A stretch of 64,000 nucleotides of DNA from Mucilaginibacter sp. (GCF_028287845.1 NZ_JAQBOW010000071.1:1-64000), one strand, 5' to 3'. Positions 1-64,000 are shown, counted from the first letter of the stretch. A program made the numbers and translations. Notes: generated by a model not told the origin, from the letters alone.

Positions 1-401
1 TCAACTTGTTTCCAAAGCAGTTTTGCCTGCTCAAAAGTTTCGGCACCTTTTAAAGCCAAAAATGGAGATACCTCTAAACTAACATATCCGTCACCTTTAG
101 CACTTTCATTATATAAACCTGCAAACAAATCGCATGCGTTTTGAATATCTTTTATAGCCAGACCAAAGAAAATTTCCTCATTGGTTTTATCACCTTCTGA
201 TAGTGTTGCAATATCATTATCATACATATCGCTGCTGCTTATGGCTTTTTCAAAAATGGCCGGGTTAGAGGTTACGCCTCTTATGCCATCGTCGTCTATT
301 AAAGCTTTAAGTTTGCCATTGCTTATAAAAGCCCGATCAATAAAATCAAGCCAGATGCTTTGACCGAAACTGTGTATTTGTTTTACTTTATTGGTTTCCA
401 T
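1..401 (-). CDS. tal: Transaldolase, N-terminal part (cut by window edge)
   Basis: The gene runs off the left edge, leaving about 133 N-terminal residues. Transaldolase moves a dihydroxyacetone unit between sugar phosphates in the non-oxidative pentose phosphate pathway. The translation starts METNKVKQIHSFGQSIWLDF and contains GIRGVTSNPAIFEKA, the strongly conserved early transaldolase block, then YVSLEVSPFLA. The catalytic lysine lies beyond the window. The start is the ATG at 401, about 105 bases after the rpiA stop on the same strand, so it is probably the last gene of the ROK kinase-tkt-rpiA-tal operon. A fusion or a C-terminal extension cannot be excluded because the end is missing. Confidence 0.9.
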   Translation of the reverse strand, partial: METNKVKQIHSFGQSIWLDFIDRAFISNGKLKALIDDDGIRGVTSNPAIFEKAISSSDMYDNDIATLSEGDKTNEEIFFGLAIKDIQNACDLFAGLYNESAKGDGYVSLEVSPFLALKGAETFEQAKLLWKQV

Positions 402-506
402 TATATTAATTTTTTTTAAAAGATCTATTTTATTAATTGTGATTGTTTTGCTGTGTGCGACAATAAGTGTACCATATATGCAGCCTATTGTCATATAATA
501 ATCCTA

Positions 507-1217
507 TTAACCGCTGTTTGAGGCTACTAAAACTTCTACATTATAGTTGATAAACAAACCGCTTTCAATTACACCAACTATTGCTTTTATTTTAAATTCC
601 AGATCATTGCTTATTTCATCGAAACGGACATCTAACAGCAGGTTACCATTCTCGGTTATAACTGGTCCATCCTTACCGGTTGCTAATCTTAAAACCAGGC
701 TATTTGCTCCCAGCTCTTTCAACTTTTCCTCTACGTGCGGTAATGCTGCCGGAAAAACCTCTATAGGTACAGGAAATTTCGTTCCTAATTTATCTACCAG
801 TTTGGTGTCATCAATTATAATATAATTTACCGGGCTAGTGCTTATCAGTAACTTTTCTTTAAATAATGCACCGCCACGGCCCTTTATTAAACAATGATTG
901 GGGTCAACCTCATCGGCACCATCAAACAACCAGTCGGGCCGGTTCTCATACAGCGTGGTTAGCGGTATGCCTAAATTGGTACAAGCCAGTGCAATTTCAA
1001 TAGAAGTTGGTATCGCTGTAATGCTCAACTGTTCGGCTTTTATTTTATCGGCTATTGCAAATAAAGCTAAGTAAGCGGTCGAGCCCGAGCCAATCCCTAT
1101 TACATCACCATCCTTTACCTTTTCGGCAATTTTATCAGCCAGCTTTTGTTTGCCGGCGCTATTGGTGATAGTGCCCGCCCAGCTTAGATTTTTGATGATG
1201 TCGCTATTCCAGTTCAT
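507..1217 (-). CDS. rpiA: Ribose-5-phosphate isomerase A
   Basis: It interconverts ribose 5-phosphate and ribulose 5-phosphate in the cytoplasm. The 236-residue product has the RpiA fold signatures: VIGIGSGSTAYLAL (phosphate loop), WLFDGADEVDPN (catalytic Asp region) and LIKGRGGALFKEK. The ORF track begins 18 codons earlier, but that extension (MGFVSHLTSHISRLISKT) is encoded by a GAGATGTGA-type intergenic repeat, so I place the start at the ATG of MNWNSDIIKN. It lies between transketolase and transaldolase on the same strand, as expected for a pentose phosphate operon. Length is normal for the family. Confidence 0.95.
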   Translation of the reverse strand: MNWNSDIIKNLSWAGTITNSAGKQKLADKIAEKVKDGDVIGIGSGSTAYLALFAIADKIKAEQLSITAIPTSIEIALACTNLGIPLTTLYENRPDWLFDGADEVDPNHCLIKGRGGALFKEKLLISTSPVNYIIIDDTKLVDKLGTKFPVPIEVFPAALPHVEEKLKELGANSLVLRLATGKDGPVITENGNLLLDVRFDEISNDLEFKIKAIVGVIESGLFINYNVEVLVASNSG

Positions 1218-1310
1218 TGTTTTAGATATGAGACGTGAGATATGAGATGTGAGATGTGAGACAAAACCCAAGGGTCAAATCTCACATCTCCATACTCAAA
1301 TCTATTTTAA
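1218..1310. repeat. Intergenic inverted repeat of GAGATGTGA words
   Basis: The left arm (1218-1261) is built of GAGATATGAGATGTGAGA-type words. The right arm (1275-1310) carries the complement (TCTCACATCTCC, CTCAAATCTATTTTAA). The arms can fold into an imperfect long hairpin. The right arm includes the tkt stop codon (CTA on the plus strand at 1302-1304), so the repeat sits directly at the gene end. It lies between tkt and rpiA within the operon. Confidence 0.7.
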
Positions 1311-3311
1311 AAGCGCTTTCGCTTTCTTAACTACATTATCAACCGTAAAGCCAAAGAACTTATAAAGGTCTTCTGCCGGGGCCGATTCGCCGAAAGTTGT
1401 CATACATAAAGTATCGCCTTCGTCTGTAATATATTTATGCCAGCCAAGCGGCGAAGCCATTTCTACAGCTAAACGCTTTTTAATTGCTTTAGGGAACACT
1501 TTCTCTTTGTAAGCAGCGTCTTGTTTTTCAAATAGCTCCCATGATGGCATACTTACCACGCGGGCAGCAATACCTTCTTCTTTCAGTTTGGCTTGCGCGT
1601 CCATAATTAACGCAACTTCGCTTCCGGTAGCCATTAATATAACGTCTGGAGTGCCGTCAGAGTCTGACAAGATATAGGCGCCTTGCTCTAACTGGCTTGC
1701 TTTACCATATTTATCCTGGTCAAGGATAGGTAATCCCTGGCGGGTAAATACTAAAACAGTTGGGCCGCCGGTTTTCTCAATAGCCACGCGCCATGCATGT
1801 GCGGTTTCGTTAGCATCAGCCGGACGAATAACCGTAATGTTTGGTATAGAGCGTAATGATATCAATTGCTCAACAGGCTGGTGGGTTGTACCGTCCTCGC
1901 CTAAGCCAATACTGTCATGCGTATAAACAAATATCGGGCTTATCTTCATAATGGCCGCTAAACGGATAGGCGGGCGCATGTACTCAGAGAACATTAAAAA
2001 TGTTGCACCAAAAGGTTTTAGGCCCTTGGTTAATGCTATACCATTTAAAGCAGAACCCATTGCATGCTCGCGTATACCGAAGTGGAAGTTACGTCCGTTA
2101 CGGTTCTCAGAAGTAAATGAATCTGATTCTTTAAGGTTAGTTTCTGTTGATGGGGAAAGATCTGCAGCGCCGCCAATTAAATTAGGGAAACTGCCGGCAA
2201 TTGCATTTAATACTTTACCCGATGCCTGGCGTGTTGCCATTTTAGGGTCAGAACCTTTAAATGAAGGTAATTTATCCAACCAGCCTTTTGGTAATTCACC
2301 GCTAACGGTTAATTCATACTCGTCAGCCAGTTCAGGGAATTTTGTTTTGTAATCTGCAAACAGCTCGTTCCATTTTTTCTCAATACCGATACCTCTTTCG
2401 CCTTTGGTTTTGTAATATTCTTCAACTTCTTTTGGTACGTAGAATGATTTATCCGGATCAAAGCCAAAAAACTCTTTAACCAGTTTAATTTCGTCGGCAC
2501 CAAGCGGCGAACCGTGCGAACCTGCGGTACCAGATTTATTCGGGCTGCCATAAGCAATTAGCGAACGAACCCTTATTAAGGATGGTTTTTGTGTTTCGGC
2601 TTTAGCGTTTCTTAAAGCTAATTGTAAACCATTCACATCATTAGCATCATCAACAGACTGTACATGCCAGCCATATGCCCTGAAGCGCGCGTCTACATCT
2701 TCATTAAAGGTTATATCTGTACTGCCTTCAATTGATATTTTATTGTCATCGTATATATAGATCAGGTTACCCAGCTCCAAATGGCCCGCTAACGAAGCTG
2801 CCTCTGATGTTACCCCTTCCATCATATCGCCATCACTGCAAATAGCGTAGATATGGTAATCAAATAAATTAAAACCTGGCTTGTTATAACGGCCAGCCAA
2901 ATGTTTTTGCGCGATAGCAAAACCTACACCGTTTGCAAAGCCTTGTCCAAGCGGGCCGGTTGTTACATCAATGCCGGGGCACAAGCCGTACTCTGGGTGA
3001 CCGGCAGTTTTGCTGTGTAATTGCCTAAAGTTTTTTATATCATCTAATGACAGGTCATAACCTACCAAATGCAAAAAGTTGTATTGCAAAATACAGGCGT
3101 GGCCGGCAGATAAGATAAATCTGTCGCGGTTTGCCCAATCAGGGTTTTTAGGGTTATAATTTAAAAACTCCGTCCAAAGTACATGGCCAACAGGTGCCAA
3201 CGCCATAGCTGTACCCGGGTGGCCCGAGTTAGCTTTTTGTACAGCATCAGCCGACAAAATTCGTACGGTATTAATTCCTAATTCCTCAACGCTTTGATTT
3301 TTTGAATCCAT
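1302..3311 (-). CDS. tkt: Transketolase
   Basis: This is a thiamine diphosphate enzyme that transfers two-carbon units between pentose phosphate sugars. The 669-residue product is full length. Seen motifs: SGHPGTAMALAPVG near the N-terminus, CSDGDMMEGVTSEAASLAGH (ThDP/metal-binding GDG block), the middle-domain FGIREHAMGSALNGIAL with the proton-relay Glu, and DSIGLGEDGTTHQP. The ORF track adds 25 upstream codons, which overlap the preceding kinase gene. I use the ATG of MDSKNQSVEELG, 22 bases after the kinase stop. It is the second gene of the leftward sugar-phosphate operon. Confidence 0.96.
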   Translation of the reverse strand: MDSKNQSVEELGINTVRILSADAVQKANSGHPGTAMALAPVGHVLWTEFLNYNPKNPDWANRDRFILSAGHACILQYNFLHLVGYDLSLDDIKNFRQLHSKTAGHPEYGLCPGIDVTTGPLGQGFANGVGFAIAQKHLAGRYNKPGFNLFDYHIYAICSDGDMMEGVTSEAASLAGHLELGNLIYIYDDNKISIEGSTDITFNEDVDARFRAYGWHVQSVDDANDVNGLQLALRNAKAETQKPSLIRVRSLIAYGSPNKSGTAGSHGSPLGADEIKLVKEFFGFDPDKSFYVPKEVEEYYKTKGERGIGIEKKWNELFADYKTKFPELADEYELTVSGELPKGWLDKLPSFKGSDPKMATRQASGKVLNAIAGSFPNLIGGAADLSPSTETNLKESDSFTSENRNGRNFHFGIREHAMGSALNGIALTKGLKPFGATFLMFSEYMRPPIRLAAIMKISPIFVYTHDSIGLGEDGTTHQPVEQLISLRSIPNITVIRPADANETAHAWRVAIEKTGGPTVLVFTRQGLPILDQDKYGKASQLEQGAYILSDSDGTPDVILMATGSEVALIMDAQAKLKEEGIAARVVSMPSWELFEKQDAAYKEKVFPKAIKKRLAVEMASPLGWHKYITDEGDTLCMTTFGESAPAEDLYKFFGFTVDNVVKKAKALLK

Positions 3312-3333
3312 TTCTTTTTTTAATATAAATAGT

Positions 3334-4095
3334 TTAGATAATTGATTTAATGGTTGATGAGGGTACAACGGGCATGGGTTCTGCATCTGTAGCCCATAAC
3401 CTTGCGCCTCCTTTTATTCCGTCCTGGTTGGTTACTATTTTTACATTAGTATCCAGTTTAAAGTTAAGCTCGCGGGCGTTGCCGCCGCCTATATATAGGT
3501 AGTCATAATTGAACAGTGTTTTCAGGACTTGTAAAACATGTTCCATCCTAGTGTTCCATTTCTTTTTGCCTTCTGCTTCATAGGCGCCATCACCTACGTA
3601 ATTATCATAGGTATTATGCCGGGTAATAGGGCTTTGGCCAATTTCCATATGCGGCAATAGCTTGCCATCTAATAATAACGCCGTACCAAACCCGGTGCCC
3701 AGGGTTAGTACCAATTCAAGGCCTTTTCCACTTACTACGCCAAGTCCCTGCATATCTGCATCATTCACCACTTTTGCAGGTTTACCCAATACCTCTTCCA
3801 GTTTTTTACCCAGGTTAAAATTTACCCATGAAGCATTATCAAGATTAGGCGCGGTTTTAACAATGTTATCGCGAACATACCCGGGGAAACCTACTGATAT
3901 CTTATTATAATTTGGAAATGACTTTGCCAGTTCTTCTATGGCTTTAACTATATTGTCCGGATTGGCCGGCAATGGGGTTACCACTTTGTTATAATCCACC
4001 AGTAAAGCCCCGTTACTATCTAAAACGGTTGCTTTAATATGCGAACCGCCAATATCAACAGAAAGAACTTTAAGCTGTGAAGGGATGTTTTCCAT
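3334..4095 (-). CDS. ROK-family sugar kinase, polyphosphate glucokinase-like
   Basis: It is a cytoplasmic sugar kinase of about 253 residues. Seen: the N-terminal phosphate loop SVDIGGSHIKATVLD, the substrate-binding stretch VGFPGYV, the catalytic-Asp motif NDADMQGLG and the second phosphate loop LTLGTGFGTALL. The short length, the DIGGSHIK loop and the absence of an obvious zinc-binding ROK cysteine cluster resemble polyphosphate/ATP glucokinases, but the phosphoryl donor cannot be read from sequence. I choose the ATG of MENIPSQ (4095) over 4113 because a TAnnTTTG promoter box (4111-4118, minus strand) overlaps the earlier start. It heads the operon with tkt, rpiA and tal, which suggests feeding glucose 6-phosphate to that pathway. 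Confidence 0.88.
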   Translation of the reverse strand: MENIPSQLKVLSVDIGGSHIKATVLDSNGALLVDYNKVVTPLPANPDNIVKAIEELAKSFPNYNKISVGFPGYVRDNIVKTAPNLDNASWVNFNLGKKLEEVLGKPAKVVNDADMQGLGVVSGKGLELVLTLGTGFGTALLLDGKLLPHMEIGQSPITRHNTYDNYVGDGAYEAEGKKKWNTRMEHVLQVLKTLFNYDYLYIGGGNARELNFKLDTNVKIVTNQDGIKGGARLWATDAEPMPVVPSSTIKSII

Positions 4096-4110
4096 AACTA
4101 TTGTGGATGG

Positions 4111-4118
4111 CAAAAGTA
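4111..4118 (-). promoter_or_regulatory. Promoter -7 box (TACTTTTG) of the sugar-phosphate operon
   Basis: The minus strand reads TACTTTTG, an exact match to the Bacteroidota TAnnTTTG consensus, with an ATTG near the -33 position about 21 bases upstream. Transcription would start roughly 10 bases before the kinase ATG at 4095. Confidence 0.5.
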
Positions 4119-4641
4119 ATATGTATTTTGTAATTATAACAATCTTGCGGTCGAACTATAAACGGTTTTAATAGATAGTCTGCCTGAAAAGCAGGCAAAT
4201 CGGTTTCTGGAGCTAAATTAGGCACTTTTTTTAAATGCGTACTGACAAAAAAATTTAAAAAAAATACTTTAATATGATGAATGTGATCTGTAATAATACT
4301 TTAAAAAAACAGTGTTTGCAATCGATAACATATGGGTTTTAATAATTTTTTCAGGGGACTTTTTTACGAATACGTTTGCGTAAAAATCAGCGCGTAAAAG
4401 CATTGTAAATTTGTATACTAAAAATGTTACGGTTTTTGCATTCCTTTTTTTTAGTTATTCCTTTTTAATTTTTTAATTTCAACCTTTGGCTATGAACTAT
4501 TGATAGCACGACTAATTAACCAATTATAAAAAATCGTTCAGGAATTAACAGTTTTAAGATCGTTATTTATCTATACAACGTATTTTAAACCTTTTTTGAA
4601 CAGTATAAGCTATAAACAACAACTAATTAAAACTAATAAAC
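4119..4641. other. Divergent intergenic region, AT-rich leader
   Basis: About 520 bases separate the leftward sugar-phosphate operon from the rightward oxidoreductase gene. No ORF of useful size is visible. The plus strand holds two TAnnTTTG boxes, TACGTTTG (4371-4378) and TAAATTTG (4406-4413). Either would give an untranslated leader of more than 200 bases for the oxidoreductase. The region is very A/T-rich with homopolymer runs, and I see no recognisable riboswitch. Confidence 0.4.
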
Positions 4642-6168
4642 ATGAAAGAAAATGAAGAAAAAGGAGGGGCCACTTCACGCAGAAATTTTGTGAAGCAAGG
4701 CGCTCTTGCTGCTGCTGCGTTTACCATTGTACCCCGCTTTGTGCTTGGTAAAGGCTTTAGGGCACCAAGTGATACCCTTTATATTGCCAGTGTGGGTATT
4801 GGCGGAAAAGGAGACAGCGACATTGCCGCCTTTGTTAAAAGCGGGAAAGCTAAATCGGCATTTTTATGCGATGTGGATGCAGTTAAAGCGGCTAAGGTAT
4901 TTAACCAATACCCGGATGCTAAGCGTTATATCGATTGGAGAGAGATGTTTGAGAAAGAACATAAAAACTTTGACGCCGTACACATCGCTACGCCAGATCA
5001 TACCCACGCGGTAGTGGGCTCGGCAGCAATGCAGTTAAAAAAACATACCTGGATACAAAAACCAATGGCGCATGATGTATACGAGGCGCGTATGCTGGCC
5101 AACATGGGTCATAAATTTAAAGTGCAAACTCAAATGGGTAACCAGGGCTCATCAGCCGACGGTGTTAGACAAATGATGGAATGGTATGAAGCAGGCGTAA
5201 TTGGTGATGTAACCGAAGTATACTGCTGGACAGACCGCCCGGTTTGGCCACAGGGAGATCACCAGGCAAATACGCCAAACGGCTTGCAATGGCCTAAACA
5301 ATCGGCTACCCCGCCAAGTACTTTAAACTGGGATTTATGGCAAGGCACAGCACCAGCTAAATCATTCCCGATAGGTACAGATCAACCGGGTGGCATTAAC
5401 GTATTGCCATTTAACTGGCGCGGATGGTGGGATTATGGCACTGGTGTATTAGGTGATATGGGTGCACACATTTTACATGGACCAATGAAAGTATTAGGCT
5501 TACAGTATGTATCATCCGTGCAAACAAGTGTAGGTGGTGGAGGTTCTTTTGATACAGGCCCTGCTTCAAGCTACACCATTATGACTTTCCCTAAATCCGA
5601 TAAAACAAAAGGACCGGTAAAAGTGCACTGGATGGATGGCGGTATAATACCTCCACGCCCGGAAGAATTAGACCCAAGTGAATTATGGGGTGGCGGACAA
5701 ATGCGCGACGGTGGAATGTTGTTTATAGGCACCAAAGGTAAAATGTTGGCAGGCTGCTATGCTGCAAGAGCTCGTTTGTTACCGGTTTCACGTATGGATG
5801 AAGTAAACGTTCCGCAAAAATATGATAGGGTAAAAGGCAGTACAGACGGTCATTATGCCCAATGGGTTGAAGCGTGCTTGGCAGGTTATGGCAATATGAA
5901 AACCAGTTCTCCGTTTGAAGAGGCTGCGTTATTGACCGAAGCTATGCTGATGTGTAATTTAGCCATACGTGGTGTTAATGTTCCTAAAGCTTCTGACCCT
6001 GCTGCACCAGCAGCTAATGATAATTTTGGACGTAAACGTGTAACTTACCCTGCGCGTTACATCAATTTAAACTATGATGCAGCAAACATGAAAGTTACTA
6101 ATGTTGACGAGGTGAATCAATTTGTTAAACGCCAGTACCGCGATCCGTGGAAACTTAGCGGCGTATAA
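4642..6168 (+). CDS. TAT-exported Gfo/Idh/MocA-family oxidoreductase
   Basis: This is an NAD(P)-type sugar oxidoreductase of 508 residues. A twin-arginine leader is visible (SRRNFVKQGALAAAAF, residues about 12-27), so export as a folded, cofactor-loaded protein is likely. The Rossmann loop reads VGIGGKGDSD (about 51-60). The usual E-K-P signature appears as WIQKPMAHD (KP near residue 139), a Gln variant common in exported members. The C-terminal half has GWWDYGTGVLGDMGAHILH, typical of the family's substrate domain. It sits beside a GH35 glycosidase and a TAT-like sugar isomerase. The substrate is unknown; oxidation of glycosides to 3-keto forms is a reasonable inference. Confidence 0.9.
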   Translation: MKENEEKGGATSRRNFVKQGALAAAAFTIVPRFVLGKGFRAPSDTLYIASVGIGGKGDSDIAAFVKSGKAKSAFLCDVDAVKAAKVFNQYPDAKRYIDWREMFEKEHKNFDAVHIATPDHTHAVVGSAAMQLKKHTWIQKPMAHDVYEARMLANMGHKFKVQTQMGNQGSSADGVRQMMEWYEAGVIGDVTEVYCWTDRPVWPQGDHQANTPNGLQWPKQSATPPSTLNWDLWQGTAPAKSFPIGTDQPGGINVLPFNWRGWWDYGTGVLGDMGAHILHGPMKVLGLQYVSSVQTSVGGGGSFDTGPASSYTIMTFPKSDKTKGPVKVHWMDGGIIPPRPEELDPSELWGGGQMRDGGMLFIGTKGKMLAGCYAARARLLPVSRMDEVNVPQKYDRVKGSTDGHYAQWVEACLAGYGNMKTSSPFEEAALLTEAMLMCNLAIRGVNVPKASDPAAPAANDNFGRKRVTYPARYINLNYDAANMKVTNVDEVNQFVKRQYRDPWKLSGV

Positions 6169-6186
6169 TTTACCGCTCTTAATATT

Positions 6187-6223
6187 AAAAAGGAGGCGCT
6201 TGCTACAAGTTGCCTCCTTTTTT
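6187..6223 (+). terminator. Rho-independent terminator after the oxidoreductase
   Basis: The inverted repeat AAAAAGGAGGC / GCCTCCTTTTTT has a 14-base loop and ends in a T run, 18 bases after the stop codon. It separates this gene from the GH35 gene. Confidence 0.8.
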
Positions 6224-6250
6224 GTTAAATGGTTGTTTTAAATTAGCAAG

Positions 6251-8839
6251 ATGATTACCAATAATATATGGGGTGTCACCCTGAGGCCCCTAAATTTAAT
6301 ATTGCTTTGTATTTTACTCCTGTTTTCCTGTGGATATGGCTTTTCGCAAACCCCATCCCGCAATGACCATATTTTTCCATCATCACCCAAAGCCAAACCT
6401 TATATTGATTATGACGCCCGGGGATTTTTAATCAACGGCAAACGAATATTTATAACATCAGCCGGAATGGAATATGCCCGCGTGCCCCGCGCGCTCTGGC
6501 ATGACCGTTTATTGCGCCTTAAACGCGCAGGGTTTAACGCGATAGAAATGTACACTTTCTGGAACTTTCATGAACCCAAAGAGGGCCAATTCAATTTCAC
6601 AGGCGACCATGACCTTAACGCATTTTTAAAAATGATAAAGGATATGGGCATGTATGCCATTGTTCGCGTTGGCCCCTATTATTGCGGCGAATGGAACATG
6701 GGCGGTTTCCCCATTTGGTTAAAATTTAAACCCGGTTTGCGGGTGCGCGAGGATAATCCGCAGTTTTTATCAGCAGTAGACAAGTTTTTTGACCAATTAA
6801 TGCCCATAGTAACCAATAACCAAATTAACAACGGCGGCTCTGTTATTATGGTGCAGTTAGAAAATGAGCACCGCGCGGCATGGGGTACGATAACCCCCAA
6901 CAATTACTTTAAGCATTTAATAGCTAAAACGGTTTCCTTAGGATTAGAAGTGCCGTATTTTTTTAGCGGGCTGCATTCGGGCAATGACCCTGCCGGGGAT
7001 GTTAGTAATTTGGATGACACCAGGCGACCCAATCCATGGTTCTCTACCGAGTACTGGGGCGTTTGGTATTTAAATTATGGTCCGCAGGAACAGGACTCCT
7101 CTTTGTACGACCGCCGCACCTGGAAAATAATAGCGCATGGGGGCAATGGCTATAATGTATATATGGCGCATGGCGGTACCAATTTTGATTATAATAACGA
7201 CAGGGATAACGCCGCGTCGTATGATTACGGCGCATCAGTTGGCCAGGCGGGTGATCTGCGCCCGTTGTATTATAGCTTTAAGCGGGCCAATTGGTTTGCG
7301 CGGAGTTTCGGGGATATATTGGCAAATAGCACCAATACAGATGATGGCAAACCAACCATATCAGACACCGGTATTAAAGTTACCGCACGCAAAAGCTCGT
7401 TAGGGACAATAGCTTTTTTGGATAATGCTGATTCTGTTGCCCATCAATTTAAATTGCACCCGCCTACAAATAGCGCTGTTAAAACATCCGCAGAAATTAA
7501 ATTGGCAGCGGGAGAGATTATGCCGGTTGTAAAAGACTATCAATTAACGCCGGAGATTAAATTGGCTTGGGCGCCAACCAGAATTTATAGCATTATTCCG
7601 CAAGGAAATACTACTGCGTTATTGCTATACGGAGGTATCGGCTCATCGGCTCAATTATATTTTAATGTGCCAAAGGGATTGACGATCATTAAAGACGCTT
7701 TCAATTTTAAAATAGCTGATGATATAATGAGCTTTAATGCTAAAATAGGTTCATCACCTTTGGAATATAGTTTTAAAGCCGGCAGTCAATATATCAGGAT
7801 AATAACGGTTAGCGATGTACTGGCATCGCATACCTGGTTGGCTGAAGCTGATGGACGAACGCATATCATTATAGGCCCTGATTATGCCGCTGATCTGATC
7901 AGCAAAAACAACAAATTAAGTTTGCTGATTGAGCACCCCTGGGTAGATAAAAGTACTTTCCCAACATGGATATTTAAACCAACCGGAGCGGTTATTAAAG
8001 TAAATCAAAAACCACAAACTGCTCAACATATAGTCAAACTAAAGTTAGGTGTATGGCAAGTTAAAGACGCCTCGTCAGCAGCGCTCCCCGGCTACGATGA
8101 TAGCCGTTGGAAACAAAGCGACAACCCGCTGCAAATGGGAGCCGATGGCGATATAACTGCTGATGCCTGGTATCGTACACGATTAAAGGTTGCCGAAACA
8201 GGTAATTATATACTGAAATTTAAAAATGTCCGCGACAGGGCCGCCCTGTTTTTAGATGGCAAACGCATAGATACCGGTGCGGTGTTTAATAAAACAGTTA
8301 ATCTGCATTTAAAAGAAAACACCAATTATACCCTCGCGCTTTTTACCGCGCATGATGGGCGCAATAAATTGATATTCCGCGTAGGCGAAATAGACACCAT
8401 TGATGCCAAAGGATTATCCGGCCCTGTAACTCTGCAAAAGGCAGATGACAGCGGAAAGGTAATAGCAGTAAATAACTGGCGTATGAAAGGTGGCGGCGAT
8501 CCAGTTGTTTTAAATGGCTGGCGGGGACTTGGACAGGTTTCTTATAATACACCGCACTATTATCGCACCACATTAAACCTTCCGGCTTTAAAAGGCTCTC
8601 AGCCTATATGGCGGGTAAATACTACCAGTTTAAGCTACGGCTCGGTTTGGGTTAACGGCCATAATTTGGGCAGATATCCCGAAAAAATAAAAATAAACGG
8701 ATTGTATATACCCGGGTGCTGGTTAAAACCCGGAGCTAATAAACTGGTTATTTATGATGAAAATGGGGTGTTGCCAAACAAAGTTTCTGTTGAAGCAGAG
8801 GTGGCAGCCAGCCGTAATGAGCAAACGTTACATATTTAA
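6251..8839 (+). CDS. Glycoside hydrolase family 35 beta-galactosidase, secreted
   Basis: This 862-residue exo-glycosidase releases terminal beta-galactose from glycans. Its N-terminal hydrophobic stretch ends LLFSCGYGF, which could be a type II (lipoprotein) or type I signal. The GH35 barrel is clear: INGKRIFITSAGMEYARVPR, YTFWNFHEPKEGQFNF, RVGPYYCGEWNMGGFP. The acid/base Glu is in VQLENEH (about residue 205) and the nucleophile Glu in FSTEYWGVW (about 266). C-terminal galactose-binding jelly-roll modules follow, with the typical ending VWVNGHNLGRYPE. It is probably periplasmic or outer-membrane attached. It lies downstream of the oxidoreductase after a terminator, so it is likely transcribed separately. 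Confidence 0.93.
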   Translation: MITNNIWGVTLRPLNLILLCILLLFSCGYGFSQTPSRNDHIFPSSPKAKPYIDYDARGFLINGKRIFITSAGMEYARVPRALWHDRLLRLKRAGFNAIEMYTFWNFHEPKEGQFNFTGDHDLNAFLKMIKDMGMYAIVRVGPYYCGEWNMGGFPIWLKFKPGLRVREDNPQFLSAVDKFFDQLMPIVTNNQINNGGSVIMVQLENEHRAAWGTITPNNYFKHLIAKTVSLGLEVPYFFSGLHSGNDPAGDVSNLDDTRRPNPWFSTEYWGVWYLNYGPQEQDSSLYDRRTWKIIAHGGNGYNVYMAHGGTNFDYNNDRDNAASYDYGASVGQAGDLRPLYYSFKRANWFARSFGDILANSTNTDDGKPTISDTGIKVTARKSSLGTIAFLDNADSVAHQFKLHPPTNSAVKTSAEIKLAAGEIMPVVKDYQLTPEIKLAWAPTRIYSIIPQGNTTALLLYGGIGSSAQLYFNVPKGLTIIKDAFNFKIADDIMSFNAKIGSSPLEYSFKAGSQYIRIITVSDVLASHTWLAEADGRTHIIIGPDYAADLISKNNKLSLLIEHPWVDKSTFPTWIFKPTGAVIKVNQKPQTAQHIVKLKLGVWQVKDASSAALPGYDDSRWKQSDNPLQMGADGDITADAWYRTRLKVAETGNYILKFKNVRDRAALFLDGKRIDTGAVFNKTVNLHLKENTNYTLALFTAHDGRNKLIFRVGEIDTIDAKGLSGPVTLQKADDSGKVIAVNNWRMKGGGDPVVLNGWRGLGQVSYNTPHYYRTTLNLPALKGSQPIWRVNTTSLSYGSVWVNGHNLGRYPEKIKINGLYIPGCWLKPGANKLVIYDENGVLPNKVSVEAEVAASRNEQTLHI

Positions 8840-8875
8840 AACGAAACTGTTACAGGAACTTTCGGGTTTATTTAA

Positions 8876-8883
8876 TAATTTTG
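8876..8883 (+). promoter_or_regulatory. Promoter -7 box (TAATTTTG) for the small secreted protein
   Basis: It is an exact TAnnTTTG match 39 bases before the ATG at 8923. No convincing -33 TTTG was found. Confidence 0.35.
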
Positions 8884-8922
8884 TTATCGAACTAATAAGT
8901 AATACAAACCAATTTTAAAATA

Positions 8923-9324
8923 ATGAAAAAAATATTGTTATCAGTCGTTTTATTGCTTACCGTAGTTACGGTATGTTTAGCAGCAAGTGTAGACGGCGTT
9001 TGGAAGGGACTTGTTGAAGGACAGTACAATTTAACGTTAACTCTAAAAGTTGACGGTGATAAATTAACCGGTGTTTTTGCATTGGTTGATAATAACCCAA
9101 AATCTGAAAATCCGGATGATGCAGGCTATACCCCTTTTGTGGCAGCACAAATGGGCAAAAACCCTATTACCGATGGTAAAGTAGACGGAAATAACATTTC
9201 GTTCACTACCACCTTTAATGGCAAACCTGTTATGTATAAAGGAACCATCGCTGATGATAAATTAGTGCTGACCACAACCTTTAATAACCAGCCCGTAAAA
9301 GCGACGCTTAGATTAGCTAAATAA
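8923..9324 (+). CDS. Small secreted beta-rich protein, paralogue 1
   Basis: This is a 133-residue protein with a clear signal peptide (MKKILLSVVLLLTVVTVCLA). The mature part has alternating short beta segments and the repeated pattern GxWxG...VDGDKLTG...ITDGKVDGN..SFTTTF...KGTI..DKLVL. It shares this pattern, including SVxGxWxG and DGKVDGN/NGVITGN, with the product at 10305-10652, so the two are paralogues on either side of a sugar isomerase. Similar domains are found with Bacteroidota carbohydrate enzymes. I know no proven function and a binding role is a guess. A terminator follows inside the convergent neighbour. Confidence 0.8.
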   Translation: MKKILLSVVLLLTVVTVCLAASVDGVWKGLVEGQYNLTLTLKVDGDKLTGVFALVDNNPKSENPDDAGYTPFVAAQMGKNPITDGKVDGNNISFTTTFNGKPVMYKGTIADDKLVLTTTFNNQPVKATLRLAK

Positions 9325-9328
9325 GAAA

Positions 9329-10213
9329 TTAAACATCGCAAATTTTGATAGCCTCTTTTAAAGAGGCTATTTTTTTGTCTTGATTTTTGGGCAGATACTC
9401 CTGGGCCACATGGCCTTTAAAGCCCGTGGCTAATATGGCTTTCATAATAGCGGGATAATACAGTTCCTGCGTTTCATCGGGCTCATGCCTGCCAGGTACA
9501 CCAGCCACATGATAATGCGCTATATATTGATGATTAGCCTGTATGGTGCCTATTATATCTCCCTCATCCATCTGCATGTGGAAAATATCATACAACAATT
9601 TAAAATTTTCGGATCCCAGGCGTTTTACCAGTTCCACGCCCCACGAGGTATGGTCGCATTGATAATCTTTGTGGGTGAGCTTGCTGTTAAGCAGTTCCAT
9701 GCAAATTATAACGCCATGTTTTTCGGCAAGGGGCAGTATGTTTTTTAGACCTTCAACGCAATTGGCCCAACCTGTTTCATCGTCTTTTCCATCGCGGTTG
9801 CCGCTAAAGCATATCAGGTTTTTGTACCCGGCCGCGGCTACTTTAGGTATCATGGCGGTATATTTTTCTATTAGTAACTCATGATATTGTTTATCGTTCC
9901 ACCCGCGCGGGATGCTGATTTCGGCACCATTGCACATGGACGAATAGAGCCCGTACTTTTTTAAAGTCGGCCAATCCTCAGGCCCAACCAGGTCAATGCC
10001 TTTCAGCCCCATTGCCTTGGCTTCGGCGCAGAATTGTTCTAACGGAATGTCCCTGAAGCACCATCGGCAAGCTGAATGATTGATATTGCCTTTTAGTTTA
10101 TAGGGTTGTTCATCCGCAGATTGAAACGCAGATAGTGTACCGGCAGCAGCTATTGCCCCGGTGCCCGCCAGTATATTCTTTATGGCCCATCTGCGACCTG
10201 ACGAAGATTTCAT
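9329..10213 (-). CDS. TAT-like exported sugar isomerase/lyase (AP endonuclease 2-type TIM barrel)
   Basis: The product has 294 residues with a twin-arginine-like leader (GRRWAIKNILAGTGAIAAAG). The body resembles hydroxypyruvate isomerase-like TIM barrels: MGLKGIDLVGPEDWP, CMELLNSKLTHKDYQC, LLYDIFHMQMDEGD and IAHYHVAGVPGRHEPDETQE. The Glu, Asp, His and Glu residues in these blocks would bind the divalent metal. The family covers isomerases, epimerases and keto-glycoside lyases, so the exact reaction is open. Export together with the nearby Gfo/Idh oxidoreductase suggests they act on one periplasmic substrate. Its last codons contain the terminator of the convergent gene. Confidence 0.87.
   Translation of the reverse strand: MKSSSGRRWAIKNILAGTGAIAAAGTLSAFQSADEQPYKLKGNINHSACRWCFRDIPLEQFCAEAKAMGLKGIDLVGPEDWPTLKKYGLYSSMCNGAEISIPRGWNDKQYHELLIEKYTAMIPKVAAAGYKNLICFSGNRDGKDDETGWANCVEGLKNILPLAEKHGVIICMELLNSKLTHKDYQCDHTSWGVELVKRLGSENFKLLYDIFHMQMDEGDIIGTIQANHQYIAHYHVAGVPGRHEPDETQELYYPAIMKAILATGFKGHVAQEYLPKNQDKKIASLKEAIKICDV
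9348..9376 (+). terminator. Terminator embedded in the convergent coding sequence
   Basis: ATAGCCTCTTT / AAAGAGGCTAT form a near-perfect hairpin followed by at least six T on the plus strand, 24 bases after the stop of the small secreted protein. It lies within the last 16 codons of the isomerase gene. Confidence 0.8.
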
Positions 10214-10252
10214 AGGCTAAAATTACCCTATTTCGTTTACACCGTATAATTT

Positions 10253-10286
10253 TTTGAGCGCATTAAACATCAATAGTTTATTTTTG
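10253..10286 (+). promoter_or_regulatory. Promoter TTTG-N22-TATTTTTG
   Basis: A TTTG box at 10253-10256 and TATTTTTG at 10279-10286 match both Bacteroidota promoter elements. Transcription would begin near 10293, which excludes the track start at 10254 and supports an ATG at 10299 or 10305. Confidence 0.5.
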
Positions 10287-10304
10287 TCTGAAATAGAAAT
10301 GGGT

Positions 10305-10652
10305 ATGAAGAGGAAGTGTGTATTGCTATTGTTAAGTGTTGTGCTGATTGCTACTGTATGTTACGCCAATAGCGTTAGCGGCAAGTGGACCGGCACCATC
10401 GCCCTGTTGTATGATGTTACCGTGAACATGAAGGAAGATAACGGCAAAGTTAGCGGAACAGTAACCACCGAAATTGGCGATATCCCCCTAAATAACGGCG
10501 TTATAACCGGCAACGATATTATATTTAAACCATTTACCTATAACGGCCTCGCGGTATCGTCTGTAAAAGGAAAGATAGATGGGGATAAAATGGGTGTTAC
10601 CGTAGTTTTCCAGGGCATGAATTTTACCGGGATTTTGAATAGGGTGAAGTAA
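10305..10652 (+). CDS. Small secreted beta-rich protein, paralogue 2
   Basis: The protein has about 115 residues, starting MKRKCVLLLLSVVLIATVCYA, a signal peptide with likely cleavage after the YA. The mature part (SVSGKWTGTI...NGKVSGTV...NNGVITGND...VKGKIDGDKMG) follows the same beta-strand pattern as the product at 8923-9324. The ATG at 10299 (MGMKRK) is an alternative start; the promoter box upstream fits both. It ends just before a GC-rich hairpin and the convergent dehydrogenase gene. Function is unknown. Its position in the carbohydrate cluster suggests an accessory or substrate-binding role. Confidence 0.78.
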   Translation: MKRKCVLLLLSVVLIATVCYANSVSGKWTGTIALLYDVTVNMKEDNGKVSGTVTTEIGDIPLNNGVITGNDIIFKPFTYNGLAVSSVKGKIDGDKMGVTVVFQGMNFTGILNRVK

Positions 10653-10653
10653 G

Positions 10654-10671
10654 CCCTCCCTTGCGGGAGGG
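10654..10671. terminator. GC-rich hairpin between convergent genes
   Basis: CCCTCCC-TTGC-GGGAGGG sits immediately after the stop at 10652. It lacks a T run and is followed by GTTGGGTGTGG, so it may be a common intergenic palindrome that serves both converging genes. Confidence 0.5.
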
Positions 10672-10682
10672 TTGGGTGTGGC

Positions 10683-13418
10683 TTAATCCTCAAACTTTAT
10701 CGCGCTAAATAATAATAACGCATCAATAGGTTTGGCCTTATCATTCTTAAATACAAAGTACACATCGTGCATGCCGACGCTTTCTTTAATATCGGTTTTT
10801 ATCCAGTTTAGGCTTTTGGGTTTTTGGTCCAGTTGCTCAAATTGAATTTGGCCCAACAAAGTTCCGGTTGGCGAATCTAATCTAACTTCTATTGTTCCGC
10901 CGGGATTGTTTTCTAAGGCGGTTGCGGTGGCTGCCAGTTCCAGTTGTTTAATACCGGTCATATCCAGTTTTTTAAAGGCGATGTAGCCATCCTTGCGGGC
11001 TACAACATTTGTGGTGCCATCCAGTCCGTTTACTTTGGTAGCGGCATTCTTCATGATAGGCGCGGTTGCCGCCCACACCTGCGGGTTATGTAAAACAATA
11101 GTCGATACCGTAGTTTGTTTCGGGATGTTTTTATTGCCTTTATCAGTATAAGCCGCGCGGATGATGTAAGAGCCGTTGCCATTATCTTCAGCAGGTACTT
11201 TAGGTGTATATGTGCCTTTTACCGGCATGGTATTAACATTGTTATTGGTAACGTTAATAATGTAGTTCACAATGGTACGCGCGTCATTTAACGTAATAGC
11301 GGGATGGGCGGGCATGGCTATCGGCCTGTTCCAATGTCCGCTGCCACCGTTGCGGATGGTATGTGCCAAACGCTCAATCTCGGCAGGGTTATCTTTGTAC
11401 TTGGCTGATATATCAGTAAAGCTTGGCGCTACATTTACGGCATTAACGCTATGGCAATTTTTACAATCGGCATGGCTCATTAAGGCAATGGCCACCGCAA
11501 ACTGGGTGGAGGCATCAACACTGCTCTGTTCCTGGGCTACCTGCACATAATCAAATCCCTCAGATGTATAATTAATGCTCATAGAAACCTGCGCCGGACT
11601 AATAGTACCTGACGCTAAGCTACCATCCTCTTTATCAGTTACACTTACGGTATAATTTATCGGTTTGTTATTAAAATAGAATGAGCTGTTATTATCCAGG
11701 CCGACCTTTACCACAGGCGCCTCATTACCCGCAATTATTTTTACAGTTTTACTATTGCTTGCGCCTTTCGCGTCCGTCACGGTTAAAGTAGCCATATAAA
11801 CACCGGGCTTGGTTAATGTTATAGCCGGGTTTGCAGTTGGGTATATTTTAGGCTGCGCGCCTGCTGTGGTTACTTTCCAGCTATATTTTAACGCGTCGCC
11901 GTCGGCATCGTAGGTTCCGGCAGATGACAGCGTGATATTTAACGGAACAGTACCACCTTGTTTATTGGTAGATGCCATTACCGTTGGTTTACGGTTACCC
12001 GCGTTATATTCGATCCGTACCAGCTTGGCATTATCGCTTTTGCCAAACCAAACACTACCATACTCTAATACATACAGGTCGCCATCAGGGCCAAATTTCA
12101 TGTCTATCGGCTCGATAGGGTGATATGATGGCAAAAACTGCTCCATTCCCTTATAGTCGCCATTAGCTTTCATGGAGATAGACATGATCCAGCCGCGGGC
12201 CAGGTCGGTGGCCAGCCATTTGCCTTCATAATAGGCAGGCCACGGGCGTTTAGCAAGCGGACGATCAGAGCGGTGATATATGGGCCCCCCAACCGAACTG
12301 CGGCTGCCGGTACCTACCAATGGAAACTCCGGCGAAGCCGAATAAGGATAATAAATAAATGGCGGTGCTACTGCGGGCAACTCTTTTAAACCGGTATTGT
12401 TAACAGAATTGTTAATGGGTTTATTGGGATCTTTTTTAGGTCCCGCCTCGCCGTTTACATAATCAAAAATAGGGAAGGCCGCGTTAGGGCCAACAAAATA
12501 TGGCCAGCCAAAAAATCCCGGTTTACGGGCCTGGTTCAGCTCGTCATAGCCTTTAGGGCCAAGGTCGCTGTCCTCCGTTGCATCCGGACCAATATCGCCC
12601 CAATATAACCAGCCGGTTTTACTGTCAATAGATGGTCGCCACGGGTTACGATGACCCATTGTATAAATCTCGGGGCGGGTTTTATCCATTCCTTTCGGGA
12701 ACAGGTTGCCTGCCGGGATGGTGTAGGTGCCATTCGGCTCGGGATGTATTTTTAATATTTTACCTAACAGGCTGTTGGTATTTGCGGTGCCGCGCTGATC
12801 GTCCCAGTGCAGTTTATCCGGGCGCTCATCTGTTGATGAAGATAGCAACGCGCCGGTGTTATTACCAATGGTAAGATATAGGTCATGCCTGGCATCCCAA
12901 GTCATGCCGCCGCCGGTATGGCAGCAAACTTCGCGCTGCGATTCAAACTGTAGTAATACTTTTTCAGATCCTGCAACTAAAGCATCGTTCTCAAATTTCC
13001 AGCGGGTAAGCATCCATTTTTTTTCTGTCGGATGTGAGTAAAAGGTATATATCCAATGGTTCTTATTAAAATCAGGGTCAACAGTAAGCCCCATTAATCC
13101 TTCTTCGGCTTCGGTAACTTTACCCCTTGCGCTGGTATATTTGGTATTAACGGGCAGGGTAGCAATTACCTTTATCATTTTGGTTATAGGGTCGAATAGT
13201 TTTATGGCACCTTTGCGCTCGCTTATTAAAACACGCCCATCGCTCAATACCTCGAAAGTATTAGGTTCATCCAGGTCGCCGGGTTGGGTAAGCGTTACCG
13301 GGGTAAAGCGGCTCTCATCTGGTTTTTTAGGTTCATCGCCGGTAAATGCGAACAATAACGCGGCGGTTAAAAACAATACAATAGCAGATATTTTGATAAC
13401 AGGTTTGTTGCTAAACAT
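10683..13418 (-). CDS. Secreted sugar dehydrogenase (PQQ-type beta-propeller)-PKD-cytochrome c-carbohydrate-binding fusion
   Basis: This is a 911-residue exported multidomain protein. After a signal anchor (IVLFLTAALLFAF), residues about 35-475 form a glucose/sorbosone dehydrogenase-type propeller (GAIKLFDP, EEGLMGLTVDPDFN, GGGMTWDARHDLYLTIGN, YTMGHRNPWRPSID). A PKD domain follows (about 485-575, AGTYDADGDALKYSW). Next is a cytochrome c with CKNCH (about 652-656) and a downstream Met region (IAMPAHPAITL). The last 170 residues look like a CBM6-type beta sandwich. PQQ use is inferred from family. Electrons would pass to the built-in haem and then to the respiratory chain. It is transcribed leftward, convergent with the secreted paralogue. 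Confidence 0.88.
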   Translation of the reverse strand: MFSNKPVIKISAIVLFLTAALLFAFTGDEPKKPDESRFTPVTLTQPGDLDEPNTFEVLSDGRVLISERKGAIKLFDPITKMIKVIATLPVNTKYTSARGKVTEAEEGLMGLTVDPDFNKNHWIYTFYSHPTEKKWMLTRWKFENDALVAGSEKVLLQFESQREVCCHTGGGMTWDARHDLYLTIGNNTGALLSSSTDERPDKLHWDDQRGTANTNSLLGKILKIHPEPNGTYTIPAGNLFPKGMDKTRPEIYTMGHRNPWRPSIDSKTGWLYWGDIGPDATEDSDLGPKGYDELNQARKPGFFGWPYFVGPNAAFPIFDYVNGEAGPKKDPNKPINNSVNNTGLKELPAVAPPFIYYPYSASPEFPLVGTGSRSSVGGPIYHRSDRPLAKRPWPAYYEGKWLATDLARGWIMSISMKANGDYKGMEQFLPSYHPIEPIDMKFGPDGDLYVLEYGSVWFGKSDNAKLVRIEYNAGNRKPTVMASTNKQGGTVPLNITLSSAGTYDADGDALKYSWKVTTAGAQPKIYPTANPAITLTKPGVYMATLTVTDAKGASNSKTVKIIAGNEAPVVKVGLDNNSSFYFNNKPINYTVSVTDKEDGSLASGTISPAQVSMSINYTSEGFDYVQVAQEQSSVDASTQFAVAIALMSHADCKNCHSVNAVNVAPSFTDISAKYKDNPAEIERLAHTIRNGGSGHWNRPIAMPAHPAITLNDARTIVNYIINVTNNNVNTMPVKGTYTPKVPAEDNGNGSYIIRAAYTDKGNKNIPKQTTVSTIVLHNPQVWAATAPIMKNAATKVNGLDGTTNVVARKDGYIAFKKLDMTGIKQLELAATATALENNPGGTIEVRLDSPTGTLLGQIQFEQLDQKPKSLNWIKTDIKESVGMHDVYFVFKNDKAKPIDALLLFSAIKFED

Positions 13419-13561
13419 AATGGTTAATTGGTTATTACGGGCTGTAAATATAATAAATGCGCACCAACACTTAAACGTTGAGGTATAACAGTTATTTAAT
13501 GAATGCAGTTTTGTAAGGAAAATGTTATGATAACAGCGTGCTACCAGCGTTATTGCGGCGA

Positions 13562-13804
13562 CAACTCACCCTGTCTCGCTATGCTCGACATGAGGCTGTC
13601 TCAAAATTGATATATAAAAATCAAAACAGTATTATATTTTCCGGATTTAACTCTCTGCGTTCTTTGTGTCTTCTTTGCACACTTTGCGGTAAAGATTTAA
13701 ACGCAGAGACCGCAAAGGAGACGCAAAGATCACAAAGGCCAAATATTATTTTGTTGCTATTTACTGCTAATAGCTTTTGATATAACCTCCCAGGGGGTGA
13801 GTTG
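13562..13804. repeat. Nested inverted-repeat element (CAACTCACCCTG ends)
   Basis: The ends CAACTCACCCTG (13562) and CAGGGGGTGAGTTG (to 13804) are inverted copies. Inside are nested palindromes of the form CTCTGCGTT...AACGCAGAG and ACTTTGCGGT...ACCGCAAAGG, plus CTTTGTG / CACAAAG words. The 488-base gap between the dehydrogenase and the beta-lactamase-like gene holds no credible gene. ORFs called in it read through these repeats. Confidence 0.65.
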
Positions 13805-13906
13805 AGCACAGGCCCCGTAAAATATCGATTCATTCATTGTATTATTTCTCAATAAACTATTATCTTCATTATTATCTAACCCTGTCGCAGTCAAACAATC
13901 ACAAAT

Positions 13907-14812
13907 ATGAAATACAAACTACTTACCCTGCTGCTGTTTATTGTTTCGGCAGGTTTTGCGCAAACAGATGCTAAACTTACTGCCAAATTGCAGGATCTTT
14001 TAAAAGGTTTTAACGGACAGGCGGGCATATATGTGCAAAACCTGAAGACGGGCAAAACGGCAGCTATTAACGCGGATACGCTGTTCCCCACGGCCAGTAT
14101 GATAAAAGTGAGCATTCAATGCGGGGTGATGGATAAAATTGAAAAGGGCCAGCTGCAATACAACCAAAAACTGGTATACCGCGACTCGTTGTTATATGCA
14201 GGCAGTGATATTTTGGGGTCGTTTAAAGATAAGGATACTATTGCCCTAAGCAAAGTAGCCATGCTGATGATAACCATGAGCGATAATACGGCCAGCCTAT
14301 GGCTGCAAAAGCTTGCTGGCGGCGAGTATATTAATAATTGGCTGGACCAAAATGGTTTTACGGCAACGCGGGTAAACAGTAAGGTACCGGGTCGAGAGGC
14401 TATGCGCGGGAAATATGGCTGGGGTGTAAGTTCGCCTTACGAAATGTGCCGGTTGTTCACTATGATACGCCAGGGCAAGGCTGTTAGCGCAGCAGCCAGC
14501 GAACGGATGTACCGCAACATGGGCCGCATTTATTGGGACGAACGCGCACTGTCGCAAATACCGCCTTATGTGCATGCTATAAGTAAACAGGGGATGGTGA
14601 ACGCGTCGCGGTCTGAAACGGTGCTGGTAAACGCCCCGCATGGCGACTACGTTTTTTGCATCACCACCAAAAATAATCATGACCAAAGCTGGACCCCCAC
14701 TAACGAAGCGGACCAGCTGATCCGCAAGGTATCTGCCCTGCTATATCATTATTATGAGCCAAAAGATAAATGGGTGCCTGTTGATGGGATTGGGAAGTAT
14801 ATGTTGAATTAG
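13907..14812 (+). CDS. Class A beta-lactamase-like serine hydrolase
   Basis: This is a 301-residue exported protein (signal peptide ending SAGFA). The serine-hydrolase motifs are in order: S-x-x-K in TASMIKVS (Ser about 63), S-D-N in MSDNTASLW (about 125) and a K-x-G box in ISKQGMV (Lys 227), where class A enzymes normally have K-T/S-G. The omega-loop Glu is not obvious; GREAM near residue 164 is a candidate. It could be a true beta-lactamase, a related peptidase or an esterase, so resistance should not be assumed. It is flanked by repeat-rich intergenic DNA and has no operon partner. Confidence 0.85.
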   Translation: MKYKLLTLLLFIVSAGFAQTDAKLTAKLQDLLKGFNGQAGIYVQNLKTGKTAAINADTLFPTASMIKVSIQCGVMDKIEKGQLQYNQKLVYRDSLLYAGSDILGSFKDKDTIALSKVAMLMITMSDNTASLWLQKLAGGEYINNWLDQNGFTATRVNSKVPGREAMRGKYGWGVSSPYEMCRLFTMIRQGKAVSAAASERMYRNMGRIYWDERALSQIPPYVHAISKQGMVNASRSETVLVNAPHGDYVFCITTKNNHDQSWTPTNEADQLIRKVSALLYHYYEPKDKWVPVDGIGKYMLN

Positions 14813-14830
14813 CAGGATAAAAAGGTGAGC

Positions 14831-14890
14831 ACCTGATTTAGGGTGAACCCACCTGGTCTTACCTGACCCCACCTGATCCTACTTGACCCT
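14831..14890. repeat. Decamer tandem array (ACCTGRYCCT), copy 1
   Basis: In exact 10-base register the units read ACCTGATTTA, GGGTGAACCC, ACCTGGTCTT, ACCTGACCCC, ACCTGATCCT, ACTTGACCCT. A partial copy of the CTGTCCGAAGT palindromic repeat follows at 14894-14920. A second copy of the array is at 15525-15782. Confidence 0.75.
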
Positions 14891-15078
14891 ACCCTGCTGT
14901 CCGAAGTTTGCAGTTGCAGGATATTTAGTAGTAATATACTTTTAAAGCATCATGAGTACCAAATACAAATTCAAAAACCAGGAGTTAATGAGGCACACTG
15001 CATACTCGACGCCAGATGGGGTAATATAAATTAGAAAGAAATGATTTATTCAAATTTAGAATTTACATTTTCTTGTTT

Positions 15079-15086
15079 TACATTTG
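15079..15086 (+). promoter_or_regulatory. Promoter -7 box (TACATTTG) before a 48-codon ORF
   Basis: It is an exact TAnnTTTG match 6 bases upstream of the ATG at 15093. There is only a weak -33 match (TTTA). Confidence 0.35.
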
Positions 15087-15092
15087 GATATA

Positions 15093-15239
15093 ATGGGACA
15101 CCAAACATTAAAGCTTATTGAATTATTAATACCACTAATAGCATCAACTATGGTAATTATTGATTATTCAAAACAATGCATGATGCCTATAATTGAACAC
15201 TTTAACAATAAAAAAAATCTTTTTTTTAAGAATTCTTAA
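15093..15239 (+). CDS. Possible 48-residue membrane peptide
   Basis: This ORF is below the track cut-off: ATG at 15093, TAA at 15239. The product begins MGHQTLKLIELLIPLIAST and contains one hydrophobic segment (LIELLIPLIASTMVII) followed by a Lys/Asn-rich tail. A promoter-like TACATTTG lies just upstream. It falls in a repeat-rich gap with very A/T-rich composition, so it may be a chance ORF. I do not recognise a family. Confidence 0.3.
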   Translation: MGHQTLKLIELLIPLIASTMVIIDYSKQCMMPIIEHFNNKKNLFFKNS

Positions 15240-15334
15240 ATTTTTGTAGACGTTTTCTATATTTTCGAAATAATTCAAGACATATTCTAATTGTAGTCTT
15301 TATAATTGTAGACGAAAGTAATTCTATTGACTTT

Positions 15335-15485
15335 CCGCTGTCCGAAGTCTCCCTTGCTGTCCGAAGGTTGCAACTTCGGACTACTATGCCTGTAGTCTGT
15401 GACTACAGTACGCAATGATCTTTTTAACACAATAGTCTAAAGACTATTTGCATAGTCGTTCGAAGTCGGAGACATTCGAACAGCG
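15335..15485. repeat. CCGCTGTCCGAAGT palindromic element, copy A
   Basis: This roughly 150-bp element starts CCGCTGTCCGAAGT and ends ATTCGAACAGCG, an imperfect inverted repeat. Inside are two clean hairpins: CTGTAGTC-TGT-GACTACAG and AATAGTCT-AAAGACTATT. A second full copy is at 18127-18271, and partial copies are at about 14894, 15783 and 16783. No coding capacity. Confidence 0.8.
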
Positions 15486-15524
15486 AGAGAAGTACAAGTT
15501 GAATTAGTAGGGTAAAGAATGAAC

Positions 15525-15782
15525 ACCTGATTTAGGGTGACTCTACCTGGTCCTACCTGAACCCAATGTCATTAAGTTAAGAGAACCCCATCGGGGTTCA
15601 AGGTCGGTAGAAGAATAAATACCAACGAAATGCCGTGCCGTCAGGTACGGAACTTCGCCGATTGTTGCGTACCTGACGGCACGCCAAATGATTTTCTATG
15701 ACGTTTTTCTACCGACGTTTTGCACCTACGGCGCATTTTTTTAAATAATCTTCCTTAACTTAATGACATTGTACCTGGTCCT
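15525..15782. repeat. Decamer array, copy 2, interrupted by a 208-bp element
   Basis: Units before the insert: ACCTGATTTA, GGGTGACTCT, ACCTGGTCCT, ACCTGAACCC. After the insert: ACCTGGTCCT, then ACCCGAAGTTTG as in copy 1. Aligned to 14831-14890, the insertion falls after the fourth unit. Confidence 0.75.
15564..15771. mobile_element. MITE-like element with perfect 18-bp terminal inverted repeats
   Basis: CAATGTCATTAAGTTAAG (15564-15581) and its exact reverse complement (15754-15771) bound a 208-bp element. Nested palindromes follow inward: GAACCCCATCGGGGTTC; GTCGGTAGAA...TTCTACCGAC; GTGCCGTCAGGTACG...CGTACCTGACGGCAC. No ORF and no clear target-site duplication. It interrupts a decamer array, which shows the empty site. 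Confidence 0.75.
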
Positions 15783-15935
15783 ACCCGAAGTTTGTAACTT
15801 TGGACTACTATAAATTATATTAACAGATGTTAATCTTGATCCGCAGAGGGCTAATTAATTGCCAATATTTAATATTCTGAATTAAAAGCTTATATAATCC
15901 GGAAGTCTCTTATTAAATTAGGCCAAAGAATTTTT

Positions 15936-16736
15936 ATGAAATCACTTAAAGATCAGGTTATATGGATAACGGGCGCATCTTCGGGTATTGGCGAAGCGCT
16001 GGCCTGCGAGCTGTCGGCCCAAGGCGCTAAACTTATCCTGTCAAGCCGACGAATACCTGAATTGGAACGGGTAAAGAATAACTGCGCCCATTCTGACAAT
16101 GTATATATCCTTCCACTCGACCTGACCGACAGCACAAATCTTGAAGCGAAAGTACCCACCGCCATAGCGTTATTTGGGCATATCGACATTATGGTGCATA
16201 ATGGTGGTATTTCACAACGTGCGCCCGTTGCCGAAACCGATATTGCCGTTCATCGGCAAGTGATGGAGCTTAACTATTTCAGTTATATTATATTAACCAA
16301 AGCGCTTTTGAATCATTTTATCGAGCGACGTTCGGGTTATTTTGTGGTAACCAGCAGCGTAATGGGCAAAATAGGAACGCCAATGCGCGCGGCTTACGCG
16401 GCTGCCAAACATGCATTGCATGGCTATTTCGATTGTCTACGCGCCGAGGTGGACAAGTACGGCATCAAGGTAACCATACTTACACCCGGCTATGTTCATA
16501 CGCCGATAGCTGTAATATCCGGCGACGGAAGTTTTATCAGCGGTAAATCTGAACAGATCAATAGCGGGTTTTCAGCCGATAAAGCTGCCGGACAAATTAT
16601 AAAGGCAATCCAAAATGAAATATTCGAGCCTTATATCGGCAAATTCATTGGTGAAGAAAGACTGGCGCTTTTTGTTAAACGCTATCTGCCGGGATTGTTT
16701 GCCCGGTTGATTCCACGGTTAGGCACACCCAAATAG
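15936..16736 (+). CDS. Short-chain dehydrogenase/reductase
   Basis: This 266-residue classical SDR has the cofactor loop TGASSGIGEAL (about 11-20), catalytic Ser in TSSVMGK (about 141) and Y-x-x-x-K in YAAAKHALHG (Tyr 154, Lys 158). The order and length resemble the DHRS7/YqjQ-type group of membrane-near reductases, including the C-terminal KRYLPGLFARLIPR segment. The SSRR after the second strand suggests NADPH preference. The substrate is unknown. It stands alone between repeat-rich gaps. Confidence 0.88.
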   Translation: MKSLKDQVIWITGASSGIGEALACELSAQGAKLILSSRRIPELERVKNNCAHSDNVYILPLDLTDSTNLEAKVPTAIALFGHIDIMVHNGGISQRAPVAETDIAVHRQVMELNYFSYIILTKALLNHFIERRSGYFVVTSSVMGKIGTPMRAAYAAAKHALHGYFDCLRAEVDKYGIKVTILTPGYVHTPIAVISGDGSFISGKSEQINSGFSADKAAGQIIKAIQNEIFEPYIGKFIGEERLALFVKRYLPGLFARLIPRLGTPK

Positions 16737-16782
16737 TTACTTCGTTTTGCTATGCAAAGCGGGCAGAATGCCGTTTTCGTTC

Positions 16783-16805
16783 AAGTCGGAAATCGAACAG
16801 CGGGA
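16783..16805. repeat. Partial CCGAAGT-family palindromic repeat
   Basis: The sequence TCAAGTCGGAAATCGAACAG closely matches the right end of the element at 18127-18271 (GAAGTCGGAAATCGAACAGCGG). Only this arm is present, in the short gap between convergent genes. Confidence 0.55.
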
Positions 16806-16850
16806 GATAGCCGCTTTTCGAATTGCATAATAGTCTAGCACCACTATTCA

Positions 16851-18020
16851 CTATTTGTTTAATAATGTATCAATTATAGTAGTAGTTTTCGCTTCAAAAT
16901 CATCAGAATATCCTATAAACGTATTTGCTATTTTTCCCTCTTTGTCGATCAAATAAAAAGTTGGAAAGCTATCTACGTGATATGATTTTACCACGCCTGC
17001 GGCATCAACATAACCGGGGTATTTTATACCATATTGTTTTTCAAATGCCAAAACCGTTTTTTTGCTGTCTCTGTCTGTTACGCTTGCTATTACAATATCT
17101 TTACTCTTATATTTTTCATAAAGTTTATTTAATGGTTTTATGGCATCCATACAGGGAAGACAGCCAATAAAATAAAAATCCAACAATACAACTTTTCCTT
17201 TCAGTTGTGTCAATGACACCTTTTTGCCATCTGCCGAATACATGGTCCAATCGGGAGCAACTGTCCCGGATGTTAACAAAGCAAGAGGTGGAGTAGTTTG
17301 CGGTTTAGGCAGGTGGAAACCTTTAGGTACTGTAAAAGTAGCTATACCAATGTCGGCCTGATCTAACTTATAATCAGAATAGCTATTTTCTGTATAGGAA
17401 TTTGTTATTCCGTTTCCAACAAAGTTATTTCTTGATTGGCTAATTATACTTTTAGGTAAGCCGGTTTGTTTATTAACAAATAAATGCACACGTGTATAAT
17501 AATGTTCTTTACTAATTACAGTGTCATAAATAGTGGTAATTATATGAGTGCAGGTAAGTGCGTTAATAATTGTGTCACCTCCATTTATAACTGGTCTCTT
17601 TTCATTAGTTTTAGATTTCATTAGTTTCAGATAAAAAAACAATGAACCTCCAATAGCCCCCGACAGCGTCTTTTTAATCTGATAAGTACTGTCCTGAGGA
17701 GTTAAATTGATAAGGTTTTGCCCATTGTATAAATTTATATCATAATTTTTACCTTCGGTATCTGATGTTTCCCTTCTGAACAGATAACCAATAAACTTGT
17801 CTTCTGGAGTTTTTAAAAAAATATCTTTACCTTTTTTTATTAATGTATCGCTTGTAAAGTCCTTTTGCTTATAAATGTATTGATAGCTAAAGTTTTTATA
17901 ACTTTCAAGTTTATCAATCACATTTTGCACTAAAGAAGTTTGCGCTTTTACATCGGTGTTATACAGGAAAAATGCAATACAAATAGCCGCTTTAATAAGC
18001 ATTCTGATTGTGTAAGTCAT
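16851..18020 (-). CDS. TlpA-like thioredoxin-domain protein, exported
   Basis: This 389-residue envelope protein has an N-terminal signal peptide (ICIAFFLYNTDVKA). Residues about 30-245 form a beta-rich domain like the outer-membrane lipoprotein-sorting-type region common before Bacteroidota thioredoxins (NLINLTPQDSTYQIKKTL). Residues about 255-389 are an AhpC/TSA-thioredoxin domain with APDWTMYSADGKKVSLTQLKGKVVLLDF and a CLPC active site (about 286-289). It likely reduces or isomerises disulfides, or handles haem-protein thiols, in the periplasm. No partner gene is adjacent, so the substrate is unknown. Confidence 0.88.
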   Translation of the reverse strand: MTYTIRMLIKAAICIAFFLYNTDVKAQTSLVQNVIDKLESYKNFSYQYIYKQKDFTSDTLIKKGKDIFLKTPEDKFIGYLFRRETSDTEGKNYDINLYNGQNLINLTPQDSTYQIKKTLSGAIGGSLFFYLKLMKSKTNEKRPVINGGDTIINALTCTHIITTIYDTVISKEHYYTRVHLFVNKQTGLPKSIISQSRNNFVGNGITNSYTENSYSDYKLDQADIGIATFTVPKGFHLPKPQTTPPLALLTSGTVAPDWTMYSADGKKVSLTQLKGKVVLLDFYFIGCLPCMDAIKPLNKLYEKYKSKDIVIASVTDRDSKKTVLAFEKQYGIKYPGYVDAAGVVKSYHVDSFPTFYLIDKEGKIANTFIGYSDDFEAKTTTIIDTLLNK

Positions 18021-18126
18021 ATCTGTTAATATTAGGTTAGATAATTGCGATTTGGCACTTTTTGTTTAAATGTACAGGTATTATCAAATTAGTTAATGGA
18101 TGTGGATGGATTTAACATTTTTTAAC

Positions 18127-18271
18127 CCGCTGTTCGTAGTATTTCCCTTGCTGTCCGAAGTTTGTAACTTAGGACTACTACGCCTGTAGTCTGCGACTAC
18201 ATTACGCAATGATCTTTCTTAAGTCTAAAGACTATTTACAAAATCGTCCGAAGTCGGAAATCGAACAGCGG
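18127..18271. repeat. CCGCTGTTCGTAGT palindromic element, copy B
   Basis: It aligns with 15335-15485: CCTTGCTGTCCGAAG, GGACTACTACGCCTGTAGTC, TACGCAATGATCTTT and AGTCTAAAGACTATT are shared. It begins CCGCTGTTCG and ends CGAACAGCGG, a perfect terminal match. Confidence 0.8.
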
Positions 18272-18303
18272 CAGATGAAACAGCGCGACTGTTTCATCTG
18301 CCA
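18270..18303. terminator. Strong 14-bp hairpin
   Basis: GGCAGATGAAACAG and its exact complement flank a 6-base loop and are followed by ATATTTTTTG. It directly abuts the palindromic element. It could terminate plus-strand transcription, although the nearest upstream plus-strand gene ends 1.5 kb away. Confidence 0.5.
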
Positions 18304-18553
18304 TATTTTTTGTTACACCAGTCAAAAATTACCCATTTCACAATAATTTGATTACCAACAAATTAACAAACATTTAAGCTTAAAAATTCTGACGTAAAAG
18401 TTGTTACATTTTGTTACATCACTTTTTGGTAATATGGTTGTTTCCAATGATTTAAGTCAAAATCTTGTTACACCTGTTACATTTTGTTACACATTTGCGT
18501 GTAACAAAACAATGCCGCCGGGGTAACTATATTGTTCGCTCTTTCCCATCTAC
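18304..18553. repeat. TGTTACA-rich stretch
   Basis: TGTTACA or TGTAACA words recur on both strands (for example AGTTGTTACATTTTGTTACAT, CACCTGTTACATTTTGTTAC, GCGTGTAACAAAAC). No gene is visible. The spacing is irregular and the role unknown. Confidence 0.45.
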
Positions 18554-18932
18554 CAGTTACTTTTCCCTTGATGGAAAAGTAACCAAAAGATCAAGTCAGC
18601 AGAGAGGCTTCTTTGCCGCACGAGGCTTTTGCGCTGCAAAGCAGATAAAACCACGGGCTGTAATATTTTGCCCATGTTGTCGCGCAGACCGGCGCTTCAG
18701 CAAAATTTACTATGCCCCTCCCGCCGCACAGTCCAGCTTGTTTTACCTCCTTTCATCCGAAGCTTATCTGCTGACGCTTTGCTCAACAGGACCCGCAATT
18801 TTCATATTAATGAGCAATGAAAAGTGGGCAAAGGCCTGCCGGAAAACGCGGGCCGGGTGTCTGGCCTTGAGCGGCGAAGGATTTTTCCGGCTTGATCTTT
18901 TGGTTACTTTTGGATCAAGCCAAAAGTAACAG
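18554..18932. mobile_element. 379-bp TIR element with paired end hairpins
   Basis: The ends are 42-bp inverted repeats (CAGTTACTTTT...GATCAAG and CTTGATCTTTTGG...AAAAGTAACAG). Each end also folds on itself: GTTACTTTTCC-cttgat-GGAAAAGTAAC at 18556-18583 and GTTACTTTTGG-atcaag-CCAAAAGTAAC at 18903-18930. The stems differ by a compensatory CC/GG swap. The GC-rich interior yields ORFs in several frames that I regard as spurious. No transposase is encoded. Confidence 0.7.
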
Positions 18933-19004
18933 CCCCCGCGGCAATTGAGCGGGCGGATGCTCAATTTGTGTAACAAAGGAAGTTAGCACCCAAACACGCC
19001 ACTT

Positions 19005-21293
19005 TTACTTATGCGTCGCCGCCATATAGAAAGTTATCTCGCCACCTTTCATAATATCAGCATGTTTTAAAAACAGTGTGTTTAATGGTTTGCCGTTTAG
19101 CACTATCTTTTGCACATACACGTTCCGGGCGCTTTGGTTATTTACGTGGATAGTAAATGTTTTACCACCAGCCAATTGTATAACCGCTCCATCAACCGCC
19201 GGACTGCCAATTGCATATTGGTCCGATCCCGGCGCAACAGGGTAAAACCCTAACGAGCTGAAGATGTACCAGGCGCTCATCTGGCCGGTATCGTCATTTC
19301 CACCCAAACCATCCGGGGTTGGCTTGTACATCTTTGGCAGTATCATGCGCACGCGCTCCTGTGTTTTCCAGGGCTTATCGGTCCAGTTATATAAATATGC
19401 TACATGGTGCGATGGCTCGTTGCCATGCACATAATTGCCTATGATGCCGTCGCGGGTAATGTCCTCGGTTTCGGCAAAATACTTATCCGGCAGGTTAAAG
19501 CTGAACAGGCTGTCCGCATAAGCTACAAAGCGTTTGTTGCCGCCCATTAATTTAATCAGCCCCACAGGGTCATGCGGTACATATAAGGTATAGTTCCATG
19601 CGTTGCCTTCAATAAATCCCTGACCAATGGTAGTAAGCGGATCAAACTTTTTACGGAAGGTACCATCTGCCAATTTAGGGTGCATAAAACCTGTTGCAGG
19701 GTCGTACACATTTTTATAATTCTGTGCCCGTTTGCTAAACTCGTTATAAATAGCCGTGTTGCCCAGCTTCTTAGCCATTTGCGCGATGCACCAATCGTCA
19801 TAAGCATACTCCAAAGTTGATGATACCGCGTTGCCATCCTTTTCGTCGGGGATATATCCCATGTCCATATAGTAACCTATGCCCTGGTAATCGCGATGGC
19901 GGGCCGTGTTTACACAAGCTGCTAACGCATGATGGACGTTAAACGGCGCATTCCCTTTTATCACCGCGTCTGCAATTACCGAAACACTGTGGTAACCACT
20001 CATGCACCAGTTCTCATTAGCCGAGTTGCTCCATACCGGCAGCATGTTTTCCGGGCTTTGGTCGTAATGCGCCAGCATGGATTTTACCATGTCGGCATTA
20101 CGCTGCGGTTCAATAATATTAAACAGGGGGTGCAGCGCGCGGTGGGTATCCCATAAACTAAAAGTGGTGTAATTGGTAAAACCGGTTGCTTTATGAATAT
20201 TCTGATCCAAACCTTTATACCGGCCATCTACATCCATATAAACAGTTGGGTTTATCATGGTATGGTACATGGACGTGTAGAAGTTTTCCTTAGTTTCTTT
20301 ATCTCCGGCGATTACAATTTTATGCAGCTCTTTTTCCCATTGCAGTTGGCCCGTATGTTTAATTTTATTGAAATCCCAGGTTTGGGCTTCGGCTTTCATA
20401 TTGGCTAAAGCGCCTTCCATGCTAACCGGCGATAACGCGAATTTGATCTTTATCTTTTCACCTTCATTTGTTTTAAAATCAAAGTAGGCCCTTATTTGCT
20501 TTCCGGCTATTTCGGGGAAGTTTTTGGTTTGATTGAATTTCCCCCAGAAACCGCCATACACCTCGCGTTTAGAATAATTTTTGTAGCCGTGGGCGATGAA
20601 TGGCTTAGAGAACGTCATGGCGAAATACTGCGTGCGGGTGCGTGCCCAGCCATTAGTTTGGCGGAAACCCATTACCAAAGTATCATTAACCACCCGCAAA
20701 TAGGTCCACACGTTTTTATCAGGGTAATTGTATATGCCCGCCATCAGGTCCAGAATAATATGCGCGTTATCAGATTTTGGGAAAGTGTATTGATGAAAGC
20801 CGACACGTGTTGTGGTGGTCATTTCGGCAATAATATTGTGCTCGTCTAATTTTACTTTGTAGTAATTGGCCTCGCTTACCTCATTCTGATGCGAGTATGG
20901 CGAGCGGTAGCCGCTATGCGGTTTATCTGCTGTACCGGGATTTAGCTTTAGCGTACCAACAGTAGGCATAATTAAAAAATCGCCCAGATCTGAATGGCCC
21001 GTACCGCTAAAATGGGTATGGCTAAAACCTACTATCGTTTTATCATCATATTGATAACCCGCGCAATATTTATAAACATCGGGGTTATACTTGCCGTCCA
21101 TTTCATAGCCAATGGTATCTGTTTCAGGGCTTAGCTGCACCATCCCAAAGGGCACAGTGGCGCCGGGGAAGGTATGACCCATGCGTTGGGTACCTACAAT
21201 TGGCTTAACATATTGTATTAAATTTTCGGGTGATTTTTGCGCGTTGGCTATAAAGCCTGTACAAATAAGCAGGGCAGTAAATATTTTCTTCAT
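19005..21293 (-). CDS. Glycoside hydrolase family 92 alpha-mannosidase, secreted
   Basis: This 762-residue protein, with signal peptide (ALLICTGFIANA), removes alpha-mannose (often alpha-1,2) from glycans in a calcium-dependent, inverting reaction. Family signatures seen: YVKPIVGTQRMGHTFPGATVPFGM at the N-terminus, IVGFSHTHFSGTGHSDLGDF, FSLWDTHRALHP, and GNDDTGQMSAWYIFSSLGFYP with the conserved acidic pair near the C-terminus. It has no obvious polysaccharide-utilisation partners (SusC/SusD) nearby. A -7 promoter box lies 23 bases before the start. It is likely periplasmic. Confidence 0.95.
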   Translation of the reverse strand: MKKIFTALLICTGFIANAQKSPENLIQYVKPIVGTQRMGHTFPGATVPFGMVQLSPETDTIGYEMDGKYNPDVYKYCAGYQYDDKTIVGFSHTHFSGTGHSDLGDFLIMPTVGTLKLNPGTADKPHSGYRSPYSHQNEVSEANYYKVKLDEHNIIAEMTTTTRVGFHQYTFPKSDNAHIILDLMAGIYNYPDKNVWTYLRVVNDTLVMGFRQTNGWARTRTQYFAMTFSKPFIAHGYKNYSKREVYGGFWGKFNQTKNFPEIAGKQIRAYFDFKTNEGEKIKIKFALSPVSMEGALANMKAEAQTWDFNKIKHTGQLQWEKELHKIVIAGDKETKENFYTSMYHTMINPTVYMDVDGRYKGLDQNIHKATGFTNYTTFSLWDTHRALHPLFNIIEPQRNADMVKSMLAHYDQSPENMLPVWSNSANENWCMSGYHSVSVIADAVIKGNAPFNVHHALAACVNTARHRDYQGIGYYMDMGYIPDEKDGNAVSSTLEYAYDDWCIAQMAKKLGNTAIYNEFSKRAQNYKNVYDPATGFMHPKLADGTFRKKFDPLTTIGQGFIEGNAWNYTLYVPHDPVGLIKLMGGNKRFVAYADSLFSFNLPDKYFAETEDITRDGIIGNYVHGNEPSHHVAYLYNWTDKPWKTQERVRMILPKMYKPTPDGLGGNDDTGQMSAWYIFSSLGFYPVAPGSDQYAIGSPAVDGAVIQLAGGKTFTIHVNNQSARNVYVQKIVLNGKPLNTLFLKHADIMKGGEITFYMAATHK

Positions 21294-21316
21294 GAAGAGC
21301 AGTTAATCTTAAAGTT

Positions 21317-21324
21317 CAAATATA
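21317..21324 (-). promoter_or_regulatory. Promoter -7 box (TATATTTG) of the GH92 gene
   Basis: The minus strand reads TATATTTG, an exact consensus match 23 bases upstream of the ATG at 21293. Confidence 0.5.
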
Positions 21325-21503
21325 AGCAAAGCTTACTTATACTTTCCAACCCAACTCTGCGTCACTTACCGTAAAGAAGGTTAGTGATCTCAATCTTTTA
21401 ATTATATTTACAAACATCTTTGCCAATATGGCATGCAAAATATAAATTGTAACAACGGTATATGTTTTGTGCTCTAATTATCAAAAAAACAAAAACTAAA
21501 AAA

Positions 21504-22082
21504 ATGAAAAAGCTATTCTCGGCAATATTGGTTATCGTGGCAGCAATGTCATTAAGCTCATGCAGCTATAACAGCATGGTACAAATGGATGAAAACGTTA
21601 AGGCCAAATGGGGTGTGGTACAAGCACAGTATCAACGCCGGTCTGATTTGATACCTAACCTGGTTGCAGCTGTAAAAGGTGCGGCTAATTTTGAAAAAAG
21701 CACTTTAACAGATGTTATTAATGCCCGTGCAAAAGCAACATCTGTACAGGTTGATCCATCTAAATTAACACCCGAGTCTATTAAGGCTTTCCAGGCTGCA
21801 CAAGGACAATTAAGCTCTGCTTTGGGCAGGTTGATGGTGGTTACAGAAAATTATCCGCAGTTAAAAACCAACGAAAACTTTTTGGGGCTGCAAGCACAGA
21901 TAGAAGGCACAGAGAACCGTATTACGGTTGCACGGAACGATTTTAACGGCGCTGTGCAGGATTATAACACCAAGATCCGTTCATTCCCGGCAAACATTAC
22001 TGCTAAGATGTTCAGCTTTAACCCTAAGGGATACTTCGAGGCTGAAGCAAGTGCAGATAAAGCGCCGAAAGTGCAATTTTAA
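21504..22082 (+). CDS. lemA: LemA family lipoprotein
   Basis: This protein of about 192 residues begins MKKLFSAILVIVAAMSLSSC, with a lipobox ending LSSC. LemA family features follow: MVQMDENVKAKWGVVQAQYQRRSDLIPNLV, then helical segments ending in YNTKIRSFPANI and the terminal FFNPKGYFEA-like block (FNPKGYFEAEA). I moved the start from the track's 21462 to the ATG at 21504 because the extra residues are Lys-rich and precede the signal. It is the first gene of a LemA-TPM-TPM operon found widely in bacteria. The biochemical role is uncertain. Confidence 0.93.
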   Translation: MKKLFSAILVIVAAMSLSSCSYNSMVQMDENVKAKWGVVQAQYQRRSDLIPNLVAAVKGAANFEKSTLTDVINARAKATSVQVDPSKLTPESIKAFQAAQGQLSSALGRLMVVTENYPQLKTNENFLGLQAQIEGTENRITVARNDFNGAVQDYNTKIRSFPANITAKMFSFNPKGYFEAEASADKAPKVQF

Positions 22083-22192
22083 TTAATGAGTGAATGAGTG
22101 AGTTTTGAATGAGTGAATGTTTCACTATCGCTTATTCAAACCCCGCTTAATTATTCACTCAATCACTCATTCCATCATTCACTAATTAAAAA
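22083..22192. repeat. Intergenic inverted repeat of GAGTGAAT words
   Basis: The left arm is TTAATGAGTGAATGAGTGAG. The right arm has ATTCACTCAATCACTCATTC and ends CACTAATTAA. The same vocabulary appears at 32148-32249. It fills the lemA-TPM gap. Confidence 0.7.
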
Positions 22193-22195
22193 CTC

Positions 22196-22627
22196 ATGGC
22201 AGTATTTAACGACGAGGAGCAACAACGCATACGCGAGGCGATAGCTGATGCCGAAAAATGTACTTCGGGCGAATTGCGGGTTTGTATTGAAAAAACCTGT
22301 AGTGAGGATGTGCTTGACCGCTCGGCTAAATATTTTTACCAATTGGATATGCATAAAACTAAACTGCGTAACGGCGTATTAATATATGTTGCTGTTGTAG
22401 ATCGCAAGTTTGCCATTATTGGCGATGCAGGGATAAACCAGGTAGTGAGCGAAGACTTTTGGGACAGCACCAAGGAAGATATGCTGGAACACTTTAAAAA
22501 TGGCAACATAGTTGAAGGCATTGTTACCGGTATTAAAATAGCCGGTGAGCAACTGAGTAAATACTTTCCGTATGACCGGGATAAAAATGAACTATCAGAC
22601 GATATTGCCTTTATGGATGGCGATTAA
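22196..22627 (+). CDS. TPM-domain protein without signal peptide
   Basis: The product has 143 residues. It is a TPM (TLP18.3/Psb32/MOLO-1) domain: IADAEKCTSGELRVCIEK, VLIYVAVVDRKFAIIGDAGINQVV and GIKIAGEQLSKYFPYDRD. It has no signal peptide or membrane segment, unlike the following gene, so it is probably cytoplasmic. It lies between LemA and a membrane TPM protein, and the three are likely co-expressed. TPM domains have been linked to photosystem repair phosphatase activity in plants, but no activity is established for the bacterial members. Confidence 0.88.
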   Translation: MAVFNDEEQQRIREAIADAEKCTSGELRVCIEKTCSEDVLDRSAKYFYQLDMHKTKLRNGVLIYVAVVDRKFAIIGDAGINQVVSEDFWDSTKEDMLEHFKNGNIVEGIVTGIKIAGEQLSKYFPYDRDKNELSDDIAFMDGD

Positions 22628-22637
22628 ACTTAAAACC

Positions 22638-23435
22638 ATGTTCAAAAAAATTATATTATTTGTTAGTTTATTGCTTTGTACCTGGAGCGTTTTCGCGCAG
22701 CAGCTTCCACCCAAATCAAACACAATAGTTACAGATTATACCAATACCCTATCGGCCGAGGAAAAACAGCGGCTTGAAAGTAAATTAGTTGCTTTTAATG
22801 ATTCATCCTCAACCCAAATTGCGGTTGTGATCATGAAATCTATTGGCGACTACGATGTTAACGAATATGCCCAAAAACTTGGCCGCGCATGGGGCGTAGG
22901 GCAAAAAGGCAAAAACAACGGTATCATGGTGTTGGTGGCGTTGGATAACCGTAAATTATCTATCCAAACGGGTTATGGTGTTGAAGGTGCATTACCTGAT
23001 ATTATTACCCAGCAAATACGTGTTAATGATATGAACCCACGCTTTAAGCAGGGCGATTATTATGGTGGTTTAGACGCGGGTACTGATGACATTATTAAAT
23101 ATACAAAAGGCGAATATAAGGCCGAGAAGAAAGCCCGTCAAAGCAAAGGCGATGGCGGCAGTCCGGTTGGTTTTATAGTTATTATAATTGTAGTTATACT
23201 GATAGCTGTATTTCGTAACCGTGGCGGCGGCGGTGGCCAGGTTATTGGCAGCCGTGGCGGCGCCAGTCCGTTCTGGTGGTTTCTTGCCGGCTCAATGCTG
23301 GGTGGCGGTAATCGTGGTGGCGGCGGCGGTTGGGGAGGTTTCTCTGGTGGCGATGGCGGTGACAGTGGTGGCGGTGGTTTCGGCGGATTTGGCGGCGGCG
23401 ATTTTGGTGGCGGCGGATCTGGCGGAAGCTGGTAG
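22638..23435 (+). CDS. YgcG-type TPM-domain membrane protein with Gly-rich tail
   Basis: The 265-residue protein starts MFKKIILFVSLLLC, with a signal peptide ending VFAQ. The TPM domain covers residues about 25-165 (IVTDYTNTLSAEEKQRLE, NGIMVLVALDNRKLSIQTGYGVEGALPD). One membrane segment follows (VGFIVIIIVVILIAVF), then a tail of almost pure Gly/Ser/Trp. I use the ATG at 22638, because the track start at 22572 would overlap the upstream TPM gene and precede the signal. It is the third gene of the lemA operon. The Gly-rich tail is family-typical. Confidence 0.92.
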   Translation: MFKKIILFVSLLLCTWSVFAQQLPPKSNTIVTDYTNTLSAEEKQRLESKLVAFNDSSSTQIAVVIMKSIGDYDVNEYAQKLGRAWGVGQKGKNNGIMVLVALDNRKLSIQTGYGVEGALPDIITQQIRVNDMNPRFKQGDYYGGLDAGTDDIIKYTKGEYKAEKKARQSKGDGGSPVGFIVIIIVVILIAVFRNRGGGGGQVIGSRGGASPFWWFLAGSMLGGGNRGGGGGWGGFSGGDGGDSGGGGFGGFGGGDFGGGGSGGSW

Positions 23436-23573
23436 GACCGTTGATTTATTTTGATTAAGAGATTACGTTGATGCTTGTTTTAATCCAAAGGCGTATTTCG
23501 ATCAAACAAAATTCATATTCATACATTAATCAATCAACGAAATCATACAATCATTAAAATCAGCGGTTCAGAG
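23436..23573. repeat. Intergenic inverted repeat of GTTGATTAA words
   Basis: GACCGTTGATTTATTTTGAT on the left is answered by ATCATTAAAATCAGCGGTTC on the right, with CGTTGATG / CATTAATCAATCAACG inside. It fills the gap between the TPM operon and the Nudix gene. Confidence 0.65.
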
Positions 23574-24122
23574 ATGGATAAACTTAACTGGAAAATTTGC
23601 CATTCAGAATATATACATAAGGGCCCATGGGCAACCCTGCGTACCGATAAATGCGAAATGCCCGATGGCCGCGTTGTTGATGAATATTTTGTTTTAGAAT
23701 ATCCTAACTGGGTAAACGGAGTAGCTTTAACTGCTGATAATAAAATTATAATGGTTCGCCAATATCGCCATGCGGCAAATATTGTTTCCTTAGAAATTCC
23801 GGGTGGTGTTATTGATGGCGACGAAGAACCGGAGGCAGCCATGCGCCGCGAGTTGCTGGAAGAAACAGGTTATCAGTTTGATGAAATAGAACTGTTATGT
23901 ACAGTTTATGCTAATCCATCAACCTCAAACAATCATACCTATTGCTATTTAGCTAAAGGCGGCATTAAAGTGCAGGAACAAACTTTAGACGATCATGAAG
24001 AGTTAATAGTGGAAGAATATTCCATAGACGAAGTAAAGCAACTTTTAGCCGATAATAAAATTGCCCAGTCCCTGCATTGTACCGGGTTGTTTTATGCTTT
24101 TATGAAGTTGGGAGAATTGTAA
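23574..24122 (+). CDS. Nudix hydrolase, ADP-ribose pyrophosphatase-like
   Basis: The product has 182 residues. The Nudix box is complete: GGVIDGDEEPEAAMRRELLEETG, matching G-x5-E-x7-R-E-U-x-E-E-x-G. MVRQYRHAANIVSLEIPGG before it and the acidic TLDDHEELIVEEYS after it resemble ADP-ribose/sugar-nucleotide pyrophosphatases (NudF type). It probably cleaves nucleoside diphosphate sugars in the cytoplasm. It is a single gene between an intergenic repeat and the helicase promoter. Confidence 0.9.
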   Translation: MDKLNWKICHSEYIHKGPWATLRTDKCEMPDGRVVDEYFVLEYPNWVNGVALTADNKIIMVRQYRHAANIVSLEIPGGVIDGDEEPEAAMRRELLEETGYQFDEIELLCTVYANPSTSNNHTYCYLAKGGIKVQEQTLDDHEELIVEEYSIDEVKQLLADNKIAQSLHCTGLFYAFMKLGEL

Positions 24123-24269
24123 TGCTTTTTTGGTGATATGCTCTGTTATAGCTCAGTGCTATTTGTCTGATAAGTAAACTCTTATCTGGTGTTTTATCCG
24201 GCATCCTCAATAGTGCCTGCTTTTGTAAGGCCCTTTTTCTATCCCATCTTTTTATTCTATAGATAGATG

Positions 24270-24300
24270 TTTGAATTGTCAAAAACAAACGCTACCTTTG
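24270..24300 (+). promoter_or_regulatory. Promoter TTTG-N19-TACCTTTG of the RNA helicase gene
   Basis: TTTG at 24270-24273 and TACCTTTG at 24293-24300 have the ideal 19-base spacing. The start site would be near 24307. This excludes the track start at 24267 and supports the ATG at 24342. Confidence 0.75.
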
Positions 24301-24341
24301 CGCCCGATTTGGCGATGAAGCCAGATACGTTATTTTTAATC

Positions 24342-26207
24342 ATGAACCCATTTATTGAACTGGGAATCCGTCATGATATTGTTAATGCCATCTCTGAGTT
24401 AGGATTTGAAAATCCTACACCAATCCAGGAACAATCAATCCCGGTATTGTTAACAGGCAGCAACGATTTTGTCGGATTAGCCCAAACCGGGACCGGTAAG
24501 ACTGCTGCCTTTGGCCTACCACTGTTGGAATTGTTGGATTTTGAAGAAAACCATCCGCAGGCGCTTATTTTATGCCCAACACGCGAACTTTGTTTGCAAA
24601 TTACTAACGACATTAAAAACTACTCCAAAAAAATGGGCAACGTTAACGTTGTTGCCGTTTATGGCGGAGCCAGTATTTCTGATCAGTTACGCCAGATAAG
24701 ACGCGGCGTGCAAATTGTAGTAGCCACACCTGGCCGTATGCTTGATATCATCAACCGTAAGGCTATTGATTTTACAAAGGTGAAATTTGTAGTATTGGAT
24801 GAAGCCGATGAAATGCTCAATATGGGCTTTCAGGAAGATATTGACAGTATCCTATCTACCACACCCGAAGAAAAGAAAACCTGGTTGTTTTCTGCAACTA
24901 TGCCGGCCGAAGTGCGCCGCATAGCTAAAAAGTACATGAATGAGCCGTTTGAGCTTACCATGGGCACCAAAAACACTGGCAACGCTAACATTGAGCATGA
25001 GTACTATATAGTACGTGCCCGTGATAAGTATGCTGCTTTTAAACGTATTGTTGATTTTAACCCCGATATTTTTGGTATTGTATTTTGCCGTACCAAGATC
25101 GAGACACAGGATATTGCCGAAGCTTTAATGAAGGATGGCTACAATGCCGATTCATTACACGGCGATCTGTCACAACAACAACGCGATAAAGTTATGAAAC
25201 GCTACCGCGAGCGTAACCTGCAATTATTAATTGCTACTGATGTTGCCGCGCGTGGTATTGATGTTAACGATGTAACACACGTTATTAACTATTCATTGCC
25301 TGATGAAGTTGAGAATTATACCCACCGTAGCGGCCGTACAGCCCGTGCCGGTAAAACAGGGGTATCTATTTCTATCATCAATGCTAAAGAATTAGGTAAA
25401 ATACGCCAGATTGAAAGAGGCTTAGGCAAAAAATTTGTTAAGGTAGAAATACCTACAGGTTTTGATGTTTGCGAAAAACAATTATTCTCTATCGTTCATA
25501 AAATACATGACGTTGAGGTTAACGACCAGCAAATTGAACAATATCTTCCGCGTATTATGGAAGAATTTAAGGACCTTACTAAAGAAGATTTCATTAAACG
25601 TTTTGCATCTATAGAGTTTAACCGCTTTTTAGATTACTATAAAAACGCGCCTGATTTGAACGCGCCAATTGAAGAAGGACGCTTTGATCGCGACCGTGAT
25701 CGTGGAGAACGTGGTGAGCGCTCAAGCCGTGGAGGCGAGTCTGGCGGTAAATCAGAATACACGCGTTTATTTATAAACTTAGGTTCTGTTGATGAGTTTA
25801 ACCGTGGCGATCTGTTAGGCTATATCTGCACCAATGGCAAAATAAGCGGCCGCACAGTTGGCAAAATAGATGTTAAAGGTGTTTACTCTTTCTTTGAAGT
25901 ACCAAATGCCGAGTCGGAAGCTGTTATCAACAACTTTAAAGGCGTTGAATTTAAGGGCCGTGAAGTTAGGATAGAAGTATCAGGCGAAGGCACCAGCACT
26001 ACCCGTAGTGGCGGTGGCGAACGCAGAGAAGGCGGTTACCGTGGCGGCGAACGCCGTGAAGGTGGCGGTGGCTATAACCGTAGTGGTGGTGGCGAACGCA
26101 GAGAAGGCGGACATCGTGGTAGCAGTAATCCAGCGGCAGGTGGTGGTTTCCGTGATTTTTCCGGCAAACGCCGTGAAGATCGCCCGGAGCGCAAACGCAG
26201 GTTTTAA
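24342..26207 (+). CDS. DEAD-box RNA helicase with RGG-like tail
   Basis: This ATP-dependent RNA helicase has 621 residues. Motifs in order: AQTGTGKTAAFGLP (Walker A, about 47), PTRELCLQI, ATPGRMLD, VLDEADEML (DEAD about 153), FSATMP, ATDVAARGIDV and HRSGRTARAG. Residues about 470-555 match the DbpA-type RNA-binding fold (YTRLFINLGSVDEFNRGDLL). The tail is Arg/Gly-rich with repeats of GGERREGG. The domain order is that of CsdA/DeaD helicases, which act in cold adaptation, ribosome assembly and mRNA turnover. Strong promoter and terminator frame a single-gene unit. Confidence 0.95.
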   Translation: MNPFIELGIRHDIVNAISELGFENPTPIQEQSIPVLLTGSNDFVGLAQTGTGKTAAFGLPLLELLDFEENHPQALILCPTRELCLQITNDIKNYSKKMGNVNVVAVYGGASISDQLRQIRRGVQIVVATPGRMLDIINRKAIDFTKVKFVVLDEADEMLNMGFQEDIDSILSTTPEEKKTWLFSATMPAEVRRIAKKYMNEPFELTMGTKNTGNANIEHEYYIVRARDKYAAFKRIVDFNPDIFGIVFCRTKIETQDIAEALMKDGYNADSLHGDLSQQQRDKVMKRYRERNLQLLIATDVAARGIDVNDVTHVINYSLPDEVENYTHRSGRTARAGKTGVSISIINAKELGKIRQIERGLGKKFVKVEIPTGFDVCEKQLFSIVHKIHDVEVNDQQIEQYLPRIMEEFKDLTKEDFIKRFASIEFNRFLDYYKNAPDLNAPIEEGRFDRDRDRGERGERSSRGGESGGKSEYTRLFINLGSVDEFNRGDLLGYICTNGKISGRTVGKIDVKGVYSFFEVPNAESEAVINNFKGVEFKGREVRIEVSGEGTSTTRSGGGERREGGYRGGERREGGGGYNRSGGGERREGGHRGSSNPAAGGGFRDFSGKRREDRPERKRRF

Positions 26208-26280
26208 TATTAAGGTGAATGGTTGATTAAGTTGATAAGGTGAATGGTTAACCACTCACGTATTCAACTACTCACTGCTC
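26208..26280. repeat. Short inverted repeat of GGTGAATGGTT words
   Basis: GGTGAATGGTTGATTAAGTTG is followed by a second GGTGAATGGTTAACC and by CACTCACGTATTCAACTACTCACT. The arms are imperfect complements. It lies directly after the helicase stop. Confidence 0.5.
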
Positions 26281-26317
26281 TCCAAATGATAGTTTTTAGT
26301 TTAGTTAGTTTAGTTTA

Positions 26318-26348
26318 CAAAGCCTCCCCGATTAATCGGAGAGGCTTT
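26318..26348. terminator. Bidirectional terminator
   Basis: AAAGCCTCCCCGATTAATCGGAGAGGCTTTT is an almost perfect palindrome with T-rich flanks, between the helicase gene and the convergent small lipoprotein gene. Confidence 0.8.
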
Positions 26349-26392
26349 TGTTTTTTAAAGCAAATTGAAAATATTTACTAATCCAATCACTA

Positions 26393-26713
26393 TTACCGCG
26401 TAAATTCTATCAATTGCAAATCAGGGTCCTGTATGGTAAGCCTGTTAGGCTCCAGCTTTTGTATCACAAACTTGGTATAGGGCTGATTACCTTCAAATGA
26501 AGTATAAATAGTATCGCCTTTTAAAAAATACTGTTCGGGCACTTCGGCATTATTATCCATGGCAAAGCCTTTGTCCGTCACTTTTAGTTTTGTTTTACCA
26601 TCTTTTGATGTCCAGCTACCCTGTAGTTTATCTTTTACAGGATTGGTGCATGACATACTAAATAATAGAATTGCAAATACTATGTGTACGGTTATTAAGG
26701 CATATGTTTTCAT
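26393..26713 (-). CDS. Small putative lipoprotein
   Basis: The product has 106 residues. The N-terminal hydrophobic stretch ends FSMSC, a lipobox. The mature part reads LQGSWTSKDGKTKLKVTDKGFAM and ends LTIQDPDLQLIEFTR, a small beta-rich domain like those found in Bacteroidota lipocalin-like or stress lipoproteins. I do not recognise a named family. It lies 33 bases after the small secreted protein on the same strand, so the two may be co-transcribed. Confidence 0.75.
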   Translation of the reverse strand: MKTYALITVHIVFAILLFSMSCTNPVKDKLQGSWTSKDGKTKLKVTDKGFAMDNNAEVPEQYFLKGDTIYTSFEGNQPYTKFVIQKLEPNRLTIQDPDLQLIEFTR

Positions 26714-26746
26714 GATATAAGAATTGTGATACGCCTGTAAGACTTA

Positions 26747-27058
26747 TTAATGTTTGTAAGGTTTATTTCTTAACTGCCATTTTTTAAGATATTTATAATG
26801 GCCGCCTTTGTCTACATAAAAATAACGCGAGTGTTTATCAATATAAACGTTCTCACCGGTTGGAGCCCAATGGCCTTCATATCTTTTATCGGCAACGGCT
26901 ACGGCGCCTTTTACGGCAACCTCTGATGTTTTATGACCAACATCCTGAGCGGCATGGCCAATTTTTTTGGTTACAGGTTCGTGGTGTTCCTGGGCATAGC
27001 TTTGGCTGGCGGCAAAAATACCTGCTGATAGCAGAGCAATTTTAAGTGAGTTTTTCAT
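26747..27058 (-). CDS. Small secreted protein of unknown function
   Basis: The product has 103 residues with a signal peptide (IALLSAGIFAASQSYAQ). The mature protein has a Lys/His/Ala-rich amphipathic part (KKIGHAAQDVGHKTSEVAVKGAVAVADKRY) and an aromatic end (HSRYFYVDKGGHYKYLKKWQLRNKPY). The family is unknown to me. It lies 26 bases downstream of gpsA on the same strand and just upstream of the lipoprotein gene, so it may be read through from gpsA. Confidence 0.75.
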   Translation of the reverse strand: MKNSLKIALLSAGIFAASQSYAQEHHEPVTKKIGHAAQDVGHKTSEVAVKGAVAVADKRYEGHWAPTGENVYIDKHSRYFYVDKGGHYKYLKKWQLRNKPYKH

Positions 27059-27084
27059 GGGTCTAAATAAGTTATTTTAGGATG

Positions 27085-28092
27085 TTAACACAGTTTCTCT
27101 GCCAATTGTTTCATTTCAAGAGCAGGGGAACGCTTTTGATATAAAATAGCGTAAACAGCTTCGCATATAGGCATGTTCACTTTGTATTGTTTATTGATCT
27201 GGTGCAGGCAATTTACGGCGTAATAGCCTTCGGCTATCATGTTCATTTCCAGTTGGGCCGATGTTACGGTATAGCCTTTGCCTATCATATTACCAAAGGT
27301 GCGGTTACGGCTAAACTGCGAGTAAGCGGTAACCAGCAGATCGCCCAGGTAGGCAGATTCTTTTATATCGCGGGTTATGGGGTGTACCACATCAACAAAA
27401 CGCTTTAGTTCGCGTATGGCGTTTGATATTAATACCGATTGAAAATTATCGCCATACCCTACTCCATGACAAATGCCGCTGGCAATAGCATATATATTCT
27501 TTAATACGGCGGCGTATTCGGTGCCATAGATGTCATCAGATACAATTGTTTTAATGTAACGGGTATTGATCATCCCCGCAAATTCGGCAGCAAGAGCGGG
27601 ATCGCCAGAGGCTATGGTTAAATAGGATAGTTTTTCTAATGCAACCTCTTCGGCATGGCAGGGGCCGCTGATAACGGCAAAATCGTTGAATGACATATCA
27701 TATTTCTTATTCAGAAACTCACCAATAATAAGGTTCTCATCAGGAACGATACCCTTTATGGCAGATACTATCTTTTTGCCGGCGAAATCTTCGGCACTAA
27801 TATCAACTAAAGCTTCTTTTAAAAACGCGGCAGGTACATTAAGCAGCACCACATCTGCAAGCTTAATTAATGCCTTAAGGTCTGTCGAGATATTTTGCGC
27901 AGGCACCTTTATTTCAACCGAGCTTAAATAGTTTGGATTATGGCCGAATTTATGCACATGTTTTACCGACTGCGGGTTGCGCATCCACCAAAAAATTTCT
28001 TTTTCGGTAACGTTATCAGTTAACATTTTAATATTGGCTGTAGCCCAGCTACCCCCGCCAACTACTAATATTTTGTTATTTTTATTTTGCAT
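27085..28092 (-). CDS. gpsA: NAD(P)-dependent glycerol-3-phosphate dehydrogenase
   Basis: It reduces dihydroxyacetone phosphate to sn-glycerol 3-phosphate for phospholipid synthesis. The 335-residue product has the N-terminal loop VVGGGSWATANIKML, the stretch SAIKGIVPDENLIIGEFL, GPCHAEEVALEKLSYLTIAS and the C-terminal-domain block YAAVLKNIYAIASGICHGVGYGDN with the catalytic Lys. The length fits GpsA. A TAnnTTTG box lies 37 bases before the start. Confidence 0.95.
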   Translation of the reverse strand: MQNKNNKILVVGGGSWATANIKMLTDNVTEKEIFWWMRNPQSVKHVHKFGHNPNYLSSVEIKVPAQNISTDLKALIKLADVVLLNVPAAFLKEALVDISAEDFAGKKIVSAIKGIVPDENLIIGEFLNKKYDMSFNDFAVISGPCHAEEVALEKLSYLTIASGDPALAAEFAGMINTRYIKTIVSDDIYGTEYAAVLKNIYAIASGICHGVGYGDNFQSVLISNAIRELKRFVDVVHPITRDIKESAYLGDLLVTAYSQFSRNRTFGNMIGKGYTVTSAQLEMNMIAEGYYAVNCLHQINKQYKVNMPICEAVYAILYQKRSPALEMKQLAEKLC

Positions 28093-28129
28093 TAAAAACT
28101 TTGTCTCGCAACAGGTTTAATTGACGGGG

Positions 28130-28137
28130 CAAAGTTA
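28130..28137 (-). promoter_or_regulatory. Promoter -7 box (TAACTTTG) of gpsA
   Basis: The minus strand reads TAACTTTG, an exact TAnnTTTG match upstream of the gpsA ATG. No clear -33 box. Confidence 0.45.
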
Positions 28138-28154
28138 ATGAAAATGTGTAGATG

Positions 28155-28256
28155 TTGTCTGAACCGTGATTTTTAGGATTTACAGATTAGCTTGATTAAA
28201 ATGCAGGAAAATCCAATAATCCCTAAATCCTAAAAATCATGGTTCAGAAGACAAAC
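28155..28256. repeat. Inverted repeat CTGAACCGTGATTTTTAGGATTTA
   Basis: A 24-base arm at 28159-28182 is complemented at 28224-28247 with one G/T-type mismatch (TAAATCCTAAAAATCATGGTTCAG). The ends extend as GTTGTC / GACAAAC with a short bulge. This sequence type resembles dispersed Bacteroidota intergenic repeats. Confidence 0.75.
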
Positions 28257-28284
28257 AAAAAAGGCCAACCACACGGTCAGCCTT
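28253..28284 (-). terminator. Terminator of the TolC-adaptor operon
   Basis: On the minus strand AAGGCTGACC-gtgt-GGTTGGCCTT pairs throughout (two G-U pairs) and is followed by a T run. It lies 29 bases after the adaptor stop. Confidence 0.7.
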
Positions 28285-28312
28285 AAATTACATCATTTGC
28301 ACATCTGCATAT

Positions 28313-29653
28313 TTACTTATTATCGTTAGTAAACAATTTAGATTTATCTACTTTTTCAACCAGGGCGCCATCTTTTAATGTTTTGGATATGGCAGGGTAT
28401 GGGGCAGATACTACCTCGTCGCCGGCTTTTAAGCCTGAAGTTATTTGTACATACATATCATCCTGTATACCGGTTGTTACCATTACCTGTTTAACCTTGC
28501 CTGCGTTATACACAAAAACATATTCTTTTGCAGGCGCTGTGCTTGCTGTTTTAACCGGGGTAGTAGTTGTGCTTTTTTTAGCGCCACTCATATCCATCTT
28601 TTTATCTTCGCGGGTAGTTACCGCTTGTATAGGTACTGCCAGTGCCTGGGTATGGTTTGTTTTAATATCAACGGTGGCTGTTAATCCCGGGCGAAAAGGT
28701 GATGGATTATCGCCTTTTTTGTTTAGCAGATCATTATATGATTTTGCGTCTATCCTAACTTTAACGGTAAAGTTGGTAACCTGGTCTGCATTGGTGCCTA
28801 CCACGTTTGCCGAGCTGCCAATCTCTGTAACCACACCATTGAATTTTTTACCTAAAAAGGCATCCACTTCAATTTTTGATGAGTCGCCAATTACTATGCG
28901 GTTAATATCATTTTCATTCACATCAACATTTACATCCATTTGGCTAAGGTCTGATATGGTCATGATCTCTGTCCCTGCAAATTGCGCGGTACCCAAAACG
29001 CGCTCGCCTTTTTGTACAGATAGTTTAGAAACCACCCCGTCAACAGGCGAATAAATGGTTGTTTTATACAAGTTATCCTGCGCTTCTTTAACTGATGCTG
29101 ATGATTGTGCCAGGCCATAGGTTGAGCCTATTACATTTTGCTTGGCAGCTTCAAGGCCCGCTTTTGCACCTTCATAACTGGCTTTTGCGGCGTCAAATTC
29201 TGCCGCGGTTAATACTTTATTATCATATAGCTCTTTACTGCGTTTATAAATTGCTGCCTGGTTATTATAGGTAGCTTCGGCTTGTTTTAGCATCTGACTT
29301 GAATTGCCAACACTGGCTTTTTGCGAATTATAAGATGCAACCGCGCGCTCATAACCCGATTTTAAAATATCAGGGCGTATTTTACAAAGCAATTGGCCCT
29401 TTTTTACAACATCGCCTTCTTTAATGGGCAATTCAACCACCTCGCCGGATACTTCCGGGCTAATTTTTACTTCAACATGCGGTTTGATTTTACCGCTTGC
29501 AGAAACCGTTTCATTAATTTCACGCACAGCAGATTTTTCTGTAGCAACCTGTGTTTTATCAGATTTGCCTATCATGCCGGTTGCTTTACCGATTATCAGC
29601 AGCGCAATTAGTACGCCAAGTATTATCAAAATATATTTTGTAGTCTTTCCCAT
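28313..29653 (-). CDS. Periplasmic adaptor (HlyD/MacA-like) of a tripartite efflux system
   Basis: This 446-residue membrane-fusion protein has an N-terminal anchor (YILIILGVLIALLIIGKATG), then barrel-sandwich halves flanking a helical hairpin: VKISPEVSGEVVELPIKEGDVVKKGQLL, a long coiled segment (AEATYNNQAAIYKRSKELYDN), and IYSPVDGVVSKLSVQKGERV. The C-terminal beta domains follow, with a Thr/Lys-rich insert. It would bridge an inner-membrane transporter to the TolC partner encoded just upstream. The expected ABC permease (MacB) is not adjacent: the next gene is gpsA, after a terminator. Confidence 0.9.
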   Translation of the reverse strand: MGKTTKYILIILGVLIALLIIGKATGMIGKSDKTQVATEKSAVREINETVSASGKIKPHVEVKISPEVSGEVVELPIKEGDVVKKGQLLCKIRPDILKSGYERAVASYNSQKASVGNSSQMLKQAEATYNNQAAIYKRSKELYDNKVLTAAEFDAAKASYEGAKAGLEAAKQNVIGSTYGLAQSSASVKEAQDNLYKTTIYSPVDGVVSKLSVQKGERVLGTAQFAGTEIMTISDLSQMDVNVDVNENDINRIVIGDSSKIEVDAFLGKKFNGVVTEIGSSANVVGTNADQVTNFTVKVRIDAKSYNDLLNKKGDNPSPFRPGLTATVDIKTNHTQALAVPIQAVTTREDKKMDMSGAKKSTTTTPVKTASTAPAKEYVFVYNAGKVKQVMVTTGIQDDMYVQITSGLKAGDEVVSAPYPAISKTLKDGALVEKVDKSKLFTNDNK

Positions 29654-29674
29654 GATTGTTCAGGATTTTTTATT

Positions 29675-31111
29675 TTAAAGTGTTATGGTGTTACCCAGGT
29701 AATAATCAATTATTTTACTTCTGAAAACGACGCTGTATTTTGCTTCGATCATGTCATTTTGCGATTTACTAAAATTGGTAACCGCTGTATTATAATCCAG
29801 AGAGTTTATCAAACCAACATCATACCGCTGCTTGGTAACATTCAATGCATCTTTATTAGCTTCGAAAGTTTGCAATGCTGATTGGTATTGTTTTTCGGCA
29901 GCCTGCAAGTCAAGCACGGCTTGTATAATAGTTTTACTTAAGTTATTCTTAGCAATTTGTGTACTTAGCTGCGCGTTTTGATAGTTGAGCCGGGCTTTAC
30001 GCATCGTGGTACGGTTGGCAAACTTATTAAATATAGGTATTTGCACACTTAAGCCAATCGACTGGTTAAAGTTATCATTGATCTGTCTGAATGCAGAATA
30101 GGGGCCGTAAATAGGTTGCTGATATGAGGTTACAACAGCCTGATTAGTAGCCTGTACTATACCTATTTGCTGCGTAATAGCTGTTTGCCCAATAATTTGT
30201 TGATTTAAACGATCTGAGTAGCTGGAAGCCAACCCGCCAAATAAACTAACCGTTGGGTAAAAATTTCCGTTTGCTATTTTAATTGCCTGGGCATAAGTTT
30301 TTTGCTGTGTTTCGGCCAGGCGAATATCCGGGTTAACGGTTAATGCCGTTTTTATAACCTCGTTAGCATCATATATTGTTTTTATATCGGTAAGCTTGCT
30401 TATGTCCGGTCGTTCAACAGCAATCTCTGCATACGGGTTCATCTCCATATATTGCTTTAATATCAGCACAGACAGATCCAGTTGATTTTGAGCAGTAGTT
30501 AAATTAAGGGTAGCTGTTGATACCAGTGCTTTTGCCTGCGAAAGATCAGCCAGAGTTTGGTTACCTACTTTAAAGCTTATCTGTGATTTATTTAATGTTT
30601 GGTTAGCAATATCAATTTGTTGTTTAGCGGCGGCTACCAGATCCTGGTTAGTTAATATCTGCAGGTAGTCGGTTACTACATTTAGTGTAAGGTCGTTTTT
30701 TATTTTGGCAGTAGTGCTTTTATCAACATCAAGTAATAGTTTGTTTTGCACTATCTGATTACGCAACTGCCCGCCCTGGAACAGCGTTAACTGTAACTGA
30801 GCGTTGCCATTTATATTTAAAGAGGTTGATGAAGTATAAGTAAAGGACCCGGCAACCTGGCTGCGGCCAAAGTTATAGCCCCCTTGTGTGTTTGCGTTAA
30901 TGCTTGGCAGCAAATTATTTTTAGCCTGGTCCAGATCTGCGGTACCAATAGACTCGGTAACCTGTGCTTGTTTGATGGTTAAATTGTTAGCCAAAGTGCG
31001 ATCGACCGCCATTTGCAGGGTTATTTTTTCTTGCGCCTTTGCTGTAAAGCCTATCATGACTGTAAACAACAAACCAAGAATGCTTACCCTTTTAAATATA
31101 AATTGTGTCAT
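29675..31111 (-). CDS. TolC-family outer membrane efflux protein
   Basis: This 478-residue protein has a signal peptide (LGLLFTVMIGFTAKA). Two OEP repeats are visible: ITLQMAVDRTLANNLTIKQAQ then coiled helices in the first half, and QSIGLSVQIPIFNKFANRTTMRKARLNYQNAQ in the second, ending QRYDVGLINSLDYNTAVTNF. It forms a trimeric outer-membrane channel and periplasmic tunnel. The adaptor gene follows after 21 bases, so the two form an operon. A divergent promoter pair lies between it and the deacetylase gene. Confidence 0.93.
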   Translation of the reverse strand: MTQFIFKRVSILGLLFTVMIGFTAKAQEKITLQMAVDRTLANNLTIKQAQVTESIGTADLDQAKNNLLPSINANTQGGYNFGRSQVAGSFTYTSSTSLNINGNAQLQLTLFQGGQLRNQIVQNKLLLDVDKSTTAKIKNDLTLNVVTDYLQILTNQDLVAAAKQQIDIANQTLNKSQISFKVGNQTLADLSQAKALVSTATLNLTTAQNQLDLSVLILKQYMEMNPYAEIAVERPDISKLTDIKTIYDANEVIKTALTVNPDIRLAETQQKTYAQAIKIANGNFYPTVSLFGGLASSYSDRLNQQIIGQTAITQQIGIVQATNQAVVTSYQQPIYGPYSAFRQINDNFNQSIGLSVQIPIFNKFANRTTMRKARLNYQNAQLSTQIAKNNLSKTIIQAVLDLQAAEKQYQSALQTFEANKDALNVTKQRYDVGLINSLDYNTAVTNFSKSQNDMIEAKYSVVFRSKIIDYYLGNTITL

Positions 31112-31152
31112 AAGGTTATTCCGTACAATTATTAGATATGAGTATTAGCTAC

Positions 31153-31160
31153 TATATTTG
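31153..31160 (+). promoter_or_regulatory. Promoter -7 box (TATATTTG) for the deacetylase
   Basis: Exact TAnnTTTG match 45 bases before the ATG at 31206. It overlaps the leader of the divergent TolC operon. Confidence 0.45.
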
Positions 31161-31187
31161 AGAACCGCATCAATTGCACAATTTACT

Positions 31188-31195
31188 CAAATATA
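31188..31195 (-). promoter_or_regulatory. Promoter -7 box (TATATTTG) for the TolC operon
   Basis: The minus strand reads TATATTTG about 77 bases before the tolC-like ATG. The two divergent boxes point past each other, so the transcripts' 5' ends would overlap. Confidence 0.45.
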
Positions 31196-31205
31196 ATAAC
31201 TGTAA

Positions 31206-31829
31206 ATGTACCTGGTTAAAACTCCCTGGTTGCTTAAAAAGCTATATCCCCAATTAATATGGGATGTGAACAAGGCGGGCCGTTGCATTTATCTGACGTT
31301 TGACGATGGACCTATACCTATTGTTACACCCTTTGTATTAAATATTTTACGACAATATAATGCTAAAGCTACGTTTTTTTGCATTGGCGATAATGTACGT
31401 AAACATCCGGAGATATTTGAACAGGTAAAAGCAGATGGCCATGCCATAGGCAATCATACCTACAACCACCTTAAAGGTTGGAAAACCGAAGATAAAATTT
31501 ACCTGGATAATTTTTTGTTAGCTGATGAATTGATCGGCTCCAATCTGTTTCGTCCGCCGTATGGGCGCATAAAAAGCTCGCAGGTAAAATTGCTTAAAGA
31601 TGCCAAACCCGGTTTGCAAATTATGATGTGGAACATATTAAGCGGCGATTTTGACATCAACCTAAAACCTGAAAAGTGTCTTGATAATGTTTTAAAAAAT
31701 ACGACCGATGGCGATATTGTATTATTTCATGATAGCCTCAAAGCGTTAGACCGATTGGAGTATGCTTTGCCTAAAGCAATGGAAATTTGGAGTAAGGAAG
31801 GGTATGCGTTTAATGCGCTGCCCGTTTAA
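31206..31829 (+). CDS. Polysaccharide deacetylase (NodB-like)
   Basis: This 207-residue carbohydrate esterase 4 has no clear cleaved signal. Motifs: IYLTFDDGPIP (motif 1, catalytic Asp and metal Asp), HAIGNHTYNHLKGW (H-x3-H metal site), FRPPYGRIKSSQ (motif 3), MWNILSGDFD (motif 4) and IVLFHDSLKA (motif 5). It removes acetyl groups from N-acetylated glycans such as peptidoglycan, or it processes a cell-surface polysaccharide. Start at ATG 31206, preceded by a -7 promoter box. It stands alone. Confidence 0.92.
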   Translation: MYLVKTPWLLKKLYPQLIWDVNKAGRCIYLTFDDGPIPIVTPFVLNILRQYNAKATFFCIGDNVRKHPEIFEQVKADGHAIGNHTYNHLKGWKTEDKIYLDNFLLADELIGSNLFRPPYGRIKSSQVKLLKDAKPGLQIMMWNILSGDFDINLKPEKCLDNVLKNTTDGDIVLFHDSLKALDRLEYALPKAMEIWSKEGYAFNALPV

Positions 31830-31838
31830 TTAGGTATT

Positions 31839-31870
31839 TGTCCCAGGGACACGTGAATACACCTGGGACA
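31839..31870. terminator. Hairpin TGTCCCAGG / CCTGGGACA
   Basis: A perfect 9-bp stem with a 13-base loop starts 10 bases after the deacetylase stop. A further GTTGGGACAG word follows. The T run is missing, so it may be a palindromic repeat and not a strict terminator. Confidence 0.45.
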
Positions 31871-31937
31871 GTTGGGACAGTCATTTTGATAATTACAAAA
31901 ATAAGTTGTAAATTTATATTTTAATGGACACCCGCTC

Positions 31938-32147
31938 CTATTTCACCGGCTGCTGCGTTTGCGTAGTTGCGGAATCTTGCTTCCCATCATTTTTTATGAC
32001 CGTATAGACAATGGCCCCAATAACGGTAATAGCCAAAACTATCAACCCTATCCAGCCCGAGCGTTTGTCCTGGCGTATCAGCCATATTAAAAATGCAACA
32101 AGCGGCAGTACAAAAATTATCCAGAAGATTAACGAGGGAGCGGTCAT
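31938..32147 (-). CDS. Small two-helix membrane protein
   Basis: The product has 69 residues starting MTAPSLIFWIIF. It has two hydrophobic segments (SLIFWIIFVLPLVAFLIWLI and WIGLIVLAITVIGAIVYTVI) around a charged RQDKRSG turn, and a Gln/Thr-rich tail. The track start 27 codons earlier is encoded by the GAGTGAAT repeat and is rejected. I do not recognise a family. It lies downstream of tsaD on the same strand. Confidence 0.65.
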   Translation of the reverse strand: MTAPSLIFWIIFVLPLVAFLIWLIRQDKRSGWIGLIVLAITVIGAIVYTVIKNDGKQDSATTQTQQPVK

Positions 32148-32249
32148 TTTAATGAGTGAATTAGTGATTGAGTGAATGTGATTAATAAAGTATTTAATAA
32201 TTGAATTCGTTGGCAACCATTCACTCAATCGCTAATTCACTCAATCATT
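32148..32249. repeat. Inverted repeat of GAGTGAAT words, second copy
   Basis: AATGAGTGAATTAGTGATTGAGTG on the left faces CATTCACTCAATCGCTAATTCACT on the right. Same word set as 22083-22192. It fills the gap between tsaD and the small membrane protein. Confidence 0.7.
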
Positions 32250-32255
32250 CATTAT

Positions 32256-33257
32256 CTACATCGGCATTCTTGCCAGGGGTGCAATGTTTTGCCCGGCGAA
32301 ATCACCTTTTAAAAATTTATGGTAGCCGGCTATGGCTATCATTCCGGCATTGTCGGTACAGTATTGCATTTCGGGGATAAAACAGTTCCCGCCGTTTTTA
32401 TCGCCCATTTGTTGCAGGCCCTGCCTTAAACCTGTATTTGCCGATACGCCCCCTGCCAAAGCTATGTCCTTTATACCATAAAGATCTGCCGCTTTTTTTA
32501 GTTTGTTCAATAATATGGTAACTATTCGTTTTTCAACCGATGCGCAAATATCATTTAAATTTTCGGTTATAAAATTAGGGTTAAGCGCTACGTTATCTCT
32601 AATAAAATAAAGTATAGATGTTTTCAATCCGCTAAAACTAAAATCAAATCCGGGTATTTGCGGCTCCGGAAATTTGTAGGCATCAGGGTTACCCAAACGG
32701 GCATGTTTATCAATTAATGGGCCGCCGGGATAAGGCAATCCTAAAATTTTACTTGTTTTATCCATTGCTTCGCCGGCGGCATCATCCAATGTTTGGCCCA
32801 CTACTTCCATATCAAAATAATCTTTCACCAAAACTATTTGGGTATGCCCGCCTGATACTGTAAGGCATAAAAACGGGAAGGTTGGCTTGCGCTCGGCAAT
32901 AAAATGCGCCAGTACGTGCGCCTGCATATGGTTAACCTCAATAATCGGGATGTTTTTTGCCAATGCAAAAGCCTTGGCAAATGATACACCTACAAGCAGG
33001 GAACCTAAAAGTCCGGGGCCGCGTGTAAAAGCTACTGCATCAATGGCATTTTTGCTTACTTTTGCATTTGATAGTGCTTGTTGTACAGCGGGAACAATAT
33101 TTTGCTGATGAACCCTTGAGGCAAGCTCAGGGACAACGCCTCCGTAAGCTTCGTGTATGGCCTGTGTAGCAATAACATTGCTCAGGATAACCCCATCAAC
33201 ACATATAGCTGCAGAGGTGTCATCACAAGAAGATTCTATTGCTAAAATTACCGGCAT
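32256..33257 (-). CDS. tsaD: tRNA threonylcarbamoyladenosine transferase subunit TsaD
   Basis: It transfers the threonylcarbamoyl group to A37 of ANN-decoding tRNAs, together with TsaB and TsaE. The 333-residue product has the ASKHA signatures: ILAIESSCDDTSAA, GGVVPELASRVHQQNI, the iron/zinc-binding HMQAHVLAH, LTVSGGHTQIVLV, DDAAGEAMDKTSKILGLPYPGG and LAGGVSANTGLR. Full length. The start at 33257 (MPVILAIESS) is well supported. It is divergent from tamB. Confidence 0.97.
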   Translation of the reverse strand: MPVILAIESSCDDTSAAICVDGVILSNVIATQAIHEAYGGVVPELASRVHQQNIVPAVQQALSNAKVSKNAIDAVAFTRGPGLLGSLLVGVSFAKAFALAKNIPIIEVNHMQAHVLAHFIAERKPTFPFLCLTVSGGHTQIVLVKDYFDMEVVGQTLDDAAGEAMDKTSKILGLPYPGGPLIDKHARLGNPDAYKFPEPQIPGFDFSFSGLKTSILYFIRDNVALNPNFITENLNDICASVEKRIVTILLNKLKKAADLYGIKDIALAGGVSANTGLRQGLQQMGDKNGGNCFIPEMQYCTDNAGMIAIAGYHKFLKGDFAGQNIAPLARMPM

Positions 33258-33367
33258 TTTACAAAATCAAAATTTATATGTCAAACTTCGGCACACTTAA
33301 TTCGTTAGAAGTTTAATTAATATACAAAGTTATTAAAAAAGCACTAAAAATAGCCCTAAGTATAGTA

Positions 33368-36300
33368 TTGCTCCTGTTACTAATGGCGAGTGTATTACTA
33401 TTGGTTTTTCAGTACAAACCTGTACAAACATGGGCCGCTAAAAAAGCTGCTGCTTACTTATCAACCAAGTTGGGCACCGAGGTTAGTGTACAGGGCTTGT
33501 ATATTAAACCATTCTCATCGATTGTGCTTGAAGATTTTTATGTGCTTGATAAGCAAAGGGACACTTTGGTACGTACCCCCAAATTAACCATAGAGCTTAA
33601 TGGCTTTTCTGTTTTTAGCAGTATTAGGGATAGAATTATTGATTTTAAACAGATACAGCTGGATAATGGCTCTTTCTATTTAAAAAATCTGGAAGGTAAC
33701 GTTACTAACTTGAAATTTATTTTAGATAGTTTAAAATCTAAGGATACAATCCAAACAGTGCCGGGTAAGCCGTGGACCACTATATTTGAAAAAACAATTG
33801 TAAACAACTTTCATTTCCGCTATAAAAATCAGTTAAGGCATGAGGTAGTTAAGGGGATAAATTTTGATGATATAGATGTACGTAACTTTAGCACTGTAGT
33901 AAACCATATGGACCTTATGAACCATTTGTTTAAGGGCGAGGTGCAATACTTAACACTGAAAGAAAAGGGCGGTTTTTACTTAAAAAACTTTAGAGGGAAT
34001 ACCACAGTTGATACCGACCATATACTGGTACAGCACATGCTGATACAAACGCCAAGATCTGTTATCAAAGATTATTTTAGCATGAAGTACAGAAAGCTTG
34101 ATGATTTTAATGATTTTGTAAATAAGGTGCGTATGGAGGGTGATTTTAAACAATCGCACATATCATCAACAGATATAGCCTACTTTACAACCTCGCTGGA
34201 AAAAGTGAATTTTGAGCTGGGTGTTGATGGGCGGATACAGGGAGCGGTAAATAACCTAAAGACAAGGCACCTTACCGTTACAGCGGGACAGGCCACATTT
34301 ATTAAAGGCGATTTTAATTTAAAGGGATTGCCGGATTGGGATAAAACTTTGCTTGACCTTAAATTTGAACAGTTAGCCACCAATAAAAGGGACCTTGACT
34401 TTTTATACAGTCATTTTACCGGAACACCCGGGGCTAAAATGCCCGATATAGTTGGCAAATTTGGCAATGTTAATTTTTCGGGAAAGTTTAAAGGATTACC
34501 AAATAATTTTGCGGCATCCGGCACATTTAAAACCCAACTGGGGCGGTTTGATCCGGATATTAACCTGGAAATAAATAAAACCGGTACGCCAAGCTATACC
34601 GGTAAAATAGCTGCTTATAACTTTGACCTCGGCACGCTGGTTGGTACCACCACCTTGGGGCGTACTTCATTTAATGCCAATGTTAAAGGCAGCGGCGACG
34701 CGCTTAAAAATCTGAACGAAAATATAATTGCGAAGATAAATTATATTGATTTGAATGGTTACCAATACCAAAATGTAACAGCAAACGCGACCTTTATAAA
34801 CAAAAAAATTAACGGCAGTCTGTCAATTAAAGATAAAAACATTCTGTTTGATGGCAACGGAACTGTGGATCTTAACCCACAACTACCGGTTTATGATTTT
34901 ACCGCTGCCATACACGATGCGCATTTAAATAAATTAAAGTTTATTACAGATACTATTACAGTAAGCGCGCAGCTTAAAACCAAATTTTCTGGCAATGACC
35001 TTAAAAATTTTGAGGGCCGTATTATGTTTTCGCCTATCCGGATAATCGATCCGCGTAATAATTATTTACTGGATTCAGTTTACTTTTCTGCCAGTGGCAA
35101 AGGCAATGAAAGGCTGATAGCGCTTAAATCTGATGCGCTTGACGGCAGCATTAAGGGCAGCTATGATTTGGCTACTTTACCCTCGTATTTTAAAACCATT
35201 GTTAAAAAATATATCCCATCATTACAATTAGATGCCACTACACCAAAACCTCAGAATTTTGATCTGAATTTAAAGATCAAAAACCTTGATCCGCTTACAG
35301 CCATCTTTTTTCCGGATCTGCAAATACCAGAGCAGGGAACTTTTATAGGTAAGTTTAATTCGAATAGTAAAACAGCCACAATTAACGGCTTTATAAAAAC
35401 CATAAAATACAAGAAGATAGTCTTTCACAACTTTATTTTAGACGAAAGCACATCCGACGCTAATTTAGGGATCAATATTTCATTGGATCGTATAGATCTT
35501 ACAAACGACTTGTTTATTAAAAACATTGACATTACTAATTTTGTAAGTAATGATAGTTTAAAATTCAACGTAAAGCTGGCCGATAAAGATGCTACCAACC
35601 AGCTTGACTTGTACGGCCTGGTTAAGTTTGGGCAGGATACTACCGCAAAACTAATATTACTACCATCAGACATTATACTGGAGCACCAGGATTGGAGGCT
35701 AACAGACCAGGTAAGAGTAAGGCTGTTAGACGGTAAAACGCAGGTATCGGGCTTCGAGCTTTCAAACGGACAGCAAAAAGTAAGGATAGATGGTTTTATA
35801 TCTGATAACCCGGAAGATCAATTAAAGGTAACCTTTGACAAATTTAGAATGAGCACCCTTAACCAGCTCACAAAATCATCTGATATTGTGTTGAGCGGCA
35901 AGCTTAATGGTGACGTACTGCTTTCGTCTATTTTAAAATCGCCGGGAATTGATGCACACATGAATATTGATTCATTAAAAATGAATAAAACGCTGGTGGG
36001 CAATGTTAAACTTGTATCCAGTCTTGATAATGAACGGAAGCAGGCCAATGTAAATTTAAACATTCTTAACAAGGGTTTAGAAACGCTTAATATTGGCGGC
36101 ACTTACTCTTTAGGAAAAGAAGAGACCGATAAGCTTGACTTTACAGTTAAAATGAACGAGACAGAGGCCGTAATTTTTGGGCCTTTTGTTAAAGATCTGG
36201 TGTCTGAGCTAAAAGGAACCATTTCTACCGACCTGAAATTAACAGGATCATTGGCAAAGCCGCAATTAAATGGCAGCGTTACCTTAGCTAATACCGGTAT

Positions 36301-37867
36301 TACCGTAAATTATTTAAAAACGGCTTATATAGCCAATGATAAATTAATTGTAACTAACAGTGTTATAAATATTGATAACCTGAGCTTAAAAGATATGCAT
36401 GGCGGTGAGGGAACTGTTAAGGGAAGTGTTGATTTGAACAACCTATCTAACCCTACTATTAACGCTGTGCTTACAGCCAGAAACCTGATGGCTTTAAACA
36501 CTACTTTTAAAGACAATCACCTTTATTTTGGTACAGCTTACAGCTCGGGCAGGTTTAGCTTTGTGGGGCCCATTGATAATATAAGCATAGATATTAGAGC
36601 ACGCACAGAAGCTGGTACGGTATTTAATATTCCGCTAAATACATCTACAACGGTTAGTGATTATGATTTTATAAAATTTGTGAGCCATAAGGATACTACC
36701 GGGCTTAATATTCCCAAAGTAAAAGCATTTAATGGTGTAACACTAAATTTTGATTTAACGGTTGATGAAAAAACCACCGTAAAAATAACAACCGATCTTG
36801 GCGTATTAACCGGGACGGGCCAAACAACAAACTTAAACATGCACATAAATAGCCTGGGCGATTTTGATATGGTTGGCAGTTTTTTAATTACATCCGGAAA
36901 ATTTGAATTTACGGCTAAAAACTTTATCAGTAAAAACTTTGCTGTAAACCAGGGTGGCACTATACGCTGGACGGGTAACCCTTCCAATGCGGAAATTAAC
37001 CTGAATGCTATTTATGAGGTACGTACAGACATTTCGCCCCTTTATACTGCCGCTGGTTTGCAATCACCAAAAGGTAATGAGCAGGTGTTGGTACAGGCAG
37101 AAATGCTTATTACCAAATCCCTGCTACATCCGGATATTGGTTTCGATTTTAATTTTCCTACTGATCCTTCGATAAAAGACGACCTGGGAACTTACCTGGC
37201 CGATAATAATAACCGTAACCAACAAGCATTAAGCATTATTGTAAGACGCAGCTTTGCATCAGGAACCGGCAATAATAATTTAACCAATCAGGTATTTAGT
37301 ACAGCGGGCAGCGCCGTAAGCGAATTGTTTTTTAATAGGGTGAACAGCTTTATATCACAATCAAACATCCCTAATTTTGATTTGAACATACGCTCATTTA
37401 ATGATGCCAGCGCATCATTAAAATTTTTAAAGGACAGGCTGCTAATAAACGGAAGCTTGTATAGTACCAGCGCTAATGGCAATAGCTTATTTAATAACAG
37501 TACTAATTTGCTTAATTCAAACTTTAGCAACCTTACCAAAGATTTTGAAACATCATATCTTATACGGGCAGGCGGTACAAACGGCGCGCTAACTGCACGT
37601 TATTCTTACCGTGTTTTAAATACCACTACTTTAAATACAATTGACCAATTGACCGTGCAATATGTTAATGGATTAGGGTTGGTTTATCAACGGGACTTTG
37701 ATACCCCGGGAGAGTTTATAAGAAATATGTTTTCGAGAGGGAAACGTGCAGCTAAGCCTGTTGTAAACCCAACGCCAATTGTACCGCCTTCAGGCATACC
37801 CGCTACTACAATAACCACACCCCCTGCATCTGTAAAAAATGATGAAGAGGAGGAAGAAGCTCAATGA
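33368..37867 (+). CDS. tamB: TamB-family translocation/assembly protein
   Basis: This 1,499-residue envelope protein has an N-terminal membrane anchor, a long series of beta-helical repeats, and the C-terminal DUF490/TamB domain (about 1,030-1,450), with [39 protein letters not shown] and [22 protein letters not shown]. It links inner and outer membranes in outer-membrane biogenesis or lipid transport. The start is odd: the frame is open back to a TAA at 33314 and has no ATG or GTG. The track uses TTG 33368, inside the anchor, which loses the preceding VIKKALKIALSIV. It ends in an Asp/Glu-rich tail that overlaps the convergent ribBA by 7 bases. Confidence 0.92.
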
Positions 37868-39063
37868 TCACGCATTATGGTGTGATCCATCTTATCTCTT
37901 TTTGTTTTAAGATAAGCCTCATTGTGGGGGTTTGAGGCAATTTCAATAGGTACATTTTCTACCACTTCTAATCCGTATCCTATAAGTCCGGCCCTTTTTT
38001 TAGGGTTATTGCTCATTAAACGCATTTTTGATATTCCCAGGCTGCGTATTATCTGTGCGCCAATACCATAGTCACGCTGGTCCATAGCGAAACCTAATTG
38101 TATATTAGCCTCAACGGTATCAAAACCATTCTCCTGCAAATTATAGGCCTTTAATTTATTTACCAGCCCTATTCCACGGCCTTCCTGGTTCATATAAATA
38201 ATGGCGCCCTTGCCCTCTTTGTTTATCATCTCCATAGATTTATGTAACTGAGGGCCGCAATCGCACCGGCATGAGCCAAAGATGTCGCCGGTAATGCATG
38301 AGCTGTGTACACGTACCAATATGGGCTCATCCGGTTCCCAGGTTCCTTTTACTAAAGCCATGTGGTTTTCGCCGGTGTTAAGCTGCGTGTAGGCTATCAT
38401 TTCAAAATCGCCCCATTCGGTAGGCAATTTTACAGATACTTCTTTTTTTATTAAGGTTTCTACATCTAACCGGTAAGCTATCAGGTCTTTTATAGATATA
38501 ATTTTCAGATCAAATTCTTTGGCCATTTGCTCAAGTTCGGGCAAACGGGCCATATCGCCATTTTCGGTCATTATCTCACAGATAACCCCGGCAGGTTCAA
38601 ACCCGGCCAATACGGCCAAATCAATAGTTGCCTCTGTATGGCCGGCCCTGCGTAATACACCGCCATTTTTAGCTATCAGCGGGAATATATGCCCCGGCCT
38701 GCCTAATGCTTCAGGCGTAGTTTCGGGATCAATTAATGACATTATCGTTTTTGAACGGTCCGTAGCCGAAATGCCTGTAGTACAGCCTTCCAGCAAATCA
38801 ACAGAAACCGTAAAATTAGTTTCGTATGATGTGGTGTTATGGCTTACCATTAGCTCCAGCTCCAATTCGGTAGCGCGTTGCTGGGTAATTGGCGCGCAAA
38901 CCAGGCCACGGCCATGCCGTATCATAAAATTTATAGCTTCGGGCGTAGCATTACGTGCAGCGGTTAAAAAATCGCCTTCGTTTTCTCTATCCTCGTCATC
39001 AACAACAATTATAATTTTACCGGCTTTTAAAGCTTCAATGGCTTCTGGTATGGTATTTAGCAT
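37861..39063 (-). CDS. ribBA: Bifunctional DHBP synthase / GTP cyclohydrolase II
   Basis: It catalyses two entry steps of riboflavin synthesis. In the 400-residue product, residues about 1-200 are RibB ([38 protein letters not shown]) and about 205-400 are RibA, with the zinc cysteines in [20 protein letters not shown], then [12 protein letters not shown] and the GTP-binding end [14 protein letters not shown]. Both active sites look complete. A -7 promoter box lies 45 bases upstream. I saw no FMN riboswitch in the short leader. The 3' end overlaps tamB by 7 bases tail to tail. Confidence 0.97.
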
Positions 39064-39108
39064 TTTATTGGATTTGGTAACTTTTTATAGATACGTGCCT
39101 AATAGTAA

Positions 39109-39116
39109 CAAAGTTA
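39109..39116 (-). promoter_or_regulatory. Promoter -7 box (TAACTTTG) of ribBA
   Basis: The minus strand reads TAACTTTG, an exact TAnnTTTG match with a leader of about 40 bases before the ribBA ATG. Confidence 0.45.
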
Positions 39117-39159
39117 CTGATAATGTAAAAATTATGGGTCGGTTAACTGTAAAGATTGT

Positions 39160-39256
39160 TTGTTAGCTATTAAAGATTGGAGGTTGAAGATTAGTAATGG
39201 CAGGTTTTATAATTTAGTTAACTAATCTTCAATCTTTAATAGCTAATCTTTAATCT
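39160..39256. repeat. Inverted repeat of ATTAAAGATTG words, copy 1
   Basis: TTAGCTATTAAAGATTG...TTGAAGATTAGT on the left is answered by ACTAATCTTCAATC-TTTAATAGCTAA on the right. The right arm runs into the end of the LptF-like gene and supplies its last codons and stop. A related copy is at 63400-63525. Confidence 0.7.
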
Positions 39257-40691
39257 CTTTAACAACCACTCTCTTAATGCTGCCAAATAAGTTATTAAAG
39301 AAACGCTTGTACATTTCGGCATCAAATATTACAGAATCGGTAGCGGCTTTATAAGAAAGGAATAAACCAATAGGTGTTAAAATAATAATAGCTATCCACA
39401 TACCAATAAACGGAGAAGCATCGCCGGCTTTAACCGCTTTTTCGCCAATTGTTGATATGATATAATAGATTAAAAAGAATATAACCGAAACTACAACAGG
39501 CAAACCCAAGCCACCTTTACGTATGATGGCCCCAAGCGGCGCGCCAATTAAAAACAAAGCAAGGCACGCTGCCGATAGTGTGTATTTTTTTTGATATTCT
39601 ACCGATGCGCTATGCACACTGCCCGAAGCATCTTTATACCGCTCGTCGCGGGTTTTTATAAGGTCCTGTACAGAGCGCACTTCGCTTTGCGCGTTTGTAA
39701 TATAGCTAAGCCTATCTGTATTGTTAGCTGTTTTTAAAACCCCTTGTTTGTATTTTATATAATTGCTTTTAGCATGTTTTGCCGGCATAAAAAAATACTT
39801 AATATAGGGCGTCACTAACGTATAATTAACCCGCCGTCCGCTATCAATTAAATGGTTGATGTGCCCCATGGTATCCCTAAGCTGTTTTATATTCATCATC
39901 TGGAAAGCGGTTTTAAACTCGCTTTCGTTAGTGCGGTGAAGTTTAAAACCAGACATATCTAATTTGTTTTCTGTTGATTTAAAACGAAATCGTGTAAGTT
40001 TCTGGCGGGGGTTGGGGCTATAGGTTGGCCCGCCAGGATCCTCCTGGTATTTTATACCGTCTTGCAGTTGCATAACTAGATACTGATCATCAGATGAACG
40101 AAACATTTTGCCTTTTTTTGCAAATAAAAGATAGCTTTCATTGGTGCTCAGGTCTTTATGATAAATGGTTATATCATAAAGGGTTTGGCCATCCGGATCT
40201 TTATGCATTACGCGGATAGTATAACCCGGAAAGCTATTGCTGAACACACCCTCGGGTAAAAAATTAGCCGATTTCTGTTCGCGGGCATCATATAGTAAAG
40301 AAAAGTATTTAAGATTGGCTACCGGCAGCATATAGTCGGAAAAAATGAACGCGCTTATACTGAGTACAAGAACTACCACAAACATGGGGTACATGGCCCG
40401 GTTTAATGATATCCCGGCAGATTTGATGGCAACAAGCTCATAATTTTCGCCAAGGCTGCCGTAAGTCATGATAGAGGATAGCAGTACAGAAAGCGGCAGC
40501 GCCATCTGCACATTGGTGGCCGAGGCATACACCATCAATTCAACTATAATGTACCACTCAAACCCTTTGCCTATCAGGTCGTCAATGTATTTCCATAGAA
40601 ATAGCATCAGCAGCACAAACATTACTATCAAAAAGGTCACCAAAAAGGGCCTTATAAATGATTTAAGTAATAAAAGATGTATCTTTTTCAC
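39243..40691 (-). CDS. LptF/LptG-family lipopolysaccharide export permease
   Basis: This 482-residue YjgP/YjgQ-family inner-membrane protein forms part of the ABC exporter that moves LPS towards the outer membrane. It has the usual layout: three N-terminal helices (IRPFLVTFLIVMFVLLMLFLW, ALPLSVLLSSIMTYGSLGENYELVAIKSAG), a periplasmic jelly-roll domain (about 130-340) and three C-terminal helices (LSAACLALFLIGAPLGAIIRKGGLG). The motif GENYELVAIKSAGIS is the coupling region that contacts LptB. LptF and LptG cannot be told apart here. Upstream, 27 bases away, is a START-like gene on the same strand. Confidence 0.93.
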   Translation of the reverse strand: MKKIHLLLLKSFIRPFLVTFLIVMFVLLMLFLWKYIDDLIGKGFEWYIIVELMVYASATNVQMALPLSVLLSSIMTYGSLGENYELVAIKSAGISLNRAMYPMFVVVLVLSISAFIFSDYMLPVANLKYFSLLYDAREQKSANFLPEGVFSNSFPGYTIRVMHKDPDGQTLYDITIYHKDLSTNESYLLFAKKGKMFRSSDDQYLVMQLQDGIKYQEDPGGPTYSPNPRQKLTRFRFKSTENKLDMSGFKLHRTNESEFKTAFQMMNIKQLRDTMGHINHLIDSGRRVNYTLVTPYIKYFFMPAKHAKSNYIKYKQGVLKTANNTDRLSYITNAQSEVRSVQDLIKTRDERYKDASGSVHSASVEYQKKYTLSAACLALFLIGAPLGAIIRKGGLGLPVVVSVIFFLIYYIISTIGEKAVKAGDASPFIGMWIAIIILTPIGLFLSYKAATDSVIFDAEMYKRFFNNLFGSIKRVVVKEIKD

Positions 40692-40718
40692 AGGTACAAA
40701 ATTAGGGAAAAATCCCCG

Positions 40719-41099
40719 TTATGCGCCTAATACGCTTACAAGGTATCGTATTTGGTTATCCCAGATCAATCTGCGTTCGCCCATTGTATCTTCGGTGGCA
40801 AAATCAGTTATGCTAAGTGCAACATCGTTGGTTAGCTCATCCTGTATTATTTCCATCTCAAAAAAACAATGCGGATCGTCTTCCATCCATTTAAACCTAA
40901 CCAGTTTATTTTCTTTAATGTTTATCAGCTTGGCTTTTTGCTGTTCATCATCCCAGGTAAAGGTATAAACCTGATCGCGCACGCTAACATCATCAGCAAA
41001 CCATTGGGTAAGACCATTAGGCTCGTTTAGAAAGGTGTATAATATTCTTGGAGATGATTTTATTTCATACTCAATATTAAATCTCTTTTTCTCAGACAT
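40719..41099 (-). CDS. START-like (SRPBCC/AHSA1-type) domain protein
   Basis: The 126-residue cytoplasmic protein begins MSEKKRFNIEYEIKSSPRIL. It has the helix-grip order: beta strand, YTFLNEPNGLTQWFADDV (the W-F region typical of AHSA1-like folds), WDDEQQKAKLINI, NKLVRFKWMEDDPHCFFEMEI and a C-terminal helix. Bacteroidota members are usually annotated only as START-like. The ligand is unknown. It is probably co-transcribed with the LptF-like permease, which may hint at a lipid connection, but that is inference. Confidence 0.85.
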   Translation of the reverse strand: MSEKKRFNIEYEIKSSPRILYTFLNEPNGLTQWFADDVSVRDQVYTFTWDDEQQKAKLINIKENKLVRFKWMEDDPHCFFEMEIIQDELTNDVALSITDFATEDTMGERRLIWDNQIRYLVSVLGA

Positions 41100-41169
41100 C
41101 GGGGAGTTTATAATTGAAGGCTAATAAGCCACAATGTTAACATTTTTTCTAAAGGAAACGAATTTCTGC

Positions 41170-41177
41170 TATATTTG
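41170..41177 (+). promoter_or_regulatory. Promoter -7 box (TATATTTG) of the tRNA gene
   Basis: Exact TAnnTTTG match 77 bases upstream of the mature tRNA 5' end. No clear TTTG at -33. Confidence 0.5.
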
Positions 41178-41254
41178 CAAACCTTTTTTATGGGTAACCA
41201 TTTTTAAGATAAAGCGGCTAAGCTAATTAGCGTGTCTTAACACTTAAAAAAAAC

Positions 41255-41328
41255 GGCGGGGTAGCTCAGATGGTTAGAGCGTAGGATTCATAACCCTAAG
41301 GTCGGCAGTTCGATCCTGCTCCCCGCTA
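41255..41328 (+). tRNA. tRNA with CAU anticodon (tRNA-Met, elongator type; Ile2 possible)
   Basis: The 74-nt cloverleaf is visible. The acceptor GGCGGGG pairs with CCCCGCT (first pair G-U), and the D arm has AGCTCAGATGGTTAGAGC. The anticodon loop TTCATAA gives CAU, and the T arm is GGCAG-TTCGATC-CTGCT, with discriminator A. The last anticodon-stem pair appears to be an A-C mismatch. It lacks the initiator-type 1-72 mismatch and GGG/CCC anticodon stem. Whether the C34 is lysidine-modified (Ile2) cannot be read. No CCA is encoded. Confidence 0.93.
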
Positions 41329-41334
41329 CTGGCA

Positions 41335-41363
41335 GAAAGCCTTCGAGAAATCGAAGGCTTTTC
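41335..41363 (+). terminator. Terminator after the tRNA
   Basis: AAAGCCTTCGA-gaaa-TCGAAGGCTTTT is a perfect 11-bp stem ending in T residues, 7 bases after the tRNA. Confidence 0.85.
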
Positions 41364-41479
41364 TTGTTTGATAGAGTTTGCCGACTTAGCTAAATAATGG
41401 CAATGCCTGTTGTAATCCTTTAAGGCGCTATCAGTGAGCGATATAATGATAATCTTTTGTAAACATTAGGCATCTACAA

Positions 41480-41720
41480 GGGCAGACGCATTAAAATAAC
41501 TCAAAGAGTACCGCCTATATAAGGAGGCTCCAATAGGAGCCAAAATAGGGTTTGTCTCGTCCGTCTATAAACAGGGAGCTCCTCCGGAGCCAGTATTTGC
41601 TGAAACAAAGCGGACATTTGACTCCGGGGGAGTCACCTGTTTATAGAAAAGCTATAAAGTTAGAAAAGGCTCCATGGGAGCCTCCTAATGATGTGTATTA
41701 TTATTTTAATGAGTCTGCCC
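41480..41720. repeat. 241-bp structured repeat, copy 1
   Basis: The ends are GGGCAGACGCATTAAAATAA and TTATTTTAATGAGTCTGCCC, inverted with one mismatch. Inside are nested stems: GGCTCC-AATA-GGAGCC, GAGCTCCTCCGGAGC, GACTCCGGGGGAGTC, CTATAAACAGG...CCTGTTTATAG and GGCTCC-ATG-GGAGCC. Copy 2 (44626-44866) has the same length, with variable loops and kept stems. The 69-codon ORF here (41552-41761) lies mostly in the repeat and is not credible. Confidence 0.85.
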
Positions 41721-41791
41721 TGAGCCATCTACCCGTTGATAGGGTCTATTACGTAATTTAATCCTATCTTTATTTTCTAAACCTTAACGCA

Positions 41792-43135
41792 ATGATTAAA
41801 AAAAGACCCAATCTTTTATTGCTGTTCCTGATTTTACAAAGTTGCACCTATGCTCAAACTTTCAACAAAGCCAAGTTAGATAGTTTTTTTGTTGCGCTGA
41901 ACACGCGGGATGAAAACATGGGTAGCATCGCCATAGCTGCCAATGGAGTGGTGGTCTATCAAAACGCCATCGGTTATAGTCAGGTAAATAAAGGTTTAAA
42001 AACGCCAGCGACCATTGAAACTAAATATCGGATAGGCTCTATCAGTAAGATGTTTACCGCAACTATGATATTTCAGCTAATCGATGAAGGTAAGCTTAGC
42101 TTTGAAACGCGCTTGGCGAGTTATTTCCCACAACTTCCTAATGCCGGAAAGATCACCATAGGAGAAATGCTTGACCACCGTAGCGGTCTTCATAATTTTA
42201 CGAATGACTCGCTTTATAGGACATATATGAGCATCCCTAAGTCAGAAGCCGAAATGACCGCCATCTTTGCCAGGCAGAAACCCGATTTTGAACCGGATGC
42301 AAAGGCTGAATATAGCAATACCAATTTCGTGCTGCTGGGTTATATCATTGAAAAATTGACTGGTAAAACCTATGCCGAAGAATTAAAAAAACGCGTCACC
42401 ACAAAAATAGGCTTGGCAGACACTTATTACGGTACTAAAGCCAACCCAGCCAATAATGAAGCATACTCCTACGATTACGCAACACAGTGGACGCAAGTGC
42501 CCGAAACGGATATGAGTATTCCAGGTGGGGCTGGCGCGATTGTATCTACGCCGACTGACCTGATTAAATTTATAAATGCGCTTTTTGCAGGCAAACTCAT
42601 TAGCCAAGCTAGTTTAGAGTTGATGAAAACGATGAAGGACAATTACGGTATGGCCATGTTTGCCTTTCATTTTTTTAATGATAAAAACGGTTATGGACAT
42701 GCCGGAGGCATTGACGGATTTTCCAGTTTACTTATTTATTTTCCCGAGGATAAGCTGGCTGTAGCCTATATCTCCAATGGTATCAGGTATTCAACCAATG
42801 ATATTGTCAAAGGTGCATTAAGTATTTATTTTAACCGCCCGTTTTCAATCCCTGAGTTTAATGAGTCTAAAACGATTACACTAAATACTACTGACCTTGA
42901 TAAATATGTGGGTAAGTATACCAGTACCCAAATGCCACTAAAGATTGATATCACTAAAAACAATACCGTGCTGTTTGCGCAAGCCACTGGTCAGAGGGCA
43001 TTGCCGCTGGAAGCTAAAGGAGGTGATAAATTTGTTTTTTCTGCTGCTGGCGTTACTTTGCAATTTGAGCCCCGTAAAAAAACTTTTACTTTAACCCAAG
43101 GAGGAAAGACCTATTTATTTACTAAAACCGACTAA
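41792..43135 (+). CDS. Serine hydrolase, class C beta-lactamase/esterase family, secreted
   Basis: The 447-residue exported protein has an N-terminus LLLLFLILQSCTYAQ with a possible lipobox (LQSC). Family motifs: S-x-x-K in RIGSISKMFTA (Ser about 84), Y-x-N in AEYSNTNFVLLGYII (about 174) and GHAGGIDGFSS (about 303) in the third-motif position. The C-terminal 100 residues form the lipocalin-like DUF3471-type domain (YVGKYTSTQMPLKIDI). It could be a D-aminopeptidase-like enzyme, an esterase or a penicillin-binding-like protein; beta-lactam hydrolysis is not implied. It lies between the two 241-bp repeats with the esterase gene. Confidence 0.9.
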   Translation: MIKKRPNLLLLFLILQSCTYAQTFNKAKLDSFFVALNTRDENMGSIAIAANGVVVYQNAIGYSQVNKGLKTPATIETKYRIGSISKMFTATMIFQLIDEGKLSFETRLASYFPQLPNAGKITIGEMLDHRSGLHNFTNDSLYRTYMSIPKSEAEMTAIFARQKPDFEPDAKAEYSNTNFVLLGYIIEKLTGKTYAEELKKRVTTKIGLADTYYGTKANPANNEAYSYDYATQWTQVPETDMSIPGGAGAIVSTPTDLIKFINALFAGKLISQASLELMKTMKDNYGMAMFAFHFFNDKNGYGHAGGIDGFSSLLIYFPEDKLAVAYISNGIRYSTNDIVKGALSIYFNRPFSIPEFNESKTITLNTTDLDKYVGKYTSTQMPLKIDITKNNTVLFAQATGQRALPLEAKGGDKFVFSAAGVTLQFEPRKKTFTLTQGGKTYLFTKTD

Positions 43136-43305
43136 TGGGATTAAATTGTAAATTCGAGATTGACTGTCCGGTATGGGCTACAAAAGCCACTCAAAGGTGG
43201 CTTTTTTGCTTAGCTACAGCTTTGTCCTGTCATATCCCATTACAAGCCGACTAATAGCTTTTATATTAAAAACGAGGCCGAAGAAAGTAATTGATTGATA
43301 ATAAT

Positions 43306-43313
43306 TACATTTG
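43306..43313 (+). promoter_or_regulatory. Promoter -7 box (TACATTTG) of the esterase gene
   Basis: Exact TAnnTTTG match. The start site would be near 43320, which excludes the track's TTG start at 43311 and supports the ATG at 43332. Confidence 0.45.
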
Positions 43314-43331
43314 ATAAAACTCGCCCTGTAT

Positions 43332-44585
43332 ATGAAAAAAATATCCTTCATATCGCTATTTATTTCATGCTTTTTTACAGCCGGAGCGCAAACAATTAAG
43401 AATGCCAACCTCATTATTGGCAAGGTTGATAGTATACATTCTGAAATATTAAATGAAAACAGGCAGGTATGGATATATCTTCCTGCCAGTGCCGGCAATG
43501 TTATTTATGCCCGGCAACATTATCCTGTATTGTATTTATTAGATGCCGAAGATCACTTTACGTCGGTTACCGCAATGATTCAACAATTAAGCGAAATAAA
43601 TGGTAACACGGTAGTCCCCGAAATGATAGTTGTAGGAATAACCAATACAGACAGGACACGCGATCTTACACCAACCAATTCGCTGATTGGTTTTAATGGT
43701 AAAACAAACCCGGGATTAAAAACTTCCGGCGGCGGCGAAAAATTTGCAGCATTTATAGAAAAAGAATTGATGCCCCACATTGACTCTTTGTATGCCCCAT
43801 CACCTTATAAAGTAATAATTGGCCATTCACTTGGCGGGTTGGAGGTGATGTATATCCTGGTGCATCATCCCGGTTTGTTTAATGCTTATGTGGCTATCGA
43901 CCCAAGCATGTGGTGGGATTCCAGAAAATTATTGAACGAAACAGAGGGCGTGCTGGCCCAAAAAAAATTCGAAGGCAGATCTTTATTCATGGCGATAGCC
44001 AATACGATGCCTTCGGGTATGGATACGATGGAAGCCAGAAAGGACACATCTGCAGCTACCATTCATATCAGAGCTTTATTGACGCTTAATGAGGCCATAA
44101 GAAGCAACGCCGCTAACGGCCTGACGTTTGCTTATAAATACTATTATCAGGATAATCATGGGTCTGTTCCGCTTATTGCAGCGTATGATGCCCTGCATTT
44201 TTTATTCAACGGATTTGGTTTTACCGCAGACGAAATTGCTGAGTTTTTTGATTTAACTGTTAAGGTTGATGCAGCAACATTAATTAGCGATCATTATCAA
44301 CGGATTTCAAATCAAATGGGGTACAAGGTGCTTCCGCCGCAGTCATTGTTTGGCCTGATCGGTCGTTCCCTTTTGGTGAAAAATATGCCGGAGCAGGCCT
44401 ACTCGGTCTTCAGTTTATATCTCCATAATTATCCAGACAGCTTTAACGCAAATGATAGTTTTGGCGATTACTATAAAAGCAAAGGGGACACACAGCATGC
44501 GATTGAATATTATTTAAAAGCGCTTGCTATTTTGGAGAACAGTGATACAAGGGCAAAACTTAAGCAACTTCAGGAAAAGAATTAG
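43332..44585 (+). CDS. Secreted alpha/beta hydrolase, esterase D (Fes/IroE) type, with TPR-like tail
   Basis: The product has about 417 residues, with a signal peptide (FISLFISCFFTAGAQ). The esterase part resembles siderophore/feruloyl-type esterases: VWIYLPASAGN, YPVLYLLDAEDHF, the nucleophile elbow IGHSLGGLEVMYILVHHP (Ser about 166) and AIDPSMWW. The catalytic His is probably in YYQDNHGSVPLIAAYDAL. Residues about 340-410 look like one or two TPR repeats (AYSVFSLYLHNYPDSFNANDSF, GDYYKSKGDTQHAIEYYLKA). No siderophore genes are nearby, so the substrate is open. Confidence 0.9.
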   Translation: MKKISFISLFISCFFTAGAQTIKNANLIIGKVDSIHSEILNENRQVWIYLPASAGNVIYARQHYPVLYLLDAEDHFTSVTAMIQQLSEINGNTVVPEMIVVGITNTDRTRDLTPTNSLIGFNGKTNPGLKTSGGGEKFAAFIEKELMPHIDSLYAPSPYKVIIGHSLGGLEVMYILVHHPGLFNAYVAIDPSMWWDSRKLLNETEGVLAQKKFEGRSLFMAIANTMPSGMDTMEARKDTSAATIHIRALLTLNEAIRSNAANGLTFAYKYYYQDNHGSVPLIAAYDALHFLFNGFGFTADEIAEFFDLTVKVDAATLISDHYQRISNQMGYKVLPPQSLFGLIGRSLLVKNMPEQAYSVFSLYLHNYPDSFNANDSFGDYYKSKGDTQHAIEYYLKALAILENSDTRAKLKQLQEKN

Positions 44586-44625
44586 GAATTGTTGTAACCG
44601 CAGGAGTCCGCAAAGGACAAACTCA

Positions 44626-44866
44626 GGGCAAACGCATTAAAATAACTCAAAGCGTATCGCCTATATAAGGAGGCTCCAATAGGAGCCAAAAATAGGTTTG
44701 CATTGTCTTCTATAAACAGGGAGCTCCTCCGGAGCAATATTTGCTGAAACAAAGCGGACGTTTGACTCCGGAGGAGTCACCTGTTTATAGAAATAAGCTA
44801 TAAAGTTAGAAAAGGCTCCGATAGGAGCCTCCTAATAGCGCGTATTATTTTTTAATACGTTTGCCC
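44626..44866. repeat. 241-bp structured repeat, copy 2
   Basis: The ends are GGGCAAACGCATTAAAATAA and TTTTTTAATACGTTTGCCC. Compared with copy 1, the sixth base changed G to A and its partner C to T, keeping the pair. The internal stems GGCTCC-AATA-GGAGCC, GAGCTCCTCCGGAGC, GACTCCGGAGGAGTC and GGCTCC-GATA-GGAGCC are kept while loops differ. Flanking bases extend the pairing (CTC / GAG). Confidence 0.85.
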
Positions 44867-44908
44867 CGAGTACAAAGATCACAAGGCCAGGCATTATTTC
44901 CTTTTGCT

Positions 44909-44916
44909 TATATTTG
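44909..44916 (+). promoter_or_regulatory. Promoter -7 box (TATATTTG) of the LysR gene
   Basis: Exact TAnnTTTG match 25 bases before the ATG at 44942. This excludes the track start at 44861, which lies inside the repeat. Confidence 0.5.
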
Positions 44917-44941
44917 GCTATGTTTCCTCATCCGTTTTAAT

Positions 44942-45835
44942 ATGCTTGACTTTCGCTTACAGGTTTTTTACACAGTTGCCAAAAGACTCAATTTTACTAA
45001 AGCCTCGGCCGAATTGTATATTAGCCAGCCTGCGGTAACAAAGCATATTAAAGAATTAGAAGCAAGCTACAAAACATCCCTGTTTGAACGGAGCGGCAAT
45101 AAAAAGATCAGTTTAACCCCGGCCGGGGAAGTGCTTTTGCAATACACCGATAAACTATTGGATATTTATCGCGAGTTGGAATATGATATGAATACGCTTA
45201 TTGACCAGCATAAAGGCATATTGCGCCTCGGTGCAAGCACTACAGTAGCGCAGTATGTTATACCGCCCATATTAGCACAGTTCCATAATAAATTCAGGGA
45301 TATCAAGGTGCAACTTATCCCCGGTAATACCGAAGAAATAGAACAAGCTTTGTTAAGTAAAGAAATTGATGTGGGTATTATTGAGGGCGTTGCTCATAAT
45401 CCGCAAATAAAATATGAGAAGTATTTAAAGGATGAATTAGTGCTGGTAAGTGCCGCGAATAACGCATCAATAAAAAAGGAAACCATTAAACCCGAAGAGC
45501 TTAAAAACTATCCTTTGCTAATGCGCGAGCCCGGTTCGGGAACTTTGGATGTGATAGCACATGCTTTAAAACCCCATCACATTAAATTAGCAGACCTGCA
45601 AATAGAGATGCAGTTAGGCGGTACTGAAAGTATTAAATCTTATCTGTTGCATAGTAATTGCCTGGCATTTTTATCGATACATTCTATTTTAAAAGAATTG
45701 AAGAATGGCGAATGCCGTATTATTGATATTAAAGGCCTTTCTATTGAGCGCCCATTCCATTTTATACAGCCGCATGGCCAGCCATCTTCACTTGCGGAAC
45801 TATTTACGTGTTTTGCCCGAAATTATAAGCTTTAA
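44942..45835 (+). CDS. LysR-family transcriptional regulator
   Basis: This 297-residue regulator has an N-terminal winged HTH: MLDFRLQVFYTVAKRLNFTKASAELYISQPAVTKHIKELE. The effector domain (about 90-297) includes LRLGASTTVAQYVIPPIL and PLLMREPGSGTLDVI. The overall pattern is close to the CysB/CbbR/YeiE group. It is followed at 122 bases by the YeiH-type transporter gene on the same strand. In other bacteria YeiE-like regulators are found beside yeiH and sulfite handling, so control of the neighbour is a likely role. The exact effector is unknown. Confidence 0.93.
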   Translation: MLDFRLQVFYTVAKRLNFTKASAELYISQPAVTKHIKELEASYKTSLFERSGNKKISLTPAGEVLLQYTDKLLDIYRELEYDMNTLIDQHKGILRLGASTTVAQYVIPPILAQFHNKFRDIKVQLIPGNTEEIEQALLSKEIDVGIIEGVAHNPQIKYEKYLKDELVLVSAANNASIKKETIKPEELKNYPLLMREPGSGTLDVIAHALKPHHIKLADLQIEMQLGGTESIKSYLLHSNCLAFLSIHSILKELKNGECRIIDIKGLSIERPFHFIQPHGQPSSLAELFTCFARNYKL

Positions 45836-45957
45836 ATAAGAAATTATAAGCTTTAAATAAAATGATGCTATCAATAACTTTTGGTTATTGATAATTAGAT
45901 TATGTAATAAAAAAGGTGTGGCCCAATAACGGACCTTTGAGTAGCAAAAAGAAAAAA

Positions 45958-46932
45958 ATGCATACTCAAAATCAATTAACACCCACCAGCGGATATATCT
46001 TCGACGTTAATGATAATACCCGGAAAATTTTATTTATAGGCTGTATGGCCCTTTGTGTTACTACGTTTATAAGCCCGGCAATAGCTTTGTTAATGGGCCT
46101 TGTTATTGCCCAGCTAACGGGCCATCCCTATCTCCAACTTAATCATAAAGCAACACATTTGTTATTGCAAATATCTGTAGTAGGCTTGGGTTTTGGCATG
46201 AATGTGCACCATGTTATGCAGGCCGGAAAAGAAGGGATATTGTTCACCATTGCATCTATAACCGGAACTCTTGTTTTTGGTTATTTTATGGGTAAATGGT
46301 TAAAAATAGAACAGAAAACATCCTATCTAATTGCCGCCGGTACTGCTATTTGCGGTGGCAGCGCCATTGCAGCTATATCGCCCGTTATTAAAGCCGAAGA
46401 GAAGCAAATATCTGTCGCGCTGGGCTGTGTTTTTATTTTAAACGCTATTGCTTTGTTTGTGTTCCCCATTATTGGTCACCACCTTAATATGTCGCAAACG
46501 CAATTTGGCTTATGGTGTGCCATTGCTATTCATGACACCAGCTCTGTTGTTGGCGCTTCCAGTAAATATGGCGCTCATGCCCTGGAGGTTGCTACAACTG
46601 TAAAGCTGGCCCGCGCCTTATGGATCATACCTGTGGCTTTTATGTCGACATTTATTTTCAAAAACAAATCTAAAAAAATCAGCATACCTTATTTTATCGG
46701 TTTATTTATATTGGCCATGCTTGCTAATACCTATATACCGGCAACAAAATTGATTAGTCCCTATATGATCATTATAGCGAAAGCCGGATTAACGCTTACC
46801 TTATTTTTGATAGGCGCGGGGCTTTCCAGGAAAGTATTAGCATCCGTAGGGCTAAAACCATTATTGCAGGGAGTGGTACTTTGGATTGTTATTTCAGTTA
46901 CTGCATTATATGCGGTAATGCATTTAGCATAA
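45958..46932 (+). CDS. yeiH: YeiH/UPF0324-family inner-membrane transporter
   Basis: The 324-residue polytopic protein has about ten hydrophobic segments. Family signatures: ILFIGCMALCVTTFISPAIALLMGLVIA, VVGLGFGMNVHHVM, AAGTAICGGSAIAAISPVIKAEEKQISVALG and IHDTSSVVGASSKYGAHALEVATTVKLARALWI. Members are described as putative sulfate/sulfite-type exporters; the substrate has not been shown here. I use the ATG at 45958 (MHTQNQLTPTSG) and not the GTG at 45916. The upstream LysR gene probably controls it. Confidence 0.92.
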   Translation: MHTQNQLTPTSGYIFDVNDNTRKILFIGCMALCVTTFISPAIALLMGLVIAQLTGHPYLQLNHKATHLLLQISVVGLGFGMNVHHVMQAGKEGILFTIASITGTLVFGYFMGKWLKIEQKTSYLIAAGTAICGGSAIAAISPVIKAEEKQISVALGCVFILNAIALFVFPIIGHHLNMSQTQFGLWCAIAIHDTSSVVGASSKYGAHALEVATTVKLARALWIIPVAFMSTFIFKNKSKKISIPYFIGLFILAMLANTYIPATKLISPYMIIIAKAGLTLTLFLIGAGLSRKVLASVGLKPLLQGVVLWIVISVTALYAVMHLA

Positions 46933-47091
46933 TCCTTCCTAACTATTTAATCGACTTGATTTTCAGCACATTGTAATTTTTGGTGTGCCAAGGTGTGCCT
47001 GGTACAGTACAGTAATAATATTTAATGGAAGATAACTCATCATAGATTTGCCATTAAACGCAATCATTCCTTTTGCGATTGACCATTCATG

Positions 47092-47099
47092 TATATTTG
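47092..47099 (+). promoter_or_regulatory. Promoter -7 box (TATATTTG) with TTTG at 47072
   Basis: Exact TAnnTTTG match. A TTTG box at 47072-47075 gives a 16-base spacer, slightly short. It would yield a leader of about 95 bases before the ATG at 47200. The rest of the 267-base gap holds no gene. Confidence 0.45.
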
Positions 47100-47199
47100 C
47101 TATTGCAAGCAGCCACGTGAGTCATCCTGTTATAATTTGGTTAAGCAACTGGCTGAAAATAAAGTGAATCGATACATCATACCATAAACATAAAAAATC

Positions 47200-48054
47200 A
47201 TGAACACAACAAAAATAGGCTGGATAGGGCTGGGCAAAATGGGTATTCCCATGTCGCAATCATTAATAAAAGCTGGCTTTCCTGTAATTGTATACAATCG
47301 CAGTAAAGAAAAAGAAGCGGGTTTAAAAGCAAGCGGTGCCGGTGTTGCATTAACCCCAGCGGCTTTGATACAGCAGGCAGAGGTAGTTATCATTATGGTT
47401 ACTGATGATAAAGCTATTGGAGACATTTTTAAAGGCGGCAATGGCCTGTTAGGTGCAGGCACCAGCGGAAAGATCATCATTAACATGAGCACGGTATCGC
47501 CGGCAATAAGTAAGGAAATGGCTACTGCCTGTGAGCAGCAAGGCAATCATTATTTGGATGCACCGGTGTCTGGCAGTGTAAAGCAAGCGCAGGAAGCACA
47601 ACTGGTTATTATGGCAGGTGGTGATGAAAGCACTTTCGAAAAATCTAAGCCAATACTTGAAAAAATTGGCCGCATGGCCCTGCGTGTAGGTGATACCGGC
47701 TCGGGCAACACGGCGAAACTCGTTATTAATACCTTACTTGGCATACAAGCTCAAGGATTGGCGGAGGCAGTTGTTTTTGCGCAACAGAACGGCATTAAAA
47801 ATACAGACCTGATGACGCTCATCAATAACAGCGCGCTAGGCAGCCCATTTATTAAAATAAAAGGCGAAGCCATTGTAAATAATAACTTTAATGCCATGTT
47901 TTCATTAAGCAACATTGCGAAAGATCTGCGCCTTGCCAAGAACATTGGCCTTTCAACCCCGCTTGGTGAGGTTGCTTATCAAACATTTCAAGATGCAGAG
48001 CCAGCTTTGGGTGATGAGGACATTATTGCGGTTTACAAACAAATAAGTATTTAA
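47200..48054 (+). CDS. NAD(P)-dependent beta-hydroxyacid dehydrogenase family protein
   Basis: The 284-residue product belongs to the 3-hydroxyisobutyrate dehydrogenase/glyoxylate reductase family. Cofactor loop IGWIGLGKMGIPMSQSLIKAG, then VYNRSKEKEAG (the Asn-Arg suggests NADPH), substrate motif LDAPVSGSVKQAQEAQLVIMAGG and catalytic Lys in GSGNTAKLVINTLLGIQAQG. It probably reduces small aldehydes such as glyoxylate or succinic semialdehyde, but the class has many substrates. Monocistronic, with its own promoter box and a strong palindrome after the stop. Confidence 0.92.
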   Translation: MNTTKIGWIGLGKMGIPMSQSLIKAGFPVIVYNRSKEKEAGLKASGAGVALTPAALIQQAEVVIIMVTDDKAIGDIFKGGNGLLGAGTSGKIIINMSTVSPAISKEMATACEQQGNHYLDAPVSGSVKQAQEAQLVIMAGGDESTFEKSKPILEKIGRMALRVGDTGSGNTAKLVINTLLGIQAQGLAEAVVFAQQNGIKNTDLMTLINNSALGSPFIKIKGEAIVNNNFNAMFSLSNIAKDLRLAKNIGLSTPLGEVAYQTFQDAEPALGDEDIIAVYKQISI

Positions 48055-48082
48055 TTTTGCCGGAACCGAAATTGGAATTAAA

Positions 48083-48128
48083 GAATTTTAAGGGATTGTT
48101 TTAGGGCAAAACAATCCCTTAAAATTTC
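48083..48128. terminator. Long palindrome between convergent genes
   Basis: AATTTTAAGGGATTGTTTT and its exact complement (19 bp) flank a 5-base AGGGC loop. It can serve as terminator in both directions, for the dehydrogenase and the HD-domain gene. Confidence 0.75.
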
Positions 48129-48170
48129 TCATCATAGCGTTATGCAACAGCTATAAAAGTTGTATAAATA

Positions 48171-48821
48171 TTATTCAGACCAGGGCGAATGTAAAATGCA
48201 ATCGCAAAAGTTTTTTCTATGGAAGTTCGGGATCATATACGCGCAAACATCCGCTTTAATGTTACCAAAAGTGGTTTCTGTTTTGTGTTCAAATCCACTG
48301 AAAAAAGTCGGTATTATCTTTTTCTTAAAATCATTTCTTGGAAACGCTGCTATAATGTCCATTCTATTCTGCTCGGTAAGGTTTTCATATCCCTCGCCCA
48401 TTACATCAAGCCCAACGCCTGAATACATCAGGGCAACCTCGGGTTCTTTGTGTTCAGCAATTCCGATGGTTGTGTGAAGGGCTATGGTATCCCAAACAAG
48501 CTGAAGCGATTCTTTTGGAAGTCCGTGACTTTTAAGAAAATCCCGCGCGGCATTTGCGCCATCCACTTCGAATCTTTTATCAGGGCTACTGTAGTGTTTG
48601 GTTAAACCAAGATCATGAAAGACAGAGCTTACATAGAGCAATTCCGGATCATACACTATACTATTGCGCTGCCCGTTAAGGGACGAAAAAAGAAAAACTC
48701 TTAACGAATGATTATAAATAAATTCTGTGCCATGCTCGAGTAAAAGCTCAGTAGCTTGCTTAGCTATGCTGCTATCCGGAATCTTAATGCCGGCTACGGT
48801 TGATAATTGATTGACTAACAT
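48171..48821 (-). CDS. HD-domain protein, cyanamide hydratase-like
   Basis: The product has 216 residues. Metal-binding HD features: YNHSLRVFLFSS (His), VSSVFHDLGLTKHY (His-Asp pair), FEVDGANAARDFLKSHG and TIALHTTIGIAEHKEPEVAL (His). The order H...HD...H...H and the phrase DGANAARDFL resemble the cyanamide hydratase-type HD proteins common as small metabolic hydrolases. The substrate is unknown. It is transcribed leftward, downstream of the AraC-type regulator on the same strand (63-base gap), which may regulate it or share its promoter region. Confidence 0.85.
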   Translation of the reverse strand: MLVNQLSTVAGIKIPDSSIAKQATELLLEHGTEFIYNHSLRVFLFSSLNGQRNSIVYDPELLYVSSVFHDLGLTKHYSSPDKRFEVDGANAARDFLKSHGLPKESLQLVWDTIALHTTIGIAEHKEPEVALMYSGVGLDVMGEGYENLTEQNRMDIIAAFPRNDFKKKIIPTFFSGFEHKTETTFGNIKADVCAYMIPNFHRKNFCDCILHSPWSE

Positions 48822-48837
48822 ATCTTTGTTTTTTATT

Positions 48838-48845
48838 CAAAGATA
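48838..48845 (-). promoter_or_regulatory. Promoter -7 box (TATCTTTG) of the HD-domain gene
   Basis: The minus strand reads TATCTTTG, an exact TAnnTTTG match 16 bases before the ATG at 48821. It is part of a small palindrome (ATATCTTTG...CAAAGATAT). Confidence 0.45.
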
Positions 48846-48884
48846 TTGAACACGGCGCTTTGATGGAATGTCAAAAACGGGCCT

Positions 48885-49751
48885 TTACATGCCAATATTT
48901 ACGAAGATAGACCGATAACTATCAGGAGAAACTGACGCCATCCTTTTAAAGTAATGACTAAACTGTTCGGGGGTAGAAAAGTTCAGGTTATAGGCAATTT
49001 CCTTAACCGGTTTTGATGTGAATTGCAAAAAACGTTTGGCCTCTGCCAACAGTTGCCCGTCTATGATTTCCTTTGCGCCCTGACCGCCACATTTTCTACA
49101 AATATCGCTTAGCTTCCGGGCACTCAAACCAAGCATTTCTGCATAAGTCTCTACAGATCGGTTAGATGAAAATTGTTTAATAACAAGTTCCATAAATTTT
49201 CTATATAGCTGATTTTCCTGCTTATCATAAGCACCCTCCCGAAGTGCATCCTTCAGATTAGCAATCTTTATCATTATAACTTTTAAATAGGCAGCTATTG
49301 CATCAGGTTTATTTATGTATTCTTCCGAAACATATTCCTGGTGCATCATATCAAAAAGGGGCAAAAGATTGTTAAACTCCTTCTCTGAAACCGGTATATA
49401 TTGGTGTGAGCTTACATTATTGAAGAGCACCGCTTTACAATTGTTGGCGCTTGCCGGAGTTCTTTCCCAAAAGCTATCTCCAAAACTTAAAGTATATCCT
49501 TTTATGAATTTAGCTGTATAGAGTGAAAAAAGTTGCCCTTTAGAAAGTAAAAATACTTCATTACCTGAAATAGGGTAAGACCTATTGTCTATCATAACCT
49601 CGCCGGTGCCATTGGTAAGCAGCAGTATCCTGTGATAGTTTAATCTCGTAACTCCAACCGGCAAACCATCTTTTAAAAAGGAAATAGAAAAGGAATCTTT
49701 AATTTCCTGCTCCTTTATTAAGTTCTGATCAATGTTGAGAGCGGCTTTCAT
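48885..49751 (-). CDS. AraC-family transcriptional regulator
   Basis: This 288-residue regulator has an N-terminal cupin-like sensor (RLNYHRILLLTNGTGEVMIDNRSYPISGNEVFLLSKGQ) and a C-terminal double HTH (about 190-285), with VETYAEMLGLSARKLSDICRK and VKEIAYNLNFSTPEQFSHYFKRMASVSPDSYR. I use the ATG of MKAALNID (49751), because a TAAATTTG box lies 9 bases upstream and the track start at 49775 lies before it. The next gene on the strand is the HD protein. The effector is unknown. Confidence 0.9.
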   Translation of the reverse strand: MKAALNIDQNLIKEQEIKDSFSISFLKDGLPVGVTRLNYHRILLLTNGTGEVMIDNRSYPISGNEVFLLSKGQLFSLYTAKFIKGYTLSFGDSFWERTPASANNCKAVLFNNVSSHQYIPVSEKEFNNLLPLFDMMHQEYVSEEYINKPDAIAAYLKVIMIKIANLKDALREGAYDKQENQLYRKFMELVIKQFSSNRSVETYAEMLGLSARKLSDICRKCGGQGAKEIIDGQLLAEAKRFLQFTSKPVKEIAYNLNFSTPEQFSHYFKRMASVSPDSYRSIFVNIGM

Positions 49752-49760
49752 ATATACTTG

Positions 49761-49768
49761 CAAATTTA
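49761..49768 (-). promoter_or_regulatory. Promoter -7 box (TAAATTTG) of the AraC gene
   Basis: The minus strand reads TAAATTTG, 9 bases before the ATG at 49751, implying a very short or absent leader. Confidence 0.45.
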
Positions 49769-49901
49769 AGCACACGCTATTTAAAAGGTAGCTATTACTT
49801 AATTTTTTTACATTGATCCGATATCTGTAGTTTGGCTTCTAAGATTGATTTAAATAAAGAAGATAAATTAGGTAAGATCTTTAATAACTTAACTGCCTGA
49901 A

Positions 49902-50003
49902 ATGTTATTTAATCAGGATGAAAAGAAAGCACTTGCTAAAAAACAATTTGAGGGAATCTTACAGCCATACAGTAAGACCGGCAAGTACTCTTTAGATCAT
50001 TAG
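49902..50003 (+). CDS. Possible 33-residue peptide or gene remnant
   Basis: This ORF is below the track cut-off. ATG at 49902, TAG at 50003; product MLFNQDEKKALAKKQFEGIL then QPYSKTGKYSLDH. The composition (Lys, Glu, Gln, mixed hydrophobics) looks protein-like, not random. It sits in the roughly 390-base gap between the AraC and DUF4142 genes, which is otherwise empty. It could also be the remnant of a longer gene. Family unknown. Confidence 0.3.
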   Translation: MLFNQDEKKALAKKQFEGILQPYSKTGKYSLDH

Positions 50004-50156
50004 CATCTGACTTTATTATAATACTGCTAAATATTCCCTTGTCAAATATTATCAGAACATTTACTAACGGCCAGGTGTTGTATTATATAGTTATAAGCCA
50101 CTATAAATGAGCTTTCTAATAATTGGCAATAATAAATTTTAATAAATACCATAACT

Positions 50157-50675
50157 ATGAAAAAGTTAATCACACTATTAATGCTGCTAGGCAACATTAC
50201 AGCCTTTGCCCAAAGCCAAACGGGGGCCAATCCGGATTCGGCCACTTTAATATTTGTAACCCAGGCCAACTTAAGCAATATGAAAGAGGTACATACCGGA
50301 CAACTGGCCATTAGTAAGGCTAAAACCGCCGGCGTTAAAGCCTTTGGCACCAGGATGGTTGCAGATCATACTAAAGCAGATAATGAGCTGATGCAGATAA
50401 TTAAATCAAAACGTTGGCAGGTATCACCACCGGCTGCTGCCGATGTGGCTCCTGATGATATGCTAACCCGTAGTTTAGGTTATAATTTTGATAGAAACTA
50501 TGTAAGGATGATGGTGCAAGATCACAAAAAAGCTGTTGCTTATTTTGAAACAGCTGCCGTTAATGTACCCGATCCGGAGGTAAAAGCATTTATAAGAAAA
50601 ACTTTGCCTGTGTTAAGGCAACACCTGGCCAGTATACAAACCATTGCCACTAATATGGGTATTACTTATAAATAA
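50157..50675 (+). CDS. DUF4142-family exported protein
   Basis: This 172-residue protein has a signal peptide (LITLLMLLGNITAFAQ). The mature part is helical and matches the DUF4142 (ferritin-like fold) pattern: ATLIFVTQANLSNMKEVHTGQLAISKAKTAGVKAFGTRMVADHTKADNEL and VRMMVQDHKKAVAYFETAA. Members are common in Bacteroidota and Proteobacteria, sometimes stress-related; no established activity. Monocistronic. Confidence 0.88.
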   Translation: MKKLITLLMLLGNITAFAQSQTGANPDSATLIFVTQANLSNMKEVHTGQLAISKAKTAGVKAFGTRMVADHTKADNELMQIIKSKRWQVSPPAAADVAPDDMLTRSLGYNFDRNYVRMMVQDHKKAVAYFETAAVNVPDPEVKAFIRKTLPVLRQHLASIQTIATNMGITYK

Positions 50676-50988
50676 GCGATTATTAATATTAATGCGTTTG
50701 GTGATTAAAATCGATATAAAAAATTAATTCCCGGGTGAAGTAAGCAAATGCAACAATAAACCTATATCCGTTAAATGTTATTACTGTACCATGTACACGT
50801 TGATGCATCAATTGTGGTACGCTGAAAATTAACGGATTAATAGCAGTTGTGTGCGAATTTGTACTATTAATAAATGGACAGCCTTTGGTAAAATTATGTT
50901 AATAAGTTTTTGAGTGTACTTAAAACACTATATTGTTATTGTTCGTACAATATTATATCTTGTTTTAATTATGGAATAATAATATATT
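50676..50988. other. AT-rich gap upstream of the STAND-like locus
   Basis: About 310 bases with no ORF, hairpin or exact TAnnTTTG box that I can support. The composition becomes markedly more A/T-rich towards the 85-residue gene. Confidence 0.3.
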
Positions 50989-51246
50989 ATGGAAAAAATA
51001 TATATAACAAATCAGGTTAAATTAGAAATATTAAATATTGGGGGCCTAGCTTCAACACAACCTTATAATTTAAATGGATTTACACCCTTATTTACCTTAG
51101 GATACAGTAACTTTCCGCATTGTAAAATATTAGAAGACAGGCTACAATCAATAGCAATCCAATACAATACCGGGAAATTGATTTTGCCGGATAGTATATC
51201 AGAAGATCTTACTGTTAAACAGTGTATTGAATTAGTAATGATGTAA
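50989..51246 (+). CDS. Small protein of unknown function upstream of the STAND-like gene
   Basis: The product has 85 residues with no signal peptide or membrane segment. It reads MEKIYITNQVKLEILNIGGL, then FTPLFTLGYSNFPHCKILEDRLQSIAIQYNTGKLILPD, ending LTVKQCIELVMM. I do not recognise it. It ends 22 bases before the start of the large P-loop protein on the same strand and shares its A/T-rich composition, so the two probably form an operon. It might be a regulator or sensor partner, but that is inference only. Confidence 0.7.
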   Translation: MEKIYITNQVKLEILNIGGLASTQPYNLNGFTPLFTLGYSNFPHCKILEDRLQSIAIQYNTGKLILPDSISEDLTVKQCIELVMM

Positions 51247-51268
51247 TGTATAAAAAACAATTTGGGCA

Positions 51269-53836
51269 ATGATAATGAACACGATTTCATTACATCAATA
51301 CGAACAATTAAAAAAAAGAATACTTGTAACAGCCGGTATCAGCCATGTTTTACCCGCAGATTGTAAAGTACTATCACATCGTGTATCAAAAAAAACCGGT
51401 AATAGAATTAGTGAAACTACTTTTAAACGTATATATGGTTTTGCCCATAGTAAGTTTACGCCATCATTGTTTACGCTTGATATACTGGCAAAATATTGTG
51501 ATCATAAAGGATGGAAGGATTTTTGCGAAAAAGAGGATAACAGTTTAATAAAAAACCAGAATGAAAATTTAAACTGGCAATTATTGCAGCAAACCGCTCA
51601 CAAAATAACCGCATTTACACTACAGGCCCTAAAAAACAAATCGGGTATTCCATATAATCAAACTATTAAAAGGGATTTTATTGATTTTCATTTTGATGAA
51701 TTTTTAAACTCTGGCTGTACAGGCACACTATTGACTGCGCCTGCCGGATATGGAAAAACCATAGCACTATGCCATTGGATTGAAGAAAAAATGGCTGCAG
51801 ATGCAGCTAATGGGACTAATGACATTATACTATTGTTTAGCAGCAGTGCTTTAATGAGCGTTTTGCTAAGTGGCAAAGGTTTGAACGACTGGATACTTAC
51901 TTTACTTGGGTACAGTATTGATAATGATATTAATGTTTTATTAGATATTAAGCAAAGGAAGGATAGTAAGTTTTACCTTATTGTTGATGGGTTTGATGAG
52001 TTTATGTTTAAAAATGAGCAATTCAAGGTTACTTTAAATCAGCTAATTGATGTTTTTTCACTTTACCAATCGCACGATTGGTTTAAACTTGTTTTAACTA
52101 CGCGCTTTGCTACCTGGATAAATAATAGCCAGACTATGGAAATTGGTACCGGCACATGGTTTACGGGGCTTGAAAATGATAGTTATAGTAATGTGCCATT
52201 GTTTAATAGAGAGGAGCTTAAAAAGCTTTGCCATAAGATTAACCCCGCAGTAGAAAGCGTTATTTCTATAGAGGTAGCCGAAAGTTTTAATCATCCTTTA
52301 TACCTGCAATTTTATTATAAACTTAATAAAGTAAACTTCTCATTAAACAGTGTTGATCATTTTTCTATCTATGAATTGATCTCTACATTCATTATACATA
52401 GGGTTTTTCTGGGCAATTACCCTACAGAAAAATTATTGTTTATTAAAAAGTTTGTTGAAGCGCTTGATTTTGAAAATGATGTTTACCAAATAGATAGATT
52501 ACAGGTGAATGATCTTATAAAGCAATATAGCCATGCCTACCAGGAGTTATTAAGTATAGGCTTTTTAAGAGAAACGAATGAAAGCAGTAAGTACCATTAT
52601 AATAACTGCATAGTATTTGGTAATGATAATTTTCTGGAGTATAGTATTGCCAGGATATTACTTTATGAAAATAGTAACTTGTTTGATGCTGATTTGATTA
52701 AAAGAATAAACACTTTACTAGCTAATAGCCCGCGGAAAGTAGAGGTATTAAAGTGGTGCATAATGCATGCTATAAACTCGGGCCAGTTAAGAAATATCGA
52801 CCAATTAACAGAGGCGATCCTGGGATCAAATGAAAAATTAGAGTTGATTATATTTTTGGGCAAATTGTTGGAGAAAGAATCCTTATCAGTAAAAAACAAT
52901 GAAGCTCTGGTGCAGTATTTTAAGCAGCCTTTTAGTAAAAAAATATTTGAATATTTTTTCGGATTTGAGCTTATTAATCCGGACTATAAAAAAGTGCTGA
53001 ATGTTTTATTAAAATTTGAGTTTTCAACTAAAAAAAAGATATTAATTCATACTACTTTAGGAATAATAGCAGCTATTCAGCTTGATTTAAATGAGCTGGA
53101 GGCTTGCCTTTTAAATTTAAAAGCCTTCCAAAAAACAGCGTATGATTCTTTTATCATAAATCCATTAAACTGCCTTGATGCTTTATACTATCATTTAAAA
53201 TATGGCATTATTAAACGGGAGGTTCTGCGCGATCTGACTAAATTATCATTTAATCCGCCCACAGACAGAACGGGGTTTAAAAAATGTGCATCAAATGACC
53301 TATTGTATTTATTGGGGTTAAATACAATGATGTTATGCTATAACTCTAAAAAAACAATCAGGTTTATTGAATTTTTAAAGAAAAATTATAAACCTGATTT
53401 GTTTGGTGATAATACAACGCAATATGGATTCTTTTTAAAAGTTATAACTGCCGATGCTTATTATGATTTGGGTAATAATACAAAGGTAGCAGAAACGTAT
53501 TACGCTATTTCTAACGCTTATAAAAATAGCGGGGAACGGTTAACGCCTTATATGAAAATTTTGTTTCATAACCTAAAAGTTAAAACCTTAATAAACACAC
53601 CGCGTGCAATTCATATCGTTACCGAAATGAAAAGCATTAATGCCATTGCTGATAAATCCGGCTATAAATTTCCTAAGCTGTATGTATCTGTGATATTATT
53701 AAAGAGCGCTGATTTGCAAACATCAATGCCCAAATTGTATAAACAGGTAAATTATGATTTTATAAAAATGCTACACGAAAATAAGCTAAACACCAAGATT
53801 TTTTTGCAGCAGAATGCAATAAGTAATGGAGCATAA
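51269..53836 (+). CDS. STAND/NACHT-like P-loop NTPase with N-terminal HTH-like domain and helical C-terminus
   Basis: The product has 855 residues. Residues about 5-90 (LSHRVSKKTGNRISETTFKR, LFTLDILAKYCDHKGWKDFC) look like an HTH-type domain seen at the start of Bacteroidota signalling proteins. The ATPase core has Walker A APAGYGKT (about 157-164), Walker B YLIVDGFDEF (about 236-245) and a sensor-like LVLTTRF (about 274), the order seen in NACHT/STAND proteins. Residues about 430-855 are helical and repeat-like with no catalytic motif I recognise. Such proteins act in signalling or antiphage defence; neither is shown here. A/T-richer than its neighbours, so it may be acquired. Confidence 0.8.
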   Translation: MIMNTISLHQYEQLKKRILVTAGISHVLPADCKVLSHRVSKKTGNRISETTFKRIYGFAHSKFTPSLFTLDILAKYCDHKGWKDFCEKEDNSLIKNQNENLNWQLLQQTAHKITAFTLQALKNKSGIPYNQTIKRDFIDFHFDEFLNSGCTGTLLTAPAGYGKTIALCHWIEEKMAADAANGTNDIILLFSSSALMSVLLSGKGLNDWILTLLGYSIDNDINVLLDIKQRKDSKFYLIVDGFDEFMFKNEQFKVTLNQLIDVFSLYQSHDWFKLVLTTRFATWINNSQTMEIGTGTWFTGLENDSYSNVPLFNREELKKLCHKINPAVESVISIEVAESFNHPLYLQFYYKLNKVNFSLNSVDHFSIYELISTFIIHRVFLGNYPTEKLLFIKKFVEALDFENDVYQIDRLQVNDLIKQYSHAYQELLSIGFLRETNESSKYHYNNCIVFGNDNFLEYSIARILLYENSNLFDADLIKRINTLLANSPRKVEVLKWCIMHAINSGQLRNIDQLTEAILGSNEKLELIIFLGKLLEKESLSVKNNEALVQYFKQPFSKKIFEYFFGFELINPDYKKVLNVLLKFEFSTKKKILIHTTLGIIAAIQLDLNELEACLLNLKAFQKTAYDSFIINPLNCLDALYYHLKYGIIKREVLRDLTKLSFNPPTDRTGFKKCASNDLLYLLGLNTMMLCYNSKKTIRFIEFLKKNYKPDLFGDNTTQYGFFLKVITADAYYDLGNNTKVAETYYAISNAYKNSGERLTPYMKILFHNLKVKTLINTPRAIHIVTEMKSINAIADKSGYKFPKLYVSVILLKSADLQTSMPKLYKQVNYDFIKMLHENKLNTKIFLQQNAISNGA

Positions 53837-53868
53837 AAAAAGGCTCCCTGGTAACCAGGGAGCCTTTT
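53837..53868. terminator. Bidirectional terminator
   Basis: AAAAGGCTCCCTGGT-AACCAGGGAGCCTTTT is a near-perfect palindrome with A and T runs, placed between the STAND-like gene and the convergent infB. Confidence 0.85.
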
Positions 53869-53889
53869 TCTGTTATAAAGTTAATGCTA

Positions 53890-56853
53890 TTAAAGCTTGC
53901 GTTTAACCTCTACATTTTCGTAAGCTTCAACAATGTCACCTACTTCGATGTTGTTAAAGTTTTGGATATTTAAACCGCACTCGTAGTTTGCCGATACTTC
54001 TTTAACATCGTCTTTAAAGCGTTTTAATGAAGCCAGTTCGCCGGTATAAATAACCACACCTTCGCGCACTATACGTATTTTACTGTTACGGGTAATTTTA
54101 CCATCTAATACCATACACCCTGCAATGGTACCAACCTTGCTAATCTTGAAGGTTTCGCGTATCTCTACGTTAGCAACAATCTTCTCTTCGAAAGTTGGTG
54201 CAAGCATGCCTTCCATAGCAGCCTTGATCTCGTTGATCGCATCGTAGATGATAGAGTAAAGCCTGATATCAATTTGCTCGGCCTCGGCCAGTTTACGTGC
54301 GCCACCTGAAGGACGTACCTGGAAACCAATAATTATCGCGTCAGAAGCGGAAGCTAATAATACATCAGATTCTGATATCTGTCCAACAGCTTTTGATATA
54401 ACGTTAACCTGTATCTGCTCGGTAGATAGTTTCAACAATGAATCGGATAACGCTTCAATTGAACCATCCACGTCACCTTTAACAATAATATTAAGCTCTT
54501 TAAAGTTACCAACTGCCAAACGGCGGCCAATTTCATCAAGGGTGATATGTTTTTGTGTGCGTAAACCTTGTTCGCGTTGTAATTGTAAACGCTTATTGGC
54601 AATCTCACGTGCTTCAACTTCGGTTTCTAACACGTTAAATTTATCACCAGCTGTTGGCGCGCCCTGCATACCTAATACCTGTACCGGTGTTGATGGCCCT
54701 GCAGATTCAACACGCTGGCCGCGCTCATTGGTCAATGCTTTTACACGACCGCTGTAACAACCCGCTAAAATAGGATCGCCTACCTTTAATGTGCCTGCCT
54801 GTACTAATATAGTAGTAACAATACCACGGCCCTTGTCTAAAGCTGCCTCAATAACAGTACCAACGGCACGTTTCTTAGGATTAGCTTTAAGTTCTAACAA
54901 TTCGGCTTCAAGCAACACTTTTTCTAAAAGCAGATCGATGTTTAAGCCTGTTTTTGCCGAAATTTCTTGTGTTTGATATTTACCACCCCATTCTTCAACC
55001 AAAATATTCATGGCCGATAGTTGCTCACGCACCTTGTCGGCATTAGCACCCGGGCGGTCAATTTTATTGAATGCAAATATAATTGGGGCACCTGCAGCCT
55101 GTGCGTGGTTTATAGCCTCGCGGGTTTGCGGCATCACACTATCATCAGCAGCAATTACAATAATTACAATATCTGTTACCTGTGCACCCCTTGCACGCAT
55201 AGCGGTAAACGCCTCGTGACCCGGTGTATCCAGGAATGTTATTTTTCCTTTATTATCTGGCAATGTTACTTCATAGGCACCAATGTGCTGGGTAATACCA
55301 CCGGCTTCGCCACCTATAACATTTGTTTTACGTATAAAATCAAGCAATGAGGTTTTACCATGATCTACGTGGCCCATTATGGTTACAATAGGTGCACGGG
55401 GGATCAGATCTTCCGGAGCATCCGGTTGATCAAGGATAAATTCTTCGTCCTGTGGTTTTACAAACTCAATCTGGTAGCCAAACTCATCAGCAACAATACT
55501 TAGTGTTTCTGCATCAAGACGTTGGTTAATGGATACAAACATACCCAGGCTCATACAGGTTGATATGATCTGCGTTACAGGCACATCCATCATTATCCCT
55601 AACTCATTAGCCGTAACAAATTCTGTAACCTTCAATACTTTTGATTGCGCATCTTGCTCTAATGCCAACTCATCCGCATTTGCAGCCACATCATCACGTT
55701 TTTGACGACGGAATTTAGCCCGCTGTGCGAACTTGCCAGATTTACCTGCGCCGCTTAAACGGGCAAGCGTTGCCTTAATTTGGTCCTGTATATCTTTTTC
55801 TGAAGGCTCTTCTTTAGGGCCGGTACTTGCCGGAGCATTACGGTTAAAGTTATTATTAGGGCGATTGCCTTGATAGCCGCCACCGGTATTATGAGGCCTG
55901 TTCCTGAAATCAGGACGATTGGCGTTATTATTGTTATTACCGCCACTTTGTGGAGCTGTGCCACCACCAGCCGGATTAGCTCCCTGCTGATTGTTAGTGC
56001 CGCCACTTTGTCCGGGAGGTGGATTATCTTTACGTTTTCTTTTACGTTTATGATCCGCATTAGTGTTTGATGATGAAGCTACCGGGTTACGTTTTGGCAC
56101 AACAGGTAAAGTTATCCTGCCAACAATATTCGGCCCGCTTAAACGCTCGGCCTTAGCTCTGATAACATCATGGTCGCCGCCACCTTCTTCATTAGGTTCA
56201 ACAGCAACAGGTGTTACAACCGGAGTCGCTATTTTTTTCACCTCTTCAGCCTTAGGTGGCTCTGGTGCAACTTCCTTTTTAATTTCAGCTACCGGTTCTG
56301 ATAGTTTTATTTCTTCTTTTGGTTCTTCTTTTATTTCTTCTTTTAACGCAACAGGCTCTGGCTTTACAACTTCTTTTTCAATCTTCTCGATTGGTTTAGC
56401 ATGTAAGTTATTCAGATCTATTTTCCCAACAACTTTTACACCCGGAAGTGAATCGGAACTTTGCTCTTCTACCTTTACAGGCTCAGGAGCAGGTACCGGC
56501 TTTGGTATTTCAGCCTGAACAGATGGGGCAGTGTAATTGCCGGCATTTTTTATCAGAATCTCTTCATTCTCAAAATCCCTTGAACGACGGTTTGTTTCAA
56601 CCGGCTTATCAGGAGTAATGCCAGGCTCGTCTTTACGTATCTTGCCGATACTTATCTGCTTGGCTTCTTCCTTGATACTTTTGTCAACAGCAAACTCTTT
56701 CAACAATGCGCCGTACATGTCGTTATCCAGCTTTGCCATAGGTTGTTTTTCAACCTTGTAGCCTTTGGTAGCCAAAAAATCGACAATGGTACCCATGCCA
56801 ATGTTAAGCTCTTTTACTGCTTTTATTAATTTTATTGATTTGTCTTCTGACAT
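53890..56853 (-). CDS. infB: Translation initiation factor IF-2
   Basis: This 987-residue GTPase places initiator tRNA on the ribosome. The N-terminal IF2-N helix ([22 protein letters not shown]) is followed by a long low-complexity linker (about 90-380: Pro/Glu/Lys-rich, then Asn/Gly-rich). The second IF2-N domain, the G domain (GHVDHGKT about 490, [22 protein letters not shown]) and the C-terminal beta barrels follow ([19 protein letters not shown]). Full length, all GTP motifs intact. It is the third gene of the rimP-nusA-infB operon. Confidence 0.98.
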
Positions 56854-56916
56854 TTATTAATTCTTTCTCTGCTTTATTGTAATGCAAAAATACGATTTTA
56901 ATTTTGCTTATTTTTT

Positions 56917-58152
56917 TTATTCAAATTCTGCTTGTAAAACTGATAGTACTTCTTTTACTGTTTCTTCTTCTAAATCGGTACGTTTTACCAATTCGCCTAC
57001 AGTTAAAGCTAAAACCGATTTTGCTGTATCTAAACCAATACGTTTAAACTCATCAATGATCCAGCTTTCAATTTCATCTGAAAATTCTTCAATATCCACA
57101 TCTTCATCATGCTCATCAGCCTCACGGTAAACATCAATTTCATAACCGGTTAATTTACCGGCCAGTTTAATATTATGCCCGCCACGGCCTATCGCTAATG
57201 ATACCTGGTCGGGTTTTAAATATACTGCCGCTGTTTTTTTCTCATCATCCAGTTTAATAGATGTGATCTTAGCCGGCGATAATGCACGTTGTATATATAA
57301 TTGAATATTATTAGTATAGTTTATTACATCGATATTTTCGTTCTTCAACTCGCGAACGATACCATGTATACGCGATCCCTTCATGCCCACACAAGCACCA
57401 ACCGGATCAATACGATCATCGTATGATTCAACCGCTACTTTAGCTCTTTCGCCCGGCTCGCGTACAATTTTCTTGATGGTTATTAAGCCATCAAAAATTT
57501 CAGGTACTTCCAGCTCAAATAAGCGTTGTAAAAACTCAGGCGCTGTGCGCGATATAATGATCTTAGGGTTGCTGTTAAGCATATCTACCTTATAAACAAT
57601 AGCTTTTACGCTATCGCCTTTTTTAAAGTAATCGGCAGGTATTTGCTCTGTTTTGGGCAATAAAAGTTCATTACCTTCATCATCAAGCACTAAAGTCTCT
57701 TTTTTCCATACCTGGTAAACTTCACCTGTAACAATTTCACCAACGCGGTCTTTATATTTCTTAAATATCTCGTCTTTCTCCAGTTCTAATATTTTAGATA
57801 CCAGTGTTTGGCGAGCGGCTAATATAGCACGGCGACCAAAACTCTCTAAAGTGATCAGCTCAATATAGTCATCACCTACTTCCAGATCCGGATCAAGCGT
57901 TTTCGCTTCTTTTAATTCAATTTCCAGGTCATCATCCTCGCTAAAGCCATCTTCCATAACCACACGTGTGCGCCAAATTTCTAAGTCGCCATTATCCGTA
58001 TTCACAATTACGTCACAATTTTCATCTGTTCCGTATTTTTTGCGGATCATACTTCTGAAAACGTCTTCCAACACGCTCATCATCGTTGGACGATCGATGT
58101 TTTTGAAATCTTTGAATTCCTGGAAAGAATCAATTAAATTAATATTGCTCAT
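56917..58152 (-). CDS. nusA: Transcription termination/antitermination factor NusA
   Basis: The product has 411 residues. The N-terminal polymerase-binding domain (MSNINLIDSFQEFKDFKNID) is followed by S1 (GEIVTGEVYQVWKKETLVL) and two KH domains (DPVGACVGMKGSRIHGIVRELKNENIDVI, VSLAIGRGGHNIKLAGKLTGYEIDVY). The C-terminus has only a short acidic tail with one partial helical repeat, the usual form outside gammaproteobacteria. It modulates pausing, termination and rRNA antitermination. Operon neighbours rimP and infB are conserved across bacteria. Confidence 0.98.
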   Translation of the reverse strand: MSNINLIDSFQEFKDFKNIDRPTMMSVLEDVFRSMIRKKYGTDENCDVIVNTDNGDLEIWRTRVVMEDGFSEDDDLEIELKEAKTLDPDLEVGDDYIELITLESFGRRAILAARQTLVSKILELEKDEIFKKYKDRVGEIVTGEVYQVWKKETLVLDDEGNELLLPKTEQIPADYFKKGDSVKAIVYKVDMLNSNPKIIISRTAPEFLQRLFELEVPEIFDGLITIKKIVREPGERAKVAVESYDDRIDPVGACVGMKGSRIHGIVRELKNENIDVINYTNNIQLYIQRALSPAKITSIKLDDEKKTAAVYLKPDQVSLAIGRGGHNIKLAGKLTGYEIDVYREADEHDEDVDIEEFSDEIESWIIDEFKRIGLDTAKSVLALTVGELVKRTDLEEETVKEVLSVLQAEFE

Positions 58153-58237
58153 TTTTCATTAAAGTTATTTGTTCATTAAAGGCAATGAAGCTATCATGGG
58201 CTTGTTCTTTTTTTTAAGCTGTAGCTCATGATGGTTC

Positions 58238-58708
58238 TTACTTAAATGATATTAAAACCTTTGTTTCTATTATTTGCTCTACCGGGATAACGCTTTCAAT
58301 AATTTCGGCCTTTTTCCCTTTTTCTTTTATTTTTTCTTCAATCAGTACAGCATCTTCTGTAATTGCCGTTAGCTTACCTTCTCTTTTACTGCCATCGGCC
58401 ATTTTTATAGCCAGGTCTCTGCCAATGTTTTTGGTGTATTGTCTTACCATAGTTAGTGGTAAATCAATACCCGGCGATGATACTTCAAGGTTGTAAGGTG
58501 TTTTTATCACATCTTCCTCTTCCAGCTTAAAACCCACATAACGGCTTATCTGCACACATTCGGCTATCCCAATGCCTTTATCACCATCAACCAGTATAAT
58601 CAATTTTCCGTTCGGGTGTAATTTAGCACTCACCAAAAATAAATCAGGCCGCGCAATTTCGGCAATCTTCTCTTCAACCAGTTCAACAACCCTTTTTTCA
58701 ATGTTCAT
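58238..58708 (-). CDS. rimP: Ribosome maturation factor RimP
   Basis: It supports 30S subunit assembly. The product has about 156 residues: IEKRVVELVEEKIAEIARPDLFLV, the conserved LIILVDGDKGIGIAECVQISRYVG, YNLEVSSPGIDLPLTMVRQYTKNIGRDL and a C-terminal SH3-like barrel. I use the ATG of MNIEKR (58708), which has AAGGA seven bases upstream and fits the usual family N-terminus. The track ATG at 58729 (MAEKDAD) is an alternative. It is the first gene of the rimP-nusA-infB operon, with a promoter box and a strong hairpin in its leader. Confidence 0.95.
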   Translation of the reverse strand: MNIEKRVVELVEEKIAEIARPDLFLVSAKLHPNGKLIILVDGDKGIGIAECVQISRYVGFKLEEEDVIKTPYNLEVSSPGIDLPLTMVRQYTKNIGRDLAIKMADGSKREGKLTAITEDAVLIEEKIKEKGKKAEIIESVIPVEQIIETKVLISFK

Positions 58709-58751
58709 ATCCGCATCCTTTTCCGCCATTACCGGAATGATTGGTAAACTA

Positions 58752-58778
58752 AAAGAGGGGGCAAACGGCCCCCTCTTT
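58752..58778 (-). promoter_or_regulatory. GC-rich hairpin in the rimP leader, attenuator or terminator
   Basis: AAAGAGGGGG and CCCCCTCTTT form a perfect 10-bp stem with a 7-base loop. Read on the minus strand it is followed by TTTTAG. It lies between the TATATTTG box and the rimP start, so it would be near the 5' end of the operon mRNA. It also lies downstream of the small lipoprotein gene and could terminate it. Confidence 0.7.
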
Positions 58779-58790
58779 CTTAATTAGGTG

Positions 58791-58821
58791 CAAATATACT
58801 GAAATATTTTTGATTTTCAAG
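58791..58821 (-). promoter_or_regulatory. Promoter of the rimP-nusA-infB operon
   Basis: The minus strand reads TATATTTG (58798-58791), with CTTG, three of four bases of the -33 TTTG, at the ideal 19-base distance. The start site would be near 58784, just upstream of the leader hairpin. Confidence 0.6.
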
Positions 58822-58825
58822 CAGT

Positions 58826-59242
58826 TCATGGCTTAAAAATCAAATCAATAAAATGTAATTTTCCTATTCGGGCATTACCTTTAATATAATCCCATATGTT
58901 TTTGTTGCCCGCGTAGTTATAATAGCGCACAAAATAACTTTGTTGTTTTGTAAATGGGGTATCCGGAGTAAATATTAGTATGCTGTCTTTAAGCTGATAC
59001 TGCCCGGGCTGTATGGGCTGGTAGTCTTTCATATCAGTATCTGCCGGCAGGCGGTAAATGGCGAATAAACTTTGCCAGGCATTTATTGTATCCCTGTTAA
59101 TATCATGCATGATAACAGACTCGATACCGGTTATTTTTAAGGATTGGTTGTTATTAACCAGGCTAATATTTACGGTAGTTTTAGGTGGATTTGCTGTGCA
59201 ACCCAGGCAAACGCATATTATTAACAACCAAAATTTTTTCAT
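58826..59242 (-). CDS. Small putative lipoprotein of unknown function
   Basis: The product has 138 residues. The N-terminus MKKFWLLIICVCLGC ends in a lipobox (CLGC). The mature part is beta-rich: VNISLVNNNQSLKITGIESVIMHDI, ADTDMKDYQPIQPGQYQLKDSILIFTPDTPFTKQQSYFVRYYN, ending GKLHFIDLIFKP. The family is not known to me. It lies upstream of rimP on the same strand, but a promoter and hairpin separate them. Confidence 0.75.
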   Translation of the reverse strand: MKKFWLLIICVCLGCTANPPKTTVNISLVNNNQSLKITGIESVIMHDINRDTINAWQSLFAIYRLPADTDMKDYQPIQPGQYQLKDSILIFTPDTPFTKQQSYFVRYYNYAGNKNIWDYIKGNARIGKLHFIDLIFKP

Positions 59243-59316
59243 TAAGTAATATTACTAAAACAGATAGATTTAAAAGTATTATAAAACAAAAGGTATAAAG
59301 TTTAAATTTATACCAT

Positions 59317-60822
59317 ATGCTGCCACTGCTAACTGCCCAACAAATCCGCGAAGCGGATGCTCACACAATAGCTAATGAGCCTATTATCTCCATTGATCTA
59401 ATGGAGCGGGCATCGAAGGCATTTGTGGGTTGGTTTATTAATCGTTTTCCGGATAAGGGCAACGCCATATCAGTTTATTGCGGCACCGGTAATAATGGTG
59501 GCGACGGCTTGGCAATAGCCCGGATGCTGCACGATCATAAATACTTAAATTTAGATATAAAAATTGCCCGATACACTGATAGGGCAACCGACGACTTTAA
59601 TACCAACCTGCACCGTTTGCAGCAAATGAGTCTTAGCTTACACGAACTTAAGGCCGATGCAGAATTTCCTGCTGAAAATAGCGCTATTATTATTGATGCC
59701 TTATTGGGCAGCGGTTTAAATAAGCCATTAATGGGCGATTATAAAAGGCTGGCGACATACATTAACCAACTCAAAAGAACGGTTGTAGCCATTGATGTGC
59801 CTACCGGCCTTTTTACCGATGGCGAAATTGATAACGAGGCGGCTGTTATAAAGGCCGATCTGGTAATTACTTTTCAACAACCTAAAATTAATTTTCTGCT
59901 GCCTGAATCTGCCCCGCATATTAAATGCTGGGAGGCGGTAAACATTGGCATTGATGAGGAGTTTATAGCATCACTTAAATCACCTTACCTGTTTATTGAG
60001 GAAAAGGACATAAAGAAACTACTAAGGCCACGCCGTAATTTTAGCAATAAAGGCACTTACGGGCATGCTTTAATTGTGGCCGGTCAGGAAAAAACTATGG
60101 GGGCCGCTTTATTAAGTTCGGCAGGATGTGCCTATGCCGGGGTGGGTTTAACTACGGCTTGCGTACCCGAAAGCAGCCTTACTGCTTTAAATACTTACCT
60201 GCCCGAGATTATGGCAATTGTAAGAAAGGGAGTTGAACTGCCCGAAATAAAATGGCAGCAGTTTGCTGCCATAGGTATAGGCCCCGGGTTAGGAAAAGAT
60301 AAAAATGCCTTAGCATTAATAACCGAAATTTTTACCAACTATAAAAAGCCGGTGGTTATTGATGCGGATGCGCTTAACCTGCTGGCAAGTAATCCTGATC
60401 TTTGGGAAAAAATACCCGCGGGAAGTATATTAACCCCGCATATGAAAGAGTTCGACCGTTTGTTTGGCAAGCACGTCAATTGGTGGCAGCGCCTGCAAAG
60501 CAGTTTAGAAAAGGCAAAGCAGCATCATATATATATCGTTTTAAAAAATGATTACACACTGATAGCCACGCCTGATGGAAATGTTTATTTTAACAGCACA
60601 GGTAACCCTGCAATGGCAACCGGTGGTATGGGCGATGTGCTTACAGGTATTATCACCTCTTTATTGGCGCAAAAATATTCTCCCTGCGAAGCTTGCCTTA
60701 TTGGGGTATATATACATGGAAAAGCGGGCGATGAACTAGCGATGCCCAATCGTTTAAATGTTGTTTTGCCAGGGCAGCTGGCCAAACACCTGCCTATTGC
60801 AATGGCAAAATTAATGGCATAA
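59317..60822 (+). CDS. nnr: Bifunctional NAD(P)H-hydrate epimerase / ADP-dependent dehydratase
   Basis: It repairs hydrated NADH and NADPH. In the 501-residue product, residues about 1-215 are the YjeF N-terminal epimerase (SIDLMERASKAFVGWF, VYCGTGNNGGDGLAIARML, VVAIDVPTGLFTDGEID), and about 225-501 are the ribokinase-fold dehydratase (YGHALIVAGQEKTMGAALLSS, GIGPGLGKDKNAL, VVIDADALNLLAS, SILTPHMKEFDRLFG, NPAMATGGMGDVLTGII). Both halves look intact. Start at ATG 59317 (MLPLLTAQQIREAD). A terminator follows. Confidence 0.97.
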   Translation: MLPLLTAQQIREADAHTIANEPIISIDLMERASKAFVGWFINRFPDKGNAISVYCGTGNNGGDGLAIARMLHDHKYLNLDIKIARYTDRATDDFNTNLHRLQQMSLSLHELKADAEFPAENSAIIIDALLGSGLNKPLMGDYKRLATYINQLKRTVVAIDVPTGLFTDGEIDNEAAVIKADLVITFQQPKINFLLPESAPHIKCWEAVNIGIDEEFIASLKSPYLFIEEKDIKKLLRPRRNFSNKGTYGHALIVAGQEKTMGAALLSSAGCAYAGVGLTTACVPESSLTALNTYLPEIMAIVRKGVELPEIKWQQFAAIGIGPGLGKDKNALALITEIFTNYKKPVVIDADALNLLASNPDLWEKIPAGSILTPHMKEFDRLFGKHVNWWQRLQSSLEKAKQHHIYIVLKNDYTLIATPDGNVYFNSTGNPAMATGGMGDVLTGIITSLLAQKYSPCEACLIGVYIHGKAGDELAMPNRLNVVLPGQLAKHLPIAMAKLMA

Positions 60823-60823
60823 A

Positions 60824-60854
60824 AAAACGGAGCAAGTATTATGCATCCGTTTTT
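60824..60854 (+). terminator. Terminator after the NAD(P)HX repair gene
   Basis: AAAAACGGA / TCCGTTTTT with a 13-base loop and a T run, right after the stop at 60822. Confidence 0.7.
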
Positions 60855-61327
60855 CCTACTTATTAACTGATCTTATAAAGAACTAATACTCTGAGAAAAT
60901 TATTGATAAGACGCTGGTAGTCTTAAAAAGTTACAAAAAAAGCAATTTTTTTGTAAAAAACCGCATTTTTTACAAAAATTAACTTTTTTTAACCATTTTA
61001 CCCGAAAATTTTAATTTATAGAGGTGCAAATTGACATACAATGCCGGTTTGTATGCTTTTATGACATTTTTTAAGTAAAATTTATAAAAAATTCCTTTTT
61101 TGGTTAAAAAATGCAACTTTTTCATTAAGATCAATTAAAATGATACAGGATTTGAATTATTGACCTATATGTTAAAACTCACCAATAAACTTCATTTCGC
61201 TCATGGTTGGTTAGTGCTGCGGCCTGTTGGCTAACGGGTTACTTTAAATGCATTGGCTAAATAATAGCAGCTTTTTGTTTTTTACTATCGAAGATAGTAA
61301 TGTGCGCTGAATTGGTAATCAGGCTAT
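60855..61327. other. AT-rich gap with A and T tracts
   Basis: About 470 bases of strongly A/T-rich sequence with TTTTTTGTAAAAAA-type tracts (60938-61010) and a TACAATGCCGGTTTGTAT palindrome-like stretch (about 61038-61055). No credible gene. It could be curved DNA or hold an unrecognised RNA; nothing supports a named feature. Confidence 0.3.
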
Positions 61328-61444
61328 TTAATATTTATTGCGTTGATTTTCTGAAGATTCAACCGCGTTTGCAAGTGCATATCGCTCCAGTGCTTTTTCC
61401 ATCTCCACAATATCGGCCTTTATTACCGTTTGTTTTTGAATCAT
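61328..61444 (-). CDS. Possible 38-residue helical peptide downstream of lipA
   Basis: The reading starts MIQKQTVIKADIVEMEKALE and ends SSENQRNKY, with a TAA at 61328; a GTG three codons earlier is an alternative start. It is charged and likely alpha-helical. It lies about 65 bases after the lipA stop on the same strand. Short, so chance is possible. No family recognised. Confidence 0.25.
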   Translation of the reverse strand: MIQKQTVIKADIVEMEKALERYALANAVESSENQRNKY

Positions 61445-61509
61445 TGCTTTCACTGCAGTTTTTCTTTAGGGGATATATCGCCCAAACGTTGAAGAGATGA
61501 AGGGATTTA

Positions 61510-62388
61510 TCAGATTTCGAACAGGTGTTTTTCAGCATGATATGATGATCGAACCAACGGCCCGCTCTCTACATACCTAAAACCTTTATCAAGCCCAATC
61601 TGTTTGTAAAAAGCAAATTGATCTGGGTGTATCCAATCAATTACGGGGTGATGACTGCGTGTTGGCTGTAAATATTGACCCAAGGTTAATATATGTACGC
61701 CAGCTTCCAGCAAGTCGTCCATTGCTTCTAAAACATCTTCTTCTTTTTCGCCTAAACCCAACATGATGCCTGATTTGGTACGTAATCCCGAAGCCGATAT
61801 TTGCTTCAGTGCTTCCAAACTGCGATCATATTTAGCCTGTATACGCACCTCTTTTGTCAAGCGCCTTACGGTTTCAAGGTTGTGCGACACTACTTCAGGG
61901 CGGGTTTCAATCACCCTGGCCAAATTATCCCATACCCCTCTAAAGTCGGGCAGTAAAGTTTCTAAAGTAGTTTCGGGGCTTTCGCGGCGGATAGCATTAA
62001 TAGTATCGGCCCAAATTATTGAACCGCCATCTTTTAAATCATCCCGATCAACAGAAGTAATAACGCAATGTTTTACCTGCATCAGCTTAACCGAGTTTGC
62101 CACACGGTTAGGTTCGTCCATATCAACGGCAAGCGGCCTGCCTGTTGCCACCGCGCAAAATGAGCAGGAGCGTGTGCAGATGTTACCTAATATCATAAAG
62201 GTTGCAGTACCCGCCCCCCAGCACTCACCCATATTAGGGCAATTGCCGCTTTCGCAAATGGTATGCAGCTTATGGGTATCAACCAAACTACGCACATGGG
62301 CGTATTCTTTCCCTACGGGAAGTTTTACCCTTAGCCAATCAGGCTTGCGTTGTGGCTGATTAGCTGGAACTACCGGCAATTCTATCAT
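61510..62388 (-). CDS. lipA: Lipoyl synthase
   Basis: This radical SAM enzyme inserts two sulfurs into octanoyl groups on lipoyl domains. In the 292-residue product the auxiliary cluster cysteines are in [12 protein letters not shown] (45, 50, 56) and the radical SAM cluster in CTRSCSFC (71, 75, 78). [20 protein letters not shown] and [18 protein letters not shown] follow, and the C-terminal region ends [17 protein letters not shown] with the conserved Ser ligand (RSSYHA). All key residues are present. A TACTTTTG promoter box lies only 4 bases before the start. Confidence 0.98.
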
Positions 62389-62392
62389 GAAA

Positions 62393-62400
62393 CAAAAGTA
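62393..62400 (-). promoter_or_regulatory. Promoter -7 box (TACTTTTG) of lipA
   Basis: The minus strand reads TACTTTTG, 4 bases before the lipA ATG, which implies a leaderless or near-leaderless transcript if used. Confidence 0.4.
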
Positions 62401-62478
62401 GTTAAAAACCAGCTAACCCAATAAACGGCCAGAACAAATATTACAGTAAGTTGATGCTAGCACAAATTAATAAAGTTT

Positions 62479-62486
62479 TAAATTTG
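62479..62486 (+). promoter_or_regulatory. Promoter -7 box (TAAATTTG) of the DUF4265 gene
   Basis: Exact TAnnTTTG match, giving a leader of about 33 bases before the TTG start at 62526. Confidence 0.45.
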
Positions 62487-62525
62487 TAATGAATCAAGAA
62501 TTAACTTGACGGATTTATTAATCAT

Positions 62526-62981
62526 TTGAATAATCACGTAAAAATTTTATTTCGGTTTTATAGCGACATTTTAGAAGAGGAAACTGTGGAAACAATGTGG
62601 GCTATTACTATCGATGAGAGTAAAGGGCTTTATAAATTAGATAGCATTCCTTTTTATGCGCCGTTGATAGCGTCGGACGATATTGTATTTGCTGAATATG
62701 ACGATATAGAACTAATGCTTACTTACAGAAATACAGTTGAGTATTCGGGAAATTCAACAGTAAGAGTCGTTATAATGGACGATGCCAATGAAGCTAATGA
62801 CATACGTAAGATTTTTGAAACTTTAGGTTGTGTTTCGGAAAAGGTTAACAAGGTTTATTTCGTAATGGAAATCCCAGCAGATATTGACTATAAAACAATA
62901 AAAAACAAATTAATTGAGCTTGAAAATAAACAAGTTCTAGAATATTCAGAACCTTGTCTTTCCAATATTCATAAATATTAA
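62526..62981 (+). CDS. DUF4265-family protein with TTG start
   Basis: The product has 151 residues. The pattern VKILFRFYSDILEEETVETMWAITIDESKGLYKLDSIPFYAPLIASDDIVFAEYDD matches DUF4265 proteins, which are cytoplasmic and uncharacterised. The frame has no ATG or GTG between an upstream TAA (62502) and the conserved N-terminus, so the TTG at 62526 is the only fitting start. It lies 13 bases before the OsmC gene, so the two are likely co-transcribed. Confidence 0.85.
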   Translation: MNNHVKILFRFYSDILEEETVETMWAITIDESKGLYKLDSIPFYAPLIASDDIVFAEYDDIELMLTYRNTVEYSGNSTVRVVIMDDANEANDIRKIFETLGCVSEKVNKVYFVMEIPADIDYKTIKNKLIELENKQVLEYSEPCLSNIHKY

Positions 62982-62994
62982 ATTAAACAAAATC

Positions 62995-63396
62995 ATGGCA
63001 ACTATTGAAACAACATACCTTGGCGGCTTACGTACCGAGGCAACTCACTTACAATCCGGAACTAAATTAATTACTGACGCGCCCACTGATAACAAAGGGA
63101 AAGGAGAAGCCTTTTCGCCAACCGATCTGTTGACCGAATCGTTAGCAGGGTGCATGTTAACTACAATGGGTATAGCTGCTGATACGCACGGCATCGATAT
63201 AGTTAATACCAGTGCCGAAGTTACTAAAGTAATGGCCACCAACCCACGTCGCGTAGCCGAGATAGTTATCAATCTGAAATTCCCGGCAACATATGATGAT
63301 AAGGAAAGGAAAATACTAGAACTGGCGGCTACAACCTGCCCGGTTTACATAAGCCTGCACCCTGATGTTAAAAAAACAATTGATTTTGGGTGGTAG
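62995..63396 (+). CDS. OsmC/Ohr-family peroxide-handling protein
   Basis: The 133-residue product has the two redox cysteines of the family: Cys53 in ESLAGCMLTTMGIAAD and Cys115 in AATTCPVYISLHPDV. EAFSPTDLLTESLAG is the typical block before the first. Such proteins reduce organic hydroperoxides using thiols or lipoyl groups. The nearby lipA is suggestive, since Ohr-type enzymes use lipoylated proteins as reductant, but the link is inference. It follows the DUF4265 gene closely. Confidence 0.93.
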   Translation: MATIETTYLGGLRTEATHLQSGTKLITDAPTDNKGKGEAFSPTDLLTESLAGCMLTTMGIAADTHGIDIVNTSAEVTKVMATNPRRVAEIVINLKFPATYDDKERKILELAATTCPVYISLHPDVKKTIDFGW

Positions 63397-63399
63397 GTT

Positions 63400-63525
63400 G
63401 TTGAAGATTATAGATTAGCTATTTAAAGATTAGGCCTGCCAAAAGTATAAAGTTTTATAATTTTATTAAGCGATGAGCCCAATCTTTAATCTCTAATTAA
63501 CTAATTTTTAATTAACTAATCTCTG
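63400..63525. repeat. Inverted repeat of ATTAAAGATTA words, copy 2
   Basis: TTGAAGATTATAGATTAGCTATTTAAAGATTAG on the left faces CAATCTTTAATCTCTAATTA and AATTAACTAATCTC on the right. It shares words and a GTTTTATAATTT centre with 39160-39256. It abuts the end of the ytxJ-like gene. Confidence 0.65.
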
Positions 63526-63841
63526 ATATAGTCTCGTCCACAGATATCCCACCATGCGATTGATCAAGAATGCATTCGCCATTTTTAATTAATAATAATT
63601 GCGGTGATTCGTGGTGCACGCTAAATAGTTGTGCTACATGGTTAGATACGTCCCGATACTGTATCAAGTCTAAAAAATACAACGGCATGTTTTCGGGTAA
63701 GTTTTCCCAATCTAATTCAAAACGCTTTTTAGCCATCATACTGATGGAGCAGCGGGTGCTGTGTTTAAAAATTAAACTATAACCTTCTTGTTGCTTAATT
63801 TGGGTAAGCTGATCTGTAGTTTCTAATAATGTCCACTTCAT
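63512..63841 (-). CDS. ytxJ: YtxJ-type (bacilliredoxin-like) thioredoxin-fold protein
   Basis: The product has 109 residues. IFKHSTRCSISMMAKKRFE carries the single active Cys31 in the position usual for YtxJ (FKHSTRCPIS in other members). FLDLIQYRDVSNHVAQLFSVHHESPQLLLIKNGECILDQSHGGIS completes the thioredoxin-like fold. These proteins are thought to remove bacillithiol from proteins. I use the ATG at 63841 (MKWTLLET), because a TACCTTTG box lies 6 bases upstream and the track start at 63850 overlaps it. Confidence 0.9.
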   Translation of the reverse strand: MKWTLLETTDQLTQIKQQEGYSLIFKHSTRCSISMMAKKRFELDWENLPENMPLYFLDLIQYRDVSNHVAQLFSVHHESPQLLLIKNGECILDQSHGGISVDETISEIS

Positions 63842-63847
63842 ATGGCG

Positions 63848-63855
63848 CAAAGGTA
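63848..63855 (-). promoter_or_regulatory. Promoter -7 box (TACCTTTG) of ytxJ
   Basis: The minus strand reads TACCTTTG, 6 bases before the ATG at 63841. The remaining 145 bases to the window end show no feature. Confidence 0.45.
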
Positions 63856-64000
63856 AGGATGCTTATTTCGTTCTAAGTAATTACAACGTCAAACAAATAT
63901 TTGTTTTAAGCAAGTCTAAGAAAATGACGGGTTAGTTACGTCCTCGGGGATAAGAGTTATAAGCCGGGCAAAGTTTATTTGTACAAGAGGTGATGGTTCC

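Follow-up and report, generated by a model that had tools for sequence, protein, structure and literature searches.

A dispersed Mucilaginibacter repeat is an ISAs1-type MITE and probably carries a REP-like hairpin array of a subclass 1.2 Y1 transposase

The TnpA transposases of IS200/IS605 and the TnpA_REP proteins recognise a foot together with a hairpin in single-stranded DNA. In the REP/BIME (REPIN) systems of TnpA_REP (RAYT), small intergenic hairpins with a conserved foot are dispersed, occur in inverted sets, and are cognate to and flank a Y1 transposase gene present at about one copy per genome. The repeat described here shares these properties but departs from them in its foot, which is NA(G/C)G and not GTAG-type, in the number of units in an array (four, two of them direct and two inverted), in being linked to a class 1 transposase (Y-x3-Q-x2-HH) and not a class 2 enzyme, and in that many of the arrays lie inside MITE ends. 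Insertion sequences of the ISAs1 family leave target duplications of 8-10 bp, and in common with the present element, MITEs of this family have terminal inverted repeats (TIRs) that match ISAs1-family insertion sequences, target duplications of ~10 bp and no coding capacity; what sets the present element apart is that its interior is a REP-type array, and that different REP families sit within one TIR type. Those parts of the 2013 GTAG/CGTC survey that deal with A. variabilis and H. neapolitanus (PMC3733652) describe a similar arrangement, REP dimers that regularly lie within a longer conserved palindrome, although there the palindrome is not tied to a transposon family, whereas the frame of the present arrays has been identified as a MITE. 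TnpA_Y1 subclass 1.2 was defined by the signature DH[IV]H, WQ and Y-x3-Q-x2-HH in proteins of ~150 aa, and was listed without REP sequences (Quentin et al. 2018, PMC6006769). No pertinent publication turned up when the open-access literature was searched for Mucilaginibacter repeats and for REPIN/RAYT in Bacteroidota. We consider it likely that the interior of the repeat is a REP/BIME-type array of a subclass 1.2 Y1 transposase, and that an ISAs1-type MITE has captured this array as cargo.

The window, that is, the whole stretch of 64,000 nucleotides that was analysed, comes from a 3.7-Mb assembly of Mucilaginibacter sp. (GCF_028287845.1, NZ_JAQBOW010000071.1:1-64000). The original prediction described two equal-length 241-bp copies at 41480-41720 and 44626-44866, flanking a serine hydrolase and an esterase gene. 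Both copies are present there, 89% identical and with the loop and stem differences that had been quoted, and the gene pair between them encodes a beta-lactamase-family serine hydrolase and an esterase. The element extends 2 bp further on each side (41478-41722 and 44624-44868; 245 bp each), and both copies fold far more stably than their shuffled versions (z = -10.1 and -12.8, with 0/200 shuffles as good). The proposed search of the genome and its relatives yielded ~20 dispersed copies in the assembly, in both orientations and including the two in the window; in relatives there were also shorter matches, confined to the middle of the repeat. A composite transposon built from the two copies was ruled out, the copies being co-oriented and each having its own flanks. 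The features of the two copies are as follows.

41478 to 41722, plus strand: copy 1, entire element (an ISAs1-type MITE and its putative four-hairpin cargo); target duplication AGGCATCTAC / AGCCATCTAC
41478 to 41499, plus strand: copy 1 left TIR, AAGGGCAGACGCATTAAAATAA; the same ends are found on the ISAs1-family insertion sequence in L053
41526 to 41541, plus strand: copy 1 hairpin H1, GGCTCC-AATA-GGAGCC, with the foot AAGG immediately 5'
41565 to 41575, plus strand: copy 1 foot of H2, CTATAAACAGG
41578 to 41590, plus strand: copy 1 hairpin H2, GCTCC-TCC-GGAGC
41619 to 41635, minus strand: copy 1 hairpin H3, inverted unit, reading TGACTCC-GGG-GGAGTCA on the plus strand
41636 to 41646, minus strand: copy 1 foot of H3, CTATAAACAGG on the minus strand
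41668 to 41682, minus strand: copy 1 hairpin H4, GGCTCC-ATG-GGAGCC, inverted unit, with the foot CCTT 3' of H4 on the plus strand
41701 to 41722, minus strand: copy 1 right TIR, CAGGGCAGACTCATTAAAATAA
44624 to 44868, plus strand: copy 2, entire element, flanked by a degraded target duplication, AGGACAAACT / AGTACAAAGA
44624 to 44645, plus strand: copy 2 left TIR, CAGGGCAAACGCATTAAAATAA
44672 to 44687, plus strand: copy 2 hairpin H1
44710 to 44735, plus strand: copy 2 foot CTATAAACAGG and hairpin H2
44763 to 44790, minus strand: copy 2 hairpin H3 with its foot, inverted
44814 to 44829, minus strand: copy 2 hairpin H4, GGCTCC-GATA-GGAGCC, inverted
44850 to 44868, minus strand: copy 2 right TIR, CGGGGCAAACGTATTAAAA

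Three lines of evidence, namely the TIRs, the target duplications and an autonomous insertion sequence with the same TIRs, identify the outer part of the repeat as an ISAs1-type MITE. Aligned copies end in 22-bp TIRs, running from CAGGGCARACGCATTAAAATAA to its reverse complement, and a search allowing up to 3 mismatches gave 27 matches, versus 1 with the reversed pattern. Flanking duplications of ~10 bp matched at no fewer than 8 of 10 positions in 5 of 17 copies, as against none among all cross-pairings; examples from this genome are L007, with GGTGTCATAC on both sides, L009 (GCCAAAGCAT/GCCAAAGTAT), L002 (AAACCAACCT/AAACCAACCC) and L029 (AATAAGGCAT/AATAAGATAT). Copy 1 of the window (L001) provides a sixth, AGGCATCTAC/AGCCATCTAC, which matches at 9/10 positions by eye and stands outside the scripted tally, and in about two thirds of copies a clear target duplication is missing or decayed. 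The MITEs are noncoding and measure 199-331 bp in this genome and 171-411 bp in relatives. One locus in a relative (L053) holds a 1.25-kb insertion sequence bounded by the same TIRs, identical over 22 bp at one end and with 3 mismatches in 20 at the other, with AGCTTGCTA on either flank; it encodes a 367-aa transposase of the ISAs1 family (389 bits against a cut-off of 70), a family by which the MITE was presumably mobilised in trans. An intact ISAs1 gene was found in only 1 of the 61 genus genomes searched, and a search of the present genome (95% complete) found no ISAs1 transposase gene, which counts against the reading we favour. Interiors of this kind are also framed by TIRs of a second type, CAGGGAAATCGCTTTTAAA, which is present in 99 of 150 genus genomes; two elements with these ends in relatives (L038 and L055) have perfect 10-bp target duplications. 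Two individual loci may be mentioned here. L003 (C118:21017-21255 of this genome) has no target duplication, and its flanks extend the palindrome perfectly for at least 12 bases (GGCTGTATCAAA...TTTGATACAGCC), as if it had inserted in the middle of a hairpin. At L295 (G142:C83), a different MITE with the first TIR type lies in tandem, without the hairpin core.

Identification of the ends also accounts for a change in the terminal stem, G/C to A/T, that had been interpreted as compensatory. The two forms, CAGAC/GTCTG and CAAAC/GTTTG, are two TIR alleles: when 16 copies are compared, some have A in both TIRs at the variable position and some have G in both, but mixed copies occur too (L004, L010 and L017), and the two ends are unequal within most copies. 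There are thus genomic copies whose differences break the pairing, and because the alleles mix between ends, the terminal-stem change is no evidence of selection on folding.

The inner part has a fixed plan. Every full array consists of two direct and then two inverted foot-plus-hairpin units: H1 (GGCTCC-N3/4-GGAGCC); the foot CTATAAACAGG followed by H2, (A/G)CTCC-N3-GGAG(T/C); H3, inverted and followed by the inverted foot CCTGTTTATAG; and finally H4, also inverted. Each unit carries a 5' foot of the form NAGG or NACG, i.e., NA(G/C)G; the canonical GTAG-type foot is absent, and the array would therefore be a REP variant and not a canonical REP. In an alignment of 29 diverse modules, the local hairpins covary (0.137 versus 0.080 ± 0.006 when shuffled, 0/500), with 23 cells in which both sides have changed, whereas the long fold-back that is favoured on energy shows no covariation (0.088 versus 0.091 shuffled, 321/500); these are column-based counts, which we preferred to a hairpin search that chooses its arms by pairing, and kinship of the sequences inflates them, as it does the foot and linkage statistics given below. 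A giant single hairpin was accordingly ruled out as the selected fold. The proposal of selection on folding, and with it that of a DNA element recognised as a hairpin, therefore holds for the four local hairpins, where it is well supported, and fails for the terminal stem; selection on folding fails for the long fold-back as well. In one MITE copy of this genome (L017, C8:24521-24838), the H2-H3 part is tandemly duplicated.

The feet themselves vary in a concerted manner. When the variable letter is compared between outer and inner units, 77 cases are G/G, 40 are C/C, 36 are G/C and none are C/G (counts that kinship likewise inflates), and there is no base pairing between these outer and inner feet. 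This agreement in the absence of pairing looks like sequence recognition by a protein. Pairing between the two inner feet was considered as the reason for their similarity and rejected, both because 7 of 29 modules are unpaired at the variable position and because the outer and inner feet covary without pairing.

A candidate for such a protein is found beside the array in other members of the genus. The array marker lies within 600 bp of 16 of the 96 strong Y1_Tnp genes in the genus genomes, the array mostly beginning 15-25 bp past the stop codon and having no MITE ends. On the tree of Y1 proteins, the marker is present in 15 of 17 members of one supported clade and in 0 of 76 others, which needs 3 changes versus 14.2 when shuffled (a contrast enlarged by kinship); the two members without the marker are L153, whose array is a variant one, so that the count rises to 16/17, and L170, which ends at a contig edge. 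Across 150 genus genomes, the half-module pattern was found in 32 of 33 genomes with a clade gene versus 49 of 117 without one (p = 1.6e-9, again subject to kinship). No clade-member Y1 gene was found in the present genome (95% complete), and this also counts against the favoured reading. The clade proteins are ~150 aa long and contain DHxH, WQ (W95 Q96) and Y-x3-Q-x2-HH (Y115...Q119..H122 H123; alignment A2). NCBIfam models classify a clade protein as an IS200/IS605 transposase (77 bits, above the cut-off), and the model for REP-associated transposases gives 34.6 bits, under its cut-off of 80. Assigned by motif only, this clade of single-domain HUH/Y1 transposases would belong to TnpA_Y1 subclass 1.2, which it resembles in the DHxH/WQ/Y-x3-Q-x2-HH motifs, a length of about 150 aa, low copy number and occurrence in Bacteroidetes (PMC6006769). 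Unlike that survey, which has no REP for this subclass, we find a hairpin family beside the genes of each Mucilaginibacter clade inspected; this contradicts the published description of the subclass as lacking REPs, and not the assignment of the protein. In six genomes (G160, G181, G179, G128, G054 and G107), the clade Y1 gene has an in-frame stop and the repeats are kept, which suggests turnover of the Y1 transposase.

It is conceivable that the repeat is simply an ISAs1-type MITE, its interior hairpins being a mere by-product of palindromy, with no second transposase involved. TIRs, target duplications and an autonomous ISAs1 partner would suffice for the copies in this genome, where the Y1 clade is missing. 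Elsewhere, however, all 14 arrays next to genes of one Y1 clade lack TIRs, the association of the array with that clade is phylogenetically clean, and it is the local hairpins that covary and not the whole palindrome. We therefore think this reading unlikely, and the evidence already disfavours it strongly.

We see little chance that the array instead forms the ends of an ordinary, autonomous insertion sequence of the IS200/IS605 type, with the dispersed arrays being solo ends or deletion derivatives. For most genes the array is on one side only, the genes are 75-84% identical to the first and not near-identical copies, and there is usually 1 gene per genome against up to about 24 arrays; moreover, each array resembles a BIME, with four units arranged in mirror order and not one hairpin per end. 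These points weigh against the fact that the clade proteins score as IS200/IS605 transposases and have IS200/IS608-type enzymes as their nearest solved structures, and against a single gene (L143) that does have arrays on both sides.

That the repeat encodes a structured RNA, as the original prediction had also suggested, and one conserved as a riboswitch, an attenuator or a small RNA, is very improbable: the predicted RNA fold is very stable, the repeats are intergenic and often near genes, and a simple scan found 11 hairpin-plus-T-tract terminator lookalikes versus 3.4 expected, but the energy-favoured long fold is without covariation, and the idea is in effect ruled out by Rfam (no family above its gathering score, the sole match in the window being a tRNA), by a gene context in which neither the neighbour nor its orientation is constant (11 co-directional, 6 divergent and 4 convergent cases and 1 overlap with an ORF) and by the target duplications that flank the copies. 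Secondary effects of the repeats on host mRNAs are possible.

If the interior is a REP/BIME-type array nested in an ISAs1-type MITE, as we favour, a Y1 protein would bind, cut and spread it; in single-stranded DNA it would read each hairpin together with its NA(G/C)G foot, and cut or join at that place. An array would have entered the MITE by REP insertion, and an ISAs1-family DDE transposase, acting on the TIRs in trans and leaving ~10-bp target duplications, would later have spread the composite of array and MITE in this genome. We infer this order of events, as we do the activity and the cut sites. Spread of the composite by the ISAs1 transposase would explain why the array is abundant where both genes are lacking. 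The arrays may thus offer candidate DNA substrates for an HUH/Y1 class whose function has been open while its REP or IS ends were unreported, and the many natural sets of foot, hairpin and enzyme would make recognition rules comparable and open to simple cleavage assays. That one transposon type carries the recognition sites of another would constitute a route for REP spread, and such nesting would let REP sequences persist without their own transposase, as in the present genome.

Nesting of this kind seems to be recurrent. Array and TIRs occur independently of each other: none of 14 Y1-adjacent arrays has TIRs, versus 23 of 34 dispersed arrays with both, and some dispersed arrays have none. 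Three MITEs with the second TIR type (L302-L304) contain GGCTAAAGCC and CCGTCCC-type hairpins, like those adjoining another Y1 clade, so that the hairpin family of at least one other subclass 1.2 clade is also found inside MITEs. TIR-free arrays beside Y1 genes and other palindromes within MITEs show that the modules can be separated from the MITE ends and that the two have been joined more than once. The pairing of Y1 gene and hairpin is likewise not confined to one clade. Among Mucilaginibacter genes of other clades that share the signature, 48 of 75 have a perfect hairpin in the 200 bp downstream, versus 10 of 73 control stretches, and in Bacteroidota relatives (Dyadobacter, Chitinophaga and others), a foot plus hairpin lies within 300 bp downstream at 48 of 74 loci versus 1 of 70 control stretches (kinship again inflating these linkage figures). 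One tentative generalization, to which we would give somewhat less than an even chance, is that subclass 1.2 comprises a large number of REPtron-like systems across Bacteroidota, with a separate hairpin/foot code in every clade, and that their arrays are dispersed mainly through repeated entry into ISAs1-type MITEs, on which they then ride (a nested, two-transposase route).

Seven further Mucilaginibacter Y1 clades (L084-L157), with Y-x3-Q-x2-HH in nearly all rows, each have their own hairpin family beside their genes, for example, TAGCGATGGGTTT-GAAACCCATCGCTA, CCGTTGGCTAAAGCCAACGG and CTACCGAC..GTTCC-TAC-GGAAC. Five MITEs with CAGGGAAATCGCTTTTAAA ends (L302, L303, L304, L311 and L316) have interiors that resemble the hairpins of other Y1 clades.
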